Shown here: positions 1-50,815 of the stretch, in pieces
How positions within the stretch are numbered: position 1 is the stretch's first letter
How the letters are laid out: each line of letters begins with the position of its first letter
Source of the DNA: Halieaceae bacterium
GTDB taxonomy: Bacteria; Pseudomonadota; Gammaproteobacteria; Pseudomonadales; Halieaceae
Length of the DNA stretch: 50,815 bases
Assembly: GCA_002683335.1 (NCBI GenBank)
Contig: NYTE01000049.1
Span: 13,561-64,375, forward strand
Direction of reading: 5' to 3'
Made by a program: the position numbers and the translations under genes
The notes under the pieces: generated by a model
The model's input: only the letters and a program-made list of their open reading frames with translations
Told to the model about the DNA's origin: nothing
Databases searched by the model: none

Positions 1-657
1 CTGGGCATCGATATTACTCGGGAGCGGATCCCAGTTGTTCCGGCTGCCCACTACACCTGCGGAGGGGTAGTGGTAAATCAGTATGGCGCTACAGACGTAC
101 CCGGATTATACGTAGTCGGAGAATCTGCCTGCACTGGGCTCCATGGCGCTAATCGCATGGCCAGCAATTCACTACTGGAGTGCTTTGTCTACGCGCAATC
201 TGCAGCTGAGCAGATAGCGAAGTCCCTGATCCCGCAAAATACCAGCCCCGTTCCCTGGGATGACAGCCGAGTCAGGGATTCTGACGAGAGAGTGGTCATT
301 CAACACAACTGGCAAGAATTGAGGCGGCTAATGTGGGACTATGTGGGCATCGTCAGAACGACTCGCCGCCTCGAGTACGCGGCTCAACGCATCGCGCTGC
401 TAGAGCGAGAGGTGCGGGGCTACTACGCTCGATTCCAGATCAGTCGCCCCTTACTCGAAATGCGCAATCTAGCCAGGGTTGCTGGATTGATGGTTGAATC
501 TGCACAGGGTCGAAAAGAGAGTCGCGGACTCCATTTTAATTCCGACTACCCCGACACCTCCCCCTTGATATGGGACTCTATTCTAATACCACAGAACTTT
601 GATCGTCACACGGCGCTGGATGGCGCCATAGATCAACTGCCCGAGTACGCTTCGTAA
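1..657 (+). CDS. nadB: L-aspartate oxidase, C-terminal part (5' truncated by window edge)
   Basis: Frame 1 is open from base 1; [30 protein letters not shown] is the conserved FAD-binding region of L-aspartate oxidase. Confidence 0.95.
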
Positions 658-661
658 CGAG

Positions 662-919
662 TCAAGCGTTGATCTGGTGAAAAACCCTTATAGCGTCGAC
701 AATCGGGAAAAAGCGGGTTTCCTTCAACCTAGCGCGCCCCATGATCCATTCCAAAAGGTCCTGATCACCCTCGTACAACAATTCGCGATAGAGGCTACGT
801 AACGGCGCCTCCAACTCAACAAATCGGTCCTCAACAAACGGCGATAGCAACAGATCCAGCTCGAGAAGACCCCGACGGCTTGCCCACTTCGCTCTGTTCC
901 ACTCCTCTCGCTGATCCAT
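662..919 (-). CDS. sdhE: FAD assembly factor SdhE (succinate dehydrogenase flavinylation)
   Basis: 85 aa with the family pattern (RGLLELDLLL... ) and size; beside nadB. Confidence 0.85.
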   Translation of the reverse strand: MDQREEWNRAKWASRRGLLELDLLLSPFVEDRFVELEAPLRSLYRELLYEGDQDLLEWIMGRARLKETRFFPIVDAIRVFHQINA

Positions 920-973
920 ATTGTCGATCTAAACTCGCCCACTAATCTTGTAGTATAGGGCTTCACACAACAG

Positions 974-1891
974 GTGCAGAAAAAAGTGGCAACTTCCTCC
1001 CCCCCTCTTCCCGATCCATGCGACACGCCAAATGAGTGTATCTTGCAACTAAACGGACCTGACGCTAGGCAGTTTCTACAGGGCCAAACCACTGCTGACT
1101 TCCAGAAAGCCCCCGTCGGTGCGACGGTGCACACGGCATTTTGCAATCCAAAGGGAAGAGTCCTTGCCGATGCGCTCGCTGTCATCATCGCCGACGATAC
1201 TGTTTTGCTAAGAGGACGAAAGCCCGTCATGGAGGCCTTGTCGGCCCACCTCACACCCTTCCTTGCATTCTCAAAATCCGCACTGACAACAATGCAATGG
1301 GCGGTGGTCGGGAGCGGACCTCCATCAGGCTTGCAAACTGAACCCGTTAGCGCTCAATTAATCGAAGAAAATGATGCCGTCACCGCGGTTGTCATCAACC
1401 GAGGTAAGGGATTCATTGAATACTGGCAGGAAGACACATCGGTGATCCAGCCTGACCCAGAACACATCGTTCCCCTCGCCCGTGTTGATTATGAGACAGC
1501 GCGAGCGCGAGTAGAGTCATCTACTATTGGGGCCTATTTGCCACAGGATCTCAATTACGACCTTAATGAGACGGTAAATTTTACTAAGGGCTGTTACACC
1601 GGCCAGGAGATTGTCGCGCGCCTCCACTATCGTGGGACACCCAAGCGTCGCCTCTACCGCGCCATAATCGCCAATACTTCAGAAACGTCAGCTCCAGGAG
1701 ACGGCATTACCAACGCTGAAGGGCAGCGAGTCGGCAGTATCGTCAATACGCTTCCCGTAGAAGAACAACTTGGCGTGCTTATCGAGGTCATGCCGGATAG
1801 CACACATGGCCCCTTGCTCACCCGCGAGCAGGGCCTGGCCCTCTCATCGCTGGAAGCTTGTCATCCGGTTGCTGACCAATCGATGGGCTGA
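974..1891 (+). CDS. ygfZ: YgfZ/GcvT-like folate-binding protein
   Basis: Contains KGCYTGQEIVARLHYRGTPKRRLY, the YgfZ signature; GTG start. Confidence 0.92.
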   Translation: MQKKVATSSPPLPDPCDTPNECILQLNGPDARQFLQGQTTADFQKAPVGATVHTAFCNPKGRVLADALAVIIADDTVLLRGRKPVMEALSAHLTPFLAFSKSALTTMQWAVVGSGPPSGLQTEPVSAQLIEENDAVTAVVINRGKGFIEYWQEDTSVIQPDPEHIVPLARVDYETARARVESSTIGAYLPQDLNYDLNETVNFTKGCYTGQEIVARLHYRGTPKRRLYRAIIANTSETSAPGDGITNAEGQRVGSIVNTLPVEEQLGVLIEVMPDSTHGPLLTREQGLALSSLEACHPVADQSMG

Positions 1892-2562
1892 CACCCTTTT
1901 GACAGTAAAAATCGATTTGCCTGGCTGAAATGTTTGCAGCCAAAAAAACCCCTATGTGCCGACAGCGGCGACGGATGAGGTGCAGACAGCACGCAATGTT
2001 TTCGTCGGTCGATCACCGCCCCTTTTGCCTGAGCCTGTTTCCCCCATAGCAAAAACACGACGGGCCGATCGCCACTGTTGATTACTGATATGACCTTGTC
2101 GGTAAAGGCTTCCCAGCCCCTTCCCTGATGGGACCCAGGAGAACCATGCTCGACAGACAGTACGCTATTGAGCAACAGTACACCCTGCTCCGCCCACCCG
2201 ATGAGTTCACCATGGGTTGGAGGAGCGATCGAGAGATCGGCTTGCAATTCGGCAAAAATATTTCGCAGTGACGGCGGTATGGCCTGCCCCCTTCTTACTG
2301 AGAAACTTAGCCCATTTGCTTGATGAGCACCGTGATAAGGGTCTTGCCCGATCAAAACAACACGGACCTGCGACGGAGGTGTAGCGTCAAGCGCTGCAAA
2401 GAATTCTCTGCCGGGCGGGTAAATCGCCTTACCCGCACTCTTTTCAACTGTGAGGAAAAGCTTCAGATCGGCCATGTAAGAGCTCGCGAACTCGGTCTTC
2501 AACAGCGAGAGCCACTCCCCACACGGTCGAATACCCTCAAGCCCCTCAACATGATGGGTCAT
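1861..2562 (-). CDS. ung: Uracil-DNA glycosylase (family 1)
   Basis: VVLIGQDPYHGAHQANGLSFSV and HPSPLSAHRGFFGCKHFSQAN motifs. The ORF extends to 2634, but MTHHVEGL at 2562 is the likelier start. Confidence 0.95.
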   Translation of the reverse strand: MTHHVEGLEGIRPCGEWLSLLKTEFASSYMADLKLFLTVEKSAGKAIYPPGREFFAALDATPPSQVRVVLIGQDPYHGAHQANGLSFSVRRGQAIPPSLRNIFAELQADLSIAPPTHGELIGWAEQGVLLLNSVLSVEHGSPGSHQGRGWEAFTDKVISVINSGDRPVVFLLWGKQAQAKGAVIDRRKHCVLSAPHPSPLSAHRGFFGCKHFSQANRFLLSKGCQPIDWSATG

Positions 2563-3458
2563 GGACCCACGCCCCTGCTGCGTCGTCGCATCTGCACAAG
2601 ACCTCCGCCAGAAACCAACAACACCCCCAACCATACAAACGAAAACGACACCATGGTGACAACATCGATCGTTTCACCAAGTACCGTTTGGGCAACCAGC
2701 AGCTGCAGAGAGGGTCCCAGATATGAAGTGTAACCAACCACGCTTAAAGGCAGCAGCCGCGCAGCAGCAATATAGGTCAGCAACGGCGCCGTAGTGTATA
2801 CCCCTGCCAGCAAAAGGAATGTATCGACCCGCCAACCGTGAATCCCCACCCCCCCACCGGCGGTTATCCATAACCAGACCAATGCAAAAGGAGACATGCA
2901 CACAGTCTCAATAAATAAACCCTGAATCGTGTCTGCGGCGATTTTTTTTCTAATGACTCCGTACAGTGCAAAGCTAGTGGACACAACGAGACTAATCCAA
3001 GGCAACGCGCCGTATGAAAATAACTGTATTGCCACAGCAAAAATGGCTAGCGCGATCGCGAGGCGTTGGGTGGTACCCAGAGTTTCATGGAAGACCAGTC
3101 TACCCACGGCGATTGTGAGCAATGGCAACATGAAATATCCAAGACTTGCCTCAGTGGCGCGACCCACCGTCACCGCATAAACAAAGACCCCCCAATTCAT
3201 ACTCAGCAAAGCGGCTGCCAGCAGACTCCAAAAAAAGGTGCTAGGCACCCTCACAAGAGCCCAGGTTGAGCGCAGTCGGCCAGTCAATATTACAATGATC
3301 AAAGCGATTGGCAGGCTCCAAATCGCTCTGTGTGCCACTACGTCAATGGCATCAACGGGCTTGGTCTCAATCCAGAACAGGGCCGCAAGACCCCAAATAA
3401 TATTGGCAACAATCGCCAGCGAGAGTCCATAACGGAGCTGCTGTGCCGAATACTCCAC
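2559..3458 (-). CDS. rarD: EamA/RarD family permease
   Basis: 299 aa, about 10 hydrophobic segments, N-terminal LSLAIVANIIWGLAALFWIETKPVDAIDVVAHRAIWS typical of RarD. Confidence 0.8.
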   Translation of the reverse strand: MEYSAQQLRYGLSLAIVANIIWGLAALFWIETKPVDAIDVVAHRAIWSLPIALIIVILTGRLRSTWALVRVPSTFFWSLLAAALLSMNWGVFVYAVTVGRATEASLGYFMLPLLTIAVGRLVFHETLGTTQRLAIALAIFAVAIQLFSYGALPWISLVVSTSFALYGVIRKKIAADTIQGLFIETVCMSPFALVWLWITAGGGVGIHGWRVDTFLLLAGVYTTAPLLTYIAAARLLPLSVVGYTSYLGPSLQLLVAQTVLGETIDVVTMVSFSFVWLGVLLVSGGGLVQMRRRSRGVGP

Positions 3459-3589
3459 TCACCCTCCTCCCGTTTAGCCCAACTTTGTCGCACTCGATAC
3501 ATCACGACGGGCGCAGCATACATCAGCTACATTTCGCGTTATCCCATCCTTAGTACACCTTTTCAACGGCAAAGAACCACAGTAGCCTC

Positions 3590-4354
3590 GTGCAAAATTT
3601 GCATCGGCAACCCATTCTGGAATCCATGTCCTTTTTCAACACGCGCCCTATTGCGGCAATGTCTCTTGCGGTGTACTGGCTACTCTTCGCTACAATCATT
3701 TCACGAGCCGATAACCGCCAGCTGACAACGCAGGCGGACGCCGCCTGGGAGGGCGCAATTGTCAAAATAGAGGTGCCAATCGTTCGTAGCGTCAAAGGTT
3801 ATCCACGCCATTTTCTAGAGCGATGTAGCGCTACAATCATTTCACCCGGACCGCGTCCTGTGCTCATCAGCGCATGGCACTGCTTTGAAGGATATGACGC
3901 TATGGCTTCTCCAGCACAAACATTAACCAAAGATGGCCCTGTCTCCCTCGAGCTTCTGGCATCGGGAGGATCAATGCAAAACGACTGGGCCTTGCTTACC
4001 AGTAAGGCCGATTGGATACCCACTGCCTGGATTCCTATCGCGCGCGATAGAGCAGAGAAGGGAGCCCGCGTCAGCGCGGCCGGTTTCAGCCGGCCACCTG
4101 CGAGCGGCTCTACAGACTTGGAGAGCCCGCTGGATCGTGCCTTGGTTATTGACTCAGACTGCCGTGTGGCAGAAGCCAGCTCACCGCCCATCGCGTCAAG
4201 CTGCGTCATTCAACAAGGTGCTTCTGGCGGGGCTATATTAGGGAGAACTCAGAGCGGCAGCCTTCGCGTTTACGGGGTTATTTCTGCCGGTGATAGCAAA
4301 AGTGTGAGCTATTTTTATCCGGCGGACTTGCTGTTGTCACGAATCCGGCCCTGA
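3590..4354 (+). CDS. Trypsin-like serine protease, probably exported
   Basis: Candidate triad: AWHC (His), NDWALL (Asp), QGASGGAIL (Ser); hydrophobic N-terminus. Confidence 0.7.
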
Positions 4355-5313
4355 CTAGGGCGCTCACGTTGCTGCCGCGCCGGTGGCGGCCCACCAATGT
4401 GGCGTTGGCCTCGACTTGCCGCGAGGTCTACCTGTTTTTGTCGCTCTAATAAGCGCGCCTTCCTATCATCCGTCAACTGCTCATAGCAGTGCGGACAAGA
4501 GACGCCCTTTTGGTAATGCACAGATGATTTCTCCCGCTCGGTAATGGGGTGCCTACAGGCATAGCACTGATCAAAGCTGCCTTTTGCTAACCGATGATTA
4601 ACTGCCACGCGAGAATCAAACACAAAACACTCACCCTGCCAACGTGATTCCGACTCGGGGATCTCCTCCAGATACTTGAGAATGCCTCCCTTTAGATGCC
4701 ACACCTCACCAAATCCCTCCGAAACCAGCAAAGAAGTGGATTTCTCACAGCGGATTCCTCCCGTGCAGAACATGGCTATTTTTTTGTGTTCGTCCGAACG
4801 TAAGTTATCCCGCACCCACTGCGGAAAATCGCGAAAATTTTTGGTGCCCGGGTTCACGGCGCCCCTGAAACTCCCGATTGCCGCTTCGTAGTCGTTACGG
4901 GTATCAATCAACAGGCATTCGGGATCATCAACGAGCGCATTCCACTGGCTTGGATTGGCATAGTGGCCAACGCAAACACTGGGGTCGATATCGTCGACCC
5001 CCATCGTCACGATCTCTCGCTTTAGCTTCACTTTCATTCGATGGAATGGATCCGCGTTATGGAATGACTCTTTCCAGTCGAGCCCCTCGAACCGAGGATC
5101 TGTCAGTAACCAGTCAATAACACGCTGGATACCCAGACGCGTACCTGCGATGGTGCCGTTAATACCCTCACGGGCGAGTAGCAAAGTGCCTTTGAGGCCG
5201 GCCTGCTGGCACACACCCAGCAAGGGCGCTTTCAATTGCTCGAAATCCTCGAGCGAAACAAAGCGGTATAGCGCCACAACAAGGCGATCTTCCGGCTTGC
5301 CGCCCACCGTCAT
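4315..5313 (-). CDS. trhO: tRNA uridine(34) hydroxylase / rhodanese-like protein (YceA family)
   Basis: [35 protein letters not shown] and [13 protein letters not shown] rhodanese loop. Likely start [10 protein letters not shown] at 5313. Confidence 0.9.
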
Positions 5314-5621
5314 TTCCCCGTACCGCCCCTGCAATCGGGGGAGGCTGGCGCGCCATCTGATACGGCCCACTCTTCCGCAGTGTAAGTGTGCAGCGCCAAC
5401 GCATGGACCGGCCCCGCTAACCATGAGGCCAACGTGCCATAAACCGCTTGATGACGCTTCACACTTCTTGCACCCACGAAACGTTGGCTGACCAAGGTCA
5501 CTTTGAAATGGCTCTCCGATCCGGGCGGAACATTGTGGCGATGGCTCTCATTCTCCACGCTGAGAAAAGAGGGCTCGAATGACGAGGTTAGCGCTTCGGT
5601 GATTTCTTCTTGGATCGTCAT
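5310..5621 (-). CDS. BolA family protein
   Basis: 103 aa; [30 protein letters not shown] is the BolA core. Confidence 0.88.
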
Positions 5622-5690
5622 GAGTCTAATCTGGCACTATGTCATGTTAGTTTACGATGAATCTTCCAAAACATGTGCCCAAAGATTCCC

Positions 5691-6149
5691 ATGCACCCAG
5701 TCTCAGACAATCTGATTAAAAACACAGCACCACCACTATGGCGCCACGTATTCGCCATGGTCTACGACAGCTTGCTGATAATACCTTTATTCATGGCCGC
5801 CACAGCACTGTGGGTTTCTATTTGGGGGCCCACTGAAAATGCGCGGATCCAAGCTGTACCGCCGGCCCTGCAATGGTTGTCGTGGAGCATCATCCTGCTG
5901 TTGTTTTTCGGACTATTCTGGCGAAGGGGCGGACAGACACTGGGCATGCAAGCCTGGCGAATAAAGCTGATCTCCGAGCATGGGGGTCAACCTACGTGGC
6001 GACAGGTGTTGCTGCGCATAGTGGGAGCGTCTCTCTCTGTGCTCGCCTTGGGCGGCGGATTTCTCTGGAGGTTCGTACCGCCAGAGTATCGATACTGGCA
6101 TGACGCGCTATCGAGCACCCGGTTAGTGCTGGTCCCGAAGCCGCAGTGA
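5691..6149 (+). CDS. RDD family membrane protein
   Basis: WRHVFAMVYDSLLIIPLF, RRGGQTLGMQAWRIKLI, RYWHDALSSTRLVLV. The start could instead be 5673. Confidence 0.85.
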   Translation: MHPVSDNLIKNTAPPLWRHVFAMVYDSLLIIPLFMAATALWVSIWGPTENARIQAVPPALQWLSWSIILLLFFGLFWRRGGQTLGMQAWRIKLISEHGGQPTWRQVLLRIVGASLSVLALGGGFLWRFVPPEYRYWHDALSSTRLVLVPKPQ

Positions 6150-6158
6150 GACCCCTCG

Positions 6159-7220
6159 TTAAGCACGCCGCCAGAGTAACCACATTCCACCCAACCAGCA
6201 TGCTGCAATAGGTGACAGCGCGGCCAGAAACGGGTCGTAACCAAAAATCAGACTGGCGGGACCAAAAAAATCCTGGCTAATTCTAAAGGCCACTCCCACA
6301 ATAATTCCGACGAAAACGCGTGCCGCCATGGTCCCTTCCCGCAGTGGGCCAAAAATAAAGGACATTGCCACTAAAACCAGAGCAAGCGTGGCCAAGGGTT
6401 GTAAGACTTTCCGCCAAAACGCCAGCTCAATATCGACAAATACCATACCCTGTCTCTGCAGGTATCGCGCATACGGCCACAGCTGCAATATCGGCAGTGT
6501 CTCGGGCTCAACCACATCGAGGGTCAGTAGTTGAGGTGTAATCGCCGTATCCCATCGCCACAGCGTATCCCGCTGAATTGCTGTACCCCCCTCTTGAACG
6601 TGCGTGGAGCGCACTTGTTCCAGCATCCAGTGATCTCCCGCATGGGTGCCTCGTTCGGCAACCAAAGACCTTACCAACCGATACTCCTCATCAAAGGTTA
6701 ATAACGTCACTCCATAGGCAATGCCACCTCGCTGAACGGCGTCAACATGAATAAACGTATTCCCATCGCGGTTCCACGCTCCAAATCGACCCGCTACCGC
6801 GGATTCTGAGCGCTGCGCCAGAGCGCGATGACTCATCGCCAACTGCTCGGAGTGAGGTGCGACGAACTCCCCCACGGCGAACCCGAACATCGCCATTACC
6901 AAGGCAGGTTTCAAAACCATAAATGCAATCCCGGCAAGTGAAACACCGGACGCTCGGACTATCACTAGCTCACTCGACGCGGCGAGACGCCCGAGAGCGA
7001 CAAGCGCACCAATCAATGCGGCAAACGGAATGAACTCGTGAATTCTACGAGGAACCGTATAACCGACGTAAACCAATACATCAGCGAATTGGTAGCCATT
7101 GCCAATATCATCGGATTCATCAATGATCGAAATCAGCGAATCCAGCCCCGTCAGCAGCAACAGGACTGCCAGCGTTGCCACCAACACCGCACGACCAATG
7201 TAATAATCAAATTTGCGCAT
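6159..7220 (-). CDS. lptG: LPS export ABC transporter permease LptG
   Basis: YjgP/YjgQ family protein paired with lptF, next to divergent pepA. Confidence 0.93.
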   Translation of the reverse strand: MRKFDYYIGRAVLVATLAVLLLLTGLDSLISIIDESDDIGNGYQFADVLVYVGYTVPRRIHEFIPFAALIGALVALGRLAASSELVIVRASGVSLAGIAFMVLKPALVMAMFGFAVGEFVAPHSEQLAMSHRALAQRSESAVAGRFGAWNRDGNTFIHVDAVQRGGIAYGVTLLTFDEEYRLVRSLVAERGTHAGDHWMLEQVRSTHVQEGGTAIQRDTLWRWDTAITPQLLTLDVVEPETLPILQLWPYARYLQRQGMVFVDIELAFWRKVLQPLATLALVLVAMSFIFGPLREGTMAARVFVGIIVGVAFRISQDFFGPASLIFGYDPFLAALSPIAACWLGGMWLLWRRA

Positions 7221-8295
7221 ATGCCGGCTTAATCAAGTTTCTCAAACGCTCTGCATTCAACAGCAGCGCAGCCAAAACGCCCATTGCACAGTGCACTGCT
7301 ATCAAGAGCTCCGGCCCAGTGCCCGATTCAATCACCGCGCGACCCTGCGTCAGGCCTAAAAAATAGATCAATAACACCAGCATCGCGGGCCCAATCTTGG
7401 CGTAACGCCCCTTGCGAGCGTCGGTTCTGCTCAGCGCTAACGCAATTAACGCAGCTCCCGGCACCATAAGCGGTAACGAGAGACGCCACCAAAGCGCCCC
7501 GCGCAACTTGGGATCATCGCTGGTCAACAGTGCAGCGGTCGACACCGCCTCGACCTTTCCAGATCGTCGCAGACTATTTCTCGATTCTGGAATGAGTTCA
7601 CCGTAAAGTCCAAACGTGACCTCCTCTAGCTCCCGTTTTCCCGCCGAACCCCGATAACGGCTTCCGCCCCGTAATTCGAGATAACGCCGCCCCGACTGTT
7701 CGTCGATAACAATCTCGCCCTCCCGCGCAAACGTCGCCACATGAGCACCATCCTTCTCGCTCCGCTCGAATACAAAAATATTGTGCATCAAGCCGCTTTC
7801 ATCGATACGCTCTGCATAGGTAACGTAACTACCGCGTCGTTGTTTTCTGAACCGCCCCTCGTTAAGCATGTGCAGACCCTCTGCAGAGCGCGGATTATCT
7901 AACAGCACTTGCGCTCTCGCAGAACCCTCAGGAGCGATGTACAGCGCCAACACAGCTACTGCCAACATCACAAATAATGCCGGCACCATGACATAGACTG
8001 CTAGCCTGCCTGGGCCGACTCCACACGCTTTCAGCACAACCATTTCACTATCTGCATACAAACGACCGAAACTGAGCAAAATGCCAATAAAAAGACCAAG
8101 GGGAAGAATCATTTCCAGAAAGCCAGGCAACTTGAACAGCATGATAGGCAGTAAAACGTCGCCGGTAAGCGAACCCACGGCAGCCTCAGCTAGATAGCGA
8201 ATGAACCGGCCCGCAAATACCACCAAAAAAAGGACAAAACTCACCGCTAGAGTGTGAGTGAGAATATCTCGTGTTAAATAACGGAGGATGCGCAT
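7207..8295 (-). CDS. lptF: LPS export ABC transporter permease LptF
   Basis: YjgP/YjgQ family (MRILRYLTRDILTHTLAVSFVLFLVVFAGRFIRYLAEAA); overlaps lptG by 14 bp. Confidence 0.93.
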   Translation of the reverse strand: MRILRYLTRDILTHTLAVSFVLFLVVFAGRFIRYLAEAAVGSLTGDVLLPIMLFKLPGFLEMILPLGLFIGILLSFGRLYADSEMVVLKACGVGPGRLAVYVMVPALFVMLAVAVLALYIAPEGSARAQVLLDNPRSAEGLHMLNEGRFRKQRRGSYVTYAERIDESGLMHNIFVFERSEKDGAHVATFAREGEIVIDEQSGRRYLELRGGSRYRGSAGKRELEEVTFGLYGELIPESRNSLRRSGKVEAVSTAALLTSDDPKLRGALWWRLSLPLMVPGAALIALALSRTDARKGRYAKIGPAMLVLLIYFLGLTQGRAVIESGTGPELLIAVHCAMGVLAALLLNAERLRNLIKPAYAQI

Positions 8296-8403
8296 GCGAC
8301 CAACCCACTCGCTTCGGTTCCTAACAGGGTTATTTCGTTAACCCGCCGGTCATCATACACTAGCACCCTGTCACTCCGACCTTTAATGCCACTAGGAACG
8401 CTC

Positions 8404-9903
8404 ATGTCAGTATTGAACATTACCGCTAAGGTAGCAGCCCCACTTGATCAGATAAAAACTCAGGCGCTAGTCGTACTCATGCCTGAACGCAAGTCGCTAG
8501 GAACCCGCTTAAAAGAACTCGACAAATATTTGGGCGGCACGCTATCTCGGACGATAACCAACGGGGACTTCCTCTCATCAATCGGCTCGACCTGCTGGCT
8601 ACCGGGGACACAAGGGATACATCGCGTACTGCTAGTGGGGTGCGGCAGTATGAATCAACGCACCGTTGTCTCAGACAAGAAAATAGCCGAAGCCCTTGCG
8701 CGCACACTAGTCAGCAGTAACGCAAAAGACGCCATTGTCTGGACTGATGGGGTGTCGCCAAAAGCAGCGCAGCCTGAGCGACTGCTGGAGCAAATTGCGC
8801 TGCATCTTACCCTTTCGCATTACCAATATAGTCAAACCCTGAATCATCGAAAGAAGTCTGCTCGCACGCTTCGGCGCGTCTCGCTCACACCAGCCAACCT
8901 CTGCACGCCGGCAACGGCTAAACGCGCGCTTGATGCTGGGTCCGCCACCGGTCGCGGGGCGAATCTCACCAGGGAATTGGTCAATCTACCCGGTAATATC
9001 TGCACCCCCCGTTATCTAGCGGGGGAAGCGCGTAAGCTGGCCAAGCAACATGCAAGCCTGTCTGTGTCTGTTTTAGACGAACGTAAGATGGCTGATCTCG
9101 GCATGCACTCACTGCTATCAGTAGGAAATGGTTCGGAGCAACCCTCTCGATTAATTACCTTCAAGTACCAGGGAGCACCAGCAAAAACTCGCCCCTACTG
9201 CCTTGTTGGCAAAGGCATCACGTTTGATACCGGCGGCATCAGTCTCAAGCCTGGTGCAAAAATGGATGAAATGAAATTCGATATGGGCGGCGCAGCGTCT
9301 GTTTTCGGCGCGATACATGCTGCGGCCCTGCTGAAACTTCCCATCAATATCGTAGGGGTTGTTGCAGCAGCCGAAAACATGCCTAGCGGCAGAGCGACCA
9401 AACCCGGCGATGTGATCACCAGTCTATCCGGCAAGACCATTGAGATTTTGAATACCGACGCCGAAGGGCGCTTAGTACTGTGCGACGCGCTCACCTATGT
9501 GTCGAGATTTTCCCCCGAGGAGGTGATCGATATCGCTACGCTCACAGGAGCGATTATCGTGGCGCTGGGCCATGAGGCCACTGGGATTTTCTCCAACGAT
9601 GATCATCTCGCAGATAGCTTACTGGCAGCAGGCAGTCGGGCCCATGACCGCGGCTGGCGATTCCCTATCTGGGAGGAATATCACCGGCAGTTAGAGAGCC
9701 CTTTTGCAGACCTCGCCAACATCGGCACAGGTGGAGCCGGCAGCATCACAGCCGCCTGTTTTCTCGCTGAATTCGCCGAGGACTATAAGTGGGCACACCT
9801 CGATATTGCAGGAACCGCTTTCAGAAGCTCGCCCAAGGGCGCCACCGGCCGCCCCGTCCCCATGCTCGTGGACTACCTTAGAGAGCGTGCGGGACGGCGA
9901 TGA
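8404..9903 (+). CDS. pepA: Leucyl aminopeptidase (M17)
   Basis: GKGITFDTGGISLKPG and NTDAEGRLVLCDALTY signatures; AGGA-like RBS before ATG 8404. Confidence 0.96.
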   Translation: MSVLNITAKVAAPLDQIKTQALVVLMPERKSLGTRLKELDKYLGGTLSRTITNGDFLSSIGSTCWLPGTQGIHRVLLVGCGSMNQRTVVSDKKIAEALARTLVSSNAKDAIVWTDGVSPKAAQPERLLEQIALHLTLSHYQYSQTLNHRKKSARTLRRVSLTPANLCTPATAKRALDAGSATGRGANLTRELVNLPGNICTPRYLAGEARKLAKQHASLSVSVLDERKMADLGMHSLLSVGNGSEQPSRLITFKYQGAPAKTRPYCLVGKGITFDTGGISLKPGAKMDEMKFDMGGAASVFGAIHAAALLKLPINIVGVVAAAENMPSGRATKPGDVITSLSGKTIEILNTDAEGRLVLCDALTYVSRFSPEEVIDIATLTGAIIVALGHEATGIFSNDDHLADSLLAAGSRAHDRGWRFPIWEEYHRQLESPFADLANIGTGGAGSITAACFLAEFAEDYKWAHLDIAGTAFRSSPKGATGRPVPMLVDYLRERAGRR

Positions 9904-10328
9904 CAAAAATCGATTTCTATGTCCTCCCCGAGGACGGCAGCTTACCGACTGCGGTCGCCATTGGACGATTGGCGGAAAAAGCGAGCGCGCGCGGGCATCA
10001 GGTATTCATTCAGACCAAGGACGCGCAGGAGGCACTTGAGCTAGACGAGGCACTGTGGGCTTTCCGGCCGTCGAGTTTTGTTCCTCACTCGCTCGCGACC
10101 GAGCGTGGCCCGGAGCGAGTCATCATTGGACACGAAGACCCACCAATGGAATGCGATGACGTACTGATCAACTTGACCCATTCGGTTCTCGGTCACTTCT
10201 CTCGCTTCGAACGCATGGCCGAAATTGTCACTCATGATGCTATTGCTATTGAGGCATCCAGAGAGGCCTGGCGATTTTATCGTGACCGAGGCTACCCACT
10301 TGCAAAGCACGAACTCAGTGCATCTTAA
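9900..10328 (+). CDS. holC: DNA polymerase III chi subunit
   Basis: MTKIDFYVLPEDG..., LWAFRPSSFVPHSL; between pepA and valS as in many gammaproteobacteria. Confidence 0.92.
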   Translation: MTKIDFYVLPEDGSLPTAVAIGRLAEKASARGHQVFIQTKDAQEALELDEALWAFRPSSFVPHSLATERGPERVIIGHEDPPMECDDVLINLTHSVLGHFSRFERMAEIVTHDAIAIEASREAWRFYRDRGYPLAKHELSAS

Positions 10329-10352
10329 ATCGGCAGTAAGGCTGTTTAAACT

Positions 10353-13127
10353 GTGACCATGGACAAAAATTTCTCTCCAACCGATATTGAACTTCGGTGG
10401 TACAAGCAATGGGAAGCGGCAGGCTATTTTGCCCCTTCAGGCAGTGGACCGGCTTTCTGCGTTCCAATTCCGCCGCCCAATGTTACTGGCACTCTGCATA
10501 TGGGCCATGGCTTTCAACAAGCCATCATGGATGCATTGGTCCGATATCACCGGATGCGAGGCTACAACACCTTGTGGCAGGTCGGTACCGATCATGCGGG
10601 CATTGCCACACAGATGGTGGTTGAAAGACAACTTGAAGCGGAAGGGACCTCGCGCGAGGCGCTAGGCCGCGAAGCTTTCGTTGAACGGGTATGGGAGTGG
10701 AAAGATCAATCAGGCGGAGCGATCACCCAACAGCTCCGAAGACTTGGCACCTCACCTGATTGGCAAAGAGAACGATTTACAATGGACCCGGGACTGTCCA
10801 ACGCAGTGCAGCGCGTATTTGTCAGTCTGTTCGAAAAAGGTCTGATTTACCGCGGTCACCGCCTAGTGAATTGGGATCCACAATTTCACACCGCAATATC
10901 GGATCTCGAGGTAGTGCAGGAGGAAGAGCAAGGCTCACTGTGGCACCTCCGCTATCCGCTGAGCGACGGCGAGGGACATCTCGTAGTGGCAACAACCCGC
11001 CCAGAAACCATGCTGGGCGATACGGCTGTCGCAGTTCATCCAGCGGATGAGCGGTATCAACAACTTGTCGGCAAAACGATCGATCTCCCGCTCGCGAATC
11101 GGAGCATTCCCATTATTGCCGACGACTATGTCGACCCGGAATTTGGATCCGGGTGTGTCAAAATCACGCCTGCCCATGACTTTAACGACTACGCAATGGG
11201 CGAGAGACACAACCTTCCCAAGATCAACATTATGACGGCGAGTGCGGCACTCAGTGATGCCGTACCTGAGCGTTTCCGCGGCTTAGACCGGTTCGCGGCA
11301 CGAAAACGAGTTGTTGAGGAGCTAGAGGCGCTCGGCCTTCTTGATAAAATCGAACCCCACGTCCTCAAGGTACCCCGGGGTGATAGATCCGGCGCCATCA
11401 TCGAGCCATGGCTCACGCCGCAGTGGTATGTCGACGCGAAAAAACTAGCTGAACCCGCAATCACTGCTGTAGAGCGAGGGGATATTCAATTCGTGCCCAA
11501 GCAGTGGGAGAACACTTATTTCGCCTGGATGCGCGACATTCAAGATTGGTGTATCAGCCGCCAGCTTTGGTGGGGACACAGAATCCCCGCGTGGTACGAC
11601 GAGGATAACCGAATCTACGTGGGGGAATCGGAGGAGCAAATACGGCGCGACCACAATTTGCCGGTGACCCTGCCACTGACTCAAGACGAAGATGTGCTAG
11701 ACACTTGGTTCTCTGCGGCACTGTGGACTTTCTCTACCTTGGGTTGGCCTCAAGAAAATCGCGATCTGAAGACGTTCCACCCCGCATCGGTACTGGTGAC
11801 TGGCTTTGACATCATTTTTTTCTGGGTGGCCAGAATGATCATGATGTCATTGGAATTCATGAACGAAGTGCCTTTTCACACCGTATACGTGCATGGACTC
11901 GTCCGCGATGGAGAGGGACAGAAAATGTCCAAATCCAAGGGGAACGTGTTGGACCCGATTGACCTGATCGATGGCATCGAGCTTGAAGCGCTGGTAGCCA
12001 AGCGCACGGCCAATTTGATGCAGCCGCAACTGGCAGAAAAAATTGAACAAGCGACCCGCAAACAATTCCCTGAGGGTATTGCCGGATATGGCACCGATGC
12101 ACTCCGCTATACATTTTACTCTCTCGCTTCCACGGGGCGCGACATCAAGTTCGACATTGGTCGTATTGAGGGCTACCGAAATTTTTGCAACAAAATATGG
12201 AATGCAGCGCGGTACGTGCTCAGCCATACAGACGGCCACGATCTCACCTCAGAGCGAGGCACACTGTCGCTGGCAGACCGCTGGATTAGAAGCCGCCTAC
12301 AGTCCGCTGTGCAATCGGTAGATAATTCGGTGGCAACGTATCGTTTCGATCTGGCCGCGCAAACCCTATATGACTTCATCTGGAACGAATTTTGCGACTG
12401 GTACCTTGAACTGTCTAAGCCTGTGCTTTGGGAGGAAGAGCAAGAGCCTTCTCAGTTGCTGGGGACTCGTCAGACGCTTGCCGAAGTTCTGGAGCAATCG
12501 CTCCGCATGTTGCATCCGTTCATGCCATTTGTCACCGAGGAGATCTGGCAAAGTGTGAGCCCCATGACAGGCCAACATGCGGACAGCATTATGCTTGCTC
12601 CATGGCCAACGCCCGTCTCCGATCAGAAAGACCCTGATTCAGAAGAAGAGATCGAGTGGATGAAAGGCATTATTGTCGCCATCAGAACGATTCGCTCTGA
12701 AGCCAACATACCCCCTGCAAAACTCCTAGAGGTTACAGTCGCCAACACCGACGAGCAGGACCGGGCTCGACTACAGCGCAACGCCGGCTTCCTCCAAAGG
12801 CTGGCCAAGAGCTCAGGCATTACGCCGATTGAGGATCGGGAATCAATGTCGCCAAGCCTGATGGCGTTGTTTGGCGATTTGGAGGTACGCGTTCCCATGG
12901 CGGGCCTGGTGGATATCGCCGCCGAGCTATCTCGACTGGATAAGGAGATAAGCAAGGTTCAAGCAGACCTGACCAGGCTCGAGGGAAAATTGACCAACAG
13001 CAACTTTATTGAGCGCGCGCCGGCTGACATTGTCGCGGCAGAGCGCCAGAAGTTAGAACAGGCTGAAACCTCGCTGCGAGTGCTCCGACAGCAAAGACAA
13101 AAAATTGAGGAGTTGCGTTCTGACTAA
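10353..13127 (+). CDS. valS: Valyl-tRNA synthetase
   Basis: [15 protein letters not shown] (HIGH-type), [12 protein letters not shown] (KMSKS), C-terminal coiled coil. Confidence 0.98.
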
Positions 13128-13180
13128 AGCCCTGATATCACTATACGAGATAATAATTCTAAACCGGTGGAGTCTTCGTC

Positions 13181-13393
13181 ATGTCAGACCGCCATGTCGG
13201 AACCGTCAAGTGGTTCAATAACGCCAAGGGCTTCGGTTTTATCACCATGCCTGACAGGCCAGACGATATTTTCGTTCACTTTCGAGCAATTCAAGGCGAC
13301 GGCTATCGCAGCCTCAATGAGGGGCAAGAGGTCGAGTTTATTCTGGTAGAGGGCCCGAAGGGGCTGCAAGCCGAAGAAGTGACCACTCGCTGA
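13181..13393 (+). CDS. Cold-shock domain protein
   Basis: [15 protein letters not shown] (RNP1) and DIFVHF (RNP2); 70 aa. Confidence 0.95.
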
Positions 13394-13449
13394 TACCCAG
13401 AGTGCAAGAGGTTTGTTAAGCTCGCGCCCCCAAAACAGCGAGTACTCTC

Positions 13450-14127
13450 ATGCCTACCCCGAAGTCGCAGAAACCCGCAGCCACAAAAAAATCGACAGGG
13501 CCAAAGAGTCAGTCCTCTGCAAGCAAGGTGCGACGCTTTAGAGGCGTGGTCATGCCCTATTCTGGCCATGCCAGTATCCGGGCGGTGAAACGAGCGGGGC
13601 ATGAACCCAGCATTCATGGAACCAAGCTGTGGAAATCCAGCTGTCTGATTATTGACTATCTGAATAAAAATAAGCCCGCCAGAGCGCGACGCGTGCTAGA
13701 TGCCGGGTGCGGATGGGGCGTCACGGGCATATGGTGCGCCAAACAGTGGGGGGCTGAGACGCTTTCAATGGACGCCGACCCTGCAGTTTTCCCTTACCTC
13801 AACGCAGTCGCTGCGCTAAACGGGGTCGCAACACAATCTTGGGTCAGTCGATTTGAAAAAGTGACTCAAAAAAACCTGAAGGGTATCGATGTCCTAGTCG
13901 GCGGCGACATTTGCTTCTGGGACGAGTTGGTAAAACCTGTCGGAAAAATGATTGATCGCGCCATTGCTGCTGGCGTTGGCACCATTGTAATTGGCGATCC
14001 AGAGAGACCCACGTTCCACGAGATGGCTGAGCGGGCGATAGAGAAGCACGGCGGCCAACTGTTGGACTGGCGTTTAAGCGGAAAAGTGAAGGCCACTGGC
14101 GCCCTCCTCGTCATACATAACGACTAA
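13450..14127 (+). CDS. SAM-dependent methyltransferase, possibly a protein-lysine methyltransferase (METTL/MTF16-like)
   Basis: VLDAGCGWGVTGIWCAKQWGAETLSMDADP (motif I/acidic loop), GGDICFWDE; basic low-complexity N-terminus. Confidence 0.7.
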   Translation: MPTPKSQKPAATKKSTGPKSQSSASKVRRFRGVVMPYSGHASIRAVKRAGHEPSIHGTKLWKSSCLIIDYLNKNKPARARRVLDAGCGWGVTGIWCAKQWGAETLSMDADPAVFPYLNAVAALNGVATQSWVSRFEKVTQKNLKGIDVLVGGDICFWDELVKPVGKMIDRAIAAGVGTIVIGDPERPTFHEMAERAIEKHGGQLLDWRLSGKVKATGALLVIHND

Positions 14128-15324
14128 CTAATCTAGAAATACGAATTGGGCATTAATCAGGCTACTGTCTCTCGGCGTTTCACACTGGTCAAACGCAGGT
14201 CGGTAACGGGTATCGCGCAGCTTTCGCTTAACGCTGATTGACGAGATGCCGTCGACAGGCGACACCGCTATATCTGACGACACACCTCGCTCATTGATCT
14301 CCAACGTCACATCCACCAATGTGCCAACGCCATGAAAGGACCGGTAACGACTGAGTGTTGGATACTCCGGTAACGGAGCGGCTCGATTGAAACGATCCGG
14401 CTCCAGTTGGCAAGCATCGCGATAGAGCCGAATAGCAGCCGTCCGCTTATTATAGAACCAATGCCAATCTGCCAAGGCCGATATTGCATCGTGATCCCCA
14501 GGCTCAACTGCCAACAGTCGATCAAATACCCGCTCTCCTTGCTGAAAAAGGCGACGTTGCAACGCTTCCATTCGAGGGTCTCGCTCCAATGATTGCCAAT
14601 CCGAATCCGCAACGCGGGATTCGAATCGCGGATCATCAACAAACACATCTAGCTTGTACTCGAGCAGGTAGTAAAACCGTGCAAGACGAAACGAAAAATA
14701 CCGACACCACTCCGCGCGCACATCCGACTCCGCACACACTGAGTCAGTCAGGGTTTCAAAGCGATCATGAAAACGCAGCAACTCTCTCGACCTACCCTCC
14801 CACGACGCATCCATCAGCGCGTCTAGAGTTACGTCAAAAAACTCCCCCGCCGCTTTGAGCTCAGCTATATTGAATGGCGGCAGACCGGAACCCAGCAGCC
14901 TGAACTGATACTCCGCCCGTTTTTCAAATCCCTCTCGGTCTCCGGAGGCCATATATAGATCGAGCAAGCCTCGCAAAATGGGTAATTGCTGATCTCCGTA
15001 TAGGCCATCGTTAACCCGAATCGTATGCAGCGCCCTGTCAAAGAGCTGCTCTGCTCTCATTAAGGCCCCAGTCTCAGTTGCCAGCTTCGCGGCGGCAACG
15101 GTGGGAGCGACCAGATCGGAATGATAGGGGCCCAATGTCATCTGCTGAGCGTTCAATGCGTCAACCGCTTGATTCAGAGTAGTCAGGTCAACGGCAGCGG
15201 CTTGAACGAGCACGATGTCTGATTCGAACCACTCGCGGGTTTGAATATCCAGACCAAAGGGTAGCGGCGTGTCTGCCAATACCACGCTGCTAAAACACCC
15301 AAGCGCGCAGAGCAATCTCGTCAC
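14128..15324 (-). CDS. Tetratricopeptide-like exported protein with TonB-C-like C-terminal domain
   Basis: GTG start, probable signal sequence (LLCALGCFSSVVLA|DTP), helical-repeat body, C-terminal YPTLSRYRSFHGVGTLVDVTLEINERGVSSDIAVSP... Confidence 0.55.
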   Translation of the reverse strand: MTRLLCALGCFSSVVLADTPLPFGLDIQTREWFESDIVLVQAAAVDLTTLNQAVDALNAQQMTLGPYHSDLVAPTVAAAKLATETGALMRAEQLFDRALHTIRVNDGLYGDQQLPILRGLLDLYMASGDREGFEKRAEYQFRLLGSGLPPFNIAELKAAGEFFDVTLDALMDASWEGRSRELLRFHDRFETLTDSVCAESDVRAEWCRYFSFRLARFYYLLEYKLDVFVDDPRFESRVADSDWQSLERDPRMEALQRRLFQQGERVFDRLLAVEPGDHDAISALADWHWFYNKRTAAIRLYRDACQLEPDRFNRAAPLPEYPTLSRYRSFHGVGTLVDVTLEINERGVSSDIAVSPVDGISSISVKRKLRDTRYRPAFDQCETPRDSSLINAQFVFLD

Positions 15325-15362
15325 ATCAGCACCGTGTCATGTCAGAAGCCATAATATACCGC

Positions 15363-15390
15363 AAAAAAAAACCCGCCTCGGAGAGGCGGG
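15363..15390 (-). terminator. Rho-independent terminator (minus strand)
   Basis: Perfect 8-bp stem CCCGCCTC/GAGGCGGG with a 3-nt loop; 9 T residues follow the hairpin on the minus strand. Confidence 0.88.
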
Positions 15391-15480
15391 CAAAGCGTGT
15401 CAGGACGCCCCTATAAGCGAGCGCTTGGAGGAATAAGCACCACCTGCCGGCAGGGAACCTATCTGCTATTATTCATAACC
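15363..15480 (-). ncRNA. Candidate structured sRNA or attenuator leader upstream of the 14128-15324 gene
   Basis: Region holds palindromes CCTGCCGGCAGG (15443-15454) and AAGCGAGCGCTT, and ends in a strong terminator with no minus-strand CDS upstream. The 5' end is a guess. Confidence 0.4.
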
Positions 15481-15545
15481 TCGGCCTATACGCCTAATGT
15501 ATTTGCCGCATCACATTCAGTCGTGCTTGTTATAGGCGGTATAAA

Positions 15546-16487
15546 ATGAATCTAAACAGACTCGCAAGAATAGATCTTAACCTATTGGTTTCATTAGATG
15601 TATTGCTAGAGGAAGGTAGTGTCTCGAGGGCAGCAGAGCGACTTTCAATCACCCAACCTGCCATGTCCAAAACATTAGGACGATTAAGGGAAACCTTTGA
15701 CGACCCACTTTTTGTGCGCAGTAAAAGAGGCATACAGCCCACACCCAGGGCGTTGAGCCTGATCGCAGACTTGAAGAGCGTGCTCACTCAGATCGATGGC
15801 CTTCTTGATGCGGGCGACTTCTCCCCCGAAGCTTACCGCGGAGAAATTACGCTGGCCATCTCGGAGTACGTCGGCTTCACTCTATTGCCACCGCTCTCCG
15901 CTCGACTGCAGTCCAGCGCACCACGACTGCGACTGAGAACCATCACTCGAGCCGAGCGGCAGTTGGACCAACTTGCGAGAGGAGAGCTGGACTTTGCTAT
16001 CCAGATACATCGCGAAGAATACCCTCCCGAATACAATGTCACGCCACTCGCAGCCTCACCACTGGCAATATTTGTTAGGCAGGAGCATCCCCTCGTGGAG
16101 CAAACCCTGACCAGCGATTTGGTGCGCCAATATCCGCAGGTTGCACTTTATATAGCTGATCGAGAGGAATTGATCGGCGGTCAAGTACTGGCGCGCGGCC
16201 TTTTCGAGAGCGACAGAGGCACCTTGGAAACCTCCCATTTGCTTACCGCCTTCGAGGTACTGAGGGAGACAGACTACCTACTTATCTGTCCTGCTTACCT
16301 TGCTAGAAACGAAGGTGCAACTCGCAATATCGTCGCCCTGACCTTACCACTCGATCTCACTTTCAGCGTTCAGTACTCCCTGATTGCTCATAAGCGCACT
16401 GACCACTCACCAGTCCATCAGTGGCTGTGGCATGAAATTATCGAAACGGTGCACTCGTTGCGTTTCAGGACGGTTCACAGGGGATAA
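15546..16487 (+). CDS. LysR family transcriptional regulator
   Basis: N-terminal HTH DLNLLVSLDVLLEEGSVSRAAERLSITQPAMSKTLGRLRETFDDPLFVRSKRG. Confidence 0.93.
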   Translation: MNLNRLARIDLNLLVSLDVLLEEGSVSRAAERLSITQPAMSKTLGRLRETFDDPLFVRSKRGIQPTPRALSLIADLKSVLTQIDGLLDAGDFSPEAYRGEITLAISEYVGFTLLPPLSARLQSSAPRLRLRTITRAERQLDQLARGELDFAIQIHREEYPPEYNVTPLAASPLAIFVRQEHPLVEQTLTSDLVRQYPQVALYIADREELIGGQVLARGLFESDRGTLETSHLLTAFEVLRETDYLLICPAYLARNEGATRNIVALTLPLDLTFSVQYSLIAHKRTDHSPVHQWLWHEIIETVHSLRFRTVHRG

Positions 16488-16557
16488 AACGCGCATCTGG
16501 TACGCTCTTATCACCGAAATATGCGATACTAGTCGCCTTCAAGCAGTAGCTCCCTAA

Positions 16558-17367
16558 ATGAACTCGATTTCCAGCAAGACGATCCCGCGTTTTATGACGC
16601 CGATCGTTGAAACACACTGCCACCTAGATTATCTCGGCCCAGAATCGCTCCGGGCTACACTTAACGCCGCGGCAGACTACGGCATCGAGCGTATTGTTAC
16701 GATTGCCGTATCACCCGATAATCTCGAGACTGTGCGAAACCTGGCCGTGCAGAACCAACAGGTATGGTGTACCCAGGGTATTCATCCGCACGAAGCGAGC
16801 GCCTGGAATCAAGATGTTGCGGAGAGGGTCATTGCGGGTTGCGATGAGGCGCGCACGGTCGCAGTCGGCGAGATCGGTCTCGACTATCACTATGATCATA
16901 GTAATCGCACCGCACAAGCGAGGGCGTTTGATGAACAACTGCATGTCGCAGCGCAGCAAAGCTTACCGGTGGTCATTCACACTCGAGACGCCGATGACGA
17001 TACCCGCGCCATCTTGGCGAACCATAGCCGACATTTGACTAAAAAAGGGGTTATTCATAGCTTCACTAGTTCGCTAGGGCTAGCGGAATTTTGTCTCGCA
17101 GAGGGTTTCGTGTTGGGCTTTAACGGCATTACAACTTTTAAAAATGCCGACAACGTCCGTGCTGTTGTTAGTGCCACCCCCGCTGAATCCATTGTATTAG
17201 AGACCGATGCGCCCTACCTCACACCAGTACCATTTCGCGGAAAACCTAACGCGCCCCATTACCTACCCCTGATCGCAGAAAAACTCGCTGACCTTAAGGG
17301 CCTTCAGATCGAGCACTTCCTGAAGTTGACGCGCAAAACGAGCTATCAGCTCTTTTTTAAGCAATGA
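16558..17367 (+). CDS. TatD family hydrolase
   Basis: ETHCHLDYLG, GEIGLDYHYD, ETDAPYLTPVPFRGKPNAPHYL; the true start may be 16594. Confidence 0.92.
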   Translation: MNSISSKTIPRFMTPIVETHCHLDYLGPESLRATLNAAADYGIERIVTIAVSPDNLETVRNLAVQNQQVWCTQGIHPHEASAWNQDVAERVIAGCDEARTVAVGEIGLDYHYDHSNRTAQARAFDEQLHVAAQQSLPVVIHTRDADDDTRAILANHSRHLTKKGVIHSFTSSLGLAEFCLAEGFVLGFNGITTFKNADNVRAVVSATPAESIVLETDAPYLTPVPFRGKPNAPHYLPLIAEKLADLKGLQIEHFLKLTRKTSYQLFFKQ

Positions 17368-20114
17368 CGGCGCTTTTTTCGCCAGGCCAGCGCTGGGTCA
17401 GTCACGCCGATGGCTCTCTCGGATTGGGAATCGTTACTCAAGTTGATGACCGACGGGTGACTTTGCATTTTCCAGCGGTTGAAGAGGAGCGGGTATACGC
17501 TACCGACCGCGCGCCTCTGACACGGCTTTTGCTTAAGAGCGGTGATCGGCTTGTGAGAATGGATGGCCTGGTCTTTACCGTGCTGTCTGTCGCGCAGCAA
17601 AACGGGCTGGCCACGTACGTGACCGAAGATGATGCCGGCCTGCGTCAAACAGTAAATGAGGCCGAACTGGATGCCCATGTCGAGCTCAACACCCCGGTTG
17701 AACGCCTATTGAACAATCAATTGGGAAAAACCGGCGATTTTGATTTACGGCGACTCACACTTGAGCACAGCGCTGCCGGCGAGGGATTCGGCTTGCAAGG
17801 CTTACTGGGGCCTCGCACATCCCTGCTGTCTCACCAACTCTATGTCGCATCCAGCATTGGGAAACAGTCAGCTCCCCGCGTGCTCCTGGCGGATGAAGTA
17901 GGTCTTGGAAAAACAATAGAGGCCGGATTGATTCTGAGCCAGCAGCTACTGCGGCAGCGAGTCTCGCGGGTTCTGGTGCTCACTCCAGAATCGCTGACAC
18001 ATCAATGGTTGGTTGAAATGCAACGGCGCTTCCACCTGTCGTTTTCGCTGCTGAACGAGGCGAGACTCGAAGACGGCGACCACGAAGAAGAGTTTTCCGA
18101 TAACCCGTTGGTCATATCTCCTCTCACCCTTTTTTCCGGCAAGAGCGAGCTCCAGCGAATCGTCGCAGGGTTGCACTGGGATATGGTGATTATTGACGAG
18201 GCGCATCACATTGCAGGATTACGCGAGCCCCAAACTGACCTGGGTGCGTTTGTTGCGCAGTTAGCGCATCGCTCAAGAGGCTTGCTGCTGTTAACAGCTA
18301 CACCCGAACAAGCAGGTCCAGAAAGTCACTTTGAAAGACTGCAACTCATCGACCCATCTCGATTTCCCGATTTCGACAAATTCATGCAGGGCCAAGCGCA
18401 ATTCTCGCACTGGAACCAGATCATCGAGCAAATCGAAGCTGGCTTACATCCAGAACTCCCCGACGGAATCGATGCGACGGACGACCCTGAAGGACAAATT
18501 CAACAGATGTTGGATCGATATGGGACCGGAAGGGTGCTTTACCGAAACTCTCGCCGCGCCGTGGCAGGATTCCCTCAGAGACATCTCCATCCCTACCCGC
18601 TGACAGCTCCCAGCCTGTATGCAGGGAGTTCCTGCTCTCTTCACCCAGAGCTCACAGTCTCGGAAGCAGATTGGATCGATGAGGACCCCAGAGTAGAGTG
18701 GCTTCGGGAGACACTCAGAGCGCTGCGACCAGAAAAGGTGCTCGTCATTTGTGCTCACAAGGAAACAGCGCTGGCTTTGGAGCATCACCTGCATTTCAAG
18801 GTAGGCGTCCGGTGTGCCGCATTTCATGAGTCACTCAGCCTCATTGAACGTGACAGGGCAGCGGCGTATTTCGCAGACGAGTTAGGGGGAGCTCAGGCGC
18901 TTATCTGCTCAGAGATTGGCAGCGAAGGGCGAAATTTTCAATTCGCTCATCACTTAATCTGCTTCGACTTGCCCGCCCATCCAGACCTTTTGGAGCAGAG
19001 AATCGGTCGGCTAGACAGAATCGGACAGAAGGCAGATATACACGTTCACGTGCCGTATCTCCTTGGCACCGCGCAAGAGACTTTGTTTTTCTGGTTACAA
19101 GACGGTCTCGGTGCATTTCAATCAACCTGCTCGTTCGGACATCAAATTTTCAGCGAATTCGAATCAACCCTCGACTCGGTCATGCAGGGCCATGAAGATC
19201 TGAAGCCGCTCATTGCCGCGACTCGCGAGCGACGGGAGCAACTTGCTATAGAGACCGAGCAAGGAAGGGACCGCTTACTGGAAAGACACTCCCATAACAG
19301 CGAGATCGGAAACCAGATTATTCGTAGCCTGGAAACGCGGGAATCAGCCACTGCGCTGCACGATTTCACCGAACATCTCTTCGACCGATTAGGGATCGAT
19401 CAAGAGTATCTGGAGGAGAATCTGTCAGTCATCAGGCCCACTGAAAACCTGGTTACCGGGCAATTACCCGGTCTTCATGAGGAAGGCGTAACGGCAACAT
19501 ATGATCGTGCCACTGCGCTGTCTCGAGAGGACGTACTGTTTCTCACCTGGGAACACCCCATCATTATGGAATCAATGTCGGTGCTTTTGGGCAGCGACAT
19601 TGGCAAGGCCAGTTTTGGCACATTCTCGCGCAAGGGCGTGCCTGCGGGTACGTTTCTGTTGGAAGCGGTTTTTCGTGTCGAGTGCTTAGCGCCCCGTTAC
19701 CTTGAAGCCGGGCAATTCCTCGACTACACACCAGTACGAATGTTAGTGACCAAAGACGGCCGGGAAGTAGGTGACAAATTATCAGCCGCTTATCTGGAAG
19801 AAGCGCTCCAATCTGTTCCCGGCGCCACAAGCGCAGCGGCTCTCAGCAAATTACGGACCATTTTGGAGTCTCTATTCAGCATCTTGGATCAGCGTGCGAG
19901 CGACGCTATCAGCCACCGGTTAGACGCAGCGGTCGACCGCGCGACAGGCTTTTATGAGAGTGAAAGTAGCCGGCTCACCTACCTGCGAACAATTAACCCA
20001 GGCATTACAGAGCAGGACCTCGAAGCGCTCGCAACGGAAGGATCAGCATGCATCGTCGCGCTTAAACAAACCACATCTGTACTGGAAGGCTTACGTGTTT
20101 GCGTCGCAGTGTGA
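17364..20114 (+). CDS. rapA: RNA polymerase-associated SNF2-type ATPase RapA
   Basis: LADEVGLGKTIEAGLIL (Walker A), IIDEAHH, QRIGRLDRIGQK; 916 aa, RapA architecture. Confidence 0.93.
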   Translation: MTALFSPGQRWVSHADGSLGLGIVTQVDDRRVTLHFPAVEEERVYATDRAPLTRLLLKSGDRLVRMDGLVFTVLSVAQQNGLATYVTEDDAGLRQTVNEAELDAHVELNTPVERLLNNQLGKTGDFDLRRLTLEHSAAGEGFGLQGLLGPRTSLLSHQLYVASSIGKQSAPRVLLADEVGLGKTIEAGLILSQQLLRQRVSRVLVLTPESLTHQWLVEMQRRFHLSFSLLNEARLEDGDHEEEFSDNPLVISPLTLFSGKSELQRIVAGLHWDMVIIDEAHHIAGLREPQTDLGAFVAQLAHRSRGLLLLTATPEQAGPESHFERLQLIDPSRFPDFDKFMQGQAQFSHWNQIIEQIEAGLHPELPDGIDATDDPEGQIQQMLDRYGTGRVLYRNSRRAVAGFPQRHLHPYPLTAPSLYAGSSCSLHPELTVSEADWIDEDPRVEWLRETLRALRPEKVLVICAHKETALALEHHLHFKVGVRCAAFHESLSLIERDRAAAYFADELGGAQALICSEIGSEGRNFQFAHHLICFDLPAHPDLLEQRIGRLDRIGQKADIHVHVPYLLGTAQETLFFWLQDGLGAFQSTCSFGHQIFSEFESTLDSVMQGHEDLKPLIAATRERREQLAIETEQGRDRLLERHSHNSEIGNQIIRSLETRESATALHDFTEHLFDRLGIDQEYLEENLSVIRPTENLVTGQLPGLHEEGVTATYDRATALSREDVLFLTWEHPIIMESMSVLLGSDIGKASFGTFSRKGVPAGTFLLEAVFRVECLAPRYLEAGQFLDYTPVRMLVTKDGREVGDKLSAAYLEEALQSVPGATSAAALSKLRTILESLFSILDQRASDAISHRLDAAVDRATGFYESESSRLTYLRTINPGITEQDLEALATEGSACIVALKQTTSVLEGLRVCVAV

Positions 20115-20123
20115 GCCAAACTT

Positions 20124-22082
20124 TCAGGGCCGATACCAAATGGCAGAGGTATAGGCACGCTCCTGAATTGTGTCGGGGCGCCTTGTATCTATCTCGGAAT
20201 CCGCCAGCGCCAGCCTGTCGAGTAACGAGTGGCGCGCGGTGGGTATTTGCAAGACCCGCACGTAATAAAACGCCGCTCGCTGGGGGTCAAAGTCGGGGTC
20301 CTTCCATGCCACGGTCAAGCTCGACGCCCCAATCGAATTTGCCGTTAAGCCGGTTTGCACATCAACGCTTGAACCCACGGGCGTTAAGGAACCATCCTCG
20401 ACCACTCGATTCTCTCCAGCCCATGCCACGTCGTATACCTGCTCTCGTGTCATTCCAGAGGCATCGATTGAACCCTTAATGACCTGTACCCGATCAAGAT
20501 ACGCGCCTTTAGGGTCAGCTTGCGCCTCGATCAATAAACTAAATTGATCTCCTTCAGTCGCACCCACAATCTCACCCCCCATGGGTACAGCTTGCGGCGT
20601 AATGCTGGTCGGGTAAGTGGCTTCAGTCATCACCTCCTCTGCCAAATTCCATCCACCGAATACGCGCACAGCGATTCTCGGGCCGGTGGTAGCGTATACC
20701 TCACGTCGCCGCATCGCTGCGAGAATTGCCTCACGACTATTTTCAGTCGCCCAAACAGCCGCCAATCCCGAGGCACTCATACCCCAACCAAATGTGCCAC
20801 GCGCCTCGTCTGACCATCCTCCCGATTTGCGTGAAGGCACAGAGTCCATTGCCATCTTACCGTGAAAATTATCCTCTTCCGCCGAGGGTAATGCCGTATG
20901 TGCGTCAGTCGAACCAATCACTCCGAATTGGAAAGGGTTCACCCCTACCGAAGACTGTATGCTGAGACCGGTCCGCAAAGCACTGCGAATGTAGTCTCCT
21001 TCTTTTGGCACATAGTCTGTCCATTCTCGCTGGATATAGTAGGGGTAGGTCTCGAAATCACTGAAAGAATCTTCTGGCGAGAGAACCGGATGCGTCTCTG
21101 AATCTCCTTTTATTTGCGTAATCTCGACAACTGGCTCCCAGTACCGGCGAATTTGCGCATAGTCTTTGTCAATCTCGTTACCACGTATATCGCGGATATC
21201 GAACATGGAGCCCTTGGATATATTTGAATTGTGAGGAATCGCAATAAAATTGCCCCCCGTAGACGCACTAGTGCGCTCCAACCACGCCCACAAATCACTG
21301 GGAAACGAGCTGTCATCAAAACCGAAGGGCGCAAAGGTTTGCGCCTCTGCCGCGCCAATATCAGACATCACGATACGGTGCAGGTTAGCGCCACCGGGAA
21401 TAAGCGAGTACTCCCAGCCAATCAGCGCAGTAAAGGCGCCGGGCTGGTTGTGTCGGTCAGCTGCATCAGTGATCGTCCTCCACGTATCGATCTCAACCGT
21501 CGGTTGTCTAGGAATAAGACCTGCGGTTCGGTCATCCTCCCACCCCGCCATTGCCGTCACCGCGTCAGGCGATGGCTTGGGCAGAATAGAGGTAAAGAGT
21601 TTCCGGCCTGATTGGTCATCAATCGCATCGCGAAGCAAATACTGCACAAAGCGTGTCCAAAATCGATCACGCCAACCCAGCCCCTCTGTCACCATGGGGT
21701 TGAGATAGAGACTTCGAATTACACCAAGATACTCGGCATGGTCGGATACCACCAAAAAGTCGAGAGGCGTGCCAATCTGCACTCGCGCCTTGTGCCCGGG
21801 ATGCTCCACCGGAATCCCTTTTGCATAACGATAAGCGGTATCCGGCGTCGCGGTAAGATTCCCGTTGATGAAGGCGTCCGAAGAATATGTGGTGTGCAGG
21901 TGCGTATCACCCCACAAAAGCCGTTTCTGATCGGCCTTTATGTCCTCTGCGCTGCCACCCGCAGCGGGAATAAATACAGCGCATACAAAAGCCAGGAACG
22001 ATACTGCACTAGATCGCCCAACCCAAACGCCAATACCACTGGTTGAGCCAAGACGGCTATACCTCTCATGATCCCTGAGCAT
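20124..22082 (-). CDS. DUF3604 domain-containing (PHP-like) exported protein
   Basis: LLWGDTHLHTTYSSDAF and GSTDAHTAL metal-binding-type motifs; N-terminal hydrophobic segment. Confidence 0.85.
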   Translation of the reverse strand: MLRDHERYSRLGSTSGIGVWVGRSSAVSFLAFVCAVFIPAAGGSAEDIKADQKRLLWGDTHLHTTYSSDAFINGNLTATPDTAYRYAKGIPVEHPGHKARVQIGTPLDFLVVSDHAEYLGVIRSLYLNPMVTEGLGWRDRFWTRFVQYLLRDAIDDQSGRKLFTSILPKPSPDAVTAMAGWEDDRTAGLIPRQPTVEIDTWRTITDAADRHNQPGAFTALIGWEYSLIPGGANLHRIVMSDIGAAEAQTFAPFGFDDSSFPSDLWAWLERTSASTGGNFIAIPHNSNISKGSMFDIRDIRGNEIDKDYAQIRRYWEPVVEITQIKGDSETHPVLSPEDSFSDFETYPYYIQREWTDYVPKEGDYIRSALRTGLSIQSSVGVNPFQFGVIGSTDAHTALPSAEEDNFHGKMAMDSVPSRKSGGWSDEARGTFGWGMSASGLAAVWATENSREAILAAMRRREVYATTGPRIAVRVFGGWNLAEEVMTEATYPTSITPQAVPMGGEIVGATEGDQFSLLIEAQADPKGAYLDRVQVIKGSIDASGMTREQVYDVAWAGENRVVEDGSLTPVGSSVDVQTGLTANSIGASSLTVAWKDPDFDPQRAAFYYVRVLQIPTARHSLLDRLALADSEIDTRRPDTIQERAYTSAIWYRP

Positions 22083-22151
22083 GGTTATCCCTCCACCGAC
22101 GTGTCGCTTAGACTCGGAAATTGCTGCGGGCAGACAGCACAGAGAAGTCCC

Positions 22152-22946
22152 CTACTTACCCTGCCAATCTGGCTGACGCTTCTGAAAAAACGCCTTGATG
22201 GCCTCTCTCGAGTCCTCACTGGTGATACAGAAAGCCTGCAGTGCCGCTTCTTTGGAGATCGTATCAGAGAGGTTATGCGATGCCGAAAAAGCCATTGCCT
22301 CCTTTGTGTAACGCAACGCTAATGGCGAACGGTTTGCTAGCTCTTGTCCATACGTCATCGCATGCGCCGCAAAATCCTCATCGGGCAGAATCCGATTCGC
22401 CAATCCCCAGTCAACGGCCTTCTCAGCTGTCAGCTTCTCGCCAAACGCCATCAATTCATAAGCACGCTTGGCGCCGACCAAATTAGGCAGCAGCCAAGTA
22501 GCACCTCCGTCAGGAACCAAGCCGATACCTAGGAATGGTTGATAAAGGAAACTGCTCTCGGCCATCACGACCAGATCACAAGCCATCGCAAAAGAATAAG
22601 AAATACCCGCACAGGGCCCATTAATGGCGGCTATCCACGGTTTTCGCGCATGATGTATGGCCAGCACACCTGGTTTGTATTCGGCATTAAGTTGATCTTC
22701 GACTCCTTCGCCCCCATTTGGCATCGGCTCTGACGTGTCCGAGAGATCAGCACCTGCACCGAATGCCCTCCCCGCACCAGTTAAGATGACAACCCAGATA
22801 TCGTTATCAGCGTTGACCTCCTGCGCGGCCCGAAGAAATTCCCGGCGCTGGGTGCCATTGAAGCTATTGAGCTTGTCTGGCCGGTTAAAAGAGACCCTCG
22901 CAACGCGACCTTCACGCTCGATCAGTATGGTTTCGTAATCGCTCAT
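22152..22946 (-). CDS. Enoyl-CoA hydratase/isomerase family protein
   Basis: GAGRAFGAGADLSD and AINGPCAGISYSFAMACDLVVM crotonase motifs; likely start MSDYETI. Confidence 0.92.
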   Translation of the reverse strand: MSDYETILIEREGRVARVSFNRPDKLNSFNGTQRREFLRAAQEVNADNDIWVVILTGAGRAFGAGADLSDTSEPMPNGGEGVEDQLNAEYKPGVLAIHHARKPWIAAINGPCAGISYSFAMACDLVVMAESSFLYQPFLGIGLVPDGGATWLLPNLVGAKRAYELMAFGEKLTAEKAVDWGLANRILPDEDFAAHAMTYGQELANRSPLALRYTKEAMAFSASHNLSDTISKEAALQAFCITSEDSREAIKAFFQKRQPDWQGK

Positions 22947-22963
22947 AGTTTCCTCCAAATAAA

Positions 22964-24106
22964 CTACCCTTTCTGCACTGCTGCACCCGAGCTCAACAAC
23001 TCAGCCACTTCCGATTCCGAAAGGCCAACCCCTTCTAAAACAGACACGGTATCGTTGCCGAGTGACCGCGTGCCGTGGCGAATTTCAGAGGGTGTCCTGG
23101 CAAATCGCGGCGCCGGACTGGGATGAATCATCCCACCCACATTCGTATAAACAGAGCGCTCGTTATTAGCCGCATATTGCGGCGCCTCGACCATCGTTAA
23201 CACGGGCGCAAAGCAGGCATCACTTCCCGCCATAACCGTATCCCACTCATCACGTGTTTTCGTTTTCAGTACGGCTGCTAGTTTTTCCTTCATTTCAGGC
23301 CAATGCGCACTGTCATGCTGCGCCTGAAACTGGGGGTCGCTGATCTCCGCGCGGGAGAGTAATTCTGCGTAAAACTGAGGCTCGATAGCACCAACAGCAA
23401 CATATTTTCCATCAGCGCACTCATAGGTATCGTAAAAATGTGCGGCGCCATCAAGAAGGTTAGCCTCTCGCGCCTCCGCATTCCAGGCACCAATTTGCTG
23501 GAAGCCCTGCATCATCCACATTAGTTGGGCCGTGCCGTCTACCATAGCAACGTCCACCACCTGCCCTTGACCAGACTTTGACGCTTCGAGGAGCGCGGCG
23601 AGAATACCGGTTACCAGTAGCATTCCCCCGCCACCAAAGTCGCCCACAAGGTTTAGAGGCACCACAGGACGCTCACCTCGACGCCCTATCGCGTGCAGCG
23701 CACCCGTGATTGCAATGTAGTTAAGGTCATGGCCCGCAGCTTGCGCAAGAGGCCCGGTTTGCCCCCAGCCGGTCATTCGAGCAAATACTAATCGTGGATT
23801 CCTGAGCAGGCACTCGTCAGGCCCAAAACCCAGTTTTTCGCAGACCCCCGGCCGGTAAGGATCAATCAGCGCATCCGCGTGCTCAATCAGCTTCATTAAT
23901 GCAGCGAGGCCCGCGGGCTGCTTAAGATCAAGCACAACGGATTTCTTATTTCGCCCGCTGACAGGCTCTGCCATTTTTGGGTCTGCCGCTCCCGGGCGCT
24001 CAATGCGAATTAAATCCGCCCCCATATCAGCGAGAATCATACCCCCCATCGGCGCGGGACCAATGCCCGCAAGCTCTATTACGGTGTAACCGCTCAGAGA
24101 TCCCAT
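22964..24106 (-). CDS. CaiB/BaiF CoA-transferase family protein (alpha-methylacyl-CoA racemase-like)
   Basis: GYTVIELAGIGPAPMGGMILADMGADLIRIERPG and GHDLNYIAITGALH; start set at MGSLSG (ORF extends to 24172). Confidence 0.92.
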   Translation of the reverse strand: MGSLSGYTVIELAGIGPAPMGGMILADMGADLIRIERPGAADPKMAEPVSGRNKKSVVLDLKQPAGLAALMKLIEHADALIDPYRPGVCEKLGFGPDECLLRNPRLVFARMTGWGQTGPLAQAAGHDLNYIAITGALHAIGRRGERPVVPLNLVGDFGGGGMLLVTGILAALLEASKSGQGQVVDVAMVDGTAQLMWMMQGFQQIGAWNAEAREANLLDGAAHFYDTYECADGKYVAVGAIEPQFYAELLSRAEISDPQFQAQHDSAHWPEMKEKLAAVLKTKTRDEWDTVMAGSDACFAPVLTMVEAPQYAANNERSVYTNVGGMIHPSPAPRFARTPSEIRHGTRSLGNDTVSVLEGVGLSESEVAELLSSGAAVQKG

Positions 24107-24116
24107 CTCGCCACCC

Positions 24117-25292
24117 TCAAAAATTACGCTGATTAAAGGCGTCGTAATGGTCGCCAAGACAATGCCGGCCAATAATCAACTTCATAATCTCTGAACTCCC
24201 TGCATAAATTGTCGCTATTTTTGCGTCGGCCGACTGACGGCTAATAGGGTACTCATCCATGAACCCGGCACCACCGTGCAGTTGCAAACCCTCGTCAGCA
24301 ACGCGTTGCTGTAATTCTGAAGTTTTTAATTTTGCGACAGCAGCGTCTTCGGCCGATAAAGTGCCAGCGTTGAATGCCAGCGCTGCTTGGTCAACGTAGC
24401 ATTGCGCAATATCGAGCTCTGCGCGCATTTCTGCCATTTTGAACTGCGTATTCTGCATGGTGGCGAGCGGCTTGCCGAAAACCTCTCGCTCACGGACGAA
24501 GTTTGCCGTGAGGTCCCAAGAAAGCTGCGCTGCAGCGAGGTAACCCATGGCACCCAACAGGCGCTCTTCAGCCAGACCCTCCATCAGATAATAAAACCCC
24601 TTATGGGCCTCCCCCAATACATTTTGCTTGGAAACTTTGACGTCATTGAAAAACAGTTCGGCGGTATCCTGCGCTTTCAAACCAAGCTTCTTCAAGTTCC
24701 GTCCACGTTCAAATCCTTCCCACTCGGGTTCCACCAAAAATAGGGTAATGGCATGAGGGTTGTTTTGCGGATCGGTTTTCGCCGCTACCACCACCAAATC
24801 ACAGTTAATGCCGTTCGAAATATAGGTTTTTTGGCCGTTCAGTTGCCAGTGGTCTTCGTGCTCAACCGCGTGAGTTCGCATCCCGGCCAAGTTACTCCCC
24901 GCGTCTGGCTCGGTCATCGCAACCGCGAGAATAATGTCTCCCGTCACGGCGCCAGGGATATAGCGCTCAATTTGCGCCTCCGTGCCGAAGCGGGTGATGT
25001 AAGGCGCCACGATGCGGCTGTGCAGCGAACCAAACCAGTCACTGCAGCGGGCATACGCCAATTCTTCAATAATCACCTGCTCCCAGCGAATATCATAATC
25101 GTCCATGCCACCGAAGCGCTCCTCCGGCCACACCATAAGGAACCCCTTGTTACCCGCTTTTTTAAAGACTTCTCGGTCGACCACGCCTTGCTCGCGGAAT
25201 CTTTCCATATCAGGGACAACCTCTTCGGCTAAAAATCGCCGATAGGCCTCGCGGAACATCGTCTGCTCGTCAGTAAATTGTCTGGTGAGCAT
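24117..25292 (-). CDS. Acyl-CoA dehydrogenase
   Basis: AMTEPDAGSNLAGMRT, GAGFMDEYPISRQSADAKIATIYAGSSEIMKLIIGR. Confidence 0.95.
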   Translation of the reverse strand: MLTRQFTDEQTMFREAYRRFLAEEVVPDMERFREQGVVDREVFKKAGNKGFLMVWPEERFGGMDDYDIRWEQVIIEELAYARCSDWFGSLHSRIVAPYITRFGTEAQIERYIPGAVTGDIILAVAMTEPDAGSNLAGMRTHAVEHEDHWQLNGQKTYISNGINCDLVVVAAKTDPQNNPHAITLFLVEPEWEGFERGRNLKKLGLKAQDTAELFFNDVKVSKQNVLGEAHKGFYYLMEGLAEERLLGAMGYLAAAQLSWDLTANFVREREVFGKPLATMQNTQFKMAEMRAELDIAQCYVDQAALAFNAGTLSAEDAAVAKLKTSELQQRVADEGLQLHGGAGFMDEYPISRQSADAKIATIYAGSSEIMKLIIGRHCLGDHYDAFNQRNF

Positions 25293-25514
25293 GCCACCCT
25301 CCTCTCTTTATCTCTCACAAACCCGTGGACTGCGGTTGACGCTGACCATATCAATCACACGCCGCGCCCTACCCGGCGAGTTCGCCAATAAATCGGAACG
25401 CTTACAATCTGTTCAGCATTGTCTCGACCGCTCTGCCTTTTCAACCTGATGCGCCAGCGCCATCAACAGACATCACGGATATGATTACCGACACAAAACG
25501 AACCGTCTCGGATG

Positions 25515-27227
25515 CTAATCTGCCGAAGCGGGATCCAAGACCTCGCGTAACTCGCGTTTAAGAAACTTGCCATTCGCGTTGCGCGGAAGAGGCTCAGAAA
25601 GAAACCAGATGTACTTGGGCACCTTGAAGCCTGCTAACCGTGACCCCATGTGCTCACGAAGCCCCGGGGCGTCAAGCATCGCATCGGGTTTCAGATGCAC
25701 GGCAACACCCACCTCTTCACCCAGCCGGTCATCAGGCACGGCAAACGCAACCGTTTCCAGCACCGCCGGATGAGTGTAGAGCGCACTTTCAACCTCGGCA
25801 CAATAAATGTTTTCACCACCTCGCAAAATCATGTCTTTGGCACGATCAACCAAGTACAAGAAGCCGTCTTCATCGAAGTATCCAATATCGCCCGTATGCA
25901 ACCAACCGTCGACAATCGTTTCGGCTGTTGCCTCCGGTCGATTCAAATAACCCTTGATAACCGTTGCGCCCTTAACCAAAAGCTCCCCCGCCTCTCCCGC
26001 AGGAAGTGCCGCACCCTCCGCATTGACCACCTTTCCTTCGAGGGTCGGAACCAGTGGTCCACAGCTTTGAGGTCGCGCCACGAACAAGTCGCCTGTGGTA
26101 TAAGTGCTGATGCCACACACCTCGGTCATGCCATAACCCTGTGATGGCTTTGCTCGCTTTGTTGTCTCGACCACCTTACCTGGCAAGTCCGGATGCATAG
26201 CTGCACCCCCCCCACCCAGAGAATTAAGACTAGAGGTGTCGAAATCCTGAAAATCCGGATGTGCCAACAGCTCCCGCGCCATCATGGGAACAGCGCTGAG
26301 GGTATTGACCTTTTCTTGCTCAATCAATTTCAGGGCCTCTAGCGTGTCCCACTTGTACATCAGGACAAGTTTTCCGCCGCCCACGGTGCCACCCTGCATT
26401 ACACAATTATTTGCGGTTACATGAAAAAGTGGGGTTGCAACCAGAGATGTCGGCGCTGGCACAGATACGGGCGCATCGGGCGCTTCGCCACGATTCATTA
26501 CTTGCGTGGTGGCGAATATCTGCCCCATCGCTGCCACATTCATCACATTGTGTACGCAACCACGATGCGTCAACTGAGCCCCCTTTGGACGCCCAGTCGT
26601 ACCTGAGGTGTAAAAAATACAGGCGTCGTCATCAGGGTCAATTGCGGTGCTAGCGAGCTCGCCTTCTTCTTTTACTGCATCGGCCCACTGAACGGCGGGC
26701 ACCGCTGAATCAGAATCGCGCACTGCCACAATGCCGATATCAGGGAAATCACTCAGGATCTCGGCAAAGGTAGCCAATCGGCGATCATCAGCAATGAGCC
26801 ATTTCGGCTCAGAGTCTTTCAGAGCGTAAGCCATCTCGTCCGCCACCCACCAGGCATTCATGCCGACAGCGACACCACCCACAGCGATGATGCCCCAATA
26901 GGCAAAGATCCATTCCGGGTAATTCCGCATCGCGACGGCAACACGATCGCCGGAACCCACTCCCTGAGCGGTCAGCCAAGCAGAAAAATTCGCTACGATT
27001 CGCCCGGCTTCAGCATAGGTCCATCGCTCCTCGCCATAAACGATGTATTCCTGATCGCCATAACTTTGGCCCAGCAACCAGAAGTCTCGCAGACTCCCCG
27101 GTGCGTTCTTATAGGCCTTCAACTCATACCCGTCGCGTTTGATATTTGTCACTTCGAGAAATGCGCCCGGCGCCGTCACCATGTCCACAGCATGACGGTA
27201 ATAATCCACGATCTGGTCACCAAGCAT
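25515..27227 (-). CDS. Acyl-CoA synthetase (class I adenylate-forming)
   Basis: FYTSGTTGRPKGAQLTHRG, GYGMTEVCGIST, GWLHTGDIGYFDEDGFLYLVDRAKDMI. Confidence 0.93.
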   Translation of the reverse strand: MLGDQIVDYYRHAVDMVTAPGAFLEVTNIKRDGYELKAYKNAPGSLRDFWLLGQSYGDQEYIVYGEERWTYAEAGRIVANFSAWLTAQGVGSGDRVAVAMRNYPEWIFAYWGIIAVGGVAVGMNAWWVADEMAYALKDSEPKWLIADDRRLATFAEILSDFPDIGIVAVRDSDSAVPAVQWADAVKEEGELASTAIDPDDDACIFYTSGTTGRPKGAQLTHRGCVHNVMNVAAMGQIFATTQVMNRGEAPDAPVSVPAPTSLVATPLFHVTANNCVMQGGTVGGGKLVLMYKWDTLEALKLIEQEKVNTLSAVPMMARELLAHPDFQDFDTSSLNSLGGGGAAMHPDLPGKVVETTKRAKPSQGYGMTEVCGISTYTTGDLFVARPQSCGPLVPTLEGKVVNAEGAALPAGEAGELLVKGATVIKGYLNRPEATAETIVDGWLHTGDIGYFDEDGFLYLVDRAKDMILRGGENIYCAEVESALYTHPAVLETVAFAVPDDRLGEEVGVAVHLKPDAMLDAPGLREHMGSRLAGFKVPKYIWFLSEPLPRNANGKFLKRELREVLDPASAD

Positions 27228-27341
27228 ATTCGGTTTGCCCTCTAGATTTTTTTATAGTTGCGTTTGTTCCTGAGATTGAACCCAAAAGCCTGCGCAAGAT
27301 ACCCTAACGCCGTTACAACAGCCAGTTGCCGGGACGTGGGT

Positions 27342-27362
27342 ATTGGCAGGTATAATGCCAAT
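27342..27362 (+). promoter_or_regulatory. Candidate promoter -10 inside a perfect inverted repeat
   Basis: ATTGGCA-GGTATAA-TGCCAAT: 7-bp arms, 7-bp spacer, with TATAAT at 27351-27356, upstream of the phosphotransferase at 27467. Confidence 0.4.
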
Positions 27363-27466
27363 AGCAGCGCAGGTATTCCAACCTATTTGGCTCAAAACCA
27401 AACCCCTGACAAGTCACCTGCCGAAGCTCTCACGAATGACGGCCTAACTGCAGCACGAGGATTAAA

Positions 27467-28483
27467 ATGAGCGCACAAGACCTTGACTTAGCTCGTTTGG
27501 AGCCCTGGCTCCGAGAGCAAATTCCGAGTGTAGATGCCGCGCTAAGCGTGGAGAAGTTTGCCGGCGGTCAGTCCAACCCCACTTTCAAACTCTCAACGGG
27601 CGATACCCACTATGTCCTGCGGCGCAAACCGCCCGGCGAACTGCTGGCTTCCGCTCACGCGGTTGACCGCGAATTCAGGGTGCTCGATGCGCTGCGCGAT
27701 ACGAACGTACCAGTCCCAAACGCCATTGCACTGTGCACGGACGATAGCGTCATTGGCTCGATGTTCTACGTTATGGAGCATCTGGAAGGCCGCATTTTTT
27801 GGGATCCAGCGGTACCCGAAGTGAATAACGAAGAGCGAACCGCCATCTACGACGAAATGAACCGCGTGCTGGCGGCACTCCACCGAGTGAATGTGGATAC
27901 AGTCGGCCTCACTGACTATGGCAAACCTGGCAACTACTATGCTCGTCAGATTGGTCGCTGGACCAAACAGTACCGGGCGTCAGAGACCGAGGTCGTCGCG
28001 GAAATGGAAGCGCTTATCGATTGGCTCCCGAATCATATACCTGAGGGTGATGAGACGGTCGCATTGGTCCACGGTGACTATCGACTCGACAATATGATCT
28101 TTCATCCCCGTGAGCCGCGGATCATTGGCATTCTAGACTGGGAACTGTCCACTCTTGGTGACCCCCTTGCAGACCTCGCCTACCAACTGATGGCCTGGCG
28201 ATTCCCCCGAGAGGGAGGTATTTCCGGTCTCGAAGGCCTAGACCGGTCGTCGCTGGGATTGCCTTCAGATGACGACTACATCGCCGCCTACTGCCATCGA
28301 ACAGGCCGTGATGGCATAGATAATTGGCCTTTCTACATGGCGTTTTGCTTTTTTAGAATTGCGGCCATTCTGCAAGGCATTAAAAAGCGCGCGCAAATCG
28401 GTACCGCCTCAAGCGCAGAGGCTGATAGCCGCGCCATTATGGTCGGCCCGCTAGCTGCATTAGGGGCCGCTTGCATTCCCTGA
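27467..28483 (+). CDS. Phosphotransferase family protein (ACAD10/11-type APH domain)
   Basis: LVHGDYRLDNMIFHPREPRIIGILDWELSTLGDPLADLAYQ is the ACAD10/11-associated kinase signature. Confidence 0.9.
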   Translation: MSAQDLDLARLEPWLREQIPSVDAALSVEKFAGGQSNPTFKLSTGDTHYVLRRKPPGELLASAHAVDREFRVLDALRDTNVPVPNAIALCTDDSVIGSMFYVMEHLEGRIFWDPAVPEVNNEERTAIYDEMNRVLAALHRVNVDTVGLTDYGKPGNYYARQIGRWTKQYRASETEVVAEMEALIDWLPNHIPEGDETVALVHGDYRLDNMIFHPREPRIIGILDWELSTLGDPLADLAYQLMAWRFPREGGISGLEGLDRSSLGLPSDDDYIAAYCHRTGRDGIDNWPFYMAFCFFRIAAILQGIKKRAQIGTASSAEADSRAIMVGPLAALGAACIP

Positions 28484-28499
28484 TGTGCTCTGCAGCCAA

Positions 28500-30128
28500 T
28501 CAGGCGGCGGTGCTTTTTGCGCGAGCGCGAACCCCAGACGTCTTACGTTGCCCTTTCGAGACGGATTTGACTCGAGTGCTGGTCGGCTTTCTCTCGGAGC
28601 CTGCTCGCAGCGACTTCATTTGAGCCGAGGTCGGAGGTGGCCGTCTCCGGGAGCTTTTGGGTCGTCGATAGGTTCCGGGAGCAGGTCTGAGATCGCCGTA
28701 CTCAAAGCGATGCAAAATCTCTTCCAGTGTTCTGGAAATTTGGGTGCACCGTCGCACAGACTCTACGCGACTGAAGACGGCACGCTGACCTTCCAGAACC
28801 AGCGAGCGCAACTCCTCAGAACTGGGCTGGCTAATGAGCTTGAAGGGATTCTGGAAGCGAAACTTGGGAACAATATTGATATCGCCAGAGTACTCTTGAT
28901 CAAGCAAGGCATGAACACTATGTAGCATCATATTGAATTTAGGCCAGTTATCGCCATACCTTTTGCCAATCCCTCGGTAGAAATTGAGCATTTCCCGGCC
29001 AATACCGATCCCCAGTGATGACGCCGCACGACGCACAGGACGCGCGCGCTCATCGCGAGGCAAAAAGGCGCGAGCGATGGGATTCACCATGCTGACGATG
29101 TAATGGTTAGTCGAAAATAGTCGTGAAAGCCTTTTTGCCGGGAGGTCGTCGGCCACCGAGCCATCCACCCAACGCCGCGCTGGAAGATAAGGCTGCGGCT
29201 CTCCTTTCTCGTTTTTTGCCTTCAGCATTACAGGGGGAAAAACGCCTGGAATAGCACACGAAGCCATAACCGCAGAGCGCAAGTAGACATTGGGCGACGA
29301 TACTGCATTCAGCAGACGAGAGCGCTGATGGGGCTCATTGGGGGCAACAGTAATGCTGACCTGTCTACCCGTCTTGGCATAGGCTTCAGCAAAGGTAAGG
29401 TCAGGAATAGTGGCCGCTATCAGCTGCTCAGTGTTTTCGGCAGTAAAGCGAACTCCCGCGCCGGTCAACCACCCTCGGATCAGGCCAGACGTGTCGTTTC
29501 CAGCGGATTCAAGCAAGGCGATGAAATCGAGACGCTGCAGCTCCTCATCGTTGTAGCAGCCCAACGCTGCGGCGACAATGGACCCGGCACTCGAACCTGA
29601 TATGACTCGAGGCAGCAAATCGTGCCTGAGCAACTCTGTGACGACCCCGAGATGCAAAAAGCCCAGCACACCCCCACCACTCAACATTAGCGCTGAACGC
29701 CCGTAACAAACATTACTGCGGTAAAAAAAATCCAGTTTTTGCTGAATCGGGATGACCTCATCAGGGAGCTCCGCCAGCAACCGGAGCGCGTCGTCAATTT
29801 CCTGAATATACTGCTCGATCAAGGTTTTGGTGCCGGACTTTGCCTGTCGATAAAGGACGCTTTTCCCCATGCCGCCCATGTTGCCGTGAATGCCTTCATT
29901 GAGCGCATAGAGCAACCCGGACCAATCCTTTTGCTTTCGGTATTTGCGCAATCGGTCCAGGCGATATCGTATTTGTGCATGATCATAAAGATCAGAGGGC
30001 TCTTCTTTCCGCCACGTGGCCATGTCACTCACCGCATCATGTGCCTGCGCGGCCGAAAGCCACTCTTCGTAAGATTCCGCGAGATCCATGTCTCGCTCGT
30101 GCTGCCGTAACTTCGATTTAGCCGTCAA
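28500..30128 (-). CDS. Patatin-like phospholipase with DUF3336-type N-terminus and basic C-terminal tail
   Basis: ALMLSGGGVLGFLHLGV oxyanion loop, GSSAGS nucleophile elbow, WVDGSVADDLP catalytic Asp. Confidence 0.88.
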   Translation of the reverse strand: MTAKSKLRQHERDMDLAESYEEWLSAAQAHDAVSDMATWRKEEPSDLYDHAQIRYRLDRLRKYRKQKDWSGLLYALNEGIHGNMGGMGKSVLYRQAKSGTKTLIEQYIQEIDDALRLLAELPDEVIPIQQKLDFFYRSNVCYGRSALMLSGGGVLGFLHLGVVTELLRHDLLPRVISGSSAGSIVAAALGCYNDEELQRLDFIALLESAGNDTSGLIRGWLTGAGVRFTAENTEQLIAATIPDLTFAEAYAKTGRQVSITVAPNEPHQRSRLLNAVSSPNVYLRSAVMASCAIPGVFPPVMLKAKNEKGEPQPYLPARRWVDGSVADDLPAKRLSRLFSTNHYIVSMVNPIARAFLPRDERARPVRRAASSLGIGIGREMLNFYRGIGKRYGDNWPKFNMMLHSVHALLDQEYSGDINIVPKFRFQNPFKLISQPSSEELRSLVLEGQRAVFSRVESVRRCTQISRTLEEILHRFEYGDLRPAPGTYRRPKSSRRRPPPTSAQMKSLRAGSERKPTSTRVKSVSKGQRKTSGVRARAKSTAA

Positions 30129-30222
30129 CTACCGCTACCTCGCCATTGAAGTCCGCTAACGAATACCCGATGCCTAGCATAGAGCCTCACCGCTGCTTGA
30201 ACCAGCTTGACATACTCTTAAT

Positions 30223-31752
30223 TCATGATGCTGCTCGATACGCGTCTTGTAAATGCCGTTTATAAAGTTTGCCATTGTCCATTCGAGGCAATTGTTCCAG
30301 AAAATCGATTTTTCTCGGCACTTTCACGCCCGATAGCCGCTCCCGCATCCACTGAGTCAACTCCTCAGCGGTTTCCCCTGTTGCCTCGCTCCACTCCATA
30401 GGTTGCACCACCGCAACCACCTCTTCCCCGAACTCCGGGTGGGGCACACCGAAAACTGCCACGTCGGCAACCTTGTCATGCGTAATTAACAGGCCTTCTA
30501 TTTCTGCCGGATAAACATTGACGCCACCCGATATGATGGTGAAGTTTTTTCGGTCGGTTAGGTACAAAAAGCCCTCTTCATCGAGGTAGCCTACATCGCC
30601 CATGGTACTCCAGCCCTGCTCATTAAAGGCTTCGCGCGTCTTCTCGGGTTCGTCAAAATACTCAAATGGCCGGCTATTTGCGAAATAAACATCACCAATC
30701 TCACCGGTGGCCAAAACCTCACCATTCTCACCAAGAATTCGCGGTTCACCGATGATGGCCTGCCCCACGGATCCCTTATGAGTCAGCCAGTTTGCCGAAT
30801 CGATAATGGTGAAACCATTACCCTCACTACCAGAGTAATACTCGACGATCACAGGGCCCCACCAATCAATCATGGCCTCTTTGACATCGATTGGACAGGG
30901 CGCTGCCGCGTGAATTGCGCACTTCATGGAGCTGAGATCATATTGATGGCGGTCCATTTCGGGGAGCTTCAGCATGCGAACAAACATAATGGGCACCCAC
31001 TGGCTATGCGTCGCTTTGTATCGATCGATCAGCGCCAGGGACTGCGCAGGATCAAATTGCTCCATGATGACGGAGGTTCCTCCTAGGCCCAGTAGCATCA
31101 AGTTATAGTGCAGAGGCGCCGCGTGATAGAGCGGCGCGGGAGACAGATAAATCGTGTCTAACCCAAACCCAAAAAACGCACCAACACTTCCAGACATCGG
31201 ATGATCCACATGAATACTCTCGGCATGCGGCTTCCAATACACACCCTTCGGCTTACCCGTTGTACCTGATGAATAGAGCATGGGGGTGCCGAGGCATTCA
31301 TCTGCGATCGGGGTGTCAGGCAGCCCCTCAATATGCTGCTCAAGGGACTCAAAACCGGCAATCTCTCCACCCACCGACAGACAGATACCAAGCCCCTCAG
31401 AAGCAACTGCCGCCTCGATAGCCACTGAAGCCAAACTCGCCGACGCAATGAACAGCTTTGCCTTGCAGTTGGTAAGGATATAGGCCGTCTCATCCTGCTT
31501 GAGATGCGTGCTGATGGGCGTAAAGATGACCCCCGCTCGGATCGCTGCCTGGGCAACCTGTAAAAACTCAGCGCAATTTTTCATCATCATTGCAATATGG
31601 TCGCCGCGATGAATGCCTGAATTCCGCAAAAGATGTGCTATCTGATTTGAACGCTGATCGAGCACGCGATACGTCACCGTCTCACCAGAATTAGCCATAA
31701 TGTAGGCAGGCCGATCCGGGGTCTCACTTGCGTAGGAGGAAAAATGCGGCAT
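30223..31752 (-). CDS. Acyl-CoA synthetase (class I adenylate-forming)
   Basis: LYSSGTTGKPKGVYWKPH, GDVGYLDEEGFLYLTDRKNFTIISGGVNVYPAEIE. Confidence 0.92.
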   Translation of the reverse strand: MPHFSSYASETPDRPAYIMANSGETVTYRVLDQRSNQIAHLLRNSGIHRGDHIAMMMKNCAEFLQVAQAAIRAGVIFTPISTHLKQDETAYILTNCKAKLFIASASLASVAIEAAVASEGLGICLSVGGEIAGFESLEQHIEGLPDTPIADECLGTPMLYSSGTTGKPKGVYWKPHAESIHVDHPMSGSVGAFFGFGLDTIYLSPAPLYHAAPLHYNLMLLGLGGTSVIMEQFDPAQSLALIDRYKATHSQWVPIMFVRMLKLPEMDRHQYDLSSMKCAIHAAAPCPIDVKEAMIDWWGPVIVEYYSGSEGNGFTIIDSANWLTHKGSVGQAIIGEPRILGENGEVLATGEIGDVYFANSRPFEYFDEPEKTREAFNEQGWSTMGDVGYLDEEGFLYLTDRKNFTIISGGVNVYPAEIEGLLITHDKVADVAVFGVPHPEFGEEVVAVVQPMEWSEATGETAEELTQWMRERLSGVKVPRKIDFLEQLPRMDNGKLYKRHLQDAYRAAS

Positions 31753-31807
31753 GACAGGCCTCTTTTAATATTATGATACGCAATCACTATACATTTTCGA
31801 GAATGAG

Positions 31808-32605
31808 ATGGTAGCGGTTGAGCTTGCTGAAACGGGGCGAAGTGTCAGGGCACAATGCCGAGACGGTAGTTTCAGCTCCCAAACATCGGGGCTGGCCCCC
31901 GGATATGTGCAAGCCAATATCGTAATACTCCCCTCGGAGGGGGCCTCCGATTTTCAGACTTTCTGCCAACGTAACCCCCGCCCCTGTCCGCTATTGGCCA
32001 TGAGCCCATCGCCCGGCGACCCAACGTTGCCTGAGGTGGGCAACGATATCGACATTCGTATCGATCTGCCAAAATACCGGGTGTGGCGAGATGGCGTTTT
32101 GGCAGAGCAAATTACCGATATCCATCAACTCTGGCAGTCCGATTGGACCGCTTTTGCATTGGGTTGCTCCTTTTCTTTTGAGGAAGCGTTGATGGACGCG
32201 GGTGTGGAGATACGTAATATTACTGAAGGGGTTAACGTCCCGATGTACGTAACCAACATACCGTGTGCGAGCTCAGGGCCTTTCTCTGGAAAGATGGTCG
32301 TAAGTATGCGGCCGATGTCCGCCTCTAATGCCATCCGAGCCATTCAGATTTGCTCTCGCTTCCCGTCGGTGCACGGCGCGCCCATCCACCTGGGCGATCC
32401 CGCACAAATTGGTATAGCCGACCTAAACAAGCCAGACTTTGGAGCGGCAGTTTATGTGGCACCTTCGGAAATACCACTATTTTGGGCTTGTGGCGTTACC
32501 CCACAAGTCGCCCTGCAGGGGGCAAAACTCCCACTTGCGGTGACACACGAACCCGGGCACATGCTCGTAACTGATTTAAAGAATACTGAGTTGGCGATTT
32601 TTTGA
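31808..32605 (+). CDS. DUF1445 putative hydro-lyase / D-glutamate cyclase N-domain homolog
   Basis: [90 protein letters not shown]. Confidence 0.93.
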
Positions 32606-33345
32606 TGACACGACAACTAACCCTCAACTGCGATATGGGAGAAAGCTACGGCGCTTGGACTATCGGCAATGATGCGGCAATCATGCCGCTGATTGATGCC
32701 GCTAATATCGCCTGCGGCGGACATGCCGGTGACCCGGGGACTATGCGGCACTGTGTAACACTCGCCCGCCGCCACGAGACAGAGATAGGGGCCCATGTGT
32801 CCTACCCGGACCTTCAGGGCTTTGGCCGAAGAGCGATGGACATTCGAGGCCCGGAGTTAATTGATTTGATTCATTACCAAATCGGTGCCTTAGACGGAAT
32901 AGCTAGAACCCATGGGACTCGAGTGAGCTTCGTAAAGCCTCATGGTGCTCTTTATCATGCGATGCTGTCAGACTCCTTGGTTCTCAATGACGTGATGAGG
33001 GCAGTCTCAGGCTGGCACGCTGACTTATCACTCGTGATGCTGGCCACTCCCCGTGATAGAAAAACAGTTGAATTAGCAGTCCAACACGGATTGACACTGC
33101 AGTATGAGGCCTTTGCCGATCGCGGCTATACAAGCCGCGGCCTACTCATTCCCCGCGACAAGCCGGGTGCTTTGCTGACACTGGAAGAGGCAACCGAGCA
33201 GTCCCTGTCTATTGCTCAGAATAATCTTCGCACACCTAAGGGGAAGCGTATTCCTGTCACCGCCGACACGCTTTGCGTTCATGGCGATACACCTGGCGCC
33301 GTCAAGATGATCAGAGCCATTCGTAGCGCATTGGACAAAAAGTGA
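32602..33345 (+). CDS. pxpA: 5-oxoprolinase subunit A (LamB/YcsF)
   Basis: [51 protein letters not shown]. Confidence 0.94.
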
Positions 33346-34047
33346 ATGAAATTTGACGTGGGCCCCGCGGGAGACGTGGGATTGCGCCTTGTGTTTTCGC
33401 AATCACCGAAGCCGTCGCTCACCTATAGCTTACTGGCGCTGCAAAGCGCCGCCAGACGGCAATTCTCGGACGCTCTGATGGATAGTATCGTGAGTTACAC
33501 CACATTGACCTTGTTCTTCCATCCGCTGACTGTTGACCGAGAACGCGCGCAGCGCTGGCTAGAGGACCAGGCTCGGGCCGCATGCGATTCACCAGACAGC
33601 CCGGACACTGAGCGAAATACGGTTACGCTCCCGGTGTTGTATCACCCCAGCGTTGCTCAGGATCTTGAGTGGCTCGCTGAAAACCAAAATATGAGTATCG
33701 ACGATATTATCGAGCTGCACAGCGGGAAGGATTACTTCGCTTACGCAACGGGCTTTGCGCCAGGATTCTGCTATCTCGGCACGGTAGATGAGCGCCTGGC
33801 AACACCCCGCTTGGCAACACCCAGAGCAAACGTTCCGCCGGGCTCTGTGGCCATAGCCGACCAGCAGACAGCGGTCTATCCATGCTCATCACCCGGAGGT
33901 TGGCGGGTCATTGGTACTTGTCCGACGCGACTATTTGACTTGAATTCAGACCCAGCTGCGTTGCTCTGCGTCGGCGACACCGTCAAGTTTGAGCCGATTT
34001 CAATGGCTGAATTCCGAGCGGCACAAGACACCCCGGCCAAACAATGA
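33346..34047 (+). CDS. pxpB: 5-oxoprolinase subunit B (KipI-like)
   Basis: GFAPGFCYLGTVDERLATPRLATPRANVPPGSVAIADQQTAVYPCSSPGGWRVIG. Confidence 0.94.
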   Translation: MKFDVGPAGDVGLRLVFSQSPKPSLTYSLLALQSAARRQFSDALMDSIVSYTTLTLFFHPLTVDRERAQRWLEDQARAACDSPDSPDTERNTVTLPVLYHPSVAQDLEWLAENQNMSIDDIIELHSGKDYFAYATGFAPGFCYLGTVDERLATPRLATPRANVPPGSVAIADQQTAVYPCSSPGGWRVIGTCPTRLFDLNSDPAALLCVGDTVKFEPISMAEFRAAQDTPAKQ

Positions 34048-34970
34048 GAACGCTCGCCCTCATTCGTTCTGGCATCGCCACTACCATTCAGGACACAGGT
34101 CGATCGGGGCATCAGCAGATCGGCATCCCACCGAGTGGCGCCATGGACAAATTTGCCATGCTGATGGGACAGCGTCACCTTGGGCATCGCAATAATGAAG
34201 CAGCATTGGAGTTTGCCTATGGAGATTTGGCTTTTAAAACATCGCATCCTTGTCACTTTGTTGTGACCGGTGCGCCCGCAATCATTACGATTGGCGACGC
34301 AGCACATCACAGCGGCTCGTTGGAGCACACTGAAGCAAACCAAATGGTCAACATCCATACTAGCGGACACGGCGTCTATAACTACCTCCACGTTGCTGGG
34401 GGAATTGCCATATCAACCTGTTTGGGGAGCCGGAGTACTTCTCCCCGAGAGCGCATTGGGGGCCTCGAAGGCAGATACCTGCGTGACGGAGACATCCTGC
34501 CTTTGGGGCCAGAGAGCAAAGATTACGAGGCATTAGATTCAATAATGCCAAGCACCCGTCATCGCGACACACTGTGTCTCAGGTTTATCCCCGGATTCCA
34601 ATTTGATCAGTTCTCTGAGACAACGCAACAGAACCTGATTTCGCAGGTTTTCTCTGTCACCCCCCGAGCAAACCGAATGGGTATCGCGCTGAGTGGTGAT
34701 CCTGTCAACACGGGCATACAGGCGTTACTCTCTGAAGCCACCTGTTACGGTGCCATACAAATACCGCCAGATGGCGACCCAATTGTCTTACTCAATGATC
34801 GTCAAACGGTCGGCGGCTACCCCAAAGCAGGGGCCGTTATCAGCGGTGACTGCCATCGCCTGGTCCAATCTCGACCGGGCCAACGTGTGCGATTTGTCGC
34901 CATTACGCCCCAAGAGGCGGATCGAGTTGCTTGGCTCGAGCATCACTACCTCGAGACCAAATTATCGTGA
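34044..34970 (+). CDS. pxpC: 5-oxoprolinase subunit C (KipA-like)
   Basis: GIATTIQDTGRSGHQQIGIPPSGAMDKFA, NRMGIALSG, QTVGGYPKAGAVISGD. Confidence 0.94.
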   Translation: MRTLALIRSGIATTIQDTGRSGHQQIGIPPSGAMDKFAMLMGQRHLGHRNNEAALEFAYGDLAFKTSHPCHFVVTGAPAIITIGDAAHHSGSLEHTEANQMVNIHTSGHGVYNYLHVAGGIAISTCLGSRSTSPRERIGGLEGRYLRDGDILPLGPESKDYEALDSIMPSTRHRDTLCLRFIPGFQFDQFSETTQQNLISQVFSVTPRANRMGIALSGDPVNTGIQALLSEATCYGAIQIPPDGDPIVLLNDRQTVGGYPKAGAVISGDCHRLVQSRPGQRVRFVAITPQEADRVAWLEHHYLETKLS

Positions 34971-35821
34971 CGCATCATATAGCCAAGGAAACCATTGAAG
35001 CCGTTGAAATGCTGCTCATACAAAATGATCACAGAGGCATGAGCCGCATCCGGCAGGCACTAAATCCAGGCTATCTTGGAAGGGCCGCGGAGCTGCTGAG
35101 AACGAAACGGGGGACAGCCTATATCGTGACTGGATTTCCGGTGGCTGGCTCGTTTGAAACGGATGGACCCGCGGGCGCAATGGCGCTGTACCGGCTTTGT
35201 GAGCGAAACCATCTGAGACCCACTATCTTATCGGATCCTGCTGTTACCCACTGTCTCAGTCCGACGTACCGCACCATGGAGTTGGCCACAGGCACAACAG
35301 AACACATCCGCCAGTCTGTTCAGGATCTTTACCAAAGCACACCTCCTGCTTTGTTAATCAGCATTGAAAGACCGGGCGCCGCTATGGATGGAAAGTATTA
35401 CAACATGTCCGGTACTGATATTACCCCTGAGTGCACGCCCGCTGAGCCCTACTTTGAGCTTGCAGCTTGCCCGACCATCGCGATTGGTGATGGTGGCAAT
35501 GAACTCGGTATGGGTAAAGCCGCAGAGGCGCTGAGCGCTCTGGACATTCATCCCGCCATGAGCATCTGCGACGAATTGTTAGTGGCTGATGTTTCTAATT
35601 GGGCGGCCTATGCAATTTGCGCACTGGCTTACGCTCAAAGCGGGGCCATTCCCGACTTGGGCGCCGATATTCGTAATGACCTCGCTTTTTTGGTGGAGTC
35701 TGGCGCAGTGGATGGCGTTACCGGTAAGCCTACCGCTACTGAAGATGGGTTTGCTGAGGGCGCTGGTAACGTACTCATCGACCACATCATCACTTTGCTT
35801 TATCGAGAGTGCACACTATGA
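34967..35821 (+). CDS. DUF4392 protein (D-glutamate cyclase C-domain homolog)
   Basis: AYIVTGFPVAGSFETDGPAGAMALYRL, SIERPGAAMDGKYYNMSGTDI, IAIGDGGNELGMGKA. In-frame GTG at 34967 overlaps the pxpC stop (GTGA); ORF extends to 34931. Confidence 0.88.
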   Translation: MTHHIAKETIEAVEMLLIQNDHRGMSRIRQALNPGYLGRAAELLRTKRGTAYIVTGFPVAGSFETDGPAGAMALYRLCERNHLRPTILSDPAVTHCLSPTYRTMELATGTTEHIRQSVQDLYQSTPPALLISIERPGAAMDGKYYNMSGTDITPECTPAEPYFELAACPTIAIGDGGNELGMGKAAEALSALDIHPAMSICDELLVADVSNWAAYAICALAYAQSGAIPDLGADIRNDLAFLVESGAVDGVTGKPTATEDGFAEGAGNVLIDHIITLLYRECTL

Positions 35822-36678
35822 CCATGGCATATCTGAACGGCGAGTTTTTACCGCTTCATGAGGCAAAAATATCGCCTATGGATCGGGGGTTCCTCTTTGG
35901 GGACGGCGTTTATGAGGTAATACCCTGTTACGTCGGGAAAACAGTGGCACTGCAGTACCACATGGATCGCCTCAGGCACTCACTTCACGAAATCCAACTC
36001 GCCATCGCGCCATCAGATTCAGATCTGGAAGCTATCCTAAAGGAACTGATCATTCGAAATGGTAACGGCAATGTAGGCATCTATCTGCAGATCACTCGTG
36101 GCGTGGTCGAGAAGCGGCAACACGCCTTCCCCGAGCGTGCTTCGCCAACGGTGTTTGCTTACACCTTTCCTATCGACCCTCCATCAAATGGCGCAGCAGA
36201 TAATGCGACCTGTTTTACCACGGTAACCCGCGCGGACACGAGATGGGCCCGATGTCATATCAAGTCCACCGCCCTGCTGGGCAACGTGCTTCACATGATG
36301 GAGGCGGTAAACGAAGGAGCAGAGGAAGTTTTATTGTTTAATGAGCAAGGCTTACTCACCGAGGCTGCGGCATGCAATGTTTTTATCGTAAAAGACGACC
36401 AAGTCCTCACCCCCGAGCTGGATCATCAAAAGCTACCCGGCGTGACCCGCCGCCTCTGTCTCGAACTACTCGAAAAATATACAGATTGGCAGGTGCGGGT
36501 GGGACCCGTCAGTCGCGAAGCAGTCATGTCCGCTGAGGAGGTCTGGTTGAGCTCATCGACCAAAGAGCTGGCACCCGTAATCGCCATCGATGGTAAACCA
36601 GTGGCAGATGGCAGACCCGGGAGCTATTGGTCTGCGGCACAGCGGCTTTTTCACCTTCATCGATTCGACATAAAATGA
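35818..36678 (+). CDS. D-amino-acid aminotransferase (class IV PLP)
   Basis: SPMDRGFLFGDGVYEVIPCY, QITRGVVEKRQHAFPE (RxH motif of D-amino-acid transaminases), DTRWARCHIKSTALLGNVL. ATG 35818 overlaps the upstream stop. Confidence 0.88.
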   Translation: MTMAYLNGEFLPLHEAKISPMDRGFLFGDGVYEVIPCYVGKTVALQYHMDRLRHSLHEIQLAIAPSDSDLEAILKELIIRNGNGNVGIYLQITRGVVEKRQHAFPERASPTVFAYTFPIDPPSNGAADNATCFTTVTRADTRWARCHIKSTALLGNVLHMMEAVNEGAEEVLLFNEQGLLTEAAACNVFIVKDDQVLTPELDHQKLPGVTRRLCLELLEKYTDWQVRVGPVSREAVMSAEEVWLSSSTKELAPVIAIDGKPVADGRPGSYWSAAQRLFHLHRFDIK

Positions 36679-37745
36679 TGACCAGATCCACCTCTGTTTT
36701 CATTGATCTCGCGGCCATTGGCGATAACATCTCCGCGCTTAAGCGCTCTCTCGAGGGGCGCCGCTTTATGGCAGTCGTCAAGGCAGATGCATACGGGCAC
36801 GGCGCAGTCGCTGTCGCTCGACATATTGAGCAAATGGTAGACGCTTACGCCGTCGCAATCACCGAAGAAGCTGTTGAGCTGCGCACCGCGGGCATCAGCA
36901 AACCGATCCTAATACTGGAGGGACCTCACTCGGAAAATGACGTAGCAATTGCTGCAAAACAGGACTTGTGGCCCGCCGTACACGATCTCCGCCAAATTGA
37001 ATGGTGCAGAGCTCATCAGCGTCCGCTTCCCCACATTTGGATCAAAATCGATACTGGAATGCATCGTCTTGGGTTCGCCCCTGAGCAACTTCACAGCGTG
37101 AAGCAGTCGTTAGAAGGGGCGGGCTGTCGTCGTTTAACCTTGATGTCGCATTTGGCATCCGCCGAGTTCCCTGACAGCGCAATCACCACACAACAACTCA
37201 ATCTGTGGCGACAAATCGTCTCTGATTGGCCAGGCGACGTAAGCCTATTTAACTCGGCAGCGAGCCGTCTGGAACTTGCCACCAAAAACGACTGGGCAAG
37301 AGTCGGTTATGCAATGTATGGCGGTCTGGTAAAAGATTTATCCAGCAACTCAGAACTCAAGCCGGCCATGCGTTTTGAAACTGCGGTATTGGCGCTCCGG
37401 CGCATAGCTGCTGGCGAGGCTGTCGGGTACGGCGGTCATTGGATCGCTCGGCGAGACAGCCTGATCGCCACCCTGCCTGTGGGCTACGGAGACGGCTATC
37501 CCTGGGCCGCACAGAACGGCACGCCGATAGAAATTAACGGCTCCCTCGCCCCTCTTGTCGGGCGCGTATCGATGGACATGTTGACCGTTGACGCAACAGA
37601 CTGTGACGACGTGGAAATCGGGACACGGGCAATCCTGTGGGGACACAACCCAGGGGTAGACGAGGTGGCAGCAGCCAGTGGCACCATTGGCTACGAACTG
37701 ATGACGCGTATGACGGGAAGAGCTACACGGTGCTACGAAGAATGA
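36675..37745 (+). CDS. alr: Alanine racemase
   Basis: MAVVKADAYGHGAVAVA (PLP-Lys), KIDTGMHRLGF, PVGYGDGYPWAAQNG, GRVSMDMLTVD; ATG 36675 overlaps the upstream stop (ATGA). Confidence 0.95.
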   Translation: MMTRSTSVFIDLAAIGDNISALKRSLEGRRFMAVVKADAYGHGAVAVARHIEQMVDAYAVAITEEAVELRTAGISKPILILEGPHSENDVAIAAKQDLWPAVHDLRQIEWCRAHQRPLPHIWIKIDTGMHRLGFAPEQLHSVKQSLEGAGCRRLTLMSHLASAEFPDSAITTQQLNLWRQIVSDWPGDVSLFNSAASRLELATKNDWARVGYAMYGGLVKDLSSNSELKPAMRFETAVLALRRIAAGEAVGYGGHWIARRDSLIATLPVGYGDGYPWAAQNGTPIEINGSLAPLVGRVSMDMLTVDATDCDDVEIGTRAILWGHNPGVDEVAAASGTIGYELMTRMTGRATRCYEE

Positions 37746-37814
37746 GCTCCCACTTGCAGGACCACATTTCAACGCACGATGCCCTCACCTCTGAAAACTT
37801 CGCAACCCACAGTA

Positions 37815-39323
37815 ATGACTGATAACGACCAAAAAACAGACGAGACCTTAGCGGCGATTGATCTGGGGAGTAACTCATTTCATCTGATGATCGCCAAGTC
37901 CCAATTTGGCGAGCTGAGACCCGTTCACGCTCTGGCGGAGAAAGTTCAACTAGGCGAAACCGATGACGCGGGCATGCTCACTCCCTCTGCAATTACCCGA
38001 GGTCTGACTTGTCTCGAACGTTTTAAGCAACTCATAGACAGCACTTCGCCGGAGAAAATACGTATTGTGGGCACCAACGCACTACGGCGCGCAAAAAATC
38101 GACAAGCTTTTATAGATCCGGCCGAGCAAATAATGGACGCATCTATTGACGTTATTTATGGACGCGAGGAGGCCCGGCTGATTTATTTGGGGGTGGCACA
38201 CACCCTCTCCGATGACGCAAACGTCAGATTGGTCCTGGATATTGGCGGAGGCAGTACAGAATTTATTTTAGGTGAGCGCTTTGAGCCAAAACGACTCGAG
38301 AGCCTTCAGATGGGATGCGTATCCTATGGCCGACGATATTTGCCAGATGGCTTTATTCATCGTGAGGGTTTTGAGGCAGCCTACCAAAGGACACGCATTG
38401 AGGTGTCGCATATTCGACGCGGCTACCACAGCAAAGAGTGGCAAGAGGCTGTCGGATCCTCTGGCACGCTTCGCGCCATAGAGACACTGATATCAACGGC
38501 TGGTTGGCGAGATAGCGGGATCGATCGGGATTCCCTAGAAAAGCTGAAGCGGGTACTGCTTGCTTTCAAACATGTTGAAGAGATCAGTCTCGACGGCCTC
38601 AACCATACGCGAAAAGGCGTTGTAACCGCAGGATTGGCCATCACGCTTGGCATCTTCGATGGCTTACAAATCGAGGAGATGCGCACCTCGCCGGGTGCAC
38701 TTCGAGAGGGCGTCATTTACGATCTGATCGGCCGATTCGGTCATGAAGACGTGCGCACTCGTACCGTCTCAGCTATGCAACAACGCTACAAAGTTGATCA
38801 ACATATTGCTGATCTGGTCTGCCGCCGCGTGGAGACATTAGCCTCGGCGACCGTATCGGAGTGGGGTCTTTTGGGTAGCGAGGTGGATCTTTTGATATGG
38901 GCAGCAGCCATGCATGAAGTCGGCGCTGCCGTGTCCCAGAAAAACTACTCGCAGCACTCGGCCTATCTTGTCCTCAACAGCGATTTACCGGGATTCGCTC
39001 AACAGGACCAAGAGGTCATGGCCGCGCTCATCTCTGGACTCAGGGGAAAGGTTCGCTCGGAGATTCTGGACGCTATTCCCAGTCGGAAAAGAGTTAATGT
39101 GGTGCGGATGATGATCTTGCTGAGACTGGCAGTCACCCTGAAGCACGTTGAGGAAATGGAAGACATTCCTGACCTCTCCGTATGCGCGAACGGTGAAACG
39201 CTTACCCTGACCTATCCCCAGGATTGGGGCGAGGCCCACCCACTGACGATTTGGGAAATACAGCAGAGTAAACCGTCTTTTGAGAAACTAGGCATCACAG
39301 TCTCCCTAAGCGCCCTCACCTAG
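37815..39323 (+). CDS. ppx: Exopolyphosphatase / Ppx-GppA family
   Basis: AAIDLGSNSFHLMIA, VLDIGGGSTEFILG, HEVGAAVSQKNYSQHSAYLV; the start may be 37779. Confidence 0.92.
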   Translation: MTDNDQKTDETLAAIDLGSNSFHLMIAKSQFGELRPVHALAEKVQLGETDDAGMLTPSAITRGLTCLERFKQLIDSTSPEKIRIVGTNALRRAKNRQAFIDPAEQIMDASIDVIYGREEARLIYLGVAHTLSDDANVRLVLDIGGGSTEFILGERFEPKRLESLQMGCVSYGRRYLPDGFIHREGFEAAYQRTRIEVSHIRRGYHSKEWQEAVGSSGTLRAIETLISTAGWRDSGIDRDSLEKLKRVLLAFKHVEEISLDGLNHTRKGVVTAGLAITLGIFDGLQIEEMRTSPGALREGVIYDLIGRFGHEDVRTRTVSAMQQRYKVDQHIADLVCRRVETLASATVSEWGLLGSEVDLLIWAAAMHEVGAAVSQKNYSQHSAYLVLNSDLPGFAQQDQEVMAALISGLRGKVRSEILDAIPSRKRVNVVRMMILLRLAVTLKHVEEMEDIPDLSVCANGETLTLTYPQDWGEAHPLTIWEIQQSKPSFEKLGITVSLSALT

Positions 39324-39335
39324 AATAGCGCACGG

Positions 39336-40655
39336 CTACAGGTCGTAGCCCCTCTCGTCATGCAGCACAATATCCAACCCGGCCGTTTCGTCGTCCTGAT
39401 CGACCCTCAGGGTTACCATAGCATTCACAACTCGGAGTAATACCCAACTCACCAGCGCGGTGTAGACAAACGTCGCGCCAATACCCGTGAGCTGTATCGC
39501 CAGTTGCCCAGAAATCGTCTCGACGCCATCGGAGAAACCATTACCACTAAATAACCCCAAAGACGGGGAGCAGAAAATACCGGCCATCACCAACCCCAGC
39601 ATTCCTCCGACTCCGTGCACCGGAAACACATCCAAACTGTCATCAATACCGAGCCGATTCTTCAGAGTAATCGTCGCGAAATAGCAAATCACGCCCGCCG
39701 AGAGGCCAATGACAACTGCACCCGCTGGACCAACAGAGCCGGAAGCGGGTGTGATTGTGCCTAAACCTGCAACCATGCCAGTAACAATCCCCAACACAGA
39801 GGGCTTACCGTGGCGGATCCACTCCATGCCCATCCAGGCGAGGGAGCCACAGGCAGCCGACAGATGCGTAACGAGCATCGCCATCGCCGCGCTGCTGTCA
39901 GCCGCTACCGCAGATCCGGCGTTAAAACCGAACCATCCAACCCACAGCATCCCCGCGCCCGTCACTGTCATGGTCAGGTTATGTGGCGGCATCGCTGTTT
40001 GACCAAAGCCTCGTCGTCCCCCCAGAGATAGTGCGGCTACCAGAGCAGCTACCCCCGCGGTGATATGCACCACGGCGCCCCCTGCAAAATCCTGGAGACC
40101 CATCTCACCCAACCAGCCACCACCCCAAACCCAGTGACACACCGGGGCGTAGACCACTATCAACCACAGCGAGCTGAATAACAGCATGGCCGAGAACCGC
40201 ATACGCTCGGCGAAACCACCCACGATTAGCGCGGGGGTAATAACCGCGAAAGTCAGCTGAAACATGACAAACAGGGTCTCAGGGATCGACCCGCTTACGC
40301 TTTCCATCGACACTTTCGCCAGAAACAGATTACCCAAATCACCCACCCAAGGGCCCTGCTCAACACCCGCAGAACCGAAGGCAAGGGTGTAGCCCACAAC
40401 AAACCACAACACCGACATTAGCGCTGTCAGCGCAAAGCACTGCATCAGAACAGAAAGCACGTTCTTTACTCGCACCAAACCCGCGTAAAATAGTGACAAC
40501 CCGGGAATCGTCATGAAAAGTACGAGAGCCGTAGACGTTAGCATCCAAGCAGTATCGGCGCCCGAAATTGTCTCAGCCGAAGCCATGGGCGACACAACGG
40601 CGGCGAGCAGCCCGGCGGAAAATAAAGCGTCAGATCGACTGAAAAGTGCAGACAT
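39336..40655 (-). CDS. amtB: Ammonium transporter
   Basis: PGLSLFYAGLVRVKNVLSVLMQ, DFAGGAVVHITAGVAALVAAL, DDSLDVFPVHGVGGMLG; GAGG RBS before MSALFSR at 40655. Confidence 0.95.
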   Translation of the reverse strand: MSALFSRSDALFSAGLLAAVVSPMASAETISGADTAWMLTSTALVLFMTIPGLSLFYAGLVRVKNVLSVLMQCFALTALMSVLWFVVGYTLAFGSAGVEQGPWVGDLGNLFLAKVSMESVSGSIPETLFVMFQLTFAVITPALIVGGFAERMRFSAMLLFSSLWLIVVYAPVCHWVWGGGWLGEMGLQDFAGGAVVHITAGVAALVAALSLGGRRGFGQTAMPPHNLTMTVTGAGMLWVGWFGFNAGSAVAADSSAAMAMLVTHLSAACGSLAWMGMEWIRHGKPSVLGIVTGMVAGLGTITPASGSVGPAGAVVIGLSAGVICYFATITLKNRLGIDDSLDVFPVHGVGGMLGLVMAGIFCSPSLGLFSGNGFSDGVETISGQLAIQLTGIGATFVYTALVSWVLLRVVNAMVTLRVDQDDETAGLDIVLHDERGYDL

Positions 40656-40787
40656 GGATAAGGACCTCAAAAAATCGCCGATGTAGTGTGCCATAAGGAG
40701 CGCGTGCACCCCAAATACCAAAACAGAAAAGGGAATTCATGGCGATTGTGAATCGGTTAAGCCGCCATTATTCTGCAATCACTCTCT

Positions 40788-42215
40788 ATGAATGTCCTAT
40801 GTATGAACGCTCCTCCTCCTCAACGTCGTTTTCTCGTCTGTTTCATCTCTTTGGCTTTTAGCGCTATTGCAGTAGCCGACACCTCCTCATCAAAAAATGT
40901 CATCTTGATCATTGGTGACGGATTCGACGATCAACATGTAACGATGGGGCGCAACTACCTAGCCGGCATGAGCGGGACGCTTACTCTCGACAAGCTGCCG
41001 TTTCGTGGCGCGGTGCAGGTTGAAACTTTCTCCGCCGCTGGTCAGCCCGTGTATGTCGCCGACTCTGCGAACACCGCCACTGCAATAGCGACTGGCGCAA
41101 TCACGAGTATCGGTAGGGTAGGAACAGACATTGCGGATCGAGATCTGCCAACGATCGCTGAACGAGCAATTAAAGCGGGCCTGCGGGTTGGGCTCGTCAC
41201 TACATCCTCCATTACCGACGCCACTCCCGCCTCATTTCTCACGCACGTCTCCTCGAGAAGCTGCGAAGGTCCAGAGGAAATTTTGGGGAGCAGCTATTAC
41301 GGAGTGCCTCAACCAACTTGCCCACAGGATGCCCTGCAAAATAATGGACCGGGCTCTATCATCGAACAGCTAGCGGTCAGCGGCGCGCACGTACTTTTCG
41401 GTGGTGGCGAGAAATTTCTGGACCAGATAACGGCTAGAGGTGAGTCGGTGCGCTCTCTGGCAGAGCGCAATGGCTTGCGCGTACTGACCGAGCCAGGCGA
41501 ACTCGAGAATCTGCGGATTGACCAAGCGGTAATGGGTCTTTTTGACAGTGAAAACCTTGAAGTGAGATGGCGTGGTACAGACGGACGACGCGCGGCGCTC
41601 ACCGAGACCAGTTGGCTCCACCACCTGTCAGATTATCTCGGCGAGGCAAAAGAACCCGAATTAATGGCCTGCGAACCCAACCCAGAATTTGAGGCCACTC
41701 CCGAACTCGCATTCATGACCCATACCGCTTTGCGCCGCCTATCTACCAATAATCCACAAGGTTTTTTCCTGATGGTGGAATCTGCGTCAATCGATAAGCA
41801 AAGCCACAAGCGCAATCCGTGTGGCTCAATCGGTGAAGTCGCGCAACTCGAGGAGGCACTTGCGTTGTCTCTTGAATTTGCCCGTCAGCACAGCAATACC
41901 TTGATTATTGTTACTGCGGACCATGCACAGTCCGCCCAGATTCTGCCGGAGCCCAGCCATTATTCAGAATATCCGATTCCCATTTATTCTCCCGGACACA
42001 CCGCGCGACTGAGAACGCGTGAGGGTAGCGTTATGCGCATCAATTACGCGACGAATAACGGATTCAGTGAAGAGCACACAGGCGCAAATGTACCGCTGTT
42101 CGCAAACCGGACAGATCAGAAATTACTGACGCCATTTTTAAGGCAGAGAGACCTGCACGACGTGATAGCGGCTTTCCTGTTTGACGAAGGCGCTAGTGGA
42201 CCGGTCAAAGATTAA
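40788..42215 (+). CDS. Alkaline phosphatase (exported)
   Basis: VILIIGDGFDDQHV, VADSANTATAIATGA (Ser nucleophile), VESASIDKQSH, IIVTADHAQSA; signal-like N-terminus. Confidence 0.92.
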   Translation: MNVLCMNAPPPQRRFLVCFISLAFSAIAVADTSSSKNVILIIGDGFDDQHVTMGRNYLAGMSGTLTLDKLPFRGAVQVETFSAAGQPVYVADSANTATAIATGAITSIGRVGTDIADRDLPTIAERAIKAGLRVGLVTTSSITDATPASFLTHVSSRSCEGPEEILGSSYYGVPQPTCPQDALQNNGPGSIIEQLAVSGAHVLFGGGEKFLDQITARGESVRSLAERNGLRVLTEPGELENLRIDQAVMGLFDSENLEVRWRGTDGRRAALTETSWLHHLSDYLGEAKEPELMACEPNPEFEATPELAFMTHTALRRLSTNNPQGFFLMVESASIDKQSHKRNPCGSIGEVAQLEEALALSLEFARQHSNTLIIVTADHAQSAQILPEPSHYSEYPIPIYSPGHTARLRTREGSVMRINYATNNGFSEEHTGANVPLFANRTDQKLLTPFLRQRDLHDVIAAFLFDEGASGPVKD

Positions 42216-43098
42216 TCCAGGAATTAAGCGCACTAAGGCGAAAATCTATCCCGGCCGCACTCACAATGACGCTATCCGCAAGAATTTCAATGACTCGGAT
42301 CGTATCACTGCTCTCCCCTGCTCTTAACCGGCTGCCGTTGAGCTCCACGAAAGTCGAATCATCGCCGCTATATTGGTGCATGCTGTAAATGATGGTGGGC
42401 ACCATGTCCTTTTGCTGCTGCGTCAAATTTTCGAGTAACGGGACCGCGTGCGGAGAGAGAGCCACATCACCGGTCTCCAGAGCCAATCGCTGCATTACCT
42501 CTTGAAGATCTAACGCTGCAGGCGCAGCAAGCGGCTCTGTTGCCGTAACCGAGGGGTTCTTGCTGGCTGACTCGCCCCGGTTTGGCAACAGCTCGGCACC
42601 TCGTTGATCAGCTGCCTGAGGTTCAGACTCTCCAGCGTCGACCCACATCGCTCGGTTCAGTGCGGTCAGCTCTTCAGAGCTGAGGCCCGGCGGTCGGCGC
42701 AACGCTTCACCTTGAGATGCATTAGGACCGCCAGTTTTGGGCAGTCGGCCGCTTTCTGATCGCATCTCTCTCTGGTGCTCACCCCGTGATTGTGCTCGAT
42801 CGGCGGTCAGCTGAACATCCGGCTCATGCATAACGGGCCCATCTACGGCTACCTCTGCAAGAGGATAACCCTTTTCAGTGGCCTTGGCCTTGGCCTTGGC
42901 CCTGGCCGTGGCCGCTCCCGACTCAAACCACCCATACCCAAGTCCGATCAGCACTGCTACCGCCAGACACGCAACCCATCCAATAAGCCCCAAGGGAAAT
43001 CGCTTTCGATCGATCGACGGTTCATCCACCACCGAGATCTGGCGCGTTATTTTTTGCTCGGTTTCGGAACGCTTCAGCGCGTCGAGTATCAGCGACAT
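42205..43098 (-). CDS. gspB: General secretion pathway protein GspB
   Basis: MSLILDALKRSETEQ start, single TM, C-terminal SMHQYSGDDSTFVELNGSRLRAGES...AGIDFRLSALNSWINL; downstream of gspA. Confidence 0.85.
   Translation of the reverse strand: MSLILDALKRSETEQKITRQISVVDEPSIDRKRFPLGLIGWVACLAVAVLIGLGYGWFESGAATARAKAKAKATEKGYPLAEVAVDGPVMHEPDVQLTADRAQSRGEHQREMRSESGRLPKTGGPNASQGEALRRPPGLSSEELTALNRAMWVDAGESEPQAADQRGAELLPNRGESASKNPSVTATEPLAAPAALDLQEVMQRLALETGDVALSPHAVPLLENLTQQQKDMVPTIIYSMHQYSGDDSTFVELNGSRLRAGESSDTIRVIEILADSVIVSAAGIDFRLSALNSWINL
42881..42916. repeat. Hexanucleotide tandem repeat (GCCTTG)n degenerating to GCCNTG, inside gspB
   Basis: gccttg gccttg gccttg gccctg gccgtg gccgct; encodes the Ala/Lys run after the GspB TM segment on the minus strand. 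Confidence 0.85.
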
Positions 43099-44741
43099 GG
43101 CTCGGCGCCTATTCGACTAGTGATCCGCTCGGTCGTAGATGAAGCCGACCAGCCTCGCCCCAACTCATCGTTCAAGGCCTGCAAGGTTCTCACTCCAATA
43201 ACTCCATCCACCTCCAGACCTGCAGCAGCCTGAAAAGCCATCACGCGTTGCTGCAGTGCAAGAGTGAACACGTCAAGCGGCGGCGCAGGCAGATTATCCA
43301 AGATGGCGAAGGCCTCCACAATTTGGCGCACAACCGAACCCTTGTCACCAAGAACAAGTGGCCCAGTCCAGCCATCGGGACTCCGCCAAAGATAACGAAA
43401 TCGATTCAGCCAACTCTCTGTCAGGGCTGAGAGACGAACCTCGCATGCAGACACTCCGTTCCAAATAAGCGCGACGTCTCTTTCAATCCGCAGCAAGACA
43501 GTCGCCGCAGCAAAACCATCTGGCTTACGAAGCTCTAACAAAACAGGACGCTGCATTGCTACCACCTCATCCCAGACATCGGATTGCACGAGCTCGCATT
43601 GCCAGCCCGTTGATACTGCCGCCGCACATAAATCCCCCATGAGAGGCTCGTCAAAGCGCAGACGCCAGAACGCATCATCGGCTTGCGCTGGATCCAACTG
43701 CCATTCCCGAAGTGTTAAGGACGGCGGCGCGGCGACCGGCAGCGTGGCATCACTCTCCGCATCGTTCGGCTCTGGTTGCGCTGACGCGATAGCATTCGCA
43801 TCATCGAGCACGGCTAGTTGTTCAGGGAAAATATACGCGGAGACACTGGCCAGCACGATGCACACCACAAACAGTGCCATCGCAATACCCTGCCAGAAAC
43901 CTCGCACTCGTCGAGCCGTTTCGTCGCCCACGCCAAGAGCTTCCCGCGCCGCGTCCCGCACCAAGGCTTTCGAAACCGTCGCTTGCGCTCTTCCGTAAGC
44001 ACCCGTCATCGCTCGGTCACAGACCAAATTGATCAAACGGGGGACTCCCTCGGTCAATCGATACACTTCGCGCAACGCCGCATCGCTAAATACCGATCGA
44101 TTGTCTCTCAGACCCGCGATCTGCAGTCTGTGGCGAATATAAACTACCGTCTCATCGAAATTCAGCGCTGTAAGGTTAAATCGCGCGGTTATTCTTTGAT
44201 TCAGTTGTCTAAGCTCCGGCCGAGCCAACATTGCAGCCAACTCCGGCTGACCGATCAGAATAATTTGCAACAACTTTCGTTCGTCAGTCTCAAGATTGGT
44301 GAGCAATCTAATTTGCTCCAAAACATCAAAATTAAGATGCTGAGCCTCATCAATCATCAGCACTGTCCTTCTGTCAGCCGAATAATTGCTCAGAAGAAAT
44401 TGATGCAGCGCATCGGTCAGCACCTTCAGACTAGCGATGCCCTTGGGATATTCGATTGCCAATTCATCACACACCGTGGCAAGTAATTCGACTGCGCTTA
44501 GAGCAGGATTCAAAATAATCGCGATATCGGTATCTTTGGGCAGCTGTTCGAGTAGGCATCGATTGAGTGTGGTTTTTCCTGTCCCCACTTCGCCAGTTAG
44601 CAGAATAAATCCGCCGCTACCTCCAACACCGTATAACAAGTGAGCGAGGGCGTCCCGATGCTGCCCACTCATGAACAGATATCGAGGATTGACCGCGATA
44701 GAAAAAGGAGGTTCAGCTAGACCGAAGTATTTGTGGTACAT
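43089..44741 (-). CDS. gspA: GspA/ExeA-type AAA ATPase with C-terminal peptidoglycan-binding domain
   Basis: MYHKYFGLAEPPFSIAVNPRYLFMSGQHRDALAHLLYGV, GEVGTGKTTLNRCL, MIDEAQHL; C-terminal VMAFQAAAGLEVDGVIGVRTLQALN. Confidence 0.9.
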   Translation of the reverse strand: MYHKYFGLAEPPFSIAVNPRYLFMSGQHRDALAHLLYGVGGSGGFILLTGEVGTGKTTLNRCLLEQLPKDTDIAIILNPALSAVELLATVCDELAIEYPKGIASLKVLTDALHQFLLSNYSADRRTVLMIDEAQHLNFDVLEQIRLLTNLETDERKLLQIILIGQPELAAMLARPELRQLNQRITARFNLTALNFDETVVYIRHRLQIAGLRDNRSVFSDAALREVYRLTEGVPRLINLVCDRAMTGAYGRAQATVSKALVRDAAREALGVGDETARRVRGFWQGIAMALFVVCIVLASVSAYIFPEQLAVLDDANAIASAQPEPNDAESDATLPVAAPPSLTLREWQLDPAQADDAFWRLRFDEPLMGDLCAAAVSTGWQCELVQSDVWDEVVAMQRPVLLELRKPDGFAAATVLLRIERDVALIWNGVSACEVRLSALTESWLNRFRYLWRSPDGWTGPLVLGDKGSVVRQIVEAFAILDNLPAPPLDVFTLALQQRVMAFQAAAGLEVDGVIGVRTLQALNDELGRGWSASSTTERITSRIGAEPCR

Positions 44742-44790
44742 GCAAATGGACTTGTCCTACTGAGTTTGGATACGCCACGATACGTTGGCC

Positions 44791-44817
44791 TATAATATGT
44801 CGTAACACCGTGGTACG
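44791..44817 (+). promoter_or_regulatory. Candidate -10 followed by a near-perfect 17-bp palindrome
   Basis: TATAAT at 44791-44796; CGTAACACCGTGGTACG at 44801-44817 (7 of 8 symmetric pairs). Confidence 0.35.
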
Positions 44818-44962
44818 AACGTTAGTATGCGCTCCAAGAAGCTCACTGCACAGTGGCATCGAATAGCGCCCGTTGATTGAAGCGCACCACTACCAAAGCC
44901 CATAGCGATGTAAACAAAGACTACGCGTACTTAAATTTTTTTGTAATTAGGAGAAAGACTTC

Positions 44963-45928
44963 ATGGCCTTGCCGCCCACACTTCAGGGCGCTCTGCAACT
45001 ACCGGTTGTGGGAGCACCACTCTTTATCATTTCCAATCCCGATCTCGTCATTGCGCAGTGTAAAGCCGGCGTCGTTGGATCTTTTCCGGCACTCAACGCA
45101 CGTCCGGAACCGGTCTTGGAGGAATGGTTGCAGCGCATCACTTCAGAGCTTGCCGCGCATAACGCCGAACACCCAGAAGCCCCAGCAGCGCCATTCGCCG
45201 TCAATCAGATAGTCCATGGATCTAATTCCCGGCTCAAGCACGACATGGATATGTGTGTGAAATATCAAGCACCCATTGTCATTACTTCTCTCGGCGCGAA
45301 AGAATGGGTTAATGAAATGGTCCATAGTTATGGCGGCATTGTCTTCCACGATGTCATCAATAATCGATTTGCAAAAAAGGCGATAGAAAAGGGGGCTGAC
45401 GGGCTCATCGCAGTGGCTTCTGGCGCTGGAGGACACGCGGGGACGACATCACCCATTGCACTCATCCAAGAAATACGTGAGTGGTTTGATGGCCCGCTGC
45501 TGCTCTCGGGTGCCATCGCAACGGGCGACGCAGTTCTCGCTGCGCAGGCCATGGGCGCAGACCTCGGATATATTGGTTCTGCATTTATCGCCACCGAGGA
45601 AGCAGACGCCGAGCATGCCTACAAGCAAGCCATAGTCGACTACTGCGCAGACGACATCGTCTATAGCAACTTATTTACCGGTGTTCACGGTAACTATCTC
45701 AAGCCGTCCATTGAGGCGGCCGGACTTGATCCAAACAACCTTCCCGAAAGCGACCCGAGCAAAATGAACTTTGGCTCGGGCGGCGACACCGACGCCAAAG
45801 CTTGGAAAAACATCTGGGGCTGCGGACAGGGCATCGGCGCCATCAAAACACTCGGTACAACTGCCGACTATGTGGCTAAACTTCGCCATGAATATGACAG
45901 CGCGAAAGCACGGATCAATGCCTTATGA
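44963..45928 (+). CDS. Nitronate monooxygenase family (FMN-dependent)
   Basis: LPVVGAPLFIISNPDLVIAQCKAGVVGSFPALNAR, GADGLIAVASGAGGHAGTTSP, GAIATGDAVLAAQAMGADLGYIGSAFIATEEA. Confidence 0.9.
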   Translation: MALPPTLQGALQLPVVGAPLFIISNPDLVIAQCKAGVVGSFPALNARPEPVLEEWLQRITSELAAHNAEHPEAPAAPFAVNQIVHGSNSRLKHDMDMCVKYQAPIVITSLGAKEWVNEMVHSYGGIVFHDVINNRFAKKAIEKGADGLIAVASGAGGHAGTTSPIALIQEIREWFDGPLLLSGAIATGDAVLAAQAMGADLGYIGSAFIATEEADAEHAYKQAIVDYCADDIVYSNLFTGVHGNYLKPSIEAAGLDPNNLPESDPSKMNFGSGGDTDAKAWKNIWGCGQGIGAIKTLGTTADYVAKLRHEYDSAKARINAL

Positions 45929-47115
45929 GTGACATAAATCAAATCCCTCGGAGTCGCGACGACGATTACAGCACCGGGATTATCGAGCAGCGGCAGCTGT
46001 TCATCGAAGAACATACCGGCACCTCATTGGATCACACAAAACGATTCTCGTTTGACCCTCACGAAATGGAAGGCAATATTGAAAACTTCTGGGGTGTCGC
46101 GCAAATACCCATCGGTGTCGCGGGTCCTTTGCTGGTTAATGGCGAGCACGCTCAAGGCGAATTCTATGTGCCCATGGCCACTGTCGAGGGCACGATGCTA
46201 GCCTCCTACAACCGTGGCATGAAAGTCATTAAAGAGGCGGGAGGCGTACTCACCACTGTCTCTCAGGAGTCGATGCAACGATCCCCCTGCTTTATTTTTA
46301 GAAACTCTCGCCAAGCGCGCGACTTCCAGCTTTGGCTTAAAGAGAACTTCGAGACCATTAAGGAAAAAGCAGAAACTACAACTTCGGTTGGCAAGCTTCA
46401 TGAAATAGAGAGCTATCACGCTCACAGCATGGTGTTTACTCGGTTCGATTATTCAACTGGTGATGCCGCTGGTCAAAATATGGTCAGTCGCGCCACTTTC
46501 GCTGCGTGCGAGTGGATTAATCAGCAACGCCCGGAAATGCTGCACTATATGCTCTCCGGTAACTTCGATACGGAGAAAAAAACCTCTTCGGTTAACCTTC
46601 TTAAAACGCGAGGACGCCGCGTTACCGCTGAAATTACGGTACCGCGCGAAATATTAATGAAGCATCTCCGCGTCGCACCGGAGCAGATTGCCTATGGGCA
46701 ACAAATATCAACACTCTCCGCGATCCTGACCAACTCATCTAACAACGCCAATCATCCAGCCAATGCTTTAGCGGCACTCTACTTAGCTACGGGGCAAGAC
46801 GTGGCCAACATTGGCGAGTCGAATCAGTGCACGACTTATCAGCGAGCAACTCGTCAAGGTGATTTTTATTTCTCCATCACCCTTCCCGCCCTCATTATGG
46901 CCACCTACGGAGGCGGCACCTCGCTCCCAACACAGCGTGAGTGTCTTCGGATGCTGGGCTGCGAAGGCCAGGGAAAAGCGCTCAAACTATGTGAGATTGC
47001 CGCAGCGCTAGTCGTCGCAGGCGAGCTATCGCTCTCTGGAGCAGCACGTGTAGACAAAACCACCCGTGTCAACGAATGGGTTGACGCGCACGAAAGACTA
47101 GGAAGGAATCGGTAG
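45925..47115 (+). CDS. Hydroxymethylglutaryl-CoA reductase
   Basis: IPIGVAGPLLVNG, VPMATVEGTMLAS (Glu), EKKTSSVNLLKTRGRRVTAE (Lys region), GQDVANIGESNQ (Asp), C-terminal DAHERLGRN (His). Confidence 0.92.
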   Translation: MSDINQIPRSRDDDYSTGIIEQRQLFIEEHTGTSLDHTKRFSFDPHEMEGNIENFWGVAQIPIGVAGPLLVNGEHAQGEFYVPMATVEGTMLASYNRGMKVIKEAGGVLTTVSQESMQRSPCFIFRNSRQARDFQLWLKENFETIKEKAETTTSVGKLHEIESYHAHSMVFTRFDYSTGDAAGQNMVSRATFAACEWINQQRPEMLHYMLSGNFDTEKKTSSVNLLKTRGRRVTAEITVPREILMKHLRVAPEQIAYGQQISTLSAILTNSSNNANHPANALAALYLATGQDVANIGESNQCTTYQRATRQGDFYFSITLPALIMATYGGGTSLPTQRECLRMLGCEGQGKALKLCEIAAALVVAGELSLSGAARVDKTTRVNEWVDAHERLGRNR

Positions 47116-47119
47116 CACT

Positions 47120-47689
47120 ATGAAGCGCTATTTCGAGAAACCGATACGGCGATTTCTAGTCCTTCTTGTCCGTCGGCTATGGATTTGCGGGTCGCTGTGC
47201 CTGGTATTTGCAGCCCCTAGCGGTATGGCTGACAGAGCAGCCCATGTTGTCCTCGATACACCGTTACCTCAACCACACTGGGTACTGCCTCTCATCGCCA
47301 ATGGCACTGGCTCCATCTCAAGCACAACGCACCTCGGCAAGGTCACCTACATTGACTTTTGGGCCAGCTGGTGCGGTCCCTGCCGCCTCTCGTTACCCGC
47401 TTTGAATCAACTCAGCAAAGGCTTCGATGACACCGATTTCCGGGTTATTGCTATCAGCGTGGATTATGTCGATGAGGACGCACTCGACTTTCTTGACCGC
47501 TACAGCGTCGACTACCCAGTCGCCATCGATACAAGCGGTGACCTAGGGAGAGCCTTTGCTGTGGCCGGCATGCCTTCTGGATATCTGATCGATCGAGCAG
47601 GCCAGATTCGCGAGATTCATGTTGGTTTCCGGAAGGGAGACGAAGTGCTCCTCAAACAAAGCATCGCCGCTCTGATTTCGGAGTCCTAG
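47120..47689 (+). CDS. TlpA-like thioredoxin-fold protein, exported
   Basis: YIDFWASWCGPCRLSLPALNQL; hydrophobic N-terminal segment. Confidence 0.92.
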   Translation: MKRYFEKPIRRFLVLLVRRLWICGSLCLVFAAPSGMADRAAHVVLDTPLPQPHWVLPLIANGTGSISSTTHLGKVTYIDFWASWCGPCRLSLPALNQLSKGFDDTDFRVIAISVDYVDEDALDFLDRYSVDYPVAIDTSGDLGRAFAVAGMPSGYLIDRAGQIREIHVGFRKGDEVLLKQSIAALISES

Positions 47690-47762
47690 GGAGCGCTGTT
47701 GCTGCCCCTTCAACAAAGTTAGCAGCCATCCGTTGCCTCATCAGCAACGTATCGAACGTATG

Positions 47763-48107
47763 ACTGAACCCGATATTCTTTACTACGATGGCGAGTGCGC
47801 GTTATGCCAGCGCGAAATGACCCACCTTGCACGGCTAAAATCCGATCGACTGGTATTGCAGAATATCCATGACCTCGAGCCTGCAGCCGATATTCCAAGC
47901 CGGGAGTCACTGCTGAAGTCACTGCACCTTCGGCGCGGCGGCACCTGGACCGTTGGCCTGGACGCCAATATCGCCGCTTGGCAACACACACGGATTGGCG
48001 TCTTTTGGCGCTGGCTATCATGGCCCATTGTGAAACCAGCGGCCAGCTGGCTCTATCAGCAATGGGCACAGCGGCGCTTTGCTAAAAGATATCCGACTAG
48101 TGAATGA
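47763..48107 (+). CDS. DUF393 / DCC-family thiol-disulfide oxidoreductase
   Basis: ILYYDGECALCQREMTHLAR DCC/CxxC motif; start at MTEPDILYY. Confidence 0.88.
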   Translation, partial: TEPDILYYDGECALCQREMTHLARLKSDRLVLQNIHDLEPAADIPSRESLLKSLHLRRGGTWTVGLDANIAAWQHTRIGVFWRWLSWPIVKPAASWLYQQWAQRRFAKRYPTSE

Positions 48108-48771
48108 TCGCGAAAACAGCCCAGTAGAGACGAGAAGCGTGCTGTCACCTAGTGACCTCTCAGCGATGGAGCGAACACCTCGTGCCATGCTCATAAACAG
48201 TCTTCCCGGATATAAGCCCGCGATGCTGGTTGGCACTTGCAACAGCAAGCGCCTCACCAATCTGGCGATCATTACCTCGCACTTTCATCTTGGATCGAAC
48301 CCCCCACTTCTCGCTCTGATTTTGCGGCCCTCATCGGGCCGTAGTGAACGCCACACTCTCGCCAATATTCTCGAGAACAAGAGTTGGACATTAAATAGCT
48401 TTACTCTGAAAGAGTCCGCAATGGCGCATCAAACATCCGCTCCTTACCCGCGAGATGAATCGGAATTTAATACTTGTGGCTTTCCAGTCGAATGGCAAGA
48501 AGGTGTTACCTCGCCTTTTGTTGAAGGCGCTGCTCTTCAGGTTGGCTGTGAGTTTCGAGAGCATCACCCCCTGGATATTAACGGTACACACCTATTGATA
48601 GGCGAAGTCACCCACTTGAGTTTTCCGCAAGAGGCACATCGGTGTGACGGCAGTCTTGACCTCATGCATATGGGCGTCGTCACCATCTCGGGACTCGATA
48701 CCTACCTACTTCCCTCGACGAGTCAGCGATTCGCCGCCGCCGAGATCGATGTGGCACCGCGGCGTCTCTGA
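48100..48771 (+). CDS. Flavin reductase-like (FMN-binding split barrel) protein
   Basis: CNSKRLTNLAIITSHFHLGSNPPLLALILRPSSGRSERHTLANI; GTG start at 48100 overlapping the previous stop is likelier than TTG 48079. Confidence 0.78.
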   Translation: MNDRENSPVETRSVLSPSDLSAMERTPRAMLINSLPGYKPAMLVGTCNSKRLTNLAIITSHFHLGSNPPLLALILRPSSGRSERHTLANILENKSWTLNSFTLKESAMAHQTSAPYPRDESEFNTCGFPVEWQEGVTSPFVEGAALQVGCEFREHHPLDINGTHLLIGEVTHLSFPQEAHRCDGSLDLMHMGVVTISGLDTYLLPSTSQRFAAAEIDVAPRRL

Positions 48772-48884
48772 GCCGCCCAAGGACTCGTAACGGATTGACG
48801 CTTAAGCTAGGCTAGCGCCACACTGACGATGTCGATCGACACGGCGGACCCCAAAATAGTGCCGTCAACTCAAGGATTTTTCCG

Positions 48885-50792
48885 ATGAATCGCCGATACC
48901 AACGTCTGCTAACCGCCATGGCAGCACTAATACTCAACCCTATTTCTATCGCTGCAATCGCCGAGGAGGTACCTGAGCGTGCGGCCATCCCCACAGCATA
49001 TAAATGGGATTTGAGCGGTATGTATGAAGACGCCAACGGATGGCAAGCGGATAAAACACGCTTCCTCGAAATGTTGCCCGGCGTAGCGCGTTTTAAAGGC
49101 AAATTGGGCGAGAGCGGCAGTCATCTGCTCGAGGCGATCGAAGAGATACAGGCTGTCGAAGCCGTTATCAACAACCTGTATGTCTATGCCGGCTTAAAGA
49201 GCTACGAAGACACTCGTATCTCTGCGAATGGCGCGCGCCTATCAGAAGCGCAAGGCCTTTATTCTCAATACCAGCAGGCACTGTCTTATTTCTCTCCCGA
49301 GCTATTGGCGATCCCCACAAGCACATTAAGTCAATTCATCGAGACAACGCCAGGCCTGAAAATATATGCGCACTATTTGGATGAAATGGCACGCATGCGC
49401 CCCTATACCCTGTCAGAAAAAGAAGAAAAGTTGTTGGCAATGGCGTCAGACCCCTTAGATAAATTCGATAGCGTGTTCACTGCGATAGATAGCTCCGACT
49501 TAAGGTTTGGCACAATCCGTGACGAGCAAGATGATGAAGTGGAGCTGACCAGCTCTCGCTACGGCGCCTTTCTGCATTCAACCGACAGACGTGTGCGCGA
49601 AGAAGCCTGGAAAGGATTATTTAATGGCTATATGGCACTCAACCATACCCTTGCGGCAAATTACGAAGGTCATGTAAAGAGTAGAGTTTTTTTCGCTCGC
49701 GCTAGGGGTTTCGATTCTCGTCTGCAGCACGCCACTTACAGTAACGCCATCCCGATAGAGGTTTTCGAAAATCTGATCGCCACGGCGCAAAAAGGGAGCG
49801 CGCCGCTGCAACGCTACTTGCGCTTACGTCAAAAAATGCTGGGGGTCGAGCGACTGGAGATATGGGACATGTATGCACCCATAGTCCCTCCTTCATTAAA
49901 AGATATTGATTTTGAAGAAGCCAAGCAGATCGTCGCTGATGCGCTTACCCCTCTGGGACAAGAGTACATCGATGTTTACTGGAAGGGTTTCGATGAAGGC
50001 TGGGTCGACGCGATGGCAAACCGGGGTAAGCGCGGTGGGGCCTATAGCTGGGGAACTTACACATCTAAACCTTACCTTTCGATGAACTATCAAGGCACGC
50101 TGAATAATGTATCGACGCTTGCCCACGAATACGGACATTCGATTCACAGTTATCTCACGCGACAAACCCAACCGCAGGTGTATGGCGACTACCGAACTTT
50201 CATTGCCGAGATCGCATCGATGACTAACGAAGCCATTCTCATGCAAAAAATGCTTAAAGAGGCAGATTCTGCCGTCGAGCGTGCCTACCTACTCAGCTCC
50301 TATCTAGACGAATTTCGGGGTGGGTTCTACCGGCAAGCGTCATTTGCAGACTTCGAAGCTAGGGCGCATGAGCGAGTTGAGTCAGGCGCGGCACTGACCG
50401 CGGAGGTACTGAACGGCATCTATGCAGAAGTGTTCGCGACCTATTATGGCGACGCCGTTCATGCAAATGAGCTCAACCAAATCGAGTGGAGTCGTATTCC
50501 CCACTTCCTGCGTAGCGACAATTTTTACGTTTATCAGTATTCGACCTCGTTTGTTGCCGCCACCGCGCTGGCAAAGCAAATCCTCGAGGAAGGTGAGCCA
50601 GCAAGAGAACGCTATCTGACCATGCTCAAGTCGGGCTCAAATGATTACCCTGTCGAGCTTCTAAAAAAAGCGGGCATCGACATGACCACCGGCGCACCGA
50701 TTGAAGCGACCATTGCCGCATTCGATGATCTCGTTGATCAGCTCGAACGGGCCCTCGAAGAAATGGAGGATGAAGCCCTTGTCCTCAGATGA
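48885..50792 (+). CDS. pepF: Oligoendopeptidase F-type M3 metallopeptidase with N-terminal signal-like sequence
   Basis: TLAHEYGHSIHSYL (HExxH), FRGGFYRQASFADFE; N-terminal MNRRYQRLLTAMAALILNPISIAAIAEE. Confidence 0.9.
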   Translation: MNRRYQRLLTAMAALILNPISIAAIAEEVPERAAIPTAYKWDLSGMYEDANGWQADKTRFLEMLPGVARFKGKLGESGSHLLEAIEEIQAVEAVINNLYVYAGLKSYEDTRISANGARLSEAQGLYSQYQQALSYFSPELLAIPTSTLSQFIETTPGLKIYAHYLDEMARMRPYTLSEKEEKLLAMASDPLDKFDSVFTAIDSSDLRFGTIRDEQDDEVELTSSRYGAFLHSTDRRVREEAWKGLFNGYMALNHTLAANYEGHVKSRVFFARARGFDSRLQHATYSNAIPIEVFENLIATAQKGSAPLQRYLRLRQKMLGVERLEIWDMYAPIVPPSLKDIDFEEAKQIVADALTPLGQEYIDVYWKGFDEGWVDAMANRGKRGGAYSWGTYTSKPYLSMNYQGTLNNVSTLAHEYGHSIHSYLTRQTQPQVYGDYRTFIAEIASMTNEAILMQKMLKEADSAVERAYLLSSYLDEFRGGFYRQASFADFEARAHERVESGAALTAEVLNGIYAEVFATYYGDAVHANELNQIEWSRIPHFLRSDNFYVYQYSTSFVAATALAKQILEEGEPARERYLTMLKSGSNDYPVELLKKAGIDMTTGAPIEATIAAFDDLVDQLERALEEMEDEALVLR

Positions 50793-50815
50793 CTCGCAAC
50801 CGTCAACATACGGCA

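Follow-up and report, generated by a model that had tools for sequence, protein, structure and literature searches.

A seven-gene operon of a Halieaceae bacterium with a predicted role in the supply of D-glutamate and its return through 5-oxoproline

The seven genes and their products

We have analysed a window of 50,815 nucleotides from a Halieaceae bacterium. Positions 31808-37745 of its + strand hold seven open reading frames, whose ends overlap or abut in the ORF map, in the order DUF1445, pxpA, pxpB, pxpC, DUF4392, dat and alr. All of them match their Pfam families (PF07286, PF03746, PF02682, PF02626, PF14336, PF01063, and PF01168 with PF00842, respectively) far above the cut-off. The ORF map and the Pfam and NCBIfam identities thus bear out the original prediction of seven + strand genes without gaps, and the identities given to the genes are upheld by these matches, the Dat motifs and the DUF4392 metal ligands. 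The junctions within the operon are short start/stop overlaps; the probable start codons of DUF4392 (GTG 34967) and alr (ATG 36675) overlap the stops of pxpC and dat, respectively.

On one flank lies a divergent acyl-CoA synthetase gene (30223-31752, - strand), separated from the operon by a divergent intergenic region of 55 nt (31753..31807). This region is the presumed operon promoter, and no consensus sigma-70 site was found on its + strand. On the other flank, a Ppx/GppA gene (37779-39323, + strand) begins 33 nt past alr. Terminator-like sites on the + strand of the operon are not above chance, the single weak match lying within dat.

The DUF1445 gene (31808..32605, + strand; PF07286, 'D-Glu_cyclase', Pfam 5.9e-64; NF003969 395.7 bits, cut-off 324) encodes a homologue of the solved 3DB9 and 2PIF, which are also the structural matches of its AlphaFold model (pLDDT 90.3). 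The protein corresponds to the N-terminal domain in mammalian D-glutamate cyclase, and its candidate roles are cyclase partner or 5-oxoproline racemase. B. subtilis, a control in the PF07286 scan, also encodes a DUF1445 protein. At another locus (L200:5778-9506), DUF1445 has no pxpABC nearby and adjoins a TRAP-type transporter (label by eye), a context in which it may have other partners.

The three following + strand genes encode 5-oxoprolinase subunits A (LamB/YcsF; 32602..33345, Pfam 4.2e-86), B (33346..34047, Pfam 5.1e-61) and C (34044..34970, Pfam 5.8e-74). These adjacent genes each exceed a curated cut-off, namely NF003816 for pxpA (307 bits, cut-off 213), TIGR00370 for pxpB (151.2 bits, cut-off 145.55) and TIGR00724 for pxpC (238.8 bits, cut-off 230.2), and pxpC falls below the PxpC equivalog model NF045499 (222.2 vs 500 bits). 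The solved relatives of pxpA are 2XU2, 1V6T and 1XW8, and the nearest one of pxpC is 5DUD YbgK. Two other loci (L078 and L173) have pxpA beside DUF4392 and dat, with no recognisable pxpB or pxpC nearby.

The DUF4392 gene (34931..35821, + strand; PF14336, GLUCM-like_C, Pfam 2.8e-56) encodes a homologue of TON_0340. Its AlphaFold model has a pLDDT of 94.9, and the top Foldseek matches are all TON_0340. The metal ligands E76, D78, E146, D187, E191 and D272 are invariant in 103/103 DUF4392 sequences and equal all six acidic ligands of TON_0340 (E59, D61, E115, D157, E161, D246). Elsewhere, a 3573-aa ORF with two PF14336 domains is accompanied by an adjacently encoded DUF1445 (L211:3680-14401), a 1412-aa protein ends in a PF14336 domain and matches no Pfam family over the remainder (L212:5077-9315), and one genome (G059) has a second, divergent DUF4392 of 27% identity outside any such operon (L054:9493-10239).

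The dat gene (35809..36678, + strand, Pfam 3.8e-51) encodes a canonical D-amino-acid transaminase of fold type IV, with the annotated D-amino acid aminotransferases 4PBC, 4M0J and 1DAA as best solved matches. The canonical motif of this enzyme comprises F26, Y31, [VA]33, [KRPT]35, xYxQ and RxH (PMC10003956). In the window protein the corresponding residues are F30, Y35, V37, P39, Y92, Q94, R103 and H105, and the motif positions F26, Y31, V33, Y88, R98 and H100 are kept in at least 79 of 81 operon Dats, where the position of Q94 is Q or H in the others. On the other hand, Dat is below the cut-off of the NCBIfam equivalog TIGR01121 (216.9 vs 277.45 bits), which counts against a role of the operon in D-glutamate supply and return. 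A second Dat paralogue, 42% identical, is encoded elsewhere in the window's own genome (G000:C50:3882-4733, L071). The last gene, alr (36627..37745, + strand), encodes an alanine racemase (TIGR00492 310.5 bits, cut-off 168) whose catalytic Lys and Tyr are conserved (42/42).

Conservation of the gene order and two separable modules

We have searched 99 related genomes, 58 of the window's genus (three of them single-contig: G006, G031, G054) and 41 outside it. PF14336 is present in 43 of them, and when the loci were annotated with the window proteins, all seven genes were found in the same order and strand at 35/36 of the relatives' loci with enough flank. In addition, a scan of named gammaproteobacterial genomes, including Halioglobus, Seongchinamella, Kineobactrum, Amphritea, Neptunomonas, Marinobacterium, Porticoccus, HTCC2207, Rheinheimera and Thalassotalea, has given 80 loci, 62 of which have enough flank. 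The first six genes are all present in 47 of these 62, all seven in 25, and the five genes without dat in 9. The co-occurrence to which the original prediction looked is therefore observed in both sets. As background, PF14336 occurs in 11/398 genomes of the phylum and PF07286 in 4/232 of the class. Since both DUF families are rare and yet the seven genes are ordered in 35/36 loci, the grouping is more than chance; a chance adjacency of the seven genes is ruled out by the conserved order.

The neighbours fadD, patatin and ppx are common to the window locus and Halieaceae, which suggests an origin of the window in this family. In many Oceanospirillaceae loci dat is separated from DUF4392 by a LysR-type regulator, and rodA/PBP2 is a neighbour at some loci (labels by eye in both cases). 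DUF1445 and DUF4392 also occur as a bare pair (L209 and L210).

In fourteen species of the same genus the arrangement is fadD-[dat-alr]-ppx, with DUF1445-pxpABC-DUF4392 missing as a block (L055-L068; L056 starts at dat). These species form one group in the Dat tree (support 100/99). Given this grouping and the presence of the whole operon in members of the family outside the genus, a single loss is the simplest account. This pattern indicates that DUF1445, pxpABC and DUF4392 constitute one module and dat-alr another. All 11 of the block-less species that we examined have a stand-alone, divergent pxpABC elsewhere, with no DUF1445 or DUF4392 nearby; the operon and stand-alone PxpABC show 23-42% identity and belong to distinct lineages.

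Supply of D-glutamate and its return through 5-oxoproline

MurI above the TIGR00067 cut-off was found in none of the 58 genus genomes, including the three single-contig ones, and the one clear Alr per genome in this genus is the operon Alr. Among the 41 order genomes outside the genus, a Dat homologue of at least 150 bits is present in 14/14 MurI-less vs 4/27 MurI-containing genomes (Fisher p 8.7e-8, with kinship ignored). MurL was not found in the 1.24 Mb sampled (~45%) of one closed 2.74-Mb genus genome (G006), and murD was likewise not found there. Three observations, namely the lack of a MurI above the cut-off in the genus, the operon Alr as its sole clear alanine racemase and the survival of dat-alr after loss of the other five genes, make it most likely, judging from gene content, that dat-alr supply D-Glu and D-Ala for peptidoglycan in the window's genus. 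Alr would convert L-Ala to D-Ala, Dat would move the amino group of D-Ala to 2-oxoglutarate to give D-Glu, and in a genus lacking MurI this product would be the probable source of peptidoglycan D-Glu.

The original prediction saw here a module for D-amino-acid salvage or disposal. In its pure form, Dat would channel D-amino acids of environmental or peptidoglycan origin, D-Ala among them, into D-Glu, which would go on to glutamate by way of 5-oxoproline, and Alr would feed in D-Ala. This reading agrees with the MurI-containing Rheinheimera, Thalassotalea and Pseudoalteromonas, where dat lies beside the five-gene module with no alr nearby and the operon may be catabolic. For the MurI-less genus it fits poorly, since the sole clear Alr and the missing MurI imply an essential biosynthetic job for Alr and Dat, probably as the supply arm, and since dat-alr outlives the catabolic genes. 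Salvage or disposal as the only function is thus unlikely. Among 50 named genomes with the operon, MurI is above the cut-off in 14, so Dat is not always the sole D-Glu source; a Dat homologue is present in each of the 50, but in five of them (Thiothrix, Cocleimonas and Leucothrix MAGs) it is only a 34-37% match.

For the other module, we predict that DUF4392 is likely a metal-dependent D-glutamate cyclase. Two genomes of the same phylum have DUF4392 overlapping or close to MurL, in one case as its immediate neighbour (L205:8580-10944) and in the other grouped with a MurD-family ligase and MurL (L206:8754-13711). This neighbourhood supports D-Glu as its substrate, and the two contexts link DUF4392 to a second MurI-independent D-Glu route. 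On the other hand, the closest solved DUF4392 protein, TON_0340 of Thermococcus onnurineus, is reported as a Mn-dependent phosphatase (PMC5132392), which counts against the cyclase reading. With DUF4392 as a small-molecule phosphatase, PxpABC could simply repair damage by clearing the 5-oxo-L-proline that forms spontaneously from L-Glu or L-Gln, and the co-expression of dat and alr would be incidental. Such 5-oxo-L-proline does arise in all cells and is cleared by PxpABC (PMC13274462), and the Dat-only members of the clade have retained their stand-alone pxpABC. This account, which we regard as distinctly improbable, leaves unexplained why DUF1445 and DUF4392 travel with pxpABC and dat across many families, and why DUF4392 is found beside MurL.

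Returning to D-glutamate supply and return, surplus or recycled D-Glu would be cyclised to 5-oxoproline by DUF4392, probably together with DUF1445 as the split counterpart of DGLUCY; 5-oxoproline would be epimerised, with DUF1445 as the candidate; and PxpABC would open the ring with ATP to give glutamate. We infer all of these reactions, as well as the direction of flux and the epimerisation step. The link between D-Glu and 5-oxoprolinase that had been claimed is well supported by the synteny and the DGLUCY domain pair. The claimed run from D-Ala through D-Glu and 5-oxoproline to Glu, however, does not close stereochemically, as it lacks an epimerisation step. From general chemistry, ring opening by PxpABC retains the configuration of the alpha-carbon, so opening 5-oxo-D-proline regenerates D-Glu, and epimerisation is needed to reach L-Glu; a closure from D-Glu through 5-oxoproline to L-Glu without a racemase is ruled out on these grounds. 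The same retention would suit a cycle guarding the D-Glu pool, in which the operon PxpABC lineage, distinct as it is from the stand-alone one, opens 5-oxo-D-proline back to D-Glu with no net D-to-L conversion. We consider this cycle very improbable, because, with a dedicated D-Glu cyclase encoded alongside, it would be futile and burn ATP.

To our knowledge, no enzyme is known for the epimerisation of 5-oxoproline, and no description of a 5-oxoproline racemase was found in the literature searched. As a hypothesis only, drawn from sequence comparison, DUF1445 would be the most likely candidate. Its Cys60, Cys120 and Cys228 are invariant among 100 aligned sequences and recall the paired cysteines that are a feature of MurI, proline racemase and DapF. 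A known racemase fold was also sought for DUF1445, and Foldseek has given its own family only, plus a weak match (TM 0.41) to the nitrogen-repressor-like protein MJ0159 (3NEK), so that the racemase role finds no backing in the fold. We offer, quite tentatively and with more doubt than conviction, a further idea: DUF1445 might be an undescribed cofactor-independent 5-oxoproline racemase, which with the DUF4392 cyclase and PxpABC would form a complete, energetically driven inversion of D-Glu to L-Glu in place of MurI, which is reversible; the DUF1445 part of human DGLUCY would then share this origin. Overall, we lean by a little towards the operon being a combined system of D-glutamate supply and return.

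Significance and relation to known systems

In the open-access papers searched, we have found no description of a bacterial D-glutamate cyclase operon, nor, as had been supposed, of an operon with the full set of genes; a preprint counted six adjacent split GLUCM homologues in gut bacteria (PMC11580864). The route was previously known only in pieces, and the operon is widespread in marine Gammaproteobacteria. It ties together bacterial counterparts of the DGLUCY domains, the 5-oxoprolinase PxpABC and a cell-wall D-Glu supply that lacks MurI, and it gives DUF1445 and DUF4392, families of unsettled function, a testable pathway. If the model holds, dat should be essential in these bacteria, and a 5-oxoproline racemase would be the piece still missing. 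Direct testing is possible in cultured carriers, among them Halioglobus, Amphritea and Marinobacterium; the genome of Halioglobus pacificus has shown no MurI above the cut-off.

The Gram-positive Bacillus and Listeria also make D-Glu from D-Ala by Dat; here, the host is a Gram-negative genus without MurI above the cut-off, and dat shares its operon with alr and a predicted D-Glu-removing module. The MurD2-MurL route of Xanthomonas is likewise a MurI-independent source of peptidoglycan D-Glu, in which MurL epimerises a bound L-Glu residue and no free D-Glu occurs (PMC8788868), and DUF4392 adjoins MurL in two genomes. TON_0340 shares family, fold and the six acidic ligands with the window DUF4392 but was studied alone, as a phosphatase, and D-Glu cyclase activity is not known to be among the results reported for it (PMC5132392). 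As in the pxp loci of B. subtilis and C. glutamicum, pxpA, pxpB and pxpC are adjacent and ATP-dependent ring opening is expected, whereas in C. glutamicum the operon also includes a 5-oxoproline transporter (PxpT) and a regulator, and the window operon adds DUF4392, dat and alr (PMC13274462). Finally, DGLUCY (9030617O03Rik), with its DUF1445 and DUF4392 domains, converts D-Glu to 5-oxo-D-proline (PMC5339696). Both domains are present in the window operon; DGLUCY, however, is a single mitochondrial polypeptide without operon partners, while the window has two genes flanking pxpABC, together with dat and alr.
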